Source: Membranipora membranacea
Lineage: Eukaryota > Bryozoa > Gymnolaemata > Cheilostomatida > Membraniporidae
Direction of reading: 5' to 3'
Assembly: GCA_914767715.1 (NCBI GenBank)
Contig: OU612075.1
Span: 13,080,001-13,144,000 of the forward strand
Length of the DNA: 64,000 nt
Both the position numbers and the translations under genes were made by a program. Of the stretch, positions 1 to 64,000 are shown in pieces (the first letter of the stretch is position 1; every line of letters begins with the position of its first letter). The notes beneath the pieces were generated by a model. The model was given only the letters and a program-made list of their open reading frames with translations. It was not told where the DNA came from and made no database searches.

Positions 1-155
1 TAATTGCGCACTCAAAGTATTCAGCAGTTACATTTAGATGCATAGGTCCACAAACCAAATAACTCATAAACATGTTGGGTGACCAAAATTCAATGAGTGT
101 GACTTTATATGAGCACAATACAATACTTAACTGTATATCGTCATGGTTTTCTCAG

Positions 156-1276
156 GTTGAATGTACCAGGACCTGGTGCGTATGACCTCCGCTCCTCTGG
201 TAAGGTGGTTAGTGAGAGTGCTCCAGCTTATACATTTGGTTCTCGAGCTAGAGGCAGGAAGTCTGATAATGCCCCCGCACCAAACAACTATTCACTGCCT
301 CAGATCATCAGCCAGAAACACATCACTAGACAATCAGCCCCACAGTTCTCTATGGTGGGCAGAAGTAAAGTCGGAGGCTTCGACGAGGATCTCAAAAAGG
401 TATAATCTTCATATCTCCGCTTGAGTAAAACATGCTGTACGAAAACCTAGATTAATGTGAATGATTAGTAAGTCAATACAGTCCTTCATTTGAGATATAA
501 AAAATTATGATGAAATCCAAATGATGTATTGCACGACATCATTGGCCCTGTTTCTTCTCATTTAATGTAATCTTTAATTCAAGTACCTGTGACATATATA
601 TCACAACCATGAACATATAAATAAGTGTTTAAGGTCTCAAAATTGCTATGATTTCCTTTGTAGACCCCTGGACCATGTGCTTATAACTTAGCTGAAGGTA
701 CTAACTCATACAAACCTAAGGCAGCTCAGTACAGTATCAGCAGTAGAACTTACGCTCCCGGTGATGGGACAATAAAACCAGGACCTGGAGCTCATTCTGT
801 CGATAAAGTAAGTATATTATGTTACACAAGTTCAGTTGATGAAGTAAGTACAGTAGTCAATACGGTAATGTGTATAAAGTGGTAACAGATGGAAAAGAAA
901 ATATTATCAAGCCCTCGGGATTACATTATTTTTGGCTACGGAGCTGAGTGTATTTAGTCTGAGAATAGATGAAAAGTATCCTTCCTATCTACAAATCAAC
1001 AAAAGTTGTGTTTGAAGGTGATTTATTTTGGAAGTCCGTAGTTTGAGCAAGTCTTGATTTCTACATCCAGATCAGGTGTTGCTATGACCATTCAGAACAC
1101 GTTAAGTGAAACTGATGCAAACTGCACCATTTTCATTTTGTAAGATGCTATTATTATGTACTGCCTTTTGCTTTTAGTCTTTGGGTAGTGTAGTACCTCG
1201 TGAGCCAGCATATAGCTTTGGAATCAGACATAGTCAGTACTGTGCACCCATCGCTGATATGGCAGAAGAAGAATAA
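156..1276 (+). CDS. Sperm-tail PG-rich repeat protein, ODF3/CIMAP1-like (3' part)
   Basis: Three exons are visible: 156-399, 664-807 and 1178-1276 (stop TAA 1274-1276), all joined in phase 0; the 5' end lies left of the window. The protein carries STPGR-type repeats: VPGPGAYDL at the start of the first exon, TPGPCAYNL at the start of the second and KPGPGAHSVDK at its end. The last exon ends in PAYSFGIRHSQYCAP plus an acidic tail, which closely resembles the C-terminus of vertebrate ODF3. Family members are structural proteins of sperm tails and ciliary microtubules. Acceptor and donor signals are good at all exons (ctcag/gtataa, ttgtag/gtaagt, ttttag). It is convergent with the aldehyde dehydrogenase gene, whose stop is about 880 bp away. 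The exact ODF3 paralogue cannot be decided from this partial sequence. Confidence 0.85.
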
Positions 1277-2157
1277 AATAATAATAGAATCCGAGAAGAA
1301 AATACTGAGTACCAAAAGCCATCGACTCGTTATAATATGGAGTAACGGAATCAACAAACTAGAAAAATGGACTGATGCGAGCTAATTCCATCATTTTGCA
1401 AGAATTTTTGTTTATATTGGCACCGCTCTGGATTTTACCAGATGAACTGTTTGTTTTCTCAAGCTTTTCCACATTTATCCAGCTGAGAGGCTCCAACTAG
1501 ATGCTTAGGCACACTCTTCTGGACTCGCTCGTGTTGTGTGTTACCTGTTGCTGTGCAGTTTTCATGCTCAATTTCAAATTCACATTCACAATCCCTTGTT
1601 GGTTGTGCGGGAGTGATCGCTATTTTTGATAACAGTTTGTTTTTGTTTAATGCTTTTATTTTTGCTACCATATATCACTATTTATGATTTGCTCAATATT
1701 GATACTATTTATTCAATACTATTATAAAAATTACAAAAGTTATATAAAACAAAGGATAATATGACAATATTATAAAAACAAACGTATTATGATTGAGACT
1801 GAGCATTGGGATCGCTCATAGCAACCGTGGTTCACGACCACAAAATGTACAGCAGTATATTCAGTATGTTACTGCATAAATGCTGGATTTGGGGGTGTGA
1901 AAGATGTCAAGACCCAATGCGAAACAGTTATTTCACCATATCTAAGCACATTACGATAAATGACATACATTGTCTGGGCTTAGATAGCAACATTCAAAAG
2001 ATTTTGAAAAATGCGGTGGTCGATTCATCATATAATCGTAAACAATAGGCTCATACTTTCTCACTCAACTCCTATTTATGATTATATCATTTATTGATGA
2101 CATTATTCATCGTGCAGTAGTTGGCTTTGAACTGAGGGCTCTGCATTTTATCGTCAA

Positions 2158-5100
2158 TTATGAGTTCTTCTTCTGAACAGACATCATAACAGTCTTCATC
2201 TCACAATATTCTTTCAAAGCATCCTCTCCTCTAAAAAGGTCAAATTAGATAAATCAATGCATCTCTGAACAAAATGAGAGGTAACGCAAGAACCAGGAAT
2301 ATCGCCCAAGTCCCCTCACTACCACTATGTTTTATGGAACGTATCATCACACTTTGTATTCATAGTAATCTACCATCGGTGACAATGAGAAGGTGCATAT
2401 TGTCTGTTTGTGCACCTCAGTTCATTAGTCTGTATGACAAGTTATAATTCAGGTACCTTGATTTATAACGTTCAACCATCTAGGTTATTCCCGAGTGAGA
2501 CAATGAGCACGTTATTTCATCAAGAGCCTTATACACAATAGAAAAGTGACAACAATGTTAACAGCGATTAATCCCAGTAAAGTTTGACTTACAGTTCCTT
2601 TCCGAATCCAGACCCTTTAAAGCCTCCAAAAGGTGTCTGCACACTCATACTGTCCGCACAATTCACCCTGAAATACAAAAAATGAATACATATCAGTTAG
2701 TTATCACTCCGAACTAGGCTTAGTAAATTCAGTTCACCAACATATAATTCAGGCGCCCTGATAAATTTTAAAGTCTAGCTTGTATCAAGTATCAAGGTTT
2801 GCTCTGGGCATTAGTGGAATTTTGTTTACAATGAAACCTGAATAGTTCTTTCTTAGACGCCCTATTGAAACTCTGGATTAACAAAATCCAGAGCTTTCTA
2901 TGTTTTAAATTCTAAATAAAGCATGTAGGTCTCCCGGTGCAAGTGTTTTCCTAGTTGAACTATGAGCATTTTCCAACCAAAAGTGGTGTACTATACGCTC
3001 ACTTACCATGTGATGCCTCCTTTGAGATTATGAGCCATGTATGTGGCTGTAGCGATATCTTTACTGAACACTCCAGCAGCGAGGCCGTACTCAGTAGCGT
3101 TACATCTATCCAATACATCCTCTGTATCTGTGAACTTCAGTATACTCTGAACTGGTCCAAATATCTGATAAAAGTAAGTGCAGACAAGGCTGAGACAAAT
3201 TAGTGGGGACATCAGGTGCCAATTTTAAGGATGAATTATTAAGAAAACATACTATAGTGTTAGTTTAAATTACCCATCAAACTTACAATGTGTACATTAC
3301 AATGCTTTTGGCCACAATATCTGCACTGCGATACACAGAAAAGGCGGGTGCATCCTTGTATGTACACAAATTTTGTGTGAAAAAAGATTGTTGCCGCATA
3401 GGGATTTTATCAGCAACTCACCACTTGAATCACATGCAACTCATTTAACACAGCGTTAGCAAATTAGGGCACATGGCTGTTTGCTATGAACTACAATTTT
3501 TTCACCGAGGAATTCATTCGACTCAACAAGTATAAAGTATTGGTTCCCAGAAATGTTCTACCTATGCTGCAATGATACAATATTTATGGCGCTTTAACAC
3601 TTACCTCCTCTCTCGCTATCCTCATATCATCTGTAACATTGGAGAAGACTGTGGGTTTGACAAAGTAACCTTTACCAGGTAACCTCTCTCCTCCACACTC
3701 GAGCTTAGCTCCCTCTATCTTAGCGCTCTCTACAAACTCTAATACTTTGTTCATTTGGGCTTCACTTATCTATAAAGTAAATAAAAGAAATAGCAGTCAA
3801 AGCGAGTCATAGTGAATTACATTTAACATAGATATCTGGATTCTCCACCCTCAGAAAATGGTACATTCTTGGGTTTTGGTGACATGATGTGAACTGGCTA
3901 TGCTTCATTAAATTGAACTAGACATGATTCCATGAAGTTTTATTACATTCTACAGCAGATAATAGGCAAAAGGATAAACTTTCATAAATTGGTCATGAAA
4001 TAGGTCTTATTTTCTACTTGGGGATAATAAGATATTTACCTCACTTCGCTAAATATCCACTTGCCACACTGATCAAGTGACTCATGTGTCTCCTTGATAG
4101 AAAGAGTATGAATAACTTGAGGTAGCCTAATATAAGTGTATTGTGTAACAGACAGAGTATAATTTAGGATGGCTACACATAAGGTGGTGGACAATGTAAG
4201 CGATGTATGCAAACATACCATAGAACCATTGTCACTGTCTTCCTTCCATGGATCTCCTGTTATTCTGTTCTCAGCACATGCCTTAGCTTTACTAACAAAC
4301 TCATCATAAACATCAGCGTGTACGAAATTCCTCGAGCCGGCGCAACAGTTCTGTCCACAGTTGGCCATTATAGCTCCATGGCAGTACAACGCTGCCGCAT
4401 CCACTGATAATACGCCAAAAATGTTTTAAAACATGTCGGCTGGTGAGCCATCTCATAATACATATTACTATGTCCACGAGCAAATCGTATGCTTCAGTAC
4501 ATTAAATTTCAGTTCATGTCTAGTAGATAACAAATGAAACGTAGTTTCCATGGAGAGCAGTGGACATGAACAATATGAATAGTTTGTTCTACTCAACTAA
4601 AAACATTGAAAGGAAAACTGAGAGAAGACAACATAAAGATGTAAGGACTACTCACAGTCAGCGTCAGGGAAGACCACTATGGGACTTTTACCTCCCAGCT
4701 CCATAGTTAGCTTCTTAAGATTACCAGCTGCCATCGTCATTATCCTCTGTCCTGTCTACAATTTATTCACATCAGACGAAAATTAAATTAAAACCGACAG
4801 TATGAAATACCAAGTTGTATAATTTCGAGTTATCCCCTCTTTGACATTAAACAAGCAACTCCAAGTTTTACAGAAATTGTTTGACAAATAGTTTGTAAAG
4901 TAAGATCAATGTGAGGGAATTCATTGGTAAAATTCAAAGTGAAGAGAATTTCTGCAAATATATAAGAAAGCAGCAGCATGCTGACAGATTACATTTGCTT
5001 CCTTCACTTCTATAAGCCAATTATTTCAGTCCTAATACTGAATGTAAAGACCACTACTTTATTATGGAAACCAAAACTTCACAGTAGATATGGAGAGTTT

Positions 5101-8100
5101 TGCTACCATAACATCTTCAAATTCTTAAATTAGATAATTGCCCACCTGAGTTGAGCCAGTAAATGATATCTTCCTGACGTCATTATGAGAAGCTAGTGCT
5201 GCTCCAGCAGTAGGTCCGTAACCAGGTAGTATGTTCAATACACCCGCAGGTAAACCTGCCTATAAAATATAAGAGCGATATCTAACAGATATCATAAATT
5301 GGGACTTAAGAGGAACTTTGTAGGAATACGGAATCCTTATTGCATGGGAATGAATGTTCATATTGACATTCAACTGATAATACCATATGCCAAACATAAA
5401 GACACTAGTTGAAAGACAGAAAAAAACTTTAATATGATTACAGCAACTGTCATCCGCTGAGTTCTTTTGCTTGGCAAATTTTATCAAGGGATATCAGCAC
5501 AACCAACAACGCAACCAACCAATCTGCCACTAAACACAGCCACAAAATAAATCATTTACACACAAAACAATGCAGTGATTAAATTAATGAAGATAACCAA
5601 AATCAAACCTCTCCAAAGCTCAACCTGCCGTTTTCCATCCATTCTGTTTCTCAACTATTAACACATAGATCAGTGTCAAACTCAGCATTCATTAAATTAT
5701 AACCCAACTAGACCACCTAAAGTTGGTTTACATTTGCTTTTATAGTTCATATTACAAAGAAAACTGCGAAAATATCACGTAAATAGTGTTGTACCTCTGC
5801 GAATAGAGCTGCTGTATGCAGAGCAGTGAGTGGTGTCAGCTCAGATGGTTTAACTAGGCATGTATTTCCACTCGCTAGAGCTGGTCCTACTTTCCATGAG
5901 AAAAGTGATATCGGGTAATTCCACTGCAGAGGAAAGGAATCCATATGACAAGTGGCTATCACTCACTATACATCAAACATTATTAACACTGTGCAGATGT
6001 CAACCAAGCAAATCTGAGATGAAAAAATCTAAGTTGGTATGATACTACATTCAAATAATTTTGCAATATGATAGTGACATGTTTATGCTACACATTCTGA
6101 CCAGATATCATATTATAAAAAAGCTGGTATTACATTTTGAAGGCTGCTATATAGTAACCATAGTATCACATAGTTTCCAAGTATGTATGAGTAAACTCAC
6201 TGGTATAATTTGACCGCAAACTCCAATAGGCTCTGGTTTAGTGTACGCAAAAAACTGTCCATCTACAAGAAGAGATAACTCAAATGAAAATCGGTTCATC
6301 AAAAACATGTAACATTCAGTTTTGATCACAATATCTAGCTTTTATAAGATAATATGAAAACAGGCAACAATGACAAGCGTTTTCAGTATAATATTGAGCA
6401 TGGTTACATCATGCATGTATATCACTTATGTCAACCACTGAGAGGTGCTTCGATGTATTTAGCTGATACATTGAATTTGCACATCATAATAGTATAATTT
6501 TTGATAATAGTACTTGTACTAAATTGACACATTGGCATATTGCAGGAGCATCCAGACATTAAGTGGTGATGTCTGTGGGATTGTCATTAAATGATTCTCA
6601 TTTTATCAGGAAAACAAATTTGTAACTTTTCATTGAATCTTGATTTGTCATAATAGACATCATAGCTAGTTAGGCGTTGAACGACTGATTGAACGACTGA
6701 TTGAACGACTGATTGAACGACTGATTGAACGACTGTTTGAACGACTGATTGAACGACTGATTGAACGACTGATTGAACGGGTGATTTGAGAAAATCTTCA
6801 ATATTACCTGGTGCGATAGTTTTACCGCCGATCTTATCAGCCAGACCACCGTAGTATTTATACACATCAATAGCATGCTCTACATCTGCATAGGAATCAT
6901 GATATGGTTTACCTCCGTCCAAAGTTTCTAGACTCTGTATAATCATATATTTCAAATAACAGGTATTGTGCGGACAGGTGAAACATGTGAAGAGCAAAAC
7001 AGCGTTATCTACTTTATCAGGATAATAGTCATAAGATATTAGATGTAATCTATATTCCAATCTAACCTAGCAACAAAATAAGACAGTAGATATCACAATT
7101 CTCTTATTCAATTCACATAAAGTTAATCTTTCATGACCTCTTCACCTCTGTGCTGATTTGCGTCATGGCATGACGATAGAGATATATAGCCTTGTCATGC
7201 AGCCACCAATAAGCCGTAGCCGCGTGACAAGGCTAAGGGATATAGACTTATATGTATTATCAGCTTACAGCTAAATAAGAGATATCCCTCTGCATGAGCT
7301 CGGCAGCTTTAACCATCAGTTTACCTCTAGACGAGGCGTCCATACTTCTCCATTTAGAGTTACGTTTGAAGGCATCAGTGGCTGCTTTAACAGCGCTGTC
7401 CACATCGGCCTGTAAAACAGCTAGTCATAATGTATCAATAGTAACTATCTGAATGATTATATAACATGAGATGTTTCTTTTCACAAGTATCATATATATA
7501 TATATATAGGCTCAATCACATAACAGAGATTTTTTATTTTGTTCCGATGAAATCAATGGGTCAAATCATGTGTGTCTACGACTGGGATTTGATGGTAAAC
7601 TAAAACTGACACAGTCCCTGCTCAAGCAAATTGTCAAGCCAATTTGATCTAGAATCTAGCCTACGCATTGCCTTATGCAATCAATAATTATACAAATGAA
7701 AATTTCATACTATAACCTAAACTGGTAGGTGGGGGAGGGAGGGAGGGAGTATGGCATGTGTCTGCCTTACCGAGTCAGCTTCAGCTACTTGACATATCTC
7801 CTCTTCTGTGGCCGGGTTGTAAGTCGGGAATGTTTTGCCGCTCTGAGCATCTTGGAACACATTGTTGATGAACAACTGCAAATAACGAAGATCAAAATAT
7901 TATATTGATATTCCAATTCAGCCTTCAATCTACCATCATAATCATCAGTATGCAAATATTTTAGCTAGTAATTAGGATGGATTTTCAAGAAATGGCAATA
8001 ACAAACTTTTAACTCTGGAGATTGTTCGAATCTGAAAATTATCGAGCCGAACAAATCCTTTGACCACCAGCCTAGGTCTTGACAAGACAGGCTACCACAG

Positions 8101-8879
8101 GTTCAACTTATAGGCTCACAAGGACGTGACCTGTGGGTGTGATTGTCCATATAGGTACCATGAATTTAATGACTTTCTAAGTACAATTTCACCCTACGGC
8201 ATATATCTATAATAGTGTCATGTGTCATGACACATGCTGTGCCAAGAGGCTCAGCTCAGTATCACCAACCTACACAATGAGAGAGTGCAGGTGATAGGTA
8301 ACACTGTAGACAGCTATGGAAGGAACACCGTGCACCCTTGGTATGTAGCCCTTATGAGGGTCGATATGCATGATTATTGTATGGAAAAAAGGGTAAGATT
8401 AGTTCGACAATCAATCAACATACAATTTACATAGGAAAGGATGCAGGTCTGCTGTGTGCAAAACCAGTGTTTGTGGAAAGGCTAGATCGCCTCCATACAC
8501 CCTGCATACACCATGAGAAAATGACCAGGGGTGTGGGGGCAGTGCAACATTGCAATGCTATGAGACCCTGTGGTTTTGCAGTACACCTAATTTGGACTAA
8601 GTACTGTACTACATTACACCAAGGAGTCAGCTAACTCCTTGACTACACTCATTAATAAATTAAACAAACACTGCATTTCAATGTGAAACTGGCAGTTGAG
8701 CCTTATAAGCCTCATCATGGATTGCAATAATAACTCCCTCATGGATAGGAATGAAGAAAAACTAGCTCAATTGATTGAACCAATGAACTAATGAACTAAT
8801 AACCAATGAACTAAACCTTCATTGATTGAACACCCACCTGCACATGTTTGGGCTTCACATTGGGATCTGCAGATGACAT
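2158..8879 (-). CDS. Aldehyde dehydrogenase, ALDH1 class, complete 13-exon gene
   Basis: Exons (minus strand order): 8838-8879, 7771-7875, 7269-7409, 6808-6934, 6201-6262, 5795-5923, 5146-5259, 4656-4755, 4219-4403, 3605-3769, 3007-3164, 2593-2667, 2158-2230. They sum to 1476 nt, 491 aa plus stop, with every phase consistent; cytosolic ALDH1 enzymes are about 500 aa. Visible landmarks are [12 protein letters not shown]-like text near the N-terminus (here [12 protein letters not shown]), the FTGSTQ cofactor loop, MELGGKSP with general-base Glu259, and GQNCCAGSR with the catalytic Cys at 293. The Glu-Cys spacing of 34 equals E268/C302 of mammalian ALDH2. KPTVF, IFGPVQ and [12 protein letters not shown] follow. 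No mitochondrial presequence is seen, so a cytosolic NAD-dependent aldehyde (possibly retinal) dehydrogenase is likely. At the exon 9/10 join (DNGSM/ISEAQ) about two residues are missing compared with ALDH2. Confidence 0.93.
6676..6780. repeat. 12-bp minisatellite in ALDH intron 4
   Basis: About eight head-to-tail copies of ttgaacgactga, with one a/t variant. They lie about 30 bp downstream of the exon 4 splice donor (minus strand) of the aldehyde dehydrogenase gene. Confidence 0.9.
7727..7750 (+). other. G-run tract in ALDH intron 2
   Basis: A tract of ggg-a repeats (ggtgggggagggagggaggg) lies about 20 bp beyond the exon 2 donor on the opposite strand. The pattern of four or more G-triplets separated by single bases could form a G-quadruplex; no function is shown. 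Confidence 0.45.
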
Positions 8880-9361
8880 GGTGCAAGAGATATTGAAGAA
8901 CCTGACTGCTGAATATTGTGTTTTGGAAAAACTGCTCCCACAGAGTCTCAGCAACCTTGCAGAAATGCAAATACTCATTGATGATGCAGAGGAATAACCC
9001 TATAAACAAATTACCTGGATAAAGAAAAATAGCTCTGGATATCTACTTATCAGAAAAAGGTCAAAGGTCTTTCTGTAACACCCCTATTTATGTGTTGAGT
9101 TCAAAGAATCACACCAGGTTAAGGAATAGTCTAGCGAACAAAATAAGTTCATTATAAACATCTTTATCCAATCAGAGATAGGCTGATTGTTTTATGTCCA
9201 ATCAGACTCCTTGAAAATCCCTCATTAAGTTAAATGACTTGGTTTCTCATGTTTATACAACATAAAAATTTTGTAAGCAGGAAATTTTGGCAGTAGGTGG
9301 TCGGAGAAGAGAACAAGCCAACATACTCATTATATACTCTCTTACAACCCTTAACTACAGC
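8880..9361. promoter_or_regulatory. Shared divergent promoter region, ALDH and DHRS12
   Basis: This gap of 482 bp separates the ALDH start codon (minus) from the DHRS12 start codon (plus). Both 5' UTRs and both promoters must therefore lie here unless there are further non-coding 5' exons. I see no clear TATA box or named motif. Confidence 0.5.
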
Positions 9362-12300
9362 ATGAGTTTCTTCAGGTCAACAGTATGGTTCTTAAAAGGC
9401 TTGAAAGAGTATACCAAGTGAGTTTTGGCTTTTGAAAGTCATCAATGATTAAGATTGAACAAAGAAATTCAGCAGTGTGTGTTCCTTCTTTTTGACTGGT
9501 TGTATATTGGGTTTTCTTTCAATCTATCAATATCCAATTGTTGTCGCACACTAGTGGGCAATTTTTGGTTTCAGCTATCTTTTTGCAATATGCCAAATGA
9601 ATTTTGAATAATTTTATACCCATATATGTGGGTATGGATGAAGTAGTCAATGTGAACAACTTGACCAATTCAGTCATCATAGTTTGGTATGTTTTCTCAC
9701 AACCTCTTGTTGTGTTAAAGATGTGCCTGGCAAATAGCCATCCGGTTGTCCGTGTGGCTTCCGGTGGGTGCCAAATTGGGATCTGGATGGGTTCTTAGCG
9801 CAGCACCTCTCACCTTTGTCGACTAGTCTCCAATCCATATAGCCTATTACCATGAAAGATATAGAAAACAGTTTAAGACTACGGATTTTGTCATAATTAC
9901 TGATGTGAATCAAATTCATATTGATTCCGTTGTTTCCCATATAACATAGCAAACCCGACTGGTCTCAGTATTTTAATAAATAAACATTTCGTTGCTGTGT
10001 ACTGAGGTCTATGTGCTAGGTACAGTGCCAACTGTCGAGGCATACGTGTCTGCGTCAGCATTGGTCTATGAATATTCATCTTGTCCTAGGTCCTCAATTG
10101 TGTAAACCCTCTGGCTCTTCTTAGTTTGAAATATCTCGGCTTTGCTGCAGAGATAGCCTTAGTCTCAAAACTATTGAGCAGTCTGAACGACATATATATT
10201 TGTATCTTGTGAATTATTTGTAGGAGCGGTTATGAGTCTGCTGCTAAGAATTTCAAACCAGGCGATTTAAAAGACATTGATGCAAAGGGATGTAATTATG
10301 TGATTACTGGGGCTAACAGCGGTAAGTGCTAGCTATCAGACTGGTCTGTCTATGTGTGCAAAAGCTGTTGATGCTATTTTTTTGGATAATAACATAGATA
10401 ATGGATGATTATAAGCCTGTTCAGCAGACGTTAATGGGACTAGCTAGGGTGATATCTTCTCAATATTGACAAAATTGAAATGACCAAGATTGGTATGAAA
10501 TACATTTATATAATAATATTACAGGTATAGGTAAGATAGTGGCGATGGAGGTGGCAGAGAGGGGCGGTACTGTACACCTGGTGTGTAGAAACAAACAGAG
10601 AGGTGAAGCTGCAGTCCAAGAAATACAGCAGAACACCAACAATCAGGTAAAATATCACAAGCAATGATCAGGACATTGTAATACTTTTCATCTCCGAACT
10701 CTAAGGTTCAAGAACTTGAATCATAATTTTCAGGCGTTGGATGACATAAAATCGCCAAAAAGGTCATAACATCAGCTATATGTCAATGATATCTTTACTC
10801 ACAATTTATTTCACAGTCAGTATTTCTCCATGTGGTGGATCTCTCTAAACCTGTAGATGTCCTCAAGTTTGCTGCCAAGTTCAACGAAGAGCAGGAGAAG
10901 CTCGATGTGCTGGTGAGAAATAAGATCTCTCAAATATTATAAACATGAGCGCACTGAGCCCACTAAGACGGTTTTTGTGCGTCGGTGCCTCTACACTCCA
11001 ATGGGGCGTTATAGAAATAATATTATTATATGATTATGAATTCATAGATCAATTCTAAAATGGTTCAACAGTTTGGCTGTTTGTGAAGAAACTCCACATT
11101 CATACAAGTCTCAGTAAACAACCATCTAAAACCCTGCACACTGACATTGAGATTAAGCCTAGGGCGTGAACCCATCCCTAGACTGCCCTCACAGTCTGTT
11201 AATTCGAAGATATTAGCTGATAACCCAAAATTTGCAACAAACTGTGAGGCAGCCTAACCCACCCTAAACTACAGAATCCAACGTCAGGTGATCTAATTAC
11301 CTTGACGATATTTATGATAAATTTTATACTATTTTTTATTTATTTTGATACCCCTTCTAATAGGTATATTTATATTTTGGTGGAGTCTTCTAGAGAGCTT
11401 AATATCAAACATCATTAATGACACATCACTATATTTGATTGCATCATTCCACTAAATCTAGACCACCAGCTCTTTATGACTTAGACTTTGATTACTTGCA
11501 GGTTAACAATGCTGGTTGTATGGTAAGTGGTAAGAATATGGACAGTTTAGGATTTGAGACAAACTTTGCCTGTAACTCCCTAGCTGTACATATACTCACT
11601 GAGAAGCTGATACCTCTACTCAGAAAATCTACTGACCCTAGAGTGGTGAGTACTGTGAAGTGTATGTGAAGTAGGATATCATATGGGTCATAATGGGTTT
11701 TAAAATCACATTGATCGCACCTATCTAGGTTATGTGTGATCACCCTGTGTTATACATTATTGAGAGTTGGTCAGAGTGCCTGCCTTGCAGCATCCGATTG
11801 TTTGAATCCCTTGACACATATCCATCTGCTTTTTTGGCGCCATAGTCATACTCTTACTAAAATACCTGCAAAAACGTGAACGTGCTCCATATAGATTGTT
11901 AGATTGTTGATTGTCCAACTGTCTTCTTTGTGTTGTTACACCATCTAAGACTGAATTTGAACACAAATCTGTTTACAGGTAAATGTGTCATCAGGTGGAA
12001 TGTTAACAGAAAAGCTGAACTTGTCTGACCTCCAAAGTATAGGAGGTAGAAACTTTGATGCCACTGCTGCCTACGCACAGCAGAAGCGACAGCAGGTCAT
12101 CATGACTGAGATGTGTGCAGAGAAATACCCTGATATCAAGTTCAGCTCGATGCATCCGGGCTGGGCTGACACACCTGGTAAGATTATATCTCAATGTCTT
12201 GTCCATCCTGTAAACAGATATTTAGCTGGATAAATTGTCGCTTCCTTGATCCTTTATTAGGATGTATAGCAACACCAGATATTAGTAAATTGGGAAGAAA

Positions 12301-12979
12301 GTCAAGGAAAGTTTCAGTGCATTATATAGAATTTAGGACTCCCACAACCAGTAGTTCACTCACAACAACGTGCACATCCCACAGAACACCCTGTTCGATC
12401 TCTTGTTTGTGTATGTTACAGCTGTTTCTGAATCGCTGCCGTCTTTTCATGCTAAGATGCAGGGCAGACTGAGATCGCCTGCACAAGGTGCTGATACTGC
12501 AGTGTGGTTAACTCTATCTCCTGCAGCTAAACTCATTCAGAGTGGGGGCTTCTTCCAAGGTAAGACTCAAAATTCTACTGATATTGGCTATCTACGATGA
12601 CTTCTATCATTACTTAGATTACAGTCATTGACTGGCCATATGTAAGTGTCATTTTTATGCTTGTTCCTTGATTTTAAATGCATTTTGTTGATCAAAGATT
12701 GTTGTGGGTTGAGATTCTTTGGTTTTCAGAATAATCGCTTCTTTATTTGCTATACTTCAGGATTATCTTCTTATGTTCAAGGAGAGCACAACTCTCATAA
12801 AAATATGAGGTGTCATTTCCTACGGCTTTCTATTACGTTTTGTAGATAGAGTAGCTGTTGCGACACACCTGCCATTAGCATGGTCAAAGTCATCTCGAGC
12901 AGACCATGAGGCACTTATGAGTGAACTCAATGAGATGTTAACTAAAGTACAGCAAGCTTCAGAAAACCAGCAGAGCTGA
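9362..12979 (+). CDS. DHRS12: Short-chain dehydrogenase/reductase, DHRS12-like, complete
   Basis: Eight exons: 9362-9417, 10224-10321, 10525-10646, 10817-10912, 11502-11645, 11979-12177, 12422-12559, 12846-12979. They total 987 nt, 328 aa plus stop, with all phases continuous; human DHRS12 is of similar length. The N-terminus MSFFRSTVWFLKGLKEYTK followed by SGYESA is characteristic of DHRS12. SDR hallmarks are present: nucleotide-binding TGANSGIG (47-54), VNNAG (125-129), the NVSSGG strand with catalytic Ser, and the active-site YAQQK (Tyr204, Lys208). HPGWADTPAVSESLP follows. These enzymes use NAD(P)(H) on carbonyl or alcohol substrates; the DHRS12 substrate is not well defined. An AATAAA lies at about 13158. 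It is divergently paired with the aldehyde dehydrogenase, so the two could be co-expressed (inference). Confidence 0.93.
11765..11815 (+). repeat. Possible tRNA-derived SINE head
   Basis: In DHRS12 intron 5, ttggtcagagtgc resembles a polymerase III box A, and gtttgaatccc about 35 bp downstream resembles box B. No cloverleaf can be completed, so this looks like a SINE head rather than a tRNA gene. Confidence 0.35.
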
Positions 12980-13881
12980 GATGTGATGAGAAACCCCAAA
13001 CTCAGGTTTGTTGTTGCAGACGATAATTTTCAAAGTGCTTTTTTTAATCCCTGAAGCGAAGCCGATAGCTTTACACTGACGTGACTCTACAACGCTGTGA
13101 TCAAGTCCAACTGGAATTGCAATAATGTTGATCTAAATGTAAATTGGTTTTATCATCAATAAAGAAAATTTATCCAGGCTGTTTCTCCCTTTATTTGGTT
13201 TTTCTAGACTCCCGCTCCATCAATAGACCATGTTATCATACACCTTTTTCGCTGTGAAATGAATTATATTGCTAGCTATAGTTATCTTTTTTAGCCGTGT
13301 AGGGTGAATATGTATTTTTGCGCAAGGAAGCAACTTCTGGAATGCCAGAATTGATGACATTCCAGAGTTTCTTGATTCTAACTGATTTTTCTTTGCTGAT
13401 TCTATCTTCCCATTCACCGAAATGTATAACAATGCCAAAACACATGTTTAAACAGTTCAATCTCTCATTTTACACATGTGATAATTTTGATAATTTTTAT
13501 GTATTTTAATATTGTACTATGGGTATCAAAATAATCTTTGTCTATATACATTGGTGCACAGTTCCTGGAAAAAATTTTCACAATAAAATACATACTGGAT
13601 GGCAATAAGGTTTTTACGGCAGTCCCAAGTAATCAAACTCAGTATCAGATGTGTGATAGGTATTGTGTAGGTGATTGAGTATGGTACTAGTATACCATAC
13701 TCAAGAATTTTTCTTCTTTGCCTTCTACTCGATATTAGAGGCCAGTTTTGGACATAATATTATATCTTATATAAAAATGTTCTTAAATCCTCTTTTGCTA
13801 GTAGTGTGATATCTTTCTTCAATTATTGCTGTATTTGTCTACTGAAAGAAGCCAAAACAATGGCTTTGTTTGTCATTCCCA

Positions 13882-15425
13882 ATGTGTGACATGATGCGGT
13901 ATTGCTGGTTAGTTTGTATAGCTGGGATAGTGGTGAGAGTAGATAGTGTCAATGAACAAAGACCAGCAAGATCACTTCAAGACTCACACACTCTGAACAC
14001 AAATTCTACACAGGCTTCCCTCTCATCATATGCTCAGTATGCTTCAATACCAGGCGGTGGTCTTGGTATCGGAGGTGATACTTCCACTGCTGCTATAATC
14101 AAAGGCAGTCAGGGGACAAGAGTTCTTGGTCTTACAGGTGAGCATAAAGTATCAATAGTGAAGCTTGTTTGTCAGATTGCCCCACCTCAAAAAATATATA
14201 TAATATATGTAAAGTTCCTATAAACCCAATGGTGAGTTAAGGAACATGAGAATCATCCATGCAAGAAACTTTTGGAAGCCCGAGATCCCCTTCCTTAAAT
14301 AGGACAGCTTTTATAGACAATGATATTTTCCATAAATACACCTGACTACCTTGTTTTTATTTGTTTGTTTACGCATGGTCTTTATTCGTCACTGACTTAG
14401 ATCGTCAGTAATAAAGTATGTATATAATTCTCAGTTATTGCTGCATCAGTTTCACCGCCTTGTTCTTTTACACTACTAAATAGATAACCTGAGTGATATC
14501 CCACAGTCCACTGAGAGACAGCTATTCACACCGGACTCTCATGAGCACTTCCTACCTCGATCTAATGCATTGGACACCTGGGTTATACCACTCGCTGCCG
14601 GGATCGGAGCGCTTGTTTTGGCAGGTAACTCAATATTATTAATATCGTTTCAGGGTAACACTAATTTGAAGCTTTGCCGGATTTTAACCATTTATTCTTC
14701 GGTATAACTTGCACAAGAGTAACTGGGTGCGACATATGTTTTGAATTATTTCAATTTTACTACATTCATTACTGAAACCAATCAAATTGGAAAATCAGTG
14801 TAAAAAGGTACGTTCTTCATTTGCGTGTCAATGTCAATATATATAGATATATATAGATATATATGTAGGTGCCTCACACATGTGTGGGAACATTGTTTAT
14901 AGCATTCCTGATGTCAATAGTATGTGCTCATAAACAGCGGAGGCAAAGACAAAGCGCCAACACACAGCAAACAGCTGACCAATTAAACTATCTGCCATCA
15001 CTTCCTGTACCTACAGACGAATATGGCCGTTACAGCATGCATCTAGGTATGGTTTATTGCTACTTTTCTTGACACAGGTTTTCGGGTCAACTTGGAAAAA
15101 TTGATAGCATGACTTTGTGATTTCCTTTTGCTATGCTATTCTATTTCTTACTGACGTCATGCCTTTGTTAGTATTATGATAGATCTTTACATTTTCAGCT
15201 CGGCCAAGCAACACTCGCTCACAAGGTTCAGTAGTACTGTCAGTGTCTGGACCTCCAGACCTATCTGACAAGTCTTATGAAAAGACGAATCTGTCTTCTA
15301 GAGTGTCAAAAGGGAGATTTGTATCTAAAAGTAGATTCAGACACACTGCTCAAAGGTTTAGGGGAAGAAAAAGACGACATTCCGGCCGATATAATAAGCG
15401 ATTCAGTCGAGGAGGCAGACGATGA
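13882..15425 (+). CDS. Type I single-pass membrane protein, unknown function
   Basis: Four exons, 13882-14137, 14484-14624, 14903-15046 and 15199-15425, are all joined in phase 1 and give 255 aa plus stop. I chose ATG 13882 because it opens a signal peptide (MCDMMRYCWLVCIAGIVVRV); a start at 13891 is equally possible. A Ser/Thr/Gly-rich ectodomain follows. The membrane helix (about 118-139) is built exactly across the exon 2/3 junction (WVIPLAAGIGALVLA then AFLMSIVCA) and is followed by a basic stop-transfer HKQRRQRQ. The intracellular tail from exon 4 is Arg-rich (KRRHSGRYNKRFSRGGRR). Exon 4 also carries a second, acidic reading frame reachable from an alternative acceptor at 15302. I recognise no domain family. 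Confidence 0.7.
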
Positions 15426-15462
15426 AGTGTCGACTGGCGAGGAAGCAACATACATCGGAAGG

Positions 15463-17640
15463 CTAGCTGTGTGTTGTCAATATTTTTGTCTGCTCCGGTA
15501 CTGACCAAATTATCACGTAACAAACAAGGTGACAGGCTACATAGGGAGTGAACTCTCTTGTTGCCTTTTTATCCCAAAGAGATCAAGCATGAAGGTTGCA
15601 CAATATATGATTATTGAATGAGCCTTTCCCATGTAAAATCCAGCAGTCTATTCATTTTTCAGTTGTTTCAAATGATGAGAAATTGTAATTGCCAGTGTAT
15701 AGCGATCGTCACCATAAGATTATCAATGCTTCAAAGTTCAGTAACAACAATATGGTGTTATCATTATTTTACTTATGAAGCATGAATAATGCTGAAATTC
15801 CTTTCTCAGATTTCACAATATTTATCTGTATACTAAAAGGTCCTTGTTTTCTGTTAGTGTGAAGTATAGGCTTTCTGGAATATTATAGAAGTCTAACTGA
15901 GTCATTTGTTTTTGTTGTTAAGTTCATCGGTCAATGAAATGGAATCGGGGATATCCTTATTTAGAGTCTTATTTAGTATAAGATGTATCTATGATGTTAT
16001 TGCTTATCAATAATGTACATGGTCAGCATTATTTTACACTTGTAAGGTAACATGCTTCCATTCCAAGTCAATTCTCTTTTGCTAGAATTTGTTGGGAATC
16101 CACTGCTGAACTCCATGTTCTAGCTTATCATCGAGTGTGTGGGAGTGTCATTTATTTACTATCAATACTTTCGAGTTGCGCTATCTTTCCTTTCCTTTCC
16201 TGGTAGATTCCTGGAAAATTCATCTTAGAAAATTATCACAATAATTATAAATTTCTAGCTGTCCTTAAAATCTTGCTGACTTCATGGCAAACACATAGAC
16301 TGTTAGTTTATTCATGCGATAGGCGGCTGAAATCTCATACTCAATATAACATACTCAATATGATTGAGGCTTGTGTTTGATGTGCTGCCGCTATATTGAT
16401 ACAAATTCTTTACACCGATAATGCGTTTATAGTAATCATTCAGAAAATTGCAGCCCGCATGGTCTCTTGTTAGCTGGAGTAGCGATAAGAATTATAAACT
16501 CTCAGAGGAGGTCAACAAGTCTTTTAGGGTATCTTTTTAGATCATTTAGATCTATCAAGATCATTTAGGGGATCTATGATATATCGAGTATGTAATATGG
16601 AAGACAAGATACTCAGAGCAATGAACTAAACCTCCTCTTTAGTTTAGTTCAGTTCATTTAGTTTTAGTTCATTGCTCAGGAGGTTTAGTTCATTGATCAG
16701 AGACTCTTCACTTGGAATGCAAATTTTAGTCATACATTCTACCACTTATAGATTACCTAAGCGACTATATTTTAGGTCTTATCTGCCCATATGGCAATGT
16801 TGACAAACAGTTCTGCCCCCCCCCCCCCCGTATGCGCTAGTTTACTGCAATATTCCAAAGAATCATGGAATCATGCGTGAGTTCTTGTGTCATGGTCACA
16901 TGATGTTCTAATGGAGTTAGGATTTTCCAGATTTTTGTTGCATGAGTCATAAATATTTGTAACCTTCATTTCCATTAATTATTTTAAAAGAAGATGATGC
17001 AATAATGGTTCAATGTAATTTGAGCTTGAGCTGCCATCCACTAATAATTTTTATCAACATCTTCTCTTTACACAAGGGATGTCTGCCCTAGAGTAAGTAA
17101 GTTCCACAAACTAGTTGAAGATTACTGCCAACTCACTTCTTTTTGGTTTACTTTTATTACAAAGGCTGACAGAAGAATGAGTTTTTCAAGTGAGAATTAT
17201 TAAATTAGGATAAAGTTATTGAATATTGACTTGATTTCATCACCAGCTTGTCCATAATAGATTTTTTTCCATTGATCACTTTAATGTATTTAAAATAAAA
17301 CCAGGACGCAGCTTTTTCAACATTGTGTCATTAATTTTTTGCTTTTCAGAAACACTATGATTAAAAAACTTTGTTGATTGTTCAGTTAGTCAAAATATTA
17401 GGTCAGCTGGAATATCATGGATATTTTTTTGAGTCATCGTTGTTTATGTTAATTTTTGTTGGGTATTTCCTTAGGGAACGGGTTTACTCTGTATTGAGTT
17501 TTAAATCAATATGGAATGTGTTTTGGTTTTGATATGTTTTCTCTGAAGCAATGAATCTGACAGGTTGTGTTGCTTACTAAGATCAAAGATTATGAATTGC
17601 TTAGATGAAGATCTCAGGATATGCTGTTAGGGCTGAAAGT
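15463..17640. repeat. 2-kb repeat A, copy 1 (also downstream of the membrane-protein stop)
   Basis: From gctagctg at about 15463 to about 17600-17640 the sequence matches 60837-62720 collinearly and in the same orientation. Many identical blocks recur, such as tttcaaatgatgagaaattg, atgctgaaattcc and gaagcaatgaatctgacagg. Both copies lack long open frames. Here the repeat starts inside the last exon of the membrane-protein gene and could serve as its 3' UTR. A C-homopolymer lies at about 16817-16829. Otherwise I see no gene between 15.5 and 18.5 kb. Confidence 0.8.
16618..16702. repeat. Inverted repeat within repeat A copy 1
   Basis: caatgaactaaacctcct is answered by aggaggtttagttcattg about 45 bp later, with further attnagtttagttc half-copies between. 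This segment interrupts the homology with the copy at 61.7-61.8 kb, so it is probably a later small insertion. Confidence 0.6.
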
Positions 17641-18549
17641 TATTAATTTTTAATTCATTCTTCGTTATCTAAATAGTTACTTTGATATGGGAGATTTTCT
17701 ACATAGGATTGATAATGGGTCTGAATTGGGTTAACCTTTACAAAAGACAGACAAATCACTCTATATGTTACCCATCATGTTTCAGATATATTATCCTATG
17801 TCTGCCTACTTGGTGGTTCTGAGTATAAAAATCACATTGGCCTTATCTCATTACCAAGTCATTGCTACAGCTACGGAAGTTGACTTTGCCGTGTCAATCT
17901 TAATCATCACCTCATGATCAGTTGTAATTTACTGATACGTGTTTATAGTGTATCTTTACATTTACAGCAATCATTTCGAACACCTGTGTTATGTTATATT
18001 TATCAAGTTAGTGTGGAATAGGATTTGTCCAGTGGCCTTTATGATCCGCAGAATAATGTGGAAGAATGCTTCGTGTGGTTGCTGAGCATAGAGTTATTAT
18101 AATAGCTCTTTTTTGCTGAGTAACTGGAATTGTGAAATGATTGGAATGCATATTTTATGTCCTGTTAGACGGAGTCATACGACCCGCGAGTCTCAAAAGG
18201 GTCTGGAGATTCCCAGGTATGGAGTATGAGTTGCGTAGAAAGCATGTCATAGTCAATTTAAAAGTCAGTAACTTGGTTTACCATGAGTTAGGTGCATAGG
18301 AATATTCTAATTCATTCTTCCTGTACTTGAATGGATGGAACAATAACAGTATTATGAGGAGTGAGGATCACACTCAGATTTTAAGTATAAGCTGTCTCCC
18401 CTTGCATAAACATTGATCATTTTCCCTTTCATGATACATTATATTTTTTCGAGTTTATTGCATGATGATACTCATTGAGCAATGGTATAAAAAATCATTA
18501 AGGTGTAAATAAAAACAAACTCAAAAGGTCTGACTATTGCTTTGACTGA

Positions 18550-20072
18550 TTAAGAAAGACACGAGATAGCTGCAGAGATCATAAGTAACACACAACTTCC
18601 ACTGAGAATCGTTCCTTTATTGCAATCATTAACATCACAATCAGTTACTGGCCACATTGCAGGAGTTGTAATACTGGAAGATAGAGGTGTAGAGTTTTCT
18701 GTATCTGGTTGTGTTGTTGAACTGGCAGGTTGCTGAGTGGTTGATGATAGATTATGAGGTAGAGTGACAGGTTGAGTTGTAGAAGTAGTCTCCCCTGGTG
18801 TAACGAGATCACAGAACTGAGATGTGTAATCTACAATAATATTCAGAACTATGAAACAGAAACTGTTTGGGTGATCAAATCGGTTGTGGTGGTGCAAAAT
18901 GCAATACACATTGCGTAAAACATGAAGAGAAATGACCTGGCAGCTCTCATGTAAGATAATCAGACCTTCATCATTCAAGCACAGCTTTGCCCAGCTGACT
19001 GTGTTTAGAAATGGTCAGTTATCAATGTGATTATGGGAATAGCATCTCAAAGAATTTGAACGGGTTCTACAAAATGGCTGAAAGGGGCAGGTGGGAGAGA
19101 ATGATGATACCTACTTGAACAGAAGTCATCACACCGTCTCCAAGTTGTGTGACCACGCTCTACATTGTTGCATATGGCGGCGCAGGATTTCCAGCTATTG
19201 TCGTAGTTGTCATGGTAACAGTAGGATATATTCTGATCCTTTTGGCAGTCACTGTTTGATGTCTGGCTTTCAGGCCCAATGCAACTCCAATGGCTGTGAG
19301 AAATAAAAAATGTTATCTTATCAGTATGATCGAGATCGATTAAGAAAATTGCTAGGGTAAAATACTTCTGCGTGTATCACCCATTCACGATGGAGGATGA
19401 ATGAACTATGGTCAATCAAACAGCCGATAACTATCTAAAATTACAGCAGCCGATCCATATATGACAGGATAATTAACCAATGAGCCTGATTTGACAGGCA
19501 TTCTACATACATATATAAAGTTTTCGCATCGGTTAGAGATCACACTATACCTTCACAGGAGCCTGTGCAGTAACAATTAATAGCTCTATTCTTACCTTTT
19601 ATTGGTTATGGATGAGGAGGTTGAGATCAGAACAGCTGCGATAATAAGTACATGTTTGCCATTGTCTTTGATCCGATACCTTTAAAATATGAACAAAAAT
19701 ATCAGTGCCAGACTTATGGGAAGCTGCTTCTATTGGTGCTTCACAGTAACTAGACTAACAGCTGTTTGGCTCGGGCACTGATAGAAACTACTTTTGTACA
19801 ATAATACCAGGAGGCGTACGACGCTTATTTATCTGATAAGAAAACTTGCATGAGAAAAACATTGCCAATGGTCTATCTAGAAGCATAACTACCATTCTGG
19901 CAATATAAATAGATATGGCCATTGATATTTGCCTAATACTAGCTGATGGCAGTTCCCTGACTCTGATGTATAAAATGACACGGTCACCATTGTCACGGTT
20001 ACCGGTTTGTAATTTTGAACAAATTGTATCTTACCTCCTGTTTGTAGGTTGCCTATGTACAGACATGATCAT
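18550..20072 (-). CDS. Eight-cysteine ectodomain protein 1, probably GPI-anchored
   Basis: Four exons: 20035-20072, 19596-19679, 19115-19293, 18550-18830 (phases 2, 2, 1), giving 193 aa. Exon 2 encodes a hydrophobic signal (KHVLIIAAVLIST). Exon 3 carries six of eight cysteines of a compact domain: C in HWSCIG, SDC, SYCY, DNSWKSCAAIC, RRCDDFC. The eighth follows across the splice in NYTSQFCD. A Thr/Ser/Pro-rich mucin-like stalk comes next, then DCNKG and a hydrophobic C-terminal tail with no basic residues (ILSGSCVLLMISAAISCLS). That tail is typical of a GPI-attachment signal. The first exon is the least certain, being supported only by its ATG, a strong donor and matching phase. Its paralogues lie at 23.5-27.1 and 33.2-38.2 kb. 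I cannot name the domain family. Confidence 0.72.
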
Positions 20073-20280
20073 TTTAATTCAAGATGATCTTTCAAAACTA
20101 GAGCTATCAAGGATATCCTATTCGACTGACTGTACAAGTGCTACCAGCCATGTCTTGGTACAAAGTGAATTTGTGATATAAAGATTTATGTGTATATAAT
20201 CAACTTCTTCTAGGATTTCCAAATTACCAAGCATCTCTTGCGTCATTATAGCCACATCACCCTGGTTATCAGCTCGCCAC

Positions 20281-20588
20281 TAGGCAAATTCGCGACCTGT
20301 TCCACTAGGCAAAAGCGCGACCTGTTTGACTGTAATAAAATTGATTATTAATAATCAATGGAAAATCCCATTAGCAGAAGTTCTCAACTTGTATGGGATT
20401 TTCCATTGATTATTAATAATCAATTTTATTACAGTCGAACAGGTCGCCGCTTTTGCCTAATGTAATAAAATTGATTATTAATAATCAGTGTAAAATCCCA
20501 TACACAGTTGAGAGCTACTGCGTATGGGATTTTACACTGATTATTAATAATCACTTTTATTACAGTGGAGCAGGTCGCGAGTTTGCCT
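20281..20588. mobile_element. Nested foldback MITEs
   Basis: An inner near-perfect palindrome, 20306-20459 (taggcaaaagcgcgacctgt ... cttttgccta), sits inside a second copy of the same family. The outer copy starts at 20281 (taggcaaattcgcgacctgt), resumes at about 20461 (tgtaataaaattgatt) and ends at 20588. Each arm contains ttgattattaataatca and a central tgggattt/aaatccca stem. A solo copy is at 52797-52945. Confidence 0.85.
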
Positions 20589-22654
20589 AATGACTTGATT
20601 CAATAAACAGATAGAAACACTGATATATATTCATATCGATGGATAGAAATATTATTAGGATTGTCAGAAGGAAAAACAAAAACATGTTGTACTTGAAAAA
20701 ATAGATGATGTGGCATGCTGAAATATGCTGTATTGGATGTGGAAGTTGCAGGCGTGTTTTGGGGTTAAATCTACAAGATAATTTATTCTGTTGTTGGAAA
20801 TTTGAGCTGGCAAAGCTTCTTTTTGAAATTGTTTACACCATTTGCTCAAGTTATTGTCAAGAAAATTGCATGGATTGGTTTCCACCTCTTACTGTTTAGC
20901 AATTGCCCTATAATACAAAAGAATTCAGAGGGTTGAATTTAGCGACCCAGCCAGCAATTCTTAAGTTCATGGATCAAAGTATTAGCGAAGGATTATCTGC
21001 CAGCTTAACTCACTGCAAAGTTATTTCGGTCCAAAAAATGAAAGCAAACATTCTTTATTAGTTGCTGTCTGTCTGGGAAACATGAAGCTATCGTAAATAG
21101 AAGCGCTTATGTTGCTCTTGCCGTGTCGCTAAAGTGATGCAACCAGTGATAATGGATGTTGCAATTAATCAGCTGATCATGAATCTTTTATGTAATGTTC
21201 CATGCGACAGTTATGCAATCGCAGTATTCTGCTTCCCCATACCAACTAACATATAACATCAACTTACAGATAGCATTACATTACGGCAAATAGGTTTGTT
21301 AATCTTCTATTATTTATGGATGCTTCACTTTGAATCAATCAGTTCACCAAAGGCACAGTAAAGTTTTCCGTTTACATTTTTAATATGCTGTATGAGCTGA
21401 GCACCGATTTCATTCTGGGTGGGGAGGGCCCTGGGAGGGGAGGGCCAGAGGAGGCTAGGGTTTGGAGAGCTCTGGCTAGGATATGACTGGTTGTAACAAG
21501 AATGTAACACAGAAATGTTGAATCAAATGTTTTACCACCTAAATGTGGCCTCCCCTAGGACCCTAATATGAATTCCATTAACCAGAAGGGGACTTCGGTT
21601 TGAAAATCGGATTTCAAGGCAAAAACAGCCAAGGCCACGACAATAAAATACATTGGTGATGGTTCCACTTATAAGGCCCAGAGACTTGAGGTTATTTCCT
21701 TGTTATCTCCATGTCAGAACCATTTCATTATATTTCTGGAGGTGGTTTATTGAGTTCAATTAATACTGTGGTGTTCCAATTGCCAAGCAAAAGCAAGCCC
21801 AAATAAAACTAAGCCAACTATCTATACAATATTATACGTTGTTGATGTCTGATATGGTTTTCGTCTGCATACATATGATTCCCATGGGGGCGGACCAGAC
21901 ACCCTCCCAAAGAGTCAGGAACAAACTAAAAGAATTGATAACCTGATTAATTCTCTCCGATGGTAGGTATGGGATGGTAGTATCAGTATTATGCATCAGA
22001 TAATGGTGAGAGAAACAAGAAGCTGGGCTGTTGTTATTTTTTGCCAAAAACTTATATATTGATAGAACATAAGTACACAAAACCCAACGCAAAAAAGTGA
22101 TATTCAATCTAAGCAATTTAATAAAACACCATAGAAAAACTTTTATCTTTCCAAATCAACATTAGATTGTAAAGAGGATGCCAATAAAGATAGACAAAAA
22201 AATTGACGCAAAAGTACAACACTGACTGTGGTCCATCAATCAAAAAACAAATTGTGTAAGTATGTAGCCTGAATACCTGATAGAATGGTGTAGGTACAGT
22301 ATTTGATTGAGCAAATGAAAAGAGGAAGAGTATAGCTTGGCTGAATAACCCAAAATACTGTTCGCTTGCGACCTGAGACGTGTCTTCCCGATGAATCTAA
22401 GTTGTTTTTGCTTCAGGGTATAAAATCCAGATAGCTATAACAGGTAGCTACACCATACAATCAATCAATCAATTGGGACCAAACCTCAATTGACCCATAT
22501 AGACGATGGTGCTTGAGATGTCTTGGAGTCAGTTACTATAGGCTGTGTGTATTGGGGATAAATGTTGTAAGGAAAGGTTATAGGTCTAACTATCTAAACA
22601 ATTTTCTGCACACAGCTAGTACATTCACATCAAAACTTGTGAGTTAATGTGGGT

Positions 22655-22780
22655 TAAAATGGGTTAAAATCACAAGTTTTGTCTCTGTCTGAAGACTGAG
22701 ATATTGGTGTCTTAAGGGCGCGGCCACCATTTTCGGCGCCAAGTTGCTCTCAGTTTGCAGGCAGGTCGGAGCAATTGAGC
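22655..22780. repeat. Dispersed repeat B (copy)
   Basis: The motif order is taaaa(t/c)cacaag, gactgagat, then ttgctctcagtttgcaggca and gtcggagcaattgagcccag. It recurs diverged at about 23370-23490 and in reverse at about 55440-55560. It may be a SINE family; no transposase is seen. Confidence 0.6.
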
Positions 22781-23369
22781 CCAGTAGTCAAAAGACTCTT
22801 GACTTGGTTTAACAATATATAATTTTTTTGCTTGTTTTAAAGCTATTTTAACAAAAAACATATAGATAGAACTCAGAGTAGCCCACAAAACGACTAACTG
22901 CAACTGTCAGGAGAGTTTGTGGTGAGATATGATGAATGTAGTAGTAATGAGTGGCGATGGTGGCGATGCATTGTGTCAGCAGTTTGATCTGGATGGTTCC
23001 GAGGATGTAGACAGTAATAAAGCGCATGCAATAAGAGTTCAGAAATCTATGTGATAGAATGAGCGAATGAACTTTGAAGAAGTTGTTGAATGAATAGAGA
23101 ATTGAATGGAGAAAGAAGAATAGAGACACAGAGTAGCTAGCGGTTCTGTGACGTGATGACGGATAAGTTTTATCTTAGTTGATTCCTGCTCCCTCATTGT
23201 TGTCTCTGTTGACTAAAATGAATAAAATAATCTATGGAGTCATTCGAACACAACTCCCCATCCTTTAGGTATATTTTCCACTATGCCATGTTTCACAGAG
23301 CTCGTCCAGAAATTATCAAGATTATCATGACCATGATTATTTTCTGATTTTTTGATGGACCAAGGTGTC

Positions 23370-23490
23370 GGTTAAAACCACAAGGGTTTTTTTCAGTCTG
23401 GAGACTGAGAAATAAGGGTGGCGTAAGTGGGTGGCTGCCGTGTTCGACGTCAAGTTGCTCCCAGTTTGCATGCAGGGTGAAGGAGGGTTC
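23370..23490. repeat. Dispersed repeat B (second copy)
   Basis: This repeats ttaaaaccacaagg, tctggagactgagaaata and ttgctcccagtttgcatgca in the same order and orientation as the copy at 22.7 kb. Confidence 0.55.
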
Positions 23491-23525
23491 GCATTTTGTA
23501 GAAGACACTACTACATGTTAATCAG

Positions 23526-26500
23526 TTACATACCTGGTTCAGGCTGAAGGTCATCAGTGGGATGAATCATTTTTGATGTTTGCTTTGCTGGTGTCTCATT
23601 GTCTTCCGGTGTCAAGCGTTCTTCATCATCAACAATCACCTCTTTCATATCCAGATCAGTGAGGGATGACCTGTTTGAGTTTTCTGCTGGCTTGTAACCT
23701 GGTGTAACACAATAACAGCTTTACAGATATGGGTAAGAAAGTGAAGAACGCCGAGTGCACAAAAGTTAATCTCAAACCAGCTATGGAGAGCTTTGATGAC
23801 AGTAAAGTCTACTTATGTTTTGATTACAACCTGTTTTCCACAGGCATTTGTAATTTACACATGTCCAGTGGTTGCCTCCACCACTGGAAATTCGCCAACT
23901 ATGAAAGGCCTGCGCCGTTTTCAATAAATATAAGGGGTAGGAATCAAGAAACTTCATAAGAATTCACCTCTTCCTTTTCTTCTCTGTAGCCAACAGTGTA
24001 CACATATGGCAATTATCGATGTAAACCCTGACGAGCCCATAGCAGTCAATATATACAGTGCAATGTTTTGACAGTCGGAACTCTGAGCTTCTCTAATACC
24101 CTCTGTTGTCGTATCGTTTGCACTTGTTGCTGGTGTAGTGGACGTTGTTGTTGTTGTTGTTGCTGGTGTTGTAGAACTTGTTGTTGTTGGCGGTGCTGGA
24201 TGACGAAGTTCACAGTAAGTAAGGACATATGCTAAAAGTAAACACCAACATCAGTTTAGTATAGATAATATATAGATATAATGTTATTATTATATTTGTT
24301 TCCCATCTCTGAAATAGGGGACAATGCTGTTGACATCATTGATATACAGAAGATGAAATTTGACAGTGCCTTGTGAATATTAATTGTATATGACTCAATT
24401 TTTGGCTGTACCAATTGAATTTTGTGTGGTTGTCAACTATAAAAAGCCCAGTGGTATTCAATAACACTGTACATTCAGCTGCCGATAATCATATAAAAAA
24501 AGATATTGTAAGAAAAAATAACTTACCCCAGCACCAATCTTTACACTCAAGACCTAAACGATGATTTGCCAGCTTTCCATCGCACAACTGCGGGCAGCTA
24601 GCCCATGCGTTGTCTAGCCCTCCTTGATAACAAACTCCTTTTTTTTGCCATTCTAACTCCAGACAGTCTTTGTCAGTCACATTGCTCTGTGAACCATCAC
24701 AAACAAAGGTAAGCCTAAAACAAAAGAACAGATATATTACACAATCAGTTGGAAGGTAGTTGCTGCCAGCAAAAGATACTGTCCAGGGAAACAGACTTCA
24801 CCTAAATTTGGCGACCGTCGGATAATATTAGTTGTGGTCTATTACAAAGTTCCATGTCAAAGAACTGGATATTTACAACATTGTAAGAATTGTAGGCTGA
24901 ATGTATAAAAAAATCAACTACAAATTATGTGATGGTTAATTTTCTTCAAACGCTGAAGCTAAGAGATCATGTCTTGCAGGAAACATCATTGATGTACATA
25001 TATCTCAGCTGCTAAAGGTAAATTTAAAGCTCAGACTCGAACTTACCCCTCTCCGTTAGCTCCTGAACAGAGTATTGTAACAGCTATCAAGGCAAAAACA
25101 ATAAATCTAAAACAAAAACAAATACAACCCATAACAATACAACCATCTTATGCTGTTCTAATACTCATGGGAACTCTTTACGAGGTGTTAGCCATGAGGT
25201 GAGCTAGAGAAACTTATGAACTAAACCTTAGATTTGAGGGGGGGGGCGGGGGAGGGAGCTTTTATAGCAACAGCACAGCGGATAAAAATGAAGAAGACAA
25301 AAGGTAATCTTGCAATCTCAGTTCAACACCACACAAACACGACCTCAAACTTACACTGGTACAAATCTCACTGATGTAAAAGTCAATCCAACATTTTGTT
25401 ATAAATTAACCCACGTCTGTAAATGTGCATTTATTTTGGGATTTGTACCAGTCATAGAATGACAGGATGGCGCAGAGAAAATTTTACTATAACTGTAGGA
25501 GGGATAGTTTTTAGACTTAGAGATTTAGAGAGGTGACTAACACATAATCACAGAGTAAGGATATCTTTTCTCTGTGACCTAATCTATGCTCTGAGTTCAA
25601 CCCATCCAACCAGAGCACAACATACTTTTGGTCCAGTCTTCATGCACATAACTTAACTACAGTATAATATGATCAGACAATCAAATTAATCTTCTGCTAA
25701 TTGGGGTAGTAAAGCAAGCTATTATAACTGTCTTCTGTCAAAAAGTGTCCCATTACAGTTCCATCCCCATCCCTGAATAATCAGTAAAGCTTTCCATATA
25801 TACACTAGACTTTTAGTTTAACTTGTTTAGAGATGACTTAATGTGAAGTTTGATCCAATTTGCATGCATCCAGGTTGTTCACAATCTACTGGTGAGCCGC
25901 CAGCAGCAGAAAGGAGCAACTCCAACTGCGGGCAACTCCAAATACGGGCAAATTGGATCATAATTGCTGTAATGTTAGCTAGCGCCATAGCCTTAACATA
26001 ATTAAAGGGCAACCAAGGTTTCAAACAACTTCTCATTGATGGCCATTGATTAATAGCAGATTGCACCTTCTGCATGGGGAAAAAGACAAAATCTAATTCG
26101 GATGATTATTCAGCCAGAATTCTTGTGAAACATTTCTTCCATCAGGTACTCAAACTCAGCTAAAAGAGAATACCACATAGCAGTTTCCTGTTCCTGTTAT
26201 TATTTAGCCTGTGCTCTATCATTATTTCAGCAAAGTCTTGGAACCTCCCCTAAACTGAAGTGTTACCCAGCTTAGAGTCAGCAACTACTTTGAGTTTTGC
26301 ATCGCGTAATGCACAAAGCTGATGCTGCCCAGCACATTATTTGCTACCCATTAATGCATTGCTGCGAAACTTTGGTTGCCCTTTAAAGGGCAACCAAGGT
26401 TTCAAATAACTTCTCATTGATGGCCATTGATTAATAGCAGATTGCACCTTCTGCATGGGGAGAAAGACAAAATATAATTCGGATGATTATTCAGCCAGAA

Positions 26501-27095
26501 TTCTTGTGAAACATTTCTTCCATCAGGTACTCAAACTCAGCTAAAAGAGAATACCACATAGCAGTTTCCTGTTCCTGTTATTATTTAGCCTGTGCACTAT
26601 AATTATTACAGCAAAGTCTTGGAACCTCCCCTAAACTGAAGTGTTACCCAGCTTAGAGTCAGCAACTACTTTGAGTTTTGCATCGCGTAATGCACAAAGC
26701 TGATGCTGCCCAGCACATTATTTGCTACCCATTAATGCATTGCTGCGAAACCTTGGTTGCCCTTTAAGCACCAATTGTAGCAAACTATATGTGGGAGTAC
26801 ATATTTTGAATAAATAAATGTTAGCAAGCCATAAATCTTGACTATTTCAAGCATTCCTCTTGCAAATACTTTCCTCATGTAAAGTTAAAGAGTAGCATAT
26901 ACCAAATGTCTCTACAAATGGGAAGCACATAACATCAAAAACTAGTCCGGATTTGAGTAGGGAGTTTCTGTCCTATACTAGTGATGTTTCATACATACTT
27001 ATTAAAACTAACCCAACCATCTTTGAACTGATGGAAGTAATGTAATATGATTTGAGATGAAAAGTGTTAAATGTAAGAGAAACTCACCGATTCAT
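23526..27095 (-). CDS. Eight-cysteine ectodomain protein 2, single-pass membrane receptor-like
   Basis: Exons: 27088-27095 (only 8 coding nt, ATG AAT CG), 25047-25106, 24527-24714, 23968-24231 and 23526-23698, with phases 2, 2, 1, 1. Exons 1-2 build a textbook signal peptide (MNRFIVFALIAVTILCSGANG). The ectodomain has eight Cys: FVCDG, DKDC, GVCY, WASC, QLC, LEC, DWC and LTYC, with the shared GGLDNAW core. A Thr-rich stalk (TTTSSTTPATTTTTT) follows. Then come a membrane helix (about IALYILTAMGSSGFTSIIAI) with basic WLQRRKGR and an acidic cytosolic tail with EERLTPEDNE. If the last donor at 23533 is ignored, a TAA follows at once (23526-23528), giving 230 aa. If it is used, a further exon that I could not find is needed. 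It has N-glycosylation sequons (NVT, NDT). Partner and ligand are unknown. Confidence 0.75.
25845..25960. mobile_element. Small inverted-repeat element C in an intron
   Basis: The terminal inverted repeats are gaagtttgatccaatttgc and gcaaattggatca. The same termini occur at 34166-34254, inside the third ectodomain gene. The element lies in the long first intron of ectodomain gene 2. Confidence 0.6.
26006..26382. mobile_element. TTAA-flanked MITE, copy 1
   Basis: A 377-bp element has terminal inverted repeats agggcaaccaaggttt ... aaactttggttgccct and is bounded by TTAA at 26002-26005 and 26383-26386. TTAA targets are typical of piggyBac-type transposition. It encodes no protein. It lies in intron 1 of ectodomain gene 2. 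Confidence 0.9.
26387..26763. mobile_element. TTAA-flanked MITE, copy 2 in tandem
   Basis: This is also 377 bp, nearly identical to the copy immediately to its left, in the same orientation. It shares the middle TTAA (26383-26386) and ends at TTAA 26764-26767. A possible related terminus, ggttgccctttaa, is seen at about 57694. Confidence 0.9.
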
Positions 27096-28207
27096 TCTGA
27101 GGCGATTTGCCGCTGACTAAGTGTACACTGATGTGAAGAGTCGAGTTCTGTCAACTGTAAAAGGAAAAATTTATCTTGAATACACATAAAATCTTGACTC
27201 CATTGCCTTTGATCATTTCAAGGTTTTTGAATTTCCAATTTTGTTTATTTTATTGGGTTTTCACTTCAAACTAACATAGAGCAGTTCCGTGGAGGTCATA
27301 TGGGTGTGGAGGAACAACTATTTTGTGGTGTTTGAGACAGCATCTTTAGGACATTAGGAGATTTTGTTGTAGGTTAATATGGAGCTGGGCTCGCAGTTGG
27401 ATTGTAATAGTTATTAAACTTATTTAGTCAAGAGTTTGACAATGTATCCAAAATCTAGTCAGAAGCAACAACCTTAGAACATAGAATTACGTTTGAGTTC
27501 CTTGTTACACTTCGGATGCTGGTTCTGATTTTGTCAAGAGGAAAAACAAAAAAAACTGGAGAATAAGAAGAAAAAAAGAGGGGGAACGTGTAGAAAACAG
27601 TTCCACAAAATTAAGACAAAGATTACTCTCAGTGACTCAGTGACCAACTGAAGCAAAAGAGCAAACTTAGTGGTTGACTAATTCCTGAACAGCGCTGTAA
27701 GAAAATCAAGGGTGCATCAATGAACTCCCTTCATTGTGTGCATGCGCAACAGCAACTACGGAAGGAACATCGCCATTATGAAGAAAGCCTACTGACATAA
27801 GAAGAAAATATAGGCCATGCCAGCAAAAACGTTGAGTAGGCACACTACCTGACGAAGACAACCTAATAACATACCCAACTGAGATAGCAGAGGTACTGAA
27901 CAGACACTTAAAATCTTCCCCCATCACATCAACACCAGAACTAGATAAACCACCACCAACCTGCAACGGGCCAAAATTACCTTCATCACTGATGGAGTAG
28001 AAGCATAACTTCAATGGCCACTAAACACGCGCAAGGCAACACTGATACTGGCAACATAGCTCCCCCTCCCACTGTGCTTGGTGTGGTGAAAATCAACTTA
28101 TGTGATTACTGACGCACACTCATACTAAAATATTGTTGCAACTTTCACCAAGTATCAAGTAAGTAGTCCAAGTATCCATCTGTCACACCAGTACAGGGAA
28201 TTATGGT
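27096..28207. other. Region upstream of ectodomain gene 2
   Basis: It should contain the promoter of the gene starting at 27095. A minus-strand open frame of 102 codons at 27706-28014 has no recognisable domain and no clear splice partner, so I do not call it a gene. Confidence 0.3.
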
Positions 28208-28382
28208 GGGGGTCTGTCAATTAGAAACAGCCAAAATCGCAATCTGGAGGGTCTTCCCAAATCGCTCACTCAAAATATATTTATTTCCATCAATGACTGA
28301 GCGATTAGAAAGCGAGACCCCTAGCAGGTATCGCTCTCTCACTGAGTGAGCGATTTTTGCTTTTTCTAATTGAAAGACCCCC
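28208..28382. mobile_element. MITE with 33-bp terminal inverted repeats
   Basis: The left end gggggtctgtcaattagaaa..aatcgc (28208-28240) is the near-perfect inverse of gcgatttttgc..attgaaagaccccc (28350-28382). Internal copies of gagcgatt/aatcgctc extend the fold, and more tcgctcactcagtgag copies follow to about 28500. Confidence 0.8.
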
Positions 28383-28539
28383 TGATCGCTCACTCAGTGA
28401 GTAAGTGATCCCTGCTAGGCTCTCAAATCACTCAGTCAATTATGGAACTATATACATTCTGAGTAAGCGATTTCAGAGCAATTTTGTCTAATTCAAAAAC
28501 CAAGTGAGTGATAATTACTTACTTGCTACTTGCTGTGTA

Positions 28540-30985
28540 GTCGCTAACTTCTGTTGAAGGTTTCAGCAACATGGCATAATCGTCAGTCCATAATCGTTCC
28601 AGTCGTCAACATGTGCCAGTCAGGAGTACCGCCGATGTCTTAACCTGCCAGAGGGGGGCCGACCAGGAGGGGACTCGATGGTGGGAGGGCATTCCACAGC
28701 TTCGCTGAACTGATGAAGAAGCTGTTTAGATGGGCCTTAGTCCGACAGTGAGGTGTCAAGTACTGCTGACTGTGTCTTCGGGTTTGTACAGTTGATGGGG
28801 GCTGGATTGGAATGTAGTCACAGATGTTGGTTGCGACTTCGCCAAAGTGCATGGCCCTGAACATCCCTATCCGTCGATTTACTCTCCTGGATTGGAGCTC
28901 TTCCCATCCCATGTCTTCCAGTAGCTTGGTGGTGCTGGTAACATGGTCTGTTCTTGGTATGTTTTTAGTGATCCGTGCTGCTCTTCTCTGGACGGACTCA
29001 AGCTGGGTGGACTGGGTTTTGGTGATAGCCGCATCCCAAACTGTACATGAGTACTCTAGGATCGGTCTAGCTAGTTGTTTGTAAGCCTTTTCTCGCAGAT
29101 AGGGTAGGCTTGGTGGAATTGTTCGCCTGATATACCCAAGTCTGCTAGAGGCTTTCCCAGTGATGAATGCTGTGTTCTCGTTCCAGCGTAAGTTTGATTG
29201 AAGTTTAACCCCTAGGTATTTCACGGATGAAACCTTGCACATCTCAGTGTTGTGGAGAGTGTAGGAGTTGTTTGAGGTGTTCTTCAGTTTTCGGGTGAAC
29301 CTCAGGTGCTCGCATTTGCTAGGGTTGAATTCCATGCTCCATGCTGCTTCCCAAAGTTCAAGTTTCCTGAGGTCTTCTTGGAGAATGTCATAGTTGTCAG
29401 AGGTGTTGTAGATAACTGTGTCATCTGCAAACAACCGGATTTCAGATTTGATGTCGTTCAGCATGTCATTGATGTAGATTAAGAATAGGATGGGGCCAAT
29501 CACAGACCCTTGGGGCACTCCTGAGGTGACAGGTTGCGCTGAAGATGGATAACCATCAACAACAACAACCTGGGAGCGTTGGGCCAGGAAGTCTAGTGTC
29601 CAGTTCGTGATCTGGCTGTTAGCACCAATGTTGACAAGCTTCTTTATGAGGTGAGAGTGGTCTACCTTGTCAAAAGCCTTACTGAAATCGAGAAAGCAAG
29701 CATCAACTTCCTTTCCGTCGTCGAGGAGTTGTGATATATCTGAGGTCAGCTCGATGAGTTGGCTTTCACAGCTCCTGCGACTCCGGAAGCCATGTTGACG
29801 GGAGGTGAGTTTGTTGTTGCTCTCTATGTACCTAGTTAGATTACTGGTAACGATGTGTTCTAGGATCTTGCTAGACACACATGTGAGGCTAATGGGTCGG
29901 TAGTTACAGGGCTGGTATCTGTCACCCTTCTTAAAAACTGGGCACACTCTAGCCATCTTCCAGTCCTCTGGGACACAGGCAGAGTCCAGGGAGATCTGGT
30001 ATATGTGTGTGAGAGCGGGGGCGATGACTTTAGCCATCATCTTCATGAGCCGAGGGGACAGGTCATCAGGTCCGGTAGCTTTGTGTGGGTTTAGTTTCAT
30101 TAGTTGAGATAGCACCCCTTTCTCATCAACGGTGATGGTTGGCATTTCACTGGCATGGTGACTTCTTGGGGTGGGCTGTGAAGTGTGTGGCTCAGAGAAC
30201 ACAGACTGAAAGTATGTGATGAGAGCTTCAGCTTTCTCCTTTGGTGAGGTGAGGAGACGAGATCCTACACGTAGTGTACCAATGCCAGCAGCTTCTGATC
30301 TTTTGTGCTTGACATATTTCCAAAATCTCTTGTTGGGGTCCCCATCACCGTCTGTGTCAGTGAGTATGTTTTCGACGTATTTGTTGTGCTCTTGTCTCAG
30401 TTCTCTTTGACATTCAGCTTTTAGTTGTCTGAATCGTAGTTCAACATCTGCTTTCCCATGTTTCTTACTCTTTTGATGGAGCCGATTCCTCTTTTGCATC
30501 TTCTTGTCAAGGGTAGAGCTGATCCATGGCTGAGAAGGGCGTGTGCTACTTCCCCTGGTGGGGATGAACTTCCTTGCTCCCTCTAATAGTGTACTTCTGA
30601 AGGTACACCATAGGGAGTTAACATCACTATAGCTTTGGGTTATCTTCTCCATCAGCGGTTGTAGGTGGTCTGCAAGTCCTTCCCAGTCTGCACGTTTGTA
30701 CAGCCAGATCGTTCTTGCGGCTTCTCTTCTGCGGTTAACCTTAAGTGATATTTCCGTGAAGGGGATGTGATGGTCGCCTATACCGGGTAGCACTTTGCTT
30801 CTGTTCACTCTGTCAGGGATGTTGGTCATTGTAAGGTCTAGCGTGTTCTCTAGTCTGGTTGGTTCTTTGATGTGTTGGTGTAAGCCGTAGTCTTTGATTA
30901 TTTCTCTGAACTCCTCGTGCAGTGTTGTGTAACTGCATACAGGTTTGAGTAGGTCACTTTCCCAGTCTATACCAGGAAAGTTAAA
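28540..30985 (-). mobile_element. 5'-truncated non-LTR retrotransposon (LINE)
   Basis: The element runs on the minus strand. Its 5' break is near 30985, in the middle of the endonuclease domain: the coding text begins abruptly at FNFPGIDWESD, which in intact elements follows GD. The 3' region after the stop ends in short repeats related to caagtaagtaa at about 28515-28530. Loss of the 5' end is usual for incomplete target-primed reverse transcription. No clear target duplication was found. Confidence 0.85.
28640..30984 (-). CDS. LINE ORF2: partial endonuclease plus reverse transcriptase
   Basis: The frame is open for about 780 codons. In order it shows the end of an apurinic-type endonuclease (FNFPGIDWE, then EPTRLENTLDLTMTN and GIGDHHIPF with the conserved DH). 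Reverse transcriptase blocks follow: FKKGDRYQPCNYRPISLT, then HGFRSRRSCESQL, DFSKAFDKVDH (motif A), SGVPQGSVIGPILFLIYIND (motif B) and LFADDTVIY (FADD catalytic motif C). Next comes the C-terminal LRPILEYSCTVWDA-like section (here ARPILEYSCTVWDA) and RRAARI. This is the Jockey/CR1-like superfamily pattern. The lack of stops or frameshifts over 2.3 kb points to a young insertion. The missing 5' end means it is not autonomous as it stands. It lies between ectodomain genes 2 and 3. Confidence 0.93.
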
Positions 30986-33229
30986 TTTTGAGCGACGTGA
31001 TAGAGATAACTTGCCCCCCCCCAGGTTATAAATATAATAAATTATGAGAAAAAGAAACTTACGTTTTCAGCTACTGTTACTGGTGTGTCTGTCAGCAACA
31101 AAGAGTCTGACCAGACCAGTGAGTTGGTCACTATGAGCAGGGAGAATGAAAATCTCTCGGCTGTGAGAATGTGACTGTCTGTGTGTCTGTAGAGTATGTT
31201 GGTGTCTCAGTGAGTGTGACAAAAGAGACACTACTTTGGCAGAACCGGATGATGGTTTCTCTTTAGAAAATCTAAGGTACTCCTCCCCACTGCCGATGAG
31301 AGTTTGTTTAGAATGTTGGATGCTATTGGAACGCAGCTTGAGCAAGGAGTTATTGGCTTGTGCAATGATGAACTAGACCAGTTCATTTCATAAGTATAAT
31401 TTATTTTATAATAATGAGTCATTCTCACTCAATAGAATAGAATATTCCTGTCATTGGAAAACCAAGACCGAGTACCCTTCTTCCGGTGATTTCTTAGGAC
31501 GAGGAATCTAACTACCCCCAACATCTGGAATGAATGTGAAAACCTTAGTCAATCCCAGGAACCAGCATTGAATTTGGGAAAACCCACTTTTGCTCATGCG
31601 CATTGCATGCAATCTAAAAGAAGTCTGATTGGCTGTGTGCTTATACATGCATGCGGATTACTTTTCTAGAGTTATGTTCTCATGAACAGTATGACAAAAG
31701 TTTACAGTAATTCCTTGCTGTAACCAGGGAGCATGGAAGGTGGAATTGTAGGGAATTCGTCTTAATTAAACTCCGTGCTGTAACCAGGGAGTTGCTCACA
31801 TGATATGGGCATGATATACTTTACATGGTGTACTGATACACCTGTTATGAACAGATGGGTGGCGGGTGCCATTCATCCCCATTCACCCTAGCTGACCAAG
31901 AAACAAATACCGACGAATGGTGGTTAATAAAGCCACTTTAAAGTAATTTTCATTTCAAATCGATATAGCTGTGGTTATCTCTCCAACAAAAGGAAATGAT
32001 TTTGATTACCAGTCCTGCACAACCCATGGTATGCCGAGGAACACGCAGGATAGTTTAATCAAAGAGTTAGAGACAACTTCTTGGCTCTACATAAAAGTGA
32101 TGTCTATTCTGATATTTGAAAATGGTAGACAACTAGCAAATTACTTGAGTTGTGTGATCAGGGAGTTTGGGATATAAACTCCCTGGTGTGATCAACAGTA
32201 TTTTTACATTTTACTTAGACTGGATCGACATGTTAACACCAGGTCCGCTACCCACCGAACACAGCTTTTCAAGACAGGCTCGACACCGCACATTTAAAGA
32301 TCGTAAGTCATTTCTACAAAATTCCATTGTATTTAGGTCATTGTCATTACAAATCTACACTTCTGTATTATGCCACAGCAAGCGATCCTTTATTGGGAAA
32401 GTCATAACTGTGTTCATGGGTGGAATCACCGCACGAAATATCTATGAAAATTTAACCAGGAAAAACTGATTGTTAAAAGAAAATTATAAGTCATCAAAAA
32501 AACTGAAAACAAACAATCCAAAACAGCCAAAACTAAAACAATATCATTGTAAAAGAGAGAAATACCAGAGAAAGACAAAACAATGATCGCATTTGACCTG
32601 ATAGGACCTCATATTCAAAGAATCCAGTATGAATACAGTATTCAATGAGGAATGCATAGTTTAGCTGTTGTGCATAGAGCGATGCAGCAGTAATGTTATT
32701 GAGAAATTAAAACACGCTGTGATGTTTTACACAGCCCTGTTTTTCAGAATATTCACCAACGTCAGAAAATTGTTTACTCTTTTTTGGAATTTATTTCATT
32801 TATTAATTTCACAAATGAGAATGTTGGAAGTTTTTTACCTATGTAGTCACCCAAATTAGTATGACCAGTCAAGTCAATGTGCCAATTAGCAGAGAATCAT
32901 CTGTTAGATATGCAAAGGGAATTAAGCATTGTTAATGTGTTGAGGAAAAGAGTGGGCGGTATGATGATATTGACGCCACGAATGCAGATGCCAGATGTGG
33001 CGAGGTGTAGAATGGATGCATGCAAGGACAAAAGAGATGTGATGTAAAAATAGCAACAAAGATGGATGAGAGATGATGATGATGAGAGATGATGAGGGAT
33101 AAAGTTGGCTAGTGTCAGTGATGAGGACCAAAAGAAATGAAGAAATGATTGATGTTTAGTTTGGGTGGTTCAATGGAAAATGGCTTTGTGGCTTGTGACC
33201 GCAAAAACAAACCTAGTATTTAACGTCTA
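30986..33229. other. Intergenic region left of ectodomain gene 3
   Basis: No confident gene is present. The minus strand at 31064-31130 ends in DTPVTVAEN before a good donor (gtaagt) and could be an isolated exon, but no partner was found. Palindromic motifs around cagggagtt occur at about 31728-31795 and 32158-32186. The rest is AT-rich. Confidence 0.3.
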
Positions 33230-34437
33230 TTATACCAGGCCTCTAATTTGATCGTCAGGACCATTGCCAGCCTCCATGTCAAGGATTGCTTCTCCGTTAC
33301 CGGCATCCGGTCGGTTCATATCTCTCTCTGCACCAAGGAGACCTCCAACCGCTACAAGAACAAAATCACAAACTAAATAGTTGACAAAGTACTGAGAGTG
33401 ATGTACTGCTCATTCTAAAGTAGCGAAATGTAACACAACGCTGGTGGCAGCCTACTAAGCAAAAAATGTCTAGCAATGCAACTTGATAAACAAAATTGGG
33501 TGGATACGGTTTTCCAGTTGTTTCTGGTGCAGTTTTTCATGCAATGGTAATATTTTACCTTACATTATTTTGCATAATGGGCAGCTAATCGCCAAAACAC
33601 CGTCGGCAAAAAAGGAAAGTGAAATAGTGATATGGTTTCAAAACATCCAAAATCTGAAAGAGAATGTAAGAATTGGAAGTGGATCCACAAGTTTTCATGG
33701 GTCTGCTATCATTAATAGCCAAGAAATGGCTGAAAACAGATGCAATACCCCTTATATCACCAGTATATAACCATAATTAAAGTGGAATTACTACTTTTTC
33801 AATTTTGCTGCCGCCTGGAAAGCTGGCTTTGGATGTTTGTATAAATCTGATTTTGTTATGGTGACTTTTTATTGACAGCAAAGTCATTATATCCACTAAT
33901 TCTGACATGCTCTTTCAGATTTGAGATGTTTTAATCACTTTCCCTTTGGCGGCAGCGTTTTTGCCATTTAATGGCTTATTGTGCAGCATATGTGAGGTAC
34001 AATATTACTATTGTAATTAGCATGAAAAACTCTACCAAACAGATCATTGTCAAACCCTATCCACCCGATTCCGTAAATTGAAGTGAAAGGCAGGAGGAGG
34101 CAGCCACCAGACTAATGAGTGTCTGTCAAAATCAAACGCCCCAATTTTGGCTGTTGACAGGTAGACCAAGTTTGGTCCATTTGCCTGAATTCGAAGTAGC
34201 TTCCGCTCCACTGGTCACGCCGGGACCGGAATGTAGGCAATTTGGATCAAACTTGTTCAAGGTTACAGGTGAATCACTGAATAAACAATATAAACAAGGA
34301 ATTGGATTTATTATCTTATCTCAAGTTATTAGGCATAAGATATAACATAGGCATCAGAATAATATCAAGAGAAATCAAGGGTATTTGTGATTATCTATAG
34401 GTGATAGTCAATCGAATACTGTCAAAGAATAATTGAA

Positions 34438-34470
<33 letters not shown>

Positions 34471-37400
34471 CAGCACCTTGCAAATCTTCAATGGCTTGTA
34501 CACCATATCTGCCTTCTGCCTCTGGGTGCAACATTGGTCTTTGTGAGGGATTCAAACATTCCATCTCAAACTGCACCTGATTTTGATTATGCTGTGGGCA
34601 TTGACATCCTGCAAGTTGAATAAATTGGTGTATAAACAAACATATAGCAAAGTTTTATTTTGCCTTGGCTTGCCATGCGGAGGCAAAAGCAGTACACGCA
34701 AACGGTCAGGAGTGGGTAAGGGACTATTCGTAAAAAATATGAGCTTGTGCTCTTTGAGGTCCACGTAAAATTCCTGGCGCTGGCAGTGTTTCCTAATTTG
34801 ATATTGGCACAACGACCGGCTTAGCCGAGTCCTCGCAAATATGCACTTAAATTGCTGGAGGTTCACTGTGTGCTTGCCACATGTAATGCGTGGCTTGAGT
34901 GCTGCTGATGCAAAGACTATTAATACTAATTAAGACTAATAATTTCATGGTGGTTTTGATGTTTTACCTTGACGGCATCGTTTACATCTCTTGAATAAAA
35001 TATATCCTGCTAATGCTGTGGTCATTAGTGCTACCACCAACACTGTGCCAGCAATACCCCATACTATTTCTGGTGATCTCTGGCTTGATGAGAGGATAAT
35101 ATCAGGCTGTTTGGTAAGATTACTCAAACTAGTGCTGGGCATGCTGGTTGAAGGCTGAGAAGTTATCTTCACTGGGACATTGCGTTTGCAATATTTCTGC
35201 CGATATGCTGAAATGACAAATAAACACCATCTACAGCAGGGGTGCCCATCCTTTTCATTGAGGGGGCCGCATCCACATATTGCAATGTCCCTGGGGGCCC
35301 GCAACCTTGCCATAAATCAAACACTCATATATGGGTGTGCAGTATTTTCATCTCTGCAGTGGGGAATTTATTTATTGGAGCTCACTCAAATGAAATGTTC
35401 CGGGAATTCCAAAATCAGGTGACTAGATGTAGAGCGCTCCTTATTATTGTACAAAGGAGGAATGTAATAAACATAGGGGTGGAAACGGTTTTCGCGACTA
35501 CGCGATTTTCTCAGACGGGTCAGGGGCCGCATAAAATTGTGCCGGGGGGGGGGGGGGGCGAATGCGGCCCCAGGGCCACTCTTTGGGCATCCCTGATCTA
35601 CAGTCAAGCTACTATTTTGATAGACTGAGCTGCAATTCATATTTGCTAAATATAAACAAAAAGGTGTATCCCTGTGCTATATGGTAAAGACATGGCTGAG
35701 GGGACGGGGAGTAGGGAGAATAATGACCGAACCATGCATTACTTACGTTGGCAGTAGTCCAAGCAGTCGATTCCGTCTTGGGATTTCTCATCCTTGTTGT
35801 TACATTGGTAAGCACAGCTTATCCACAGATTGTCTGGACCCCCATGGTAGCAGCCTTCTGTTGCCTGAAACTTTACCTCCTGGCAGTCATTATCTGTCAC
35901 AGCACTTAGGGGGCCATGGCACTCAAATCTGCATGTACGAACCAAAGCAATCTTCTGAGTGTAAAAATCTTACATTTTACAAAGAGCCAACGGTCAGTAC
36001 AATTACAAACACTGAGAAGCTGAAGGTAGGTCGTATTCGGTCGAAACCACACTGAATACGAACAGTAGTCTCAAACATCCGCCATATTTAGTATAATATT
36101 TGATAAATGTTTGCCCATCCTGAAGCGTACACTTTCCAAATTTTCATGGGGCAGCTCTATACTGGTTTTATTTCAACATTTTACATAGACTCTCAATTTT
36201 CAATGGATTCTGAATGGTTTATAGCATCATGCAACTAATTTTAACTTATCTTTAGAACCATTGCGTACACTCACTTGGCTTTGCTGCCAAGTTATCAAGC
36301 GATAAATATATCTCATATCAAACCTCCGTGGTTTTATAACGCTGTACACCCTGACATTATTGATACATAACATAATCCATATATTTATTTATTGTGAGAG
36401 ACAAACTTTCTCATTTTTAAATTTTTTTTTCAGCTTACAATGAATTACTTGATAATTATTACCTGTCGCCGCAGCAGAAATCTTTACCCATGAATAAGGC
36501 TATGAAGATAACCTGACGCCATAACCTGAAACAGTAAATGATGACAAAAATACAAAATAATTGTAGTAACATCAGCCACTTGATGTTATAGACTAAAAGA
36601 TCTGTACAAATCTATTCTGAATGAATCGATAAAATTTGAAATTTTTGTGTGAAGTTGAATTATATATGGGCGAACGAACGGCTGCATGCATACACCTCAA
36701 TATAGGAAGAAATAGGGAGACCTGAAGTTGCAGTAATTATGAGGATAATATGATTTTGTTTTGCTGAAGAGTATACTTTGGTCTCCCTGTAACATAGGAA
36801 GAGTTGACGTGATGGCAGGCAGGCCGGCCAATGACGGCGTTAATCTATGAAATGGTTCTACTGTTTACTGAAACGTTGACTCTGTTTGGCTGTTTAGTGC
36901 CAGCGCTGGGCTAGTTCACTGCTAGTTCAGTAGTAAAGAGTATAGGAGCACCGGCTACACAAAGTGGCTATAAGAAAAGGTGACCTTTTTGCAAATAAGA
37001 GTGTTGTGTTAAGTTAGTATTCGGTTTCTATTTGTTGGCAAAAGCAATTTACAAGCAAATCTGGCGAAAAAAATAGATTTATTGCTCACTGCTTGGACTT
37101 CAATCTTCAAACTCTTGTTCCTGCCAAAACAGATGAACCTACACCACTGATAATGCAAAAAAAATATTGACACCTTAGGGTACATTGACTCCTTAGGGTC
37201 AAGGTTGTAATGCGGAGAGAGTATCCCTGTTAGAGCGTGGTCTGCCCTAACATTATCCAGCTTCATTTTAAATCAAAGAGGCAGAAGCGATTTTTTCACC
37301 GCATATGTAATGCGCAATGTGCTTACAGTGCTTTAAGCCCTTTCCCACAGGGACCCTGGCTAGAGTGAATGACTTGCCATTACCCTTCAACCATTAGACT

Positions 37401-38217
37401 ACACTGGCATAACAACAAAATTGGTGTTCATATACTTGACCAAAAGATACATACATGGTATAAGAAAGGAGGTGAAACTGGGACCTGGGTTTGTGTAGTA
37501 CATACCATTAGATCAGTTTTAATCCTGAAATTGATGTCATAAAATGCATGAATTTTCTGACTAACCAATAGTTTTTAAAACCCCGCTGTCCAATACTCGT
37601 CAACAGTGATTATGCTCTCGCAAATTAGCTCGCATACAGTGCCTTATGTTTTGACCAAATATAAAGGAAAGCCACCTCCACAGGATTTACTATATGGGAA
37701 AAAGAAAAATGATGGCACAAGCAATGCCAGTTTCCAATGACTGATATAGGAGCATTTTTGATCAAGATCAAATTTATCTGTTGTTATTAACGTTAGCAAT
37801 TTGGTCAACCGCTAAAAATTGCAATAAAATGTATCTGGCCTGAACGAGCACAAAGACTAGAAGAGACCATAATAAAATGACCGAGGCAGGGAATATTAAT
37901 AATAAATCTCCTCGTCACCTGTCACGATTGACGGGTTCTGGAAAACGCAGAAAAACAGAGAACTTGTTTCATAGCAGAAAACCATATGATACAGTAGTGA
38001 TGTCTCAACATATTTCTGAGATTTTTTCAACTGTCACAATTAAATTTTAGGCGAAACATCCAGAGGAATTTATTAACAGGGCATATTTCTAGCTATTATA
38101 AATACAGGTAAATTTTAATTACGATGCCTTTGTAAATGGGGAACTATAGGGAGAGTAGCAGAAAAACAACATTCCTGATTTTGAGTTAAAGTATACTCAT
38201 AACACTTACTTGAGCAT
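33230..38217 (-). CDS. Eight-cysteine ectodomain protein 3, single-pass membrane receptor-like
   Basis: Five exons, 38210-38217 (8 coding nt), 36463-36525, 35747-35928, 34968-35207 and 33230-33351, with phases 2, 2, 1, 1, give 204 aa. The signal peptide is MLKLWRQVIFIALFMGKDFC. The ectodomain Cys are FEC, NDC, EGCY, WISC, YQC, IDC, DYC and QKYC, with the GGPDNLW core. A Ser/Thr/Pro stalk (QPSTSMPSTSLS) leads to a membrane helix (VWGIAGTVLVVALMTTALAG) and a Cys/Lys/Arg stop-transfer (FKRCKRCRQ). A short acidic tail ends in DDQIRGLV. The exon layout, including the 8-nt first coding exon, duplicates that of ectodomain gene 2. Three mobile elements sit in its introns. Function is unknown; the shape suits a cell-surface receptor or adhesion molecule. 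Confidence 0.8.
33441..34110. mobile_element. Long terminal-inverted-repeat element D, intron 4 of ectodomain gene 3
   Basis: The left end ctggtggcagcct (33441) and right end aggcagccaccag (34110) are inverted. Further inward, gggtggata and gttttt-catgca match tatccaccc and gcatgaaaaactc. The middle encodes no clear protein. A shorter relative lies at about 57310-57580. Confidence 0.7.
34166..34254. mobile_element. Small inverted-repeat element C, second copy
   Basis: ccaagtttggtccatttgcct is inverted by aggcaatttggatcaaacttg, the same family as at 25845-25960. It lies in intron 4 of ectodomain gene 3. Confidence 0.65.
34438..34470. repeat. Trinucleotide microsatellite (att)n
   Basis: About ten att units, in intron 4 of ectodomain gene 3. 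Confidence 0.9.
35237..35595. mobile_element. hAT-like MITE with 8-bp target duplication
   Basis: A 359-bp element has ends caggggtgcccatcc and tttgggcatccctg and is flanked by direct repeats atctacag at 35229-35236 and 35596-35603. The cag...ctg ends and the 8-bp duplication fit the hAT superfamily. It contains a G-homopolymer and a GC-rich ggccgcat body. It is inserted in intron 3 of ectodomain gene 3, between the Cys-domain exon and the stalk/membrane exon. Confidence 0.88.
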
Positions 38218-39818
38218 GGTGAGGACAGCTTTGTTACTGTTGATTATCGGATGTAGGAACTTTGATAAACTGTGGCTGCTGTTGACTAAAAATAGTGATG
38301 CAATAAAATAAATAACCCTGTCAGTGTTGTGTAAGCTTTGACTATAAAACTGGGTAAAGTTACTCATGTTTATTTGTGGAAAATCAATAGCGTCATAAGA
38401 TCCGTTAGTACCGGAAACCAGATTAGTCATTCTGTAACCTTGAAAATACCGGTTAATTCCCACCCATCTTGGGAATCCCATTAACTGAATCTTATTTTAT
38501 TGCTTTTCTAGGGCTAAGCAGGATTACAGTAGTAAACTTTTGGGATGATGAGTGATACAGACCCGCCCTAAACCAGGTAAAAGCCTTGGCCACTTGTTAT
38601 TGGGCCGACCCAAAATCCAAAAAGAGTCTCTCATTAGAAAGTGAGAGGCTGTCTGAGCCAAATCGCTGTAATTACGCTTTTTAACGTCCTCGTTTTTTGG
38701 CCAATAAGGGAATTTCATTCTCAAATAGTTCACTCAGTAGTTCCATCAAACAGTGATAGATTCATGTACGAGACTATTGGCTGGTCTCATTCATCTCAGC
38801 AAGCAACAATCAGAGAATGATTTGCGTTTTGTTTTTAATTGAAAGACACATACTTGTGCAGCTGACAGAATCAATGCCATTATGTTTGTAGATCTGATAA
38901 CAGTCTAGGAAATTAAGAATGTACTTACTTGGGAAAGAGAACTTTGTCGAGATAGATTGGTCTTCCCTCACAGAAGTCAGAGCACAGACACTTTCCAAAT
39001 GCCTTTCTCTTTTTCTTATGTCATTGGGAATATGCTAACTATAACTGAATTTAGTCCAATCAGGACATGACCAATAAAGTTTTATACGGTACTCAAAATC
39101 AACAAAGTATATTTAAAAAGTCAGCGGACACGCCTGCTACAAAGTCCAATAAATAAATAATGATCAACCAGTCCTAAGGCTTTCATAATCACTTTTCATT
39201 GATTCATGGGAAATCCATCACCAATGGCAAACCATTCAGCTAAACATACTAGGTATATTGAGTCAGCGGAAAACCCCTACCAGTCCATAAATCAGACAGA
39301 CATTATAATAGTGAAACTGGATGTTCCGGTACAGAAATTTATTTTAGTAACCGGACACAATTCTTTGTATCCACAATTTCAGGTCAATTTTAATTGTTTT
39401 GACTCATGAACCATATCGTCAGAATGTTAACCAATCAATACGGTTCCATAATTCTGAAGTATACCTAGTGAAGCAATTCAATTCCATCATGAAGATAAAT
39501 ATTTCCAGTGTATTCATTTTTTGTCGATGTCAATGGAATAATATACTTGTTTGTCAAACCTTGCTCATCAATATATTGGTTCTGATTTTCTGTTGGGTCA
39601 GGGAATCAGAACGCTGTCGAAACAATATTTAGGGTCATCATGCTCATCACCAAGTTCGTAGTAATCAAGGGATGCAATTATAACTCATGTGCATGTATGA
39701 GCAGATTCTAGTGTTCTTTAGGGTCCTGGCGAAAAGCATACTATAAAGTAAGAATCCGTTATTAGGGGCTTGAAACATTTGACTAGCTAGTGCAGTGTGA
39801 ACAATCAACTAAAGTATG

Positions 39819-41050
39819 CATGTCAAACCTTTTTTTGGATTCGGCCAAATTTTGTTTGGCAGCATACCAATTGGCCGCACTATTTTTTTGGAAAATTTTA
39901 CTTGAGATACAGATAAGAATGGGGAATATCCAGGCCTGTATCTGTGGGTTTTGAAGTGGTAGGGCGAAGCGCTAGGTGGAATTGGGTCTCCCCAGAAATT
40001 TATTTTGAGACAGAGGTGGTCTAATGCATTCCAGCCCTAGCCCTGTTCACACGGCCGTGTGAACAGGGCTATTCCAGCCCTACTTGGGAAAAAAACTAAC
40101 AAGCAATCGGCCACATGAATCGTTCAGTCACAATTGAATTACAGGGACATCAAATTCTATCTGATCCCTTCTGTGTTTGAAACTGTGACTTGAAATTCAG
40201 TAAACTTATTGCGGCTGGTAAATGGCCGTCTGCAAATTTGTGTAGCGATTGAAAAGATCCCATGAGAGTCCTAGGAGGTAGGAACCAGAGCTTGAATTAA
40301 CTGCTTGCAGAGAAGTTGAGGATTTACAGTCAAGAAAATATGTGGTTTTGGTAGATTGTCCGTGAATAGGATAATGAGAAAAGTGAACATTTTAAAGCAG
40401 ATAATATTTAAGACGGGACACCATGACCTTGTTGACAGTGAAACCTCACAAGGTCAAATCCTTGGCCCGTCTGCAAACAATTTAAAACATGCCATGTTAA
40501 ATAATATAATATAATCTTTATTTCAAACCATTGGTATGCTACCTTAAGAAAAGTGGCCACCCTTACAGTTTTGGTACAAGAAAGAAAACAAGGCAATGTT
40601 TTCAAGCCTTGCCCATATCGGTGTGGAAGTATGTTTTGAGGCAGGCCATAGTGCTGAAGAATAGTTCACATGTTTCGGATTCAAATTTGTTGATGAGCTC
40701 TGAACATTATAAAATATAGAAATTTCCCAATGAAAACGGTAGCGCCAGTATAATTGCTTCATGATCCCTACCAATATCACCTGGTAATGATAAACATAAA
40801 TAGAGTCAATAGCATATTTGGGCTACGATGGCAAATTTTCTTTTCCTTGTTTACCTGCTCACCTACCCATGAACATACCCCTATTACTACAATAGAGCAA
40901 CAATTTTCAGAATTTCAGATTTCAGAATTTCCTTTATATTTTTTAACTATTGAACAAGATGTGAAAATGTGTCTCAACTTTTTTCTGTTGTAAGGGCGCA
41001 TTTGGCCGAAAAATATGACCAATTTGGCCGAGGTTGAGCATGGCTGATAC
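39819..41050. mobile_element. Possible hAT-like non-autonomous element
   Basis: The left end gcatgtcaaacct with cggccaaattttg is imperfectly inverted at the right end (ggccgaggttgagcatgg). Several further ttggccg motifs are inside. Boundaries and target duplication are unclear, and no transposase is visible. Confidence 0.4.
40038..40071. repeat. 34-bp perfect palindrome
   Basis: tagccctgttcacacgg is followed directly by its exact reverse complement. attccagccct flanks it on the left and is repeated on the right. Confidence 0.9.
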
Positions 41051-43062
41051 TAAAGAATAGGCAACCAACTCTTTACATGAGTAGTAATGTGCTCAAGTCT
41101 CAATAATGAGAACTGTGACCAGAAAGCCTAAAAATCCATATAACATGTACATAATGTGACACTGGGAACACAGCTGCTGGACAAAACCTCCATCAGACCT
41201 GATTATTTTCTGTCTTCCATACAAAAAAAATTTTCCATCCGGCCAGAGTTTTCCTGCCCGTCCAGAAAAAAGATGTCCGTTCAACAATACCCTCTGCCCA
41301 ATTGTGACTGAAACATGGACGAACATAAATCCCATCTGCCGCACACCTCTGCTGGTTAGCTAATTTTTTTATTATCATTCTTCTTTTTTGATATATCACC
41401 AACAGCAGCTGTATTGGCCGACCAGTACTGTTCACACCAGTTTTGGGAGGCTGACACTGTTATATATTAAAACTAGAAGAGTTATCCTGTTCATTTTTTC
41501 AAATAACAAATAAACAAATAAAGCACCAGTGCTATTATCTCAATATTTATTGAATGTAGACAATACACAAATGTCAATTCTATATTTTGTGGTTATAAAA
41601 CAGACAGTTTTCATGACAAAAAAGAAGTCAAGAGCGTTTGGCCCCCATTTCCAACAACATACATAAATTCAAGTTTTATTTTTATTTATAATCTGGCTGA
41701 AATATAATTTGAGCAAAATAAAAGAATATTAGTATCGGTGTATTATAGTGAGTATGCAGGATTTCAAATCTCTTGTTTATGCGTATGTGCGTGTGTAAGT
41801 CAAGTCAAGATCAGAACTGAAAACCTAGTAATACATTTGACAGCATTGCCCTGAACCACCTAGAATTTGACAACAACAATAATTGATAAGGACATCTTTA
41901 TCATTTCAAGAAACTGAATTAAGATTGAACCCGTGTCTGGCCTCTGGGGTGTGTTGAAACCCATTCTAACCTCAAGATAGGTGGGGGGGGGGGGGGGTGG
42001 TGCAGCTTTTCTCATGATAAAATACATAATGTGATGCAGGAGAGAATGCTGATTTGAATGATATGGCTTCAGTAGAGCAGGGTATTCAATTTGATAATAA
42101 ATTAATGAAAACAATAATAATAGGAAATAGTCTCCTGCTGTCTATTCCAAAGCAATAATAACAATGTAACCCCCTCCCCTCCCCTCTCCTATAGATATTG
42201 CTAACAGCATTGTTATCCAAAAGCTGAGGGGAAAAATCATTTTCTAAATATGATATAATATAATATATGATATTTGTCTCCGCATGGTTGCGATGAATTC
42301 CAAAAAGAGACATAGCCATAACTAACATCGAACTTGTGTTCCCATATTTACATTTTAGTTAGGAAAGGTGTCACTGGCCGAACAAAAAATCAAAAAGGCC
42401 AAACATTCAAAGCTTCAACTTCAAAGATATATAGATAGAAGTGTTCTCAAAGAGCACTCAGCAAGATATAGATACTATTATGATATATGCAGTTTGAAGA
42501 GATCATCTTCTAGCACAGGGATAATGATGAAGTCTTAGGCATGAGGAATAAATCCCAATCCCAATGAATTAATGAATAACAGTGAGTATGTCGGGCAGGA
42601 AACGCGCACAACGGTAATAATATCAACATGAATAAGATGAGATAATGAGTCACACAAACAACGAAATATCTAAATGGAAGTTCAAAAGTAGTCAGACAGA
42701 TGCAAGTTTATGAAATAGCTTTGGCTGTGTGGGAATCGCGATAATATTTTGTTGACCTACATGTGAGCTGCCACTCAACAAACTTATGAAAACGGGATAA
42801 TGAGAGAAAGAGGGGATGACTGTGTTGACAGTGTTGAGTTAATTGAAGGCAAAGGAGGCTAAAAAGCATAGATAACTATCCGAAATTACTCTCTGGCCGA
42901 CAACCATATCCCCTGGCTGAAGGGTACAACTACTGGTCTCCGACACACAACTTTGACATGTTTCAGTCAAGATAAACCCTGGTCCTTCTTCTCTTGTGGT
43001 GACAGTTCCATGCAAGATATCACCAACTCGTACCTCATCAGCACCGACGGATGTTTCATTGC

Positions 43063-46000
43063 TCACACATTTGCTTTGATCGTACCAGCGATATCCTGTC
43101 GGCAGATTGGGCACTGTGTCATAGCTGCAGCGCATGATGTACAGCAAACTGTGGAAGAAAACGGAACTTATATTTCACCTCAGGCCATAAAATGACAACA
43201 AGGGCTGACGAATCAACTGTACAAATGGTGAAGAGTGAAGACTATGAAAAAAAACATTTCTCTTCCTATTACAAAAGCTTTCGTGGCATATAAGTATCCA
43301 ATACTATAAACATTTATCTATGATAGTTCAATGCTGAGATGCCGAGACATGTCACAGGTCCCGCTCCAAAATCACTCACAGAAATGTTAACTGGATTTAG
43401 CTCACAAAGCCCCAAACTTTCAAAGTCATTATACATATGCACCTATTCATTTTTCATAATTCATTAAAATACAAGCTGCTTAACGTTATGATTTGATTAC
43501 TAAAAGAATATTCGCTTACCGAGGTGAGCACAAGGTAAGAAGATAATTCCAACTGCCGATGATATACAGATTTTACAAGTCAGCTGGTTCATCATCTGTT
43601 TACTCAGGTCTACTCTCTCACCATCACTTAAATCTGTTATCATAATATATAGAGAAAATTAATGTTATGGTGTACCAGAAACACTTGTGTAAAGGCGCAG
43701 CAAATAGAATTGAACATTATACTTGAGCAGAAACTCCTATACTTTTCATACATACATACCCTGCACACTTTTAGAAGCAGGAGGATCCTCAGATGGAGGT
43801 ACAGGTTCTGAGAGACCTGGTGGAGGGTCTGATGGAGGCAAAGCTTCAGTGCCTGGCTGTACCTATAGGTAATCAAATATTCAATCAATACATCCGCACA
43901 CCTCATGCCATATATAATGCTCAGCTTGCTCTATGTAAGCGATGACAAAGTTTGTAGTCAAAATAAGTAAAAGATCTGTTATGGTGTCTAATAATCCATT
44001 TTCAAAAGTTATTATTACATCCAAGCAACTCATAAATCATCTTGAAAAAAAAGGAAGAATCAAATTTCACACTACAACAACACCAGTTGATGGGTGGTCA
44101 TCTTATTCTCAGAGAAGACCAGCAGACCTGCATGACTACTGGATAAAAATCAAAAAGTATCTACCTGTGTCTCTCCATTGTTTTCAACCTCAGCCTCTGG
44201 ATCAGGTAAAGAAGATACCGGCATTTTTTGTATATCAGGAAGCAGCAGTTTTCGATTGTATTTCATATCCTTGTATTTTAACTCAAGAACATCAGAAACC
44301 AAGTCCTCTGTCTGTTTGTAATCTGGCTTCAGTTTCTATGTTTAGGAATAAATATGACTAGAAACAGACCTCACACATAATCCTAACCTTGAGTGAGTAA
44401 AGTAGGATAATTTGAAAGAGTTAATTTTCACTAAATGAGTTGGAGGGTCAAATCATGGAGTCCTTAGTCAAATATCTCTTCAGAAAGACCTGTCCTTTTT
44501 CTCAGATCAGACCTGTGAAAGTACAATATATTTTTGAAAACTATGTCAGATTTTATCATCTTCTATTATTGAAGCCCAAGTGTACACTGGTTTTACGATA
44601 GCGTTTCGAGGGACTATTTGATAAATCTCATTGGAAAAGTGCAGCAGTAATCCAAGTATCAGAAACTATGCAGTTACGAGAGGGCTAGAACTCCAACTAC
44701 CTTCAGCCGATTAATGACAGCTGTTTTCACATGTTCTCGGCTATAACCCATACCAATAACAGTTTGTACTACGGTAGCGTCCATACGTGGCCTGATCATC
44801 CTCGTAGTAACATTCTGGAAAACATGAGGGACCATACTTGTCATGAGCTGAACAATTTTGCACCACAAGGTGCTAATAGTTTTAAGAACTACTACAGAAG
44901 AACAAGAATAAACAAAAATAGATATGAGTGTAAAATGTACGCAGTACATACCATAACCTTTCTTTAACTTTAAAAGGTAGTGATAAAGCTGTCTTGACCT
45001 GATGGTTAGTTTCAAAATATGAGGCAACGACAGGGTTCATAAAGGTCAAGAGAGTAGTTTCATTTGATCTACACATTTTCTAACAGTTCTTTACAAAAAT
45101 CCTTTCCATCAAACCGAAGGTCAGATATGTCCAGTGCGATTTACCACTTTCCCCAACTTGTTATGGCAAGCATCAACACCATAATAGATGACCTGGTTAG
45201 CTGTTAAGCTGAGCTGAATTAAGTGAATACTTGCCCTTATCCTGTCTTCATCTCTATGGTTCTCAGCCCACAGCCCGTGTTCCTCAATAGCTGTACCTAT
45301 AAACTCTGACCCCTTCTCATTCAGTACAAACTGACAGGACCTAGAGCTACGTGCGTGCCTGATCCAGGCGTCCTCAGCTACAGACCAGTTACCACAGACT
45401 ATGCCACACCAGAAACATGTCACAGAGTCTCCTTTACCTGTAGTCAGATAGCAACTAACCTAAAAACTGAACTGAAACTGAAAACCTCAGCAGTAAATTT
45501 CTCAAAAATTTCTCATTACTGCATATCAATAACTTATATTTAATGGAGAATACTACCTTCAAAGAAGAAACCAGCTGAAGACAACTCCTCTGCTCCCTTT
45601 GGATGATCATATGAAACAGTTAGAAAGCTCTCCATTCTCCGATCCAAAACCGCCATAGGAGGATGTTTAGCATGTACTGTAGCTATACCAACATCCTCTA
45701 AATCACTCACAGAGATCGTTACAGCGGTGACAACCTTACTTTTCTCCCATCGAAAGTCCTCAGAGAGTATCGGCACATTGCCTTTAGGACCTAACATCAA
45801 AATATATATAAATATATATTTACACTTTTTATTTGGCAGACAATTTCACATGGTTTTGATTTTATCGAAGCGTTCTTGTTCGTGATTTTCATCAAAACTT
45901 ATACCATTGCTATGAATCATAATGTAATTATGAGGAAAATCAGACTTATTACAAGAGTTGCTTTGTTTTTGTAAGTAATACAAAAACAATACCAACAACT

Positions 46001-49000
46001 TACCAAGTTTGGTGCCTTGTACAAATGGACACGCAGGAAATTTAAGAGTGTGTACTTCTAGGGGTGTATGGTCTTTCTCCTTTGTAAACATTGGCATCGT
46101 ATCTTTGGCGACACCATTTATCTTGTTGTCACAGAATGGGCAGGCAAGGGTGAACATTTCTGCAAAACAGATGAAATCATTGAACTATAACATATATCTA
46201 TCGTTGAACAATTGTCATCAGGTTTTGATCTCCTAGCCAGTAGGCACCAATATCAGTAATCAAACAAGAATGGCTTGAAATTCATGTCTACTGACTTATA
46301 TATGGATGAAGGTTGGCTACAAATTACATTGAAGTTAAGTTACCTGGCGTATCCCTGATCAGATAGAAGCCAGCCCATGCTAGGTGTTTAGAGTGAACCC
46401 TTGACCAGTCATTTTTGATAAAACTCTCTAGTCTACAGAGCTCATGTCTCATCGGAACATCAGGCACTGCTAGGGACTTTGAGCTTAGCCGCTGCTGTTG
46501 AGGAGGAGGCACAGATAATGCAGTCGCAAACCCTTCAGTTCTGGAAATATGACAGTATTGAACATTAACAGTTTACAACCTAAACCGTCATTTTATAATA
46601 TGCTTCAACAACTAAATGATACAATGTCATATCGTGATTTACTGAAGATCCATTATTATTTCAATTCTCGAAGGATAGAAGTGAAGAGTAAACACACAGC
46701 TAGATGGTATTTAAACTCTCAGCAGCCGACTACATAAAATTGCTGATAAGATTGGTGTGAGCTACCAGCTATACTTTACATGGTAGTGTTCAACTACTCA
46801 GAACTTATGTCTATTACCTTTTCTCAAACTGTATATATCGCTCAGCGAAGTCACCACCAGCGGACACCCCCTGTTCGTTTTCAGCAGAATTTGGACGTGT
46901 TTCATTTAATGTCAAAGCTTGAGCAGCAGCTATTGATGGGTTTGAAAAGTAACCGGACTCAAGTGAGAGCTCACGACCTGGAGCTCCTTTAAAATCAATA
47001 CAGCCATCAAATATTATACAACAAACCTGTACACAATATTTTTTGCTGAAAATGGAGATTTCTAAGAAGAGACAGCTAAAGAAAATAGACAAATAAAATT
47101 GTTCTTGATAACAATTATGAGGCAAATATTGACAAATGCAAACATTCCCAGAAAGAGTTTTCAAAATTCAAATGAACTTTGGTTTGAAGCTGTTTAAAAA
47201 ATAATATATCCATTTTGCAGACTTGTAGGATGACACAATTTCAGAACTAACCTTGGGTGGAAGCAGTCTCTAGGTAGTGCCTAGGTCTACTACTAAGAGG
47301 AATATTGATCTCCTTGTAATACACGATGAGTTCACAAACTGTACCAGATATGGCTTGGTGGAGAGCAGATGCATCCATGTCGCTTTTGAAGTGACAAAGT
47401 TGAACTTCGCACCACAGGCAATAGACTTCATCAGTGCCTTTCCCGGAGTTGATGAATCCAGCTCTTGCCAGTGATGATGCTGTCATGTGATGGGAGTTGA
47501 AACCGGTCATGAATGTCATCAATCGTTCTGTTTCACTTCGATATTTGCATTTCAAGTCCTGTTCAGGCATGTCCAATGCAGTTACCATCTTATGAATGGG
47601 TACCTTGCTCACAGTGACATGTGAAAATAATCCTTGACCTCGGATTATCGATTGGACATCACGAGGGAATGCCGAATCAGGATCACTTTCATTCTTCTTA
47701 GGTCCGTCCACGACTGATATTTCTGCCACTTTGGTCTGGTGGAAAGGCAAGACATTTCCATTTGGCGTTTCACAAGTTGCTTTACTTGTGCTTATGAACT
47801 GCGTGATATTTTCAGCCTGATCGACATAGTCGTATCCTCTTGTGCAAGCATACGAGTCATTCGAAACACTTTCAGCATTTTCTCCTTCAACAATTGTCTG
47901 TTGCACTTGATCCTGGTACCTGTGTTCATCGCTTCCTTGCTCTTTTTCATTCATACTCTTTTGGTCTTGTGGTGAATTCTTATTAAGCGCTACTTGAAAG
48001 CTAGCTAGCCCCTCCGTAACTGTGCTTTTCCCTGATGACTCAAAGTCTTCTAAAGTGTCACTATATTCTTCTTTCTCATAGATACTGCACAGATATGCAG
48101 ATTTTTTCTCCATATTATGCGATGATAAAATTCCCTCACCCAAAGTTTTTCCTTGAGAACTGTGTCGACTCTCATGATTAGAATCTTCTGCAGAGCTATG
48201 CTTCAATTCACTAACTCCACTTGGGAATAGATCAAGCATTTTATAAAAACACCCTTGTAAGAGGATTTCCAACCCTCCAATCATATACTCACGGCTAGTC
48301 AGTACAGAAGTTGGAAGTGAGGTACGCAGGTTTTCTCGACCTTGGCTAGTACTATAGTTACTCTGAAATATGGCTTCTAGAAAGCTAAGGGCATCATATG
48401 ATTGAAAAAAGTCAAGGCCACCGGTTTTGAGGGCATATGATAAACCGGAACTTGTTTTGGCACAGAGATCCAAACCTGAATTACACACATAAGTGTCAGC
48501 ATTGATATAAAATCCTTGTAAATCTAATGGGCTAATTTCATCCGTATACAATGCATTACAGGGAGTTTTGAGCAAAGTCAATTGACATTGATAGAGCTGT
48601 CTCTGTACGGCAGTGAGAAGGGGGGATTGTAGGATTGATTTGCAGACTAATTCTGGTGTAAATCCAGTGATGACAGGCTTGGTGAGTTCTTCTTGTCCTT
48701 CAGTATACATCATTATTGAGGCTCCATGATGGCATGATTTAATCATGATCATCTGAAAAAAAAAGAATATCATTATAAGAAAAATTTATAAAAGAGTGAA
48801 GCACCAGATGTAGAGTCCGTTCAAGGCGTTAAATTTATTCTAAATACTATATGGCACAGCAAAAATTCATTTTGTAGTGAGTTGTCTCAAAAATCACTCT
48901 CTCTATATGCAAAAATCAGATCTAAGGCTGCAGGTAACAGTATACAGTAACAGTCTTGTATCCCAGCTTTTTCGACTTGTTTTGTAATGGGTGACGAAGC

Positions 49001-50228
49001 AACACATACTCAAACGATCATTATTTACACAGAAAAAAGACCAAAACTCTGATGATGTAGGTTGATAAAATATGTTGACATATGTTATAATGAAATTCTA
49101 ATTCAAAATTCAACTCCAATATGGATTCGGAGAAATCAGCCTTACTGAAATCCTAAAATTGCTACCTTAGGGAAGTAAATATTACCAAGAGTTAAATTTG
49201 TCTAGTTTAGGGGTGATTTGATGTCAGTGAGCACCAATTTTAGCTAGCTACAGTGGAGTTTATAAAAATTACTGACTGAGCTTCCGTGTGTGTTAGCTTG
49301 CCATAAATTCAAGCAAGCGCAAAAATCCTCCACAAACATCATAACTTTTTTGTTGTACTAATGACACAAAACTCTCAATCTGTATATTTTCCACTCCCCA
49401 AAGCTCACCTTTGGAGTATGAATTTTCAGCATGCCATCACTCAGGGTTCCTATGTCATCACTAGGAAAGTCAGACGACCTGCTTTCAATCCTCTCTCCCT
49501 GGCTGCCGTGGCTCATCATAATCAGAAAACAGCTGCAGCTATGCTCTGTTTTAAGAGCAATTTCCACTGAGCTGGCCAGCGTTGACCTTTGATTCCATGT
49601 CAGGCGCTTCAGCAGTTCAGATATAAGTTCTTTCGTTACCTCAGTCGTATCCAGATCTGCAGTTTGGTTTCTGGATACTACATTATTCAAGTAAATTGGT
49701 AAAAATGTTGATAAATCAGAAAATTGGAATCAATAAAATTACTTATAAATTTTCTTCTAGTCAAAAAAATCTTTCACAGCGTGCTCTTTCATACAATTAT
49801 GGCACGTCAATAAAAACATTTGTCCAGGATGATTTTGTCTGCAAATAAAATAGTATATATTTGCAATACACTCGTCATATCTCAGATTGAAAATGTGAAT
49901 GAAGTCTCTCTAAGAGCAGATGCTATCATACATTGCATCCATAGTCCATACCACATATCCAAGTTTGAGGATTAGAGAGGTGGTGTGTTGCACATTTCTC
50001 TTCAACATCCTGTGTTGTGACAGCATCACCAAAAAGCTCTAATCTTTCCATTCTCAGAACATTGCACAAGTAATCGCTGTGTTCGAAACAAGGGACAGCT
50101 GTTCTCTGAAGAAGAAAATGTTCAAAGTCAGTGTCAATAGCTGTTTTCAGCCTCATAACAAGCTCAACTTGGAACATTTTGCAAAGCTTGACACCACTAT
50201 CATCACTTACACTTCTTGCCAACACCAT
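43063..50228 (-). CDS. IAP-type E3 ligase with caspase-like domain, three BIRs, UBA-like segment and RING
   Basis: Fourteen exons: 49952-50228, 49409-49677, 47252-48752, 46818-46986, 46344-46540, 46004-46159, 45557-45790, 45145-45437, 44952-45079, 44701-44800, 44165-44335, 43760-43862, 43520-43633, 43063-43148. They give 1265 aa in continuous phase. Residues 1-92 are helical (possibly death-fold). A caspase-like part follows: FLIMMSHGSQGE (His149), then KSCHHG (Cys189) in place of QACRG; the spacing of 40 is near the 42 of caspase-3. A p10-like stretch follows. The first p20 strand seems absent, so activity is doubtful. BIR1 has CLWC-x16-H-x7-C (about 627-655). BIR2 spans exons 5-6, with CPFC and a longer loop. 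BIR3 is canonical (CFWC-x16-H-x6-C). The UBA-like segment is in exon 10, and the RING is CKIC..CAH..CPIC at the C-terminus. The acceptor of exon 10 is the weakest join. A role in ubiquitin-dependent control of death or immune signalling is inferred from the domains. Confidence 0.82.
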
Positions 50229-50412
50229 ATCCCAAAATTATACAAATATACTACTAGCCGGTGGCTTATCTGGACAATGAACATAACCACAGCAAGGAAT
50301 GATCATATAGGCATTTTGGTTGTTAATGATGGAGAGACTTCCCAGAAAGAATAGCTACTCAAAGTCTCAAATCTTTTAGTTATTACTAAGGTTTTATTGA
50401 AGTGAAAGTGTA

Positions 50413-50516
50413 TGGTACATACAGCACAGTAGTACAACTGGTACATACAGCACAGTAGTACAACTGGTACATACAGCACAGTAGTACAACTGGTACAAAC
50501 AGCACAGTAGTACAAC
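50413..50516. repeat. 26-bp minisatellite
   Basis: Four nearly identical head-to-tail copies of tggtacatacagcacagtag plus tacaac. Confidence 0.92.
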
Positions 50517-50830
50517 TGCAGCCCAAACTCTTTGACTACAGCTAACAACCAGACTGCTGTTCTACATGCATACCTAGCTGTCAACCCTTGGGGCTTTTTT
50601 TAATTATAAACTGCTAGACTCACCCCTGCTAAGGCTTGAAAAGAATTTTATTGTGCCTAATCGAAATACCAAGTGATTGCGATAATTTGACTCGTATATT
50701 ATCGGTCACCCTAATCAAAAGACCCCACTGGCCTATCTCAAGACTCCAGTATCTTTTACTAAATTACTATCTATCCATAGCCCTAGTGCCCAACCTGCAG
50801 CTCTTGTGGCCGGATGGCTCATTTTAATCA

Positions 50831-50868
50831 ATGAACTCCCTCTTCCTCAAGAGGAAGAGGGAGTTCAT
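50831..50868. repeat. Perfect 38-bp hairpin
   Basis: atgaactccctcttcctc, aa, then its exact reverse complement. The loop of 2 bp gives a strong potential cruciform or RNA hairpin. Confidence 0.9.
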
Positions 50869-51342
50869 CATTTTAATATACTGGTGCCTCATTTCCATGT
50901 TTCACAATTTCGCAGAATTGTCATGTGGGTCATCATACATCCTCAATAGGGCATTGGTTGGATAAAGTATCTCTATTCTATACTCTCTGTCTACTTCTAT
51001 CGGTACAACCTTCGTTTCAAATGCTGATATTTTGATTACTCTTTTATCATCATGAAATTTCAACTGGTAAGTTGGTCATGAACACGATCATATGTATTTC
51101 ATGGGCATGGGCACCCTGCAGGATCTTGGGGCAGCCCAAAGTCAGGAATTCCAGCATACGTATGTCATGTGCCTCAAGTTTAAAGGTGTTCCGGGGAAGG
51201 CCCGTGCCCAGATCCCACGATCCGAGCCCTCAATCACCAGCAAAGCCAGGCTCTTGGTTATTTGAAAATTTGAAATACATTGGCTGTTTGCATAAAAAAG
51301 GCATGGGCAGCAAGGACCTAGAGTACTCTTATTAGTTACACA

Positions 51343-51380
51343 CACTGATATATAATACATATATGTATTATATATCAGTG
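51343..51380. repeat. Perfect 38-bp AT-rich palindrome
   Basis: cactgatatataatacat, at, then the exact reverse complement. It may be a mobile-element footprint. Confidence 0.9.
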
Positions 51381-52434
51381 GTTACACATGACAACAATGT
51401 CATGATATACCTTTTTTACTTTTAGCAATTCTTGACTTGGGGCTTATTTTGAAGTACAGTGCTTGTTGTAACTTCCCATTTGCCCATGATTGGCCAGTCT
51501 TATAGAACTCACTAAACTACTATCTAACTGTATGTATGATGGAACTCCTTTAGCTCATTCAACCAAGGAGTAAGAGAAACCAAAGTAGAGTTCAGTAATA
51601 ATTATTGGTGTGGTAATATAATCCAAGATGGCTGTTAAAATATGTAAAATAGCCTGATTCACAATGAACAATGTCTAGTTTTAATGGTTTTCCCATTATA
51701 TCCCACATATCATCAAGTTCCCAGGCTATTGGAATTTCCAGGATTTCTCAGAACTGCATGCTATTTGGTCACAGGTCGTGCTTTTGCCTATGTCAATCAA
51801 TATAATGGCATTTATCTTGTTAACATCCTTTGCTCTCCTTGTCAAAGCGATGTCCTGTAATATTACTTTTTGCATGCCACCCAGTGTCTTTTAAACAAAG
51901 GCAGTTTTGTGTAATGTGTTGTGTTACTGTTATCATCGATGGATTTCACTTGCTGCAGCTTTCCTCCTGTCCTCCCACACACACATTGCACTTAGCCCTG
52001 CCACCTACAAACCCATGGATACATCCCTAGTCCCAATCCCCAATAATGCTTTACGACTTTAACATGTTTCCCCACCTGTCACCACCATTCAGGTAAAACA
52101 CACAAAGAATTTCAGAGAAGTACAGAACCTCTGTTCAATGGAGATATGATTTAATTACCAAGATGGTAATAAAACAGAGGAGTGAACGATTAAAACACTT
52201 CTACCATATCTCTGACCCAATTATATCTTGAACAGCACTCAATGAATGCCAATATAAGTATTACAGTTACAGCTGGTAATAACTGGCCATCTCACAGCGT
52301 AATGTGATAGTGTGAGTAACTTGCCTTATTACGCCTTATCCACTATTGTCTGATTAGCCCTGTCTCACTGATCTTCTTTCAAAAGTTTTCTTCTTCTAAC
52401 CTTTTGATATCAAGATTCTAACCTATATACTAAC

Positions 52435-52532
52435 CGCCAAATAAAACCCGCCAAATAAAACCCGCCAAATAAAACCCGCCAAATAAAACCCGCCAAATAA
52501 AACCCGCCAAATAAAACCCGCCAAATAAAACC
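52435..52532. repeat. 14-bp minisatellite
   Basis: Seven head-to-tail copies of cgccaaataaaacc with almost no divergence. Confidence 0.92.
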
Positions 52533-52796
52533 AGGGGAATTTACAATTGAATAGGGACTTTTTCTAGAGTTGGGGAAAACCATTGAAGCAGACCCTATAG
52601 TTCCTGATAATAAAACTAGTATTTGTTGTGAGCAAAATCAAATGAAGACCACTCTGTTTAGTTCAGAAATCTCATATTTTTTAGTAATTTACCAATTTCA
52701 GATAGGTTTGAGTTTTGTCGCTCTATGTTGCAGCACAATAGACTTCTCTCTCAAAAATACCAAAAAATTGAAAAAAAATTGCAGATCACTAGTTAC

Positions 52797-52945
52797 TAGG
52801 CAAAAGCCCACCTGTTCCACTGTTATAAAATTGATTATTAATAATCAGTGTAAAATCCCATAGCAGTAGCTCTCAACCGGTATGGGATTTTACATTGATT
52901 ATTAATAATCAATTTTATTACAGCGGAACAGGTCGCTTTTGCCTA
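52797..52945. mobile_element. Foldback MITE, solo copy
   Basis: A 149-bp near-perfect palindrome from taggcaaaagc to gcttttgccta. It has the same internal arms (ttgattattaataatca) and central tgggattt stem as the nested pair at 20.3-20.6 kb. Confidence 0.9.
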
Positions 52946-53925
52946 TTAAAGTCATACCAAAATAGCTTAGATTAGCAGTTTCAGAAACAAAATACTACTA
53001 TTACGCTATAACAATAATTTTAGATACCAAGATGTCACATGAATGAGACTTTGATTAGAAACCGCTGTGTTAAAAACTTCTCATCATAAAAAACCGATAA
53101 TTGTAATGAATGTTTATGGTAGGTGCCTATACATCAGACATCAATTACATCACAGAAAATTTTTACTTCAACAAAAAACAGCTCGATCCCATATCGACGC
53201 TAACTTTATCAAAATACGTTTCTATTTCCTCGTTGTCCCACATGGTTTACTTTCTAGTCCTTGAAACCGATGTAGACTATATCTGTCTGCTGAGGTCTCG
53301 TTTAGATATTATTTTTATATTATATAATAATCTGCCAGTGCCATTCCAGCCAATTTATCTATTTTCCTATTCCGACTGTCCAAAAAAGTAATAAATTCAG
53401 TAAATTTATTAGGGTTCTGGAAAACGCGTGACAATTGTTTTACAGCGAAAAAGATTTGTTTTCTGCTATTTAGAAAATGCGGAAAAAAAATACTCCCCTA
53501 TATCCCTATATCTGGATAAAAGTCGTTCTCGATAAAGGTCCCTGACACAATCTGCACCAGAATAAAAATGGAAAATATGTATGAGCATAGACAAAACTTG
53601 CATAGGAGTGTCAAATTACTTGAAATGAATTTTTTTTTTTAAATAAGAAATCGTTTCCATGTTTTGAAACCCTAAAATCGAAATATTCTTTTTCGGCAAA
53701 GGTGGAAAATCAATATCTCCTTTTTTCCCAGTAGGCAGAACATGGTATTTCACCAAGAAACTGATGATGATATAACAAAGAACTATCGGACACAAATATA
53801 GACAAGACATCACTACTAGTGGTGTTTGGGAGCTGCAACGTACCCTAACAATGTTGGGAAAATTTATTGTGTCTGTGTTTTATCGCAAAGCGCTGTACCA
53901 TTCTCACTAGGGCTCTTTCTCCGCA

Positions 53926-54003
53926 CAAAAAGGTTGCATATTTCAGATTCTGGTAATTCAAGGAAGTCAGTTTTGTGAGCAGAAGACTATTGGCTAGAAA
54001 AAA
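53926..54003. repeat. 78-bp duplicated segment E, copy 1
   Basis: It runs from aaaaaggttgcatatttcag through gtcagttttgtgagcagaag to ctattggctag. It is almost identical to 60758-60836 in the same orientation. On the minus strand it reads TDFLELPESEICNLFV without stop, but no gene can be built around it here. Confidence 0.8.
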
Positions 54004-55439
54004 ATGTATATGATGATGTCTGATGTGTTATTTCACCTAAAAGAATGGTTTTGCGGAAGACTTACAGCACAGATTTTTCCAGTTTCTTTTGTATCACAGC
54101 TAACAGTCTCCTCACATGTGTACCCCGATATAGGGTCCACAGTTGTAGAACCCATGCTCATGTTGATGACAGTACCTATGTATAAGCAACAGATTTGTTA
54201 ACACTTGAACATATTTTATTGATGTGATGTGTGGACGGAGACTCTTCCTAGTGTGTAGAGCTTCCGTGTTTAAAACAATTCTGAAGGGGACAGCTAACTT
54301 AACAGACATCATATAATCATCATGTAATACCATAGACCTACTAATATAATCATCATATAATACTAAAAAATGTGTGCCTTTTTTACTTCTCATAGATCCC
54401 GTTCGTTTTATTTATGGTTCACACATACAATAGCAACGAAAATGAAAAATCATTGTTTATAGTGTACAGTATTGTATCATTGCTCATGAGCAATGATGTC
54501 CCTCTGATGAGACTTTGGATCAGCATGGTTGGACACAAACAGTTATTATATACACTATGGTTACGAAGTCATATCAGGTAGAGAGTAAAGGTCTACAGCT
54601 TGTCACTTTGGTCTTAGGAAAAGGTCACCAAGATCCTTGGAATTGAAATGATTTAATTGTAATGAAGGGCGGCGTCGTAACTTTGGCTATGATTAAAAAA
54701 CAATTCCTGATATCAACAGTGGAAATTTTTTTCACAAATTGTATGAAATCAAATTAAAAGATTCAAAACAAATTAGTCTAGGCGCTCTAATAAGCTTTTT
54801 CGTCACAGTTTGAGCGCTTGAACAAATGGCTCCTAAATGCAATTCATAGATGTTGACACAGAAATAAAAAAGGCTATTGTTTTTCAAGCAATAAACTTTT
54901 ATTGAGCAATTATAATATACCTTTTACAATGCATAAATAAAGCACCAAAAATAAAATAAATTAAAACATCCAGAAAATCATCTGCTTGGTTATAAGAACA
55001 AAACTAAACTTTGCTCTCTCACCAGAAGAAATTTCAAGGATATTGAGCTTCAAGACTGCAAGGCCTGAACCACTATGACAGTCGCATTGGCAATGTACAT
55101 ACACATTACCCAATTATTTCTGAAGCAAAACACCCCAATCCCAAATAGACATAGTCTTCATCAAGACCGATTACACTTGATTATACCATCACTTTGTTGT
55201 CATACATACCAGTGAAACAGGTTGCAAGTCTGGCGCAAAGCTGCTTATGATTGGGTTGGGCAGTGGGCTAACTCAACTCTGTTTCCATCAATGCCGAAAT
55301 AGATCTCAAATATATGGGCACAGCTATGTTCCTTGAAAAACCAACAGACATTATTAGGAGAATTATTTTTTAATGAACAGAACTTTATTAAGTTTCAAAC
55401 ACCAGTATGAACATTGCAAAACATTACATTAGGAGGTAT

Positions 55440-55560
55440 CTCCGTTGATTAGAGCTCCTGACTACTGGACTCCGTGCCCCAGGTGTGCTCCGACTTGCCT
55501 GCAAACTGAGAGCAAATTGGCCCTCGGACTAAGACAGAACCTTGTGGTTTTAAGCAACAC
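55440..55560. repeat. Dispersed repeat B (inverted copy)
   Basis: The reverse complement of this stretch shows ttgctctcagtttgcaggca, then gtcggagcac, in the order seen at 22.7 kb. Confidence 0.55.
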
Positions 55561-55746
55561 TACACGCAATGATGTATCATGTTTGGCCAGTTGCATATGC
55601 ATCAGACAGAGGACTGTTATGTGATGCACTTTTGTATTGGCTCACACCACTTTCATTTTTACCCTTGACTACCCTTTGTCCATCTCATAAAAACCGAATT
55701 TCTGTGACTTTGACAAGCTAAATAATTTCATTTCTCCATTTTAGTG

Positions 55747-56878
55747 CGCTTCACAGCCCTAGTTTTTTGTTGTCATCAGTGGAATTGGTGGGAATTCCCG
55801 TGAGTAATTTTAACAATGTAAGTCTGCCATATAAGGAAACAAACGTGACACCTTATCATGTGGCTGCACTTGTGCATGGAGCAGTCCAATCATCTATGGA
55901 TAATATTAGACCTATCAATAGATGAGGTATTACTTAGTACTTGAATTTAAGCGCAATAAGCTGAGCGAATAAAATACATTGCGTATGTATGCAGTGTGTG
56001 GACTCACTTTTGCCTTTACAGATAAATAAAATGTTTGTAGATTAAAGTAGCTTCAGGACCTTTCCACGGACCAGAAAATGATTGATAAGCTCACCAACCT
56101 GAATGAATTTGAGAAGTTCCCCTAGATCAGAGTGGAAGGAGGCAGATGAGCCTTTACCTGATCTTGTACCGATTACCTTCTCCTCAAATATGTCAAATCT
56201 GTATAGTTTCTGCAACTGTAAGACAGGAACACATTTAACCCCTGTTGATACAGGTACTCTTGATGATCAGATGACACAAAGCGCAGCTCAGCCTGTGACT
56301 TTCAAACTACCATACATTTACATGACAAGGACGCCAGAGCTTGAATGTTTTTGATTATCTGAAAAGTATTGTGTACATGCATGACTACGCAAAGATAATA
56401 AGGGTGATTGAATGGGTCGATTACATACCTAGTGCTGGGCCAATACTACCACTGCAGTACTGCGGACTACTTGACTATTCATGATGCTAAGGTTTTCTCA
56501 CATTTAAAAAAGCTAAAAAAACAGTCTAGGTCGAAACTTATTGATGATTTGATTGCCAGAAATCAAACCTGCTTATGTGAGTCCTCTCCTTCATAACTAA
56601 TCGCTTCTAATTCAATCTTCTTAATCGAGACCAATTCTCTTCGACATCCTCTGTGTGCCCAGCAAAAATCAAGTATATCTCATATCACATGAACTTTGAC
56701 ATCATCGGGTGGAAGTGGACTAGATCACATCAGGTTTTCCATTATGAAAAAGATAAGAAATGATGAATTGTTGCCGACAATAAACGTGGACGATTTTAAT
56801 TCCATATTCAACAGTACCGAGTACAACTCAATACATCAGGATGCTATGCATCTCTCTTCTGAACATTGCATAATTTAG
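55747..56878 (+). pseudogene. Decayed coding region, unknown family
   Basis: Several plus-strand stretches read like protein but lie in different frames, with stops between them. These are 55747-55926 (contains VTPYHVAALVHGAVQSSMDN), 56060-56115 (contains MIDKLTNLNEFEKFP), 56120-56353 (contains DLVPITFSSNMSNLYSFC), about 56344-56480 (contains RVIEWVDYIPSAGPILPLQY), 56475-56596 (contains LKKLKKQSRSKLIDDLI) and 56640-56878. Good splice signals do not connect them, so indels or decay of an old gene or mobile element are more likely than introns. I do not recognise the family. Confidence 0.35.
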
Positions 56879-57309
56879 AGAAAGACAACAACCCCCATCA
56901 ATTAGTACCATGAATGAAAGAGTGTCAAAAAAGTATTGTCGCACATTTCACCTCATCTTTTTGTACTTAGTTATTTTATAAGAAATTCACTGAACACAAT
57001 TTGACAGTTTTTCTTACAAAAAATTGTAATGTGAGCAATTGAGGTGAGAAAAATTATTGTTCAAGTTTATTCGCTCATACCTTTCATCTACTTTCTCTCT
57101 ATTTGAACTTGCAATTAGCTACATTTTAACGTGAACTAGGGATCATCACACATTTAAACATTTACCATATATAGGTTGCATGTTCACAATCATGGCAGCT
57201 GTTTCACAAAATATTGCACTTATAGACCTTGTCAAAAGAGATCGTAAACAAAATCTCAAAGGCTGCAACTCATCCAGTTAAAATGCCACAAAACTGCTAT
57301 ACATCATAT

Positions 57310-57580
57310 AGTCCTGTATATAACCATCGTGATAGCGAGACTATTTTTCAATTTTGCTGCCACCTTGAAAACTAGCTTGGGATGCTCATATAGATCTGAA
57401 TTTTCATGGCGACTTTCTTGGCAATTTGCTGTCATAGTGCAACACTATGTAAGGTAATTTTTTACCATTGCGACCAGCATGAAAATCTCTGCCAGAAACA
57501 ACTGCCCAACTCCACCCATCAAAATCCGTATATGAAGTTGCGTTTCTAGCCACACTTTGCATAAGCTGCCACCGGCCTAA
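57310..57580. repeat. Element D remnant
   Basis: The run tatataaccat, ttttcaattttgctgccacc, then gcatgaaaa, ctccaccc and gctgccacc repeats in the same order as the right half of the element at 33441-34110. Confidence 0.6.
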
Positions 57581-57776
57581 TATACAGACTGGCTACTAGG
57601 CTTTTAGGAAGATTGTCTTAGGGCAAGTCATAACATTGTGGCACGGCTCTTTTGTGACAGGAATACCATCAGTCATAGAACAATATTGCGAAGGTTGCCC
57701 TTTAATACAAAATATAAAGTAACTCACCCTCTAAGCATATCATACCAGGTTTTCCACACATAGAAAAACCATGTTA

Positions 57777-57908
<132 letters not shown>

Positions 57909-58032
57909 TTAAAGATATGTAGATGTGGCAATGGTATGCTCTCTATGTAAACCTGATTACTATTGTGTCCTCCATGCTCTTTTACATGTTCCGAAAATTA
58001 AAATGATACCTTGATCTAGCTAGATGGTCTTC

Positions 58033-59096
58033 ATACTTGCCAAGTAATCTAAATACAAAATAGGGAGATTCCATTTTACGGCGATACTGCACCACAACGT
58101 GGTGCTTCGAGGGTGCGAAGCACCCGAGTCTCCCACCTGGGGGTTTGGGGGGCGGTGTGAGCCCCCCAACGGGGTACGGGGCGGAGCCCCGTCTGCAGAA
58201 GCTCTGAGAGCATTTCAAGCCACTAGGAAGGGCTTAAAAGGTATATTTGACCCCAAATAATTTCATGTTTGTACTAGTACTAAAATATCAAACTGAGGTG
58301 AAGTGAAATACTTCAAACAATTACATACATGCCTTTACATTGTCAATGTCCAGTATCAAACACCCCATTGGCAAAGTGGAGGCATGTAAGTCCCAGGGGC
58401 CTTTGCCTGTCAAGACAGGCTACAAGTGCCAATGCATCATCAAGATCTGAAAATGTGCTCAGTCACAGCAGGGAGAATCCAGATAAGGTAGGCTACTTTA
58501 TTTTTGTTTGACTAACATTAAATATGTTTCAAAGTCTTTGGTCCGAGATTTGTTAAATTGTAGTGGACCTACCTTTGGAATTATTAGGTTTCTATTTTCC
58601 TTCCCTTAAATTTAACTAGTGTAGACAGTGAGTACAAAATTAATACTAAAAAATGTGTGATCTGAAAGGAAATGAAAACTAAAGGTATGCATTTGACTAG
58701 CTACTTTATATTGTGACCAATGACAGTCAGTGTTGTGAGTTATGAGAGGATGCTATTGGTCATTTACAATAATAGGCTGAATCTTAACAAAACAGGTAAA
58801 TTTGTTAGGATTGTTAAATTTGATAATTCCTCATTCTGCGCATGCTCAGCTCAGCTCAGCTCAGCTCTACATGCCCAGTCAGATCACGAGAGTCAGTATG
58901 ATAATTCCTTTCAATTTTGTGTGCAAAGACCTTAACAGTAACTAGTCAACAACAACATGTGCTTGGATAACTATCAAAAAATTGCGATTGGACTGTTTTC
59001 TCTAAAATCTGGAGGAAATAGTGAGATTTACAAAAAGTGGGAGGTGGGTGTGAAAATCTGGAGGGTCACGCCTAAATCGGGAGACTTGGCAAGTAT
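58033..59096. mobile_element. 1064-bp TIR element, Mutator-like by target size
   Basis: The ends atacttgccaagt and acttggcaagtat are exact inverted repeats. Both are flanked by the 10-bp direct repeat gatggtcttc (58023-58032 and 59097-59106). Target duplications of 9-10 bp suit Mutator-like elements. Near the left end a GC-rich block (58100-58200) contains stems gggtgc-gaa-gcaccc and cggggc-gga-gccccg. No transposase is present. Confidence 0.8.
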
Positions 59097-59809
59097 GATG
59101 GTCTTCTCCAATACAACTTACTTCCTCAATGAGTTATTGTGTTGGACTATGTCAATTACCTTCATTACAGTTTATTGAGAAATCAGCAACATCTTATACC
59201 ATAAAAATAAATGGTCATGCAAAGACACCCTTCAATTATAGTCAGACCAATCATGTCGCTGAGATCAAGCAACTACAAGTGACATGACTATCCAGTTGAG
59301 ACAACATATTATTTAAGTATTCCCTAAACTCCAAAAGATCGCGAATCAGGATGATTTGGTGCTCAGCTCAAAAATTGTGTACATTAAATCCCGCTTGTAA
59401 AAAGGCAGTTTGTACATCCATAGGGATGAATTGAACATTTAGTTGGTGCTTGTCCTTATAAACTAAAAACTAATTTCATCAAAAGCATGAATGAACTAAA
59501 ACTGAATTTTTCATCAAGTCACACCTCACATACCCAGAAAGCTATGGAAGTATTATGACACCCTCCCTGATGACACAACCAGATTGTAATATACTATGTG
59601 ATTTGGAGTTATCTTGTATTGGTCAATGAGGAGGCAAGTCTAGACAATGACGTAACCCAAAAAACTTCAACAGAAAGTTGAACCAAATACTCCTTGGTTG
59701 GACAATGATCATCTGACCAGGGAGAATTCTCCCTGATCTGACAGAGTAACTTCATTATAGACGGGCATGTAATGTATATGAGGTATGGAAAGCATAGAAA
59801 TATAATTAC

Positions 59810-60757
59810 CCTGGATGTCATCTTCAGACATAAGGTAGTTTGGAAGCTCTTCACTTATCCAATTAATAGCAGTAAACAGCATCGCGTCTCCAAGATCCAG
59901 GTCATTGACAAAAGTGTCAAGTTTCTGTCTGAAGCTTGCCTGACTAGAGCGAGACTTGAACCCTGTGGCTCTTATAAAGACTAGAGGTGGACTAGACAGA
60001 GGATATGAGTGAGGAAGGTCACATTTCACCTCCACTGGATTCTAAATTATATAAATTAACATATTGAAAGTAACAAAACCACCTGGATTAACGATAATAA
60101 TTTCTCATGGACATGAACTGTAGCTATATGTACCCTACACAAACAAATTATTGGCTAGCCTAAGTTTGCTCAGCCTCATTTCTTTATATAATTTCCCACT
60201 TAAGCTGGTGAAATTTGACTCGACCATTAGTTAACCTGAAACAAACCTAATCAATATTTTTCTATCTGAACATGTTTGTTTGGATACATTGTGGGACAGA
60301 CTCAGATGAATAAATCAGTCTCCGTGTTTGACGTAGCAGTATGCTTGTTCAACATAATGAATTTCACAAACGAAGGAAATGCGCCCTATAATTTAGAAAT
60401 TATATAATTCATAGTGATAATTTAACAGCTTTACAATTCTATATCCCCCTCGCCCCATGGGCACTAATGTTAAAAAATATCATAGCAACATTATGATGTC
60501 CTTTGTGTCATTTACAAAAAGCATGTTCGCAGCATGTTATTAAAAGTATAGAAGTGAAGCCTTGTCATACCACTATGTATATATGTATGAACGGGTCAAG
60601 GATTTAAGGGGGTGTGTACATAGATATATTGGTAACACACTCACAGCATGAATGAGGAGTTTGAGTGTGAACCCTAGACGCAGGTCTTCATCTCTCAGCT
60701 GTGTGACCACATCCTCTATAGCAGATCCCGAGTTTCCACTACCCTCACCAAGTTCAC
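59810..60757 (-). CDS. RWD-domain protein (RWDD2-like), partial model
   Basis: Two exons are clear: about 60757-60645 (5' edge uncertain) and 60041-59810. The first encodes AIEDVVTQLRDEDLRLGFTL. The second gives VEVKCDLPHSYPLSSPPLVF, an IRATG strand, then helices with GDAMLFTAINWISEELPNYL. The YP-x-PP-type core (YPLSSPPLVF) and the final helix are the RWD fold as in RWDD2 and related E2-like scaffolds. Exon 2 ends in phase 1 at a good donor, so a 3' exon is expected. Reading through instead reaches a stop at 59709. The C-terminal DUF1115 part of RWDD2 was not found. The 5' edge abuts duplicated segment E, so the start may be disrupted. Confidence 0.65.
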
Positions 60758-60836
60758 AAAAAGGTTGCATATTTCAGATTCTGGTAATCCAAGGAAGTCA
60801 GTTTTGTGAGCAGAAGACTATTGGCTAGAAAAATGT
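60758..60836. repeat. Duplicated segment E, copy 2
   Basis: Nearly identical to 53926-54003. It is joined on its right directly to repeat A copy 2 and on its left to the first visible exon of the RWD gene. Confidence 0.8.
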
Positions 60837-62720
60837 GCTAGCTGCATGTCGTGATAATTTTCTCTGGTCCCTTACTAATCAAATTCTCATGTGAAAAAAA
60901 AGGTACCAGGCTACATTGCATTGCCTTTCTATCCCAACGAGATCAATCATTAAAGTTCTGCTGGTTGATAAAAGTTATTGATAAGCATAATAGCTTGATT
61001 ATACTGTGAGCTTTACTTATGAGAAATCCATCTTTTGGTTGTTTCAAATGATGAGAAATTGTAAAATTGCCCGTGTATAGCGATCACTATAGATTATCAA
61101 TGTTTCAAAGTTCAGTAGCTTGATTTTCTGTCGATGTCTTTACAAAAATAAAACCAATAACAACAATAAGGTGTTATCATCAATTCATTTATGAAGAATG
61201 AATAATGCTGAAATTCCATTCTCAGTATTTATTTGTACAAAGTCCTTGTTTCCAGTGAGAAGCATAGGTTATCTGGAATACCATAGAAGTCTGTCTACTG
61301 AGTCATTGTTTTTTTTGTCAAATTCCTCGGTCAATGTAGCGGAATCAGGGATATCCTTATTTAGAGTCTTATTTAGTATAAGATTGTGAAACAAATTCCG
61401 TTCTGTTTAGTTCCCTGGGACTCTAAGAATTGTTTCAATTATTTCTTATCAATACTTCGGAGTTGCACTATGTTTGAGCAAGTACAAAAACCTTTCCTGG
61501 TAACTTCATCCTTATAGAGAAATTCATCTTTCTCATCATTCTCAAGATTACAAGAACCCACTTCATTCTGATTTAATTAATAACAACAAATATAATTTTT
61601 TAAGTTGTCTTTAACAATATTGCTGACTTTATTAATTTGTCAATGGTAAAAATAACGCATAGACTGACATATTGCGCCAATCAATAAGAAAATTGCAGCC
61701 TGTTTGGTGTCTCATTAGCTGGAGTAACGTCAAGAAATATGAACTCTCAGCGAGTCATCATTTAGGTTCTGTGGTATAACGACTATGTAACTTGGAAGAA
61801 ACTCAGAAACTCCTCACATTGAATACAAACTTGAGTCTTAAATTCTACCACTATTAGATTATCTAAACGACTATGACTCAGCTCTTATCTACCCAATCAA
61901 TCTGGCAATGTTGATCTAAAGAGTTTTGCCACGGATGTGCTAGCTTACCACAACATTCTAAAGAATCATACCTGAGTTCTTGTGTCATGTCATAATCAAA
62001 TGATGCTAGTGATGGAGTTAGGGTTTTCCAGGTTTTTGTTGCGTAAGTCATAAAAAGCGTGATTTCCTATTAGGTTTTAAGAAGATGTTGAAATGATGGT
62101 TCAATATGATTGTTGAACTGCAATACACTTATTTTTATCAGCATCTTCTCTTTACACAAGGGTCCTTATAGTAAGTAAGTTCCACAAATTCATATACTGG
62201 TTTATTGCGCAAACATGATCTCGGTCGGCCCCTTACTCTACGTTTACTTTTATTACAAAGGCTGACAGTAGAATGAGTTTTTCAAATTAGAATTATTAAA
62301 TTATGATAAAGTAATTGAATAGCAACTTGATTTCATCATCAGCTTGCCCATAATAATTTTTTTCTGTTGATCACTTTAATGTATTCAAAATATAACCAGG
62401 AAGCAGCATATTTTAACATCGTAGCATTAAACTTTTGTTTTTCAGAAACATTGTGATTATAAAATTTTGTTGTTTGTTCAGTAAGTCAATAGATTAGGTC
62501 AGCTGGAATGTCATGGACAATTTTTTTAGTCATTCTTGTTCTTGTTAAGTTCTGTAGGGATTTCCATGGGGAATTGGGTTTACTCTGTATTGAGTTTTAA
62601 ATCAATATGAGGTTGTGAATGGCCCAAGGGACCAGAAACAGATAAGTTTTCTTGTAAAACATCTTTCTCTGAAGCAATGAATCTGACAGGTTGTGTTACT
62701 TACTAAGATGATCATCTCAG
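60837..62720. repeat. 2-kb repeat A, copy 2
   Basis: Collinear with 15463-17640. It starts at gctagctg and ends just after gaagcaatgaatctgacagg and tgttacttactaagat. It is shorter by about 300 bp because of several deletions. No coding potential is seen. Confidence 0.8.
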
Positions 62721-62780
62721 AATACTTCATTATGGCCAATAATGGATTTGTAATACACCCTTGGTTATCTATATGAGTTA

Positions 62781-63983
62781 CTAGACGTTTTCAGGTACAA
62801 ACTTCTGGTTGTTCCCAGTCGGCTGAGGTTTTCTCATCTCTGAAGGTGGCGTTGCTGCCCGAGGTGTTGATTCCCAGCCTCTTTGGTTACCTGAGTTTTT
62901 CTGCTCATTTTGAGTGGAGAGTACTTCACCAGCATTTCTTTGTGTGTTTCTAATTGCACTGGCGATCTGAGCACCAAATGCTGTCTTGATTTGTTTTTGG
63001 TCTGTTTCTATGACCTCCAGTCGACTGCATATTTGTCTCAAAAGATCCTTATCTGAGTACACGGGAAGATTGCTGTGGTACTATAGCCTTTTTGAGCTGG
63101 GCAATCTCTTCTTTTAGTTGGCCTATGGTAGTGACTGCTGTTTGGAGCTGATATTTTAGATCTGAGATTACATCACGGCATGATGAGCAATTGTTGGTCT
63201 GAAATGTTTTGTGAGCTACAGAATGAATTTCAGGGCTCATATCTCCGTTCTCTTCGATGTTGAACATCTTCAGGCTTTCTTTGAATTTTCCAGATCTTAT
63301 CTTCTTATCACACTTGACATTTAGGGCTCGTCTCTGTACCTCATCTACCATTCCCTTAGCTATCACATCTATACCATAGTGTAGGCCCATGACACCCTGG
63401 GAGAGAATAGTGCCATTCTCATAAACAGTAATATACTTTGCCTGATCTATTGAGCCAAACTGGACACCTTTACCCCCAGACAGTCTTACAGCCTTCACCT
63501 TGAGATTACCAACAAGTAACTCTACCCAAACTTGTGAGAGCTTAGGGTGACTATAAACTGTGAAACAGTTCAGAAATGAGGCAGTGATGTTGTTTTCATC
63601 AACATATGAATAGACAGCGTTGTCTTTTTTGACAACCTTTTTGTTTACACCATGATTTAGAATCCCAATGACATTAAAGTATGCCTGGTTCACTATTCCC
63701 ATGATTTCTACACATTTTTCCCTTCTGGATCGAATTTTGTGCCTATTATCAGAAAGTGTGCCTTTAGAATCTCATCAAAGTTCTTTACAGAGCTTTGCTG
63801 TGGGATTTTGTCCAGAAGCAAAACTTTCAGGAAAACATGATCAGCTGAATCTGAATGTGGGTTTCTTTCCCTAGTCAACTGCAGAGGTTCATGATTGACA
63901 AAGTCACTAACAGAGTACCTGCATGGAGATTGAAATGGGTGAGCCTCGTGGAATTCTCCATGTATATCCCGAAACTGATTCAT
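62781..63983 (-). pseudogene. Intronless coding region with two frame breaks, unknown function
   Basis: Read on the minus strand, an ATG at 63983 opens a frame that stops at 63708. The next frame runs from about 63713 to 63049, and a third continues to a stop at 62781, together about 400 codons. Break 1 lies at ggaaaaatgtgtag, where a one-base change in the A-run would restore the frame; break 2 lies near 63055-63075. The text is clearly protein-like: a globular middle with TVYSHPKLSQVWVELLVGN and GVMGLHYGIDVIAKGMVDEV. A coiled coil (LKYQLQTAVTTIGQLKEEI) and a polar C-terminus rich in Gln/Asn/Pro follow. I do not recognise the family. It may be a mobile-element ORF1-type protein or a retrocopy. 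Confidence 0.55.
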
Positions 63984-64000
63984 TTTCCTTGGCTACCAAT

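Follow-up and report, generated by a model that had tools for sequence, protein, structure and literature searches.

A candidate fusion of a diverged caspase fragment to a BIR-BIR-BIR-UBA-RING ubiquitin ligase in the bryozoan Membranipora membranacea

The window, the whole 64,000 nt stretch of Membranipora membranacea DNA analysed here, corresponds to G000:C11:13080001-13144000 and includes an IAP-type gene in which a first-pass annotation, made from the sequence alone, had recognised a caspase-like part upstream of three BIRs, a UBA-like segment and a RING. The features of this gene are listed below, with a slash marking an exon boundary.

43063-50228, minus strand: IAP-type gene, 13 exons, 1195 aa, all phases compatible
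49952-50228, minus strand: exon 1, aa 1-92, putative start codon, phase 1 donor, family not assigned
49409-49677, minus strand: exon 2, aa 93-182, predicted caspase p20 core with SHG, ending HTPK/GTGAGC in phase 0
49508-49510, minus strand: codon of His149 (catalytic-type, SHG), inside exon 2
48753-49408, minus strand: phase-0 intron, (T)PK to Cys strand, positioned as in caspase genes of the same genome
47252-48752, minus strand: exon 3, aa 183-682, with Cys strand MIMIKSCHHG, expected p10 region (p10 not detected), linker and BIR1
48732-48734, minus strand: codon of Cys189 (catalytic-type, KSCHHG), inside exon 3
47328-47525, minus strand: BIR1, Pfam BIR 33.5 bits, position in agreement with the genome-wide BIR search
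46818-46986, minus strand: exon 4, linker, 44 % identity to its counterpart in the paralogue L009 (alignment of 68 columns)
46344-46540, minus strand: exon 5, containing the first half of BIR2
46004-46159, minus strand: exon 6, BIR2 zinc half, Pfam BIR 29.4 bits across exons 5-6
45557-45790, minus strand: exon 7, linker and first half of BIR3
45235-45437, minus strand: exon 8, BIR3 zinc half, GC donor, Pfam BIR 56.6 bits across exons 7-8
44701-44814, minus strand: exon 9, UBA-like, Pfam UBA 19.1 bits (cut-off 22.4), 38/38 residues identical in L009
44165-44335, minus strand: exon 10, 75 % identity to L009 over 44 aa
43760-43856, minus strand: exon 11, proline-rich linker (gene model)
43520-43633, minus strand: exon 12, first half of RING
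43063-43148, minus strand: exon 13, RING second half and stop codon, Pfam zf-C3HC4_3 51.1 bits across exons 12-13

The gene model is internally consistent, and its ends are exactly those given in the first-pass annotation. All 12 introns end in AG and all start with GT except for one GC donor on the 3' side of exon 8 (AGG/GCAAGT), where the frame of the paralogue L009 continues with a Val codon (GTN) that matches the expected GT donor. As had been claimed, KSCHHG and BIR1 lie in the single exon 47252-48752, the used frame of which is open over all 1501 bases (500 codons) while the other five frames contain 25-54 stops each; its first codon is a Met codon. The caspase exons contain no stop and no frame break in the 13-exon model, though the open frames of exons 1 and 2 carry little weight, because both exons are short and some of the unused frames there have just 1-2 stops. 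Exon 1 matched no Pfam family at E≤5, and its identification as a CARD or DED was rejected, there being no family match and only a low-confidence, all-helical single-sequence AlphaFold model (mean pLDDT 46). At 50413-50518, a 26-base unit is repeated in tandem about four times, and the putative start codon lies approximately 185 bases downstream of it. Elsewhere in the window, an 808-aa minus-strand frame at 28643-31066 contains a reverse transcriptase domain (Pfam RVT_1, 129.7 bits) and is probably part of a retroelement, and two aldehyde dehydrogenase frames and one RWD-domain frame were recognised by Pfam at 4039-7066 and 59712-60041, also on the minus strand.

The BIR and RING assignments are secure. 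All three BIRs score above the Pfam cut-off of 22.9 bits, where one BIR suffices for membership of the IAP family, and the C-terminal C3HC4 RING that marks the RING-bearing IAPs is likewise above its cut-off of 27 bits; hence, the claim of three BIRs and a RING in one gene holds. The segment between BIR3 and the RING is UBA-like but below the family cut-off. The RING, proposed to be of XIAP type, has its nearest relatives in the PDB in cIAP2 (E 5.3e-16) and cIAP1, with XIAP behind them; for BIR3, the best chains in the PDB sequence search were those of NAIP, followed by XIAP BIR3. A protein-database search with aa 550-1195 gave no match at E≤1e-10 among 7970 candidates, a strict cut-off that may hide weaker IAP matches.

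The same chassis is repeated approximately 41 kb beyond the gene and on the same strand, at L009 (G000:C11:13171000-13180999). The exon order from BIR1 to RING is shared, but L009 has ankyrin repeats (Pfam Ank_2, 59.9 bits) in its BIR1 exon, a single 737-aa frame followed by BIR2, BIR3, UBA and RING exons, where the window gene has the caspase piece. Identity between the two is complete in the UBA exon, 80-87 % in BIR3 (87 % in the zinc half), 91 % in the BIR2 zinc half, 76-81 % in the RING and linker and 35 % in the BIR1 stretch, and nothing significant was found upstream of aa 477. The chassis is under purifying selection, with a dN/dS of 0.132 and a dS of 0.87 over 443 pooled codons (aa 739-1195), calculated from eight blocks with overlaps of a few residues, most of exon 11 being excluded; two of the eight are saturated individually. 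This estimate covers the chassis, the caspase part having no paralogue. Genome-wide, there are 107 BIR matches and 145 C14 (caspase-type) matches, both counted exon by exon. BIR3 was found in all 13 of the loci L010-L022, UBA in 12 and RING in 11, though some of these stretches end early, and in L013-L018 the frame before BIR1 appears, by eye, to be short and basic.

The N-terminal part was far less readily identified. With aa 1-361, no Pfam family was found at E≤10, Peptidase_C14 included, and aa 1-361 or 1-420 had no fitting match among PDB sequences or 5.8 billion proteins; two PDB chains obtained with the caspase-part query at E 0.76 and 1.4 (AncD1D2 and PPPDE1) were taken as chance. A search of the genome itself (339,339,785 bases in 18 contigs) matched the caspase part only to the window gene, in three places. 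Because Pfam, PDB sequences and the protein database gave no fitting match, we built our own caspase profiles, leaving the query out. They drew on 34 sequences, comprising 23 stretches from the same genome, the seven database proteins P0001-P0007 (P0008 was omitted) and four PDB chains, and the three that span p20 were made from all 34 sequences, from ten local ones and from twelve of classic type; scores are given below in that order.

Residues 80-361 scored 22.4, 23.3 and 12.5 bits, and none of 1000 shuffles per profile did as well (best 6.1, 8.3 and 8.0 bits). For aa 1-361, the scores were 21.8, 22.7 and 12.0 bits with best shuffles of 10.1, 4.5 and 4.5 bits, and the full 1195-aa protein scored 19.2, 20.4 and 9.7 bits, while a control, aa 362-600, scored comparably to its own shuffles. 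The match covers aa 114-212 and thus crosses the exon 2-3 junction, and splicing exon 2 to exon 3 raised the score with the all-sequence profile to 21.5 bits from 13.6 bits for exon 2 alone. When ranked against 341 ORFs of at least 80 aa from the window and L001-L026, the window gene's exons included, spliced aa 1-400 came first (E 1.5e-6, 9.4e-7 and 1.9e-3) and the exon 2 frame second, the best other ORF reaching 6.5, 4.3 and 4.3 bits. The exon 2 frame also ranked first of 2017 ORFs of at least 45 aa with each profile (13.6, 9.7 and 11.1 bits), though with the classic profile an ORF at 23648-23812 of the window was close behind at 9.3 bits; this ORF, which also scored 10.0 bits with the classic p10 profile, was attributed to chance, its match being short and some 25 kb distant. 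In the limited-length stretches L001-L026, the three p20-spanning profiles gave no ORF more than 6.5 bits. The hhalign probabilities were only 78, 76 and 26 %.

Judged by these profile matches, aa 114-212 are a caspase-derived, diverged large-subunit (p20) core. The caspase-like part reported upstream of BIR1 is supported by profiles that contain sequences from the same genome but not by the Pfam, PDB-sequence or 5.8-billion-protein searches, and a profile without such sequences gave only 2.7 bits, with seven of 1000 local shuffles equal or better. Structure prediction, which had been proposed as a check, was carried out as single-sequence models of single exons and yielded no usable fold (mean pLDDT 34 for aa 183-368 and, as above, 46 for exon 1). 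The suggestion that the N-terminal strand of p20 has been lost does not clearly apply, as MAFFT places TWICVS on the first strand, though without a score that supports this part alone.

Further evidence came from an intron position. In four caspase genes of the same genome (L038, L049/L052, L050/L044 and L051/L048, the L050-L044 and L051-L048 links being made by order and motifs), the catalytic Cys occupies position seven of an exon that begins in phase 0, and HTPK/MIMIKSC in the window gene places its intron identically and in the same phase. The acceptor was seen in all four, and the donor, after GKPK, only in L038 and L049. The frame is uninterrupted at this spot in 16 other fetched loci (L030-L037, L039-L041, L045-L047, L053 and L054). 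The highest score of all, 24.3 bits, was obtained with a profile of the four exon-sharing genes, and a profile of L033, L034 and L037 gave 12.9 bits; no local shuffle out of 1000 was as good in either case. Since these values compare with 2.7 bits when the genome's own sequences are left out, the caspase case rests on close relatives. Unlike the window gene, the four caspases keep QAC and p10, and no genome-wide BIR match falls inside their fetched stretches. Pfam recognised the p10 exon of L044 (44.1 bits) but missed the large-subunit frame of L050.

The catalytic-type residues present a mixed picture. His149 of the SHG motif and Cys189 are 40 residues apart, the normal spacing that had been noted, as 15 caspase relatives with both residues in these columns have 39-63 and 12 of the 15 have 39-44. 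The QACRG motif is altered, again as noted, and the gene departs from QACxG; in KSCHHG, a Lys stands two residues before the Cys, where Gln is found in all 17 relatives that have Cys in that column, and C-HH-G is one residue longer than C-R-G. In caspases, the p10 subunit supplies the remainder of the S1 pocket as well as the dimer interface. With three p10 profiles, aa 197-375 did not separate from shuffles, of which 537/1000 (all) and 57/1000 (classic) were as good or better, with no reported score for the local profile. We discarded a by-eye p10 alignment that put LDLCAKTSSGLSYALKTGG on the SWR strand, as it had no profile support, and one ORF in L012 that scored 8.4 bits with p10 profiles is within the chance range. 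The Lys in place of Gln, the extra residue and the lack of a detectable p10 make it likely that the caspase fragment is protease-dead, as the pseudo-caspase label of the first-pass annotation implied, but because both His149 and Cys189 are kept, this falls short of proof.

Profile scores, the intron position in common with local caspase genes and the joint exon of the Cys strand and BIR1 together support the in-frame fusion of a caspase-derived stretch upstream of BIR-BIR-BIR-UBA-RING. That the resemblance to caspases arose by chance, the N-terminal region being an unrelated orphan domain, would fit the lack of a database match and the 2.7 bits obtained without own-genome sequences, but it is made highly improbable by the failure of any of 1000 shuffles to reach its score with any of the three profiles, by the top rank among 2017 ORFs and by an exon start and phase identical to those of the best-scoring caspase subfamily. 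We also consider it unlikely that the caspase exons are a decaying relic or an alternative set of first exons, and that the product is an ordinary BIR3-UBA-RING IAP starting in or after exon 3. The Met codon that opens exon 3, the undetectable p10, the apparently short, basic frames before BIR1 in L013-L018 and the limited weight of the open exons 1 and 2 would all suit such a history, as would a codon signal for aa 183-375 of about zero (0.016 bits per codon), though the codon-usage test is generally too weak in this genome. However, exon 3 is open for 500 codons against the many stops of its other frames, splice sites and phases are intact, the caspase exons have neither a stop nor a frame break, and His and Cys are both retained.

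An active protease of altered specificity, linked to a regulator of its own such that the BIRs restrain the caspase in cis until the linker is cleaved, is improbable. The His of SHG and the Cys at normal spacing and the long linker between the caspase part and BIR1 are compatible with it, but the Lys in place of the Gln found in all 17 relatives with Cys in that column, the residue added after the Cys and the failure to detect p10 argue against it.

We conclude, with a probability of about 0.6, that this is one gene encoding a BIR1-BIR2-BIR3-UBA-RING ubiquitin ligase together with a diverged, probably dead caspase large-subunit fragment derived from a local caspase subfamily. The N-terminal modules of BIR-UBA-RING genes differ in this genome, with ankyrin repeats in L009 and a caspase fragment in the neighbouring window gene, and the simplest account, and our best reading, is that the N-terminal module of an IAP ligase chassis was swapped, here for a caspase fragment of the local subfamily. 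We infer that the fragment could provide a bait, a substrate trap or a decoy surface, and it may act as scaffold, decoy or dimeriser, as suggested in the first-pass annotation. It would bind caspase partners, whether other caspases, their adaptors or caspase-targeting pathogen proteins; the BIRs would hold the bound complex, and the RING would then ubiquitinate the complex or the protein itself. Some plant immune receptors carry integrated decoys, and by analogy a caspase fragment joined in the germline to the class of inhibitor and ligase that restrains caspases could tentatively be viewed as an integrated decoy or substrate trap of the caspase pathway.

IAPs and caspases are opposing partners known as separate proteins. 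We know of no IAP with an N-terminal caspase piece, and no natural caspase-BIR fusion was found in the part of the literature covered (titles and abstract openings). The proposal that the architecture is new to named IAP families is thus consistent with our searches, within the part of the literature and databases that they covered. Three BIRs, a UBA-like segment and a C-terminal RING are shared with cIAP1/cIAP2 and XIAP, though the cIAPs differ in having a CARD between UBA and RING. NAIP (BIRC1), the source of the best PDB chains for BIR3, also couples three BIRs to another large module, but its BIRs are followed by NACHT and LRRs, and it lacks a RING. The long form of cFLIP is a protease-dead caspase homologue that acts by pairing with a caspase, but unlike the window gene it has no BIR, UBA or RING. 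In the API2-MALT1 and MALT1-API2 proteins of MALT lymphoma, parts of cIAP2 are joined to parts of MALT1; the MALT1 caspase-like domain sits in API2-MALT1, after the BIRs and without a RING. The fusions arise by chromosomal translocation in tumours, whereas the gene described here is germline, and MALT1-API2 ubiquitinates BCL10 and is itself a target of its ligase activity via the API2 RING (PMC2652110). MALT1-API2 is a precedent in which the RING of an IAP acts on the cargo of a foreign N-terminal part and on the fusion itself. In amphioxus, hybrid genes, TNFR-caspase among them, have yielded transcripts (PMC2575513). In the parts covered of surveys of clam (PMC7831173) and oyster (PMC8917759), a caspase domain inside an IAP is not mentioned. 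BIR and RING domains have been shuffled according to the clam survey.

If true, the natural joining of a caspase piece with a full IAP ligase in one gene would mean that the N-terminal modules of IAPs are swappable, and the fusion would open a way of asking whether integrated decoys occur in animal immune ligases. A genome this rich in BIR and C14 matches is also a setting for studying the diversification of caspase networks.

Some caspase-related loci of the same genome have features of their own. L032 (G000:C4:18270400-18272000) belongs to a caspase-like family with eight database proteins (P0001-P0008, 50-87 % identity), one of which is attributed to the bryozoan Watersipora subatra. L032 and P0001-P0007 retain the catalytic His but have Ser in place of the active-site Cys, and the family is apparently a conserved pseudo-caspase. 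In L038 and L049, the frames upstream of p20 look ankyrin-like by eye (DGRTPRDVA and KQTPFDLA), though Pfam shows the caspase domain only. L050 (G000:C11:3049000-3052199) has Roc (25.4 bits) and COR-A (25.7 bits) matches, both below cut-off, in one 609-aa frame; it is upstream of a Pfam-negative frame with a caspase-like SHG and of the p10 exon of L044, an order that suggests a possible Roc-COR-caspase gene.
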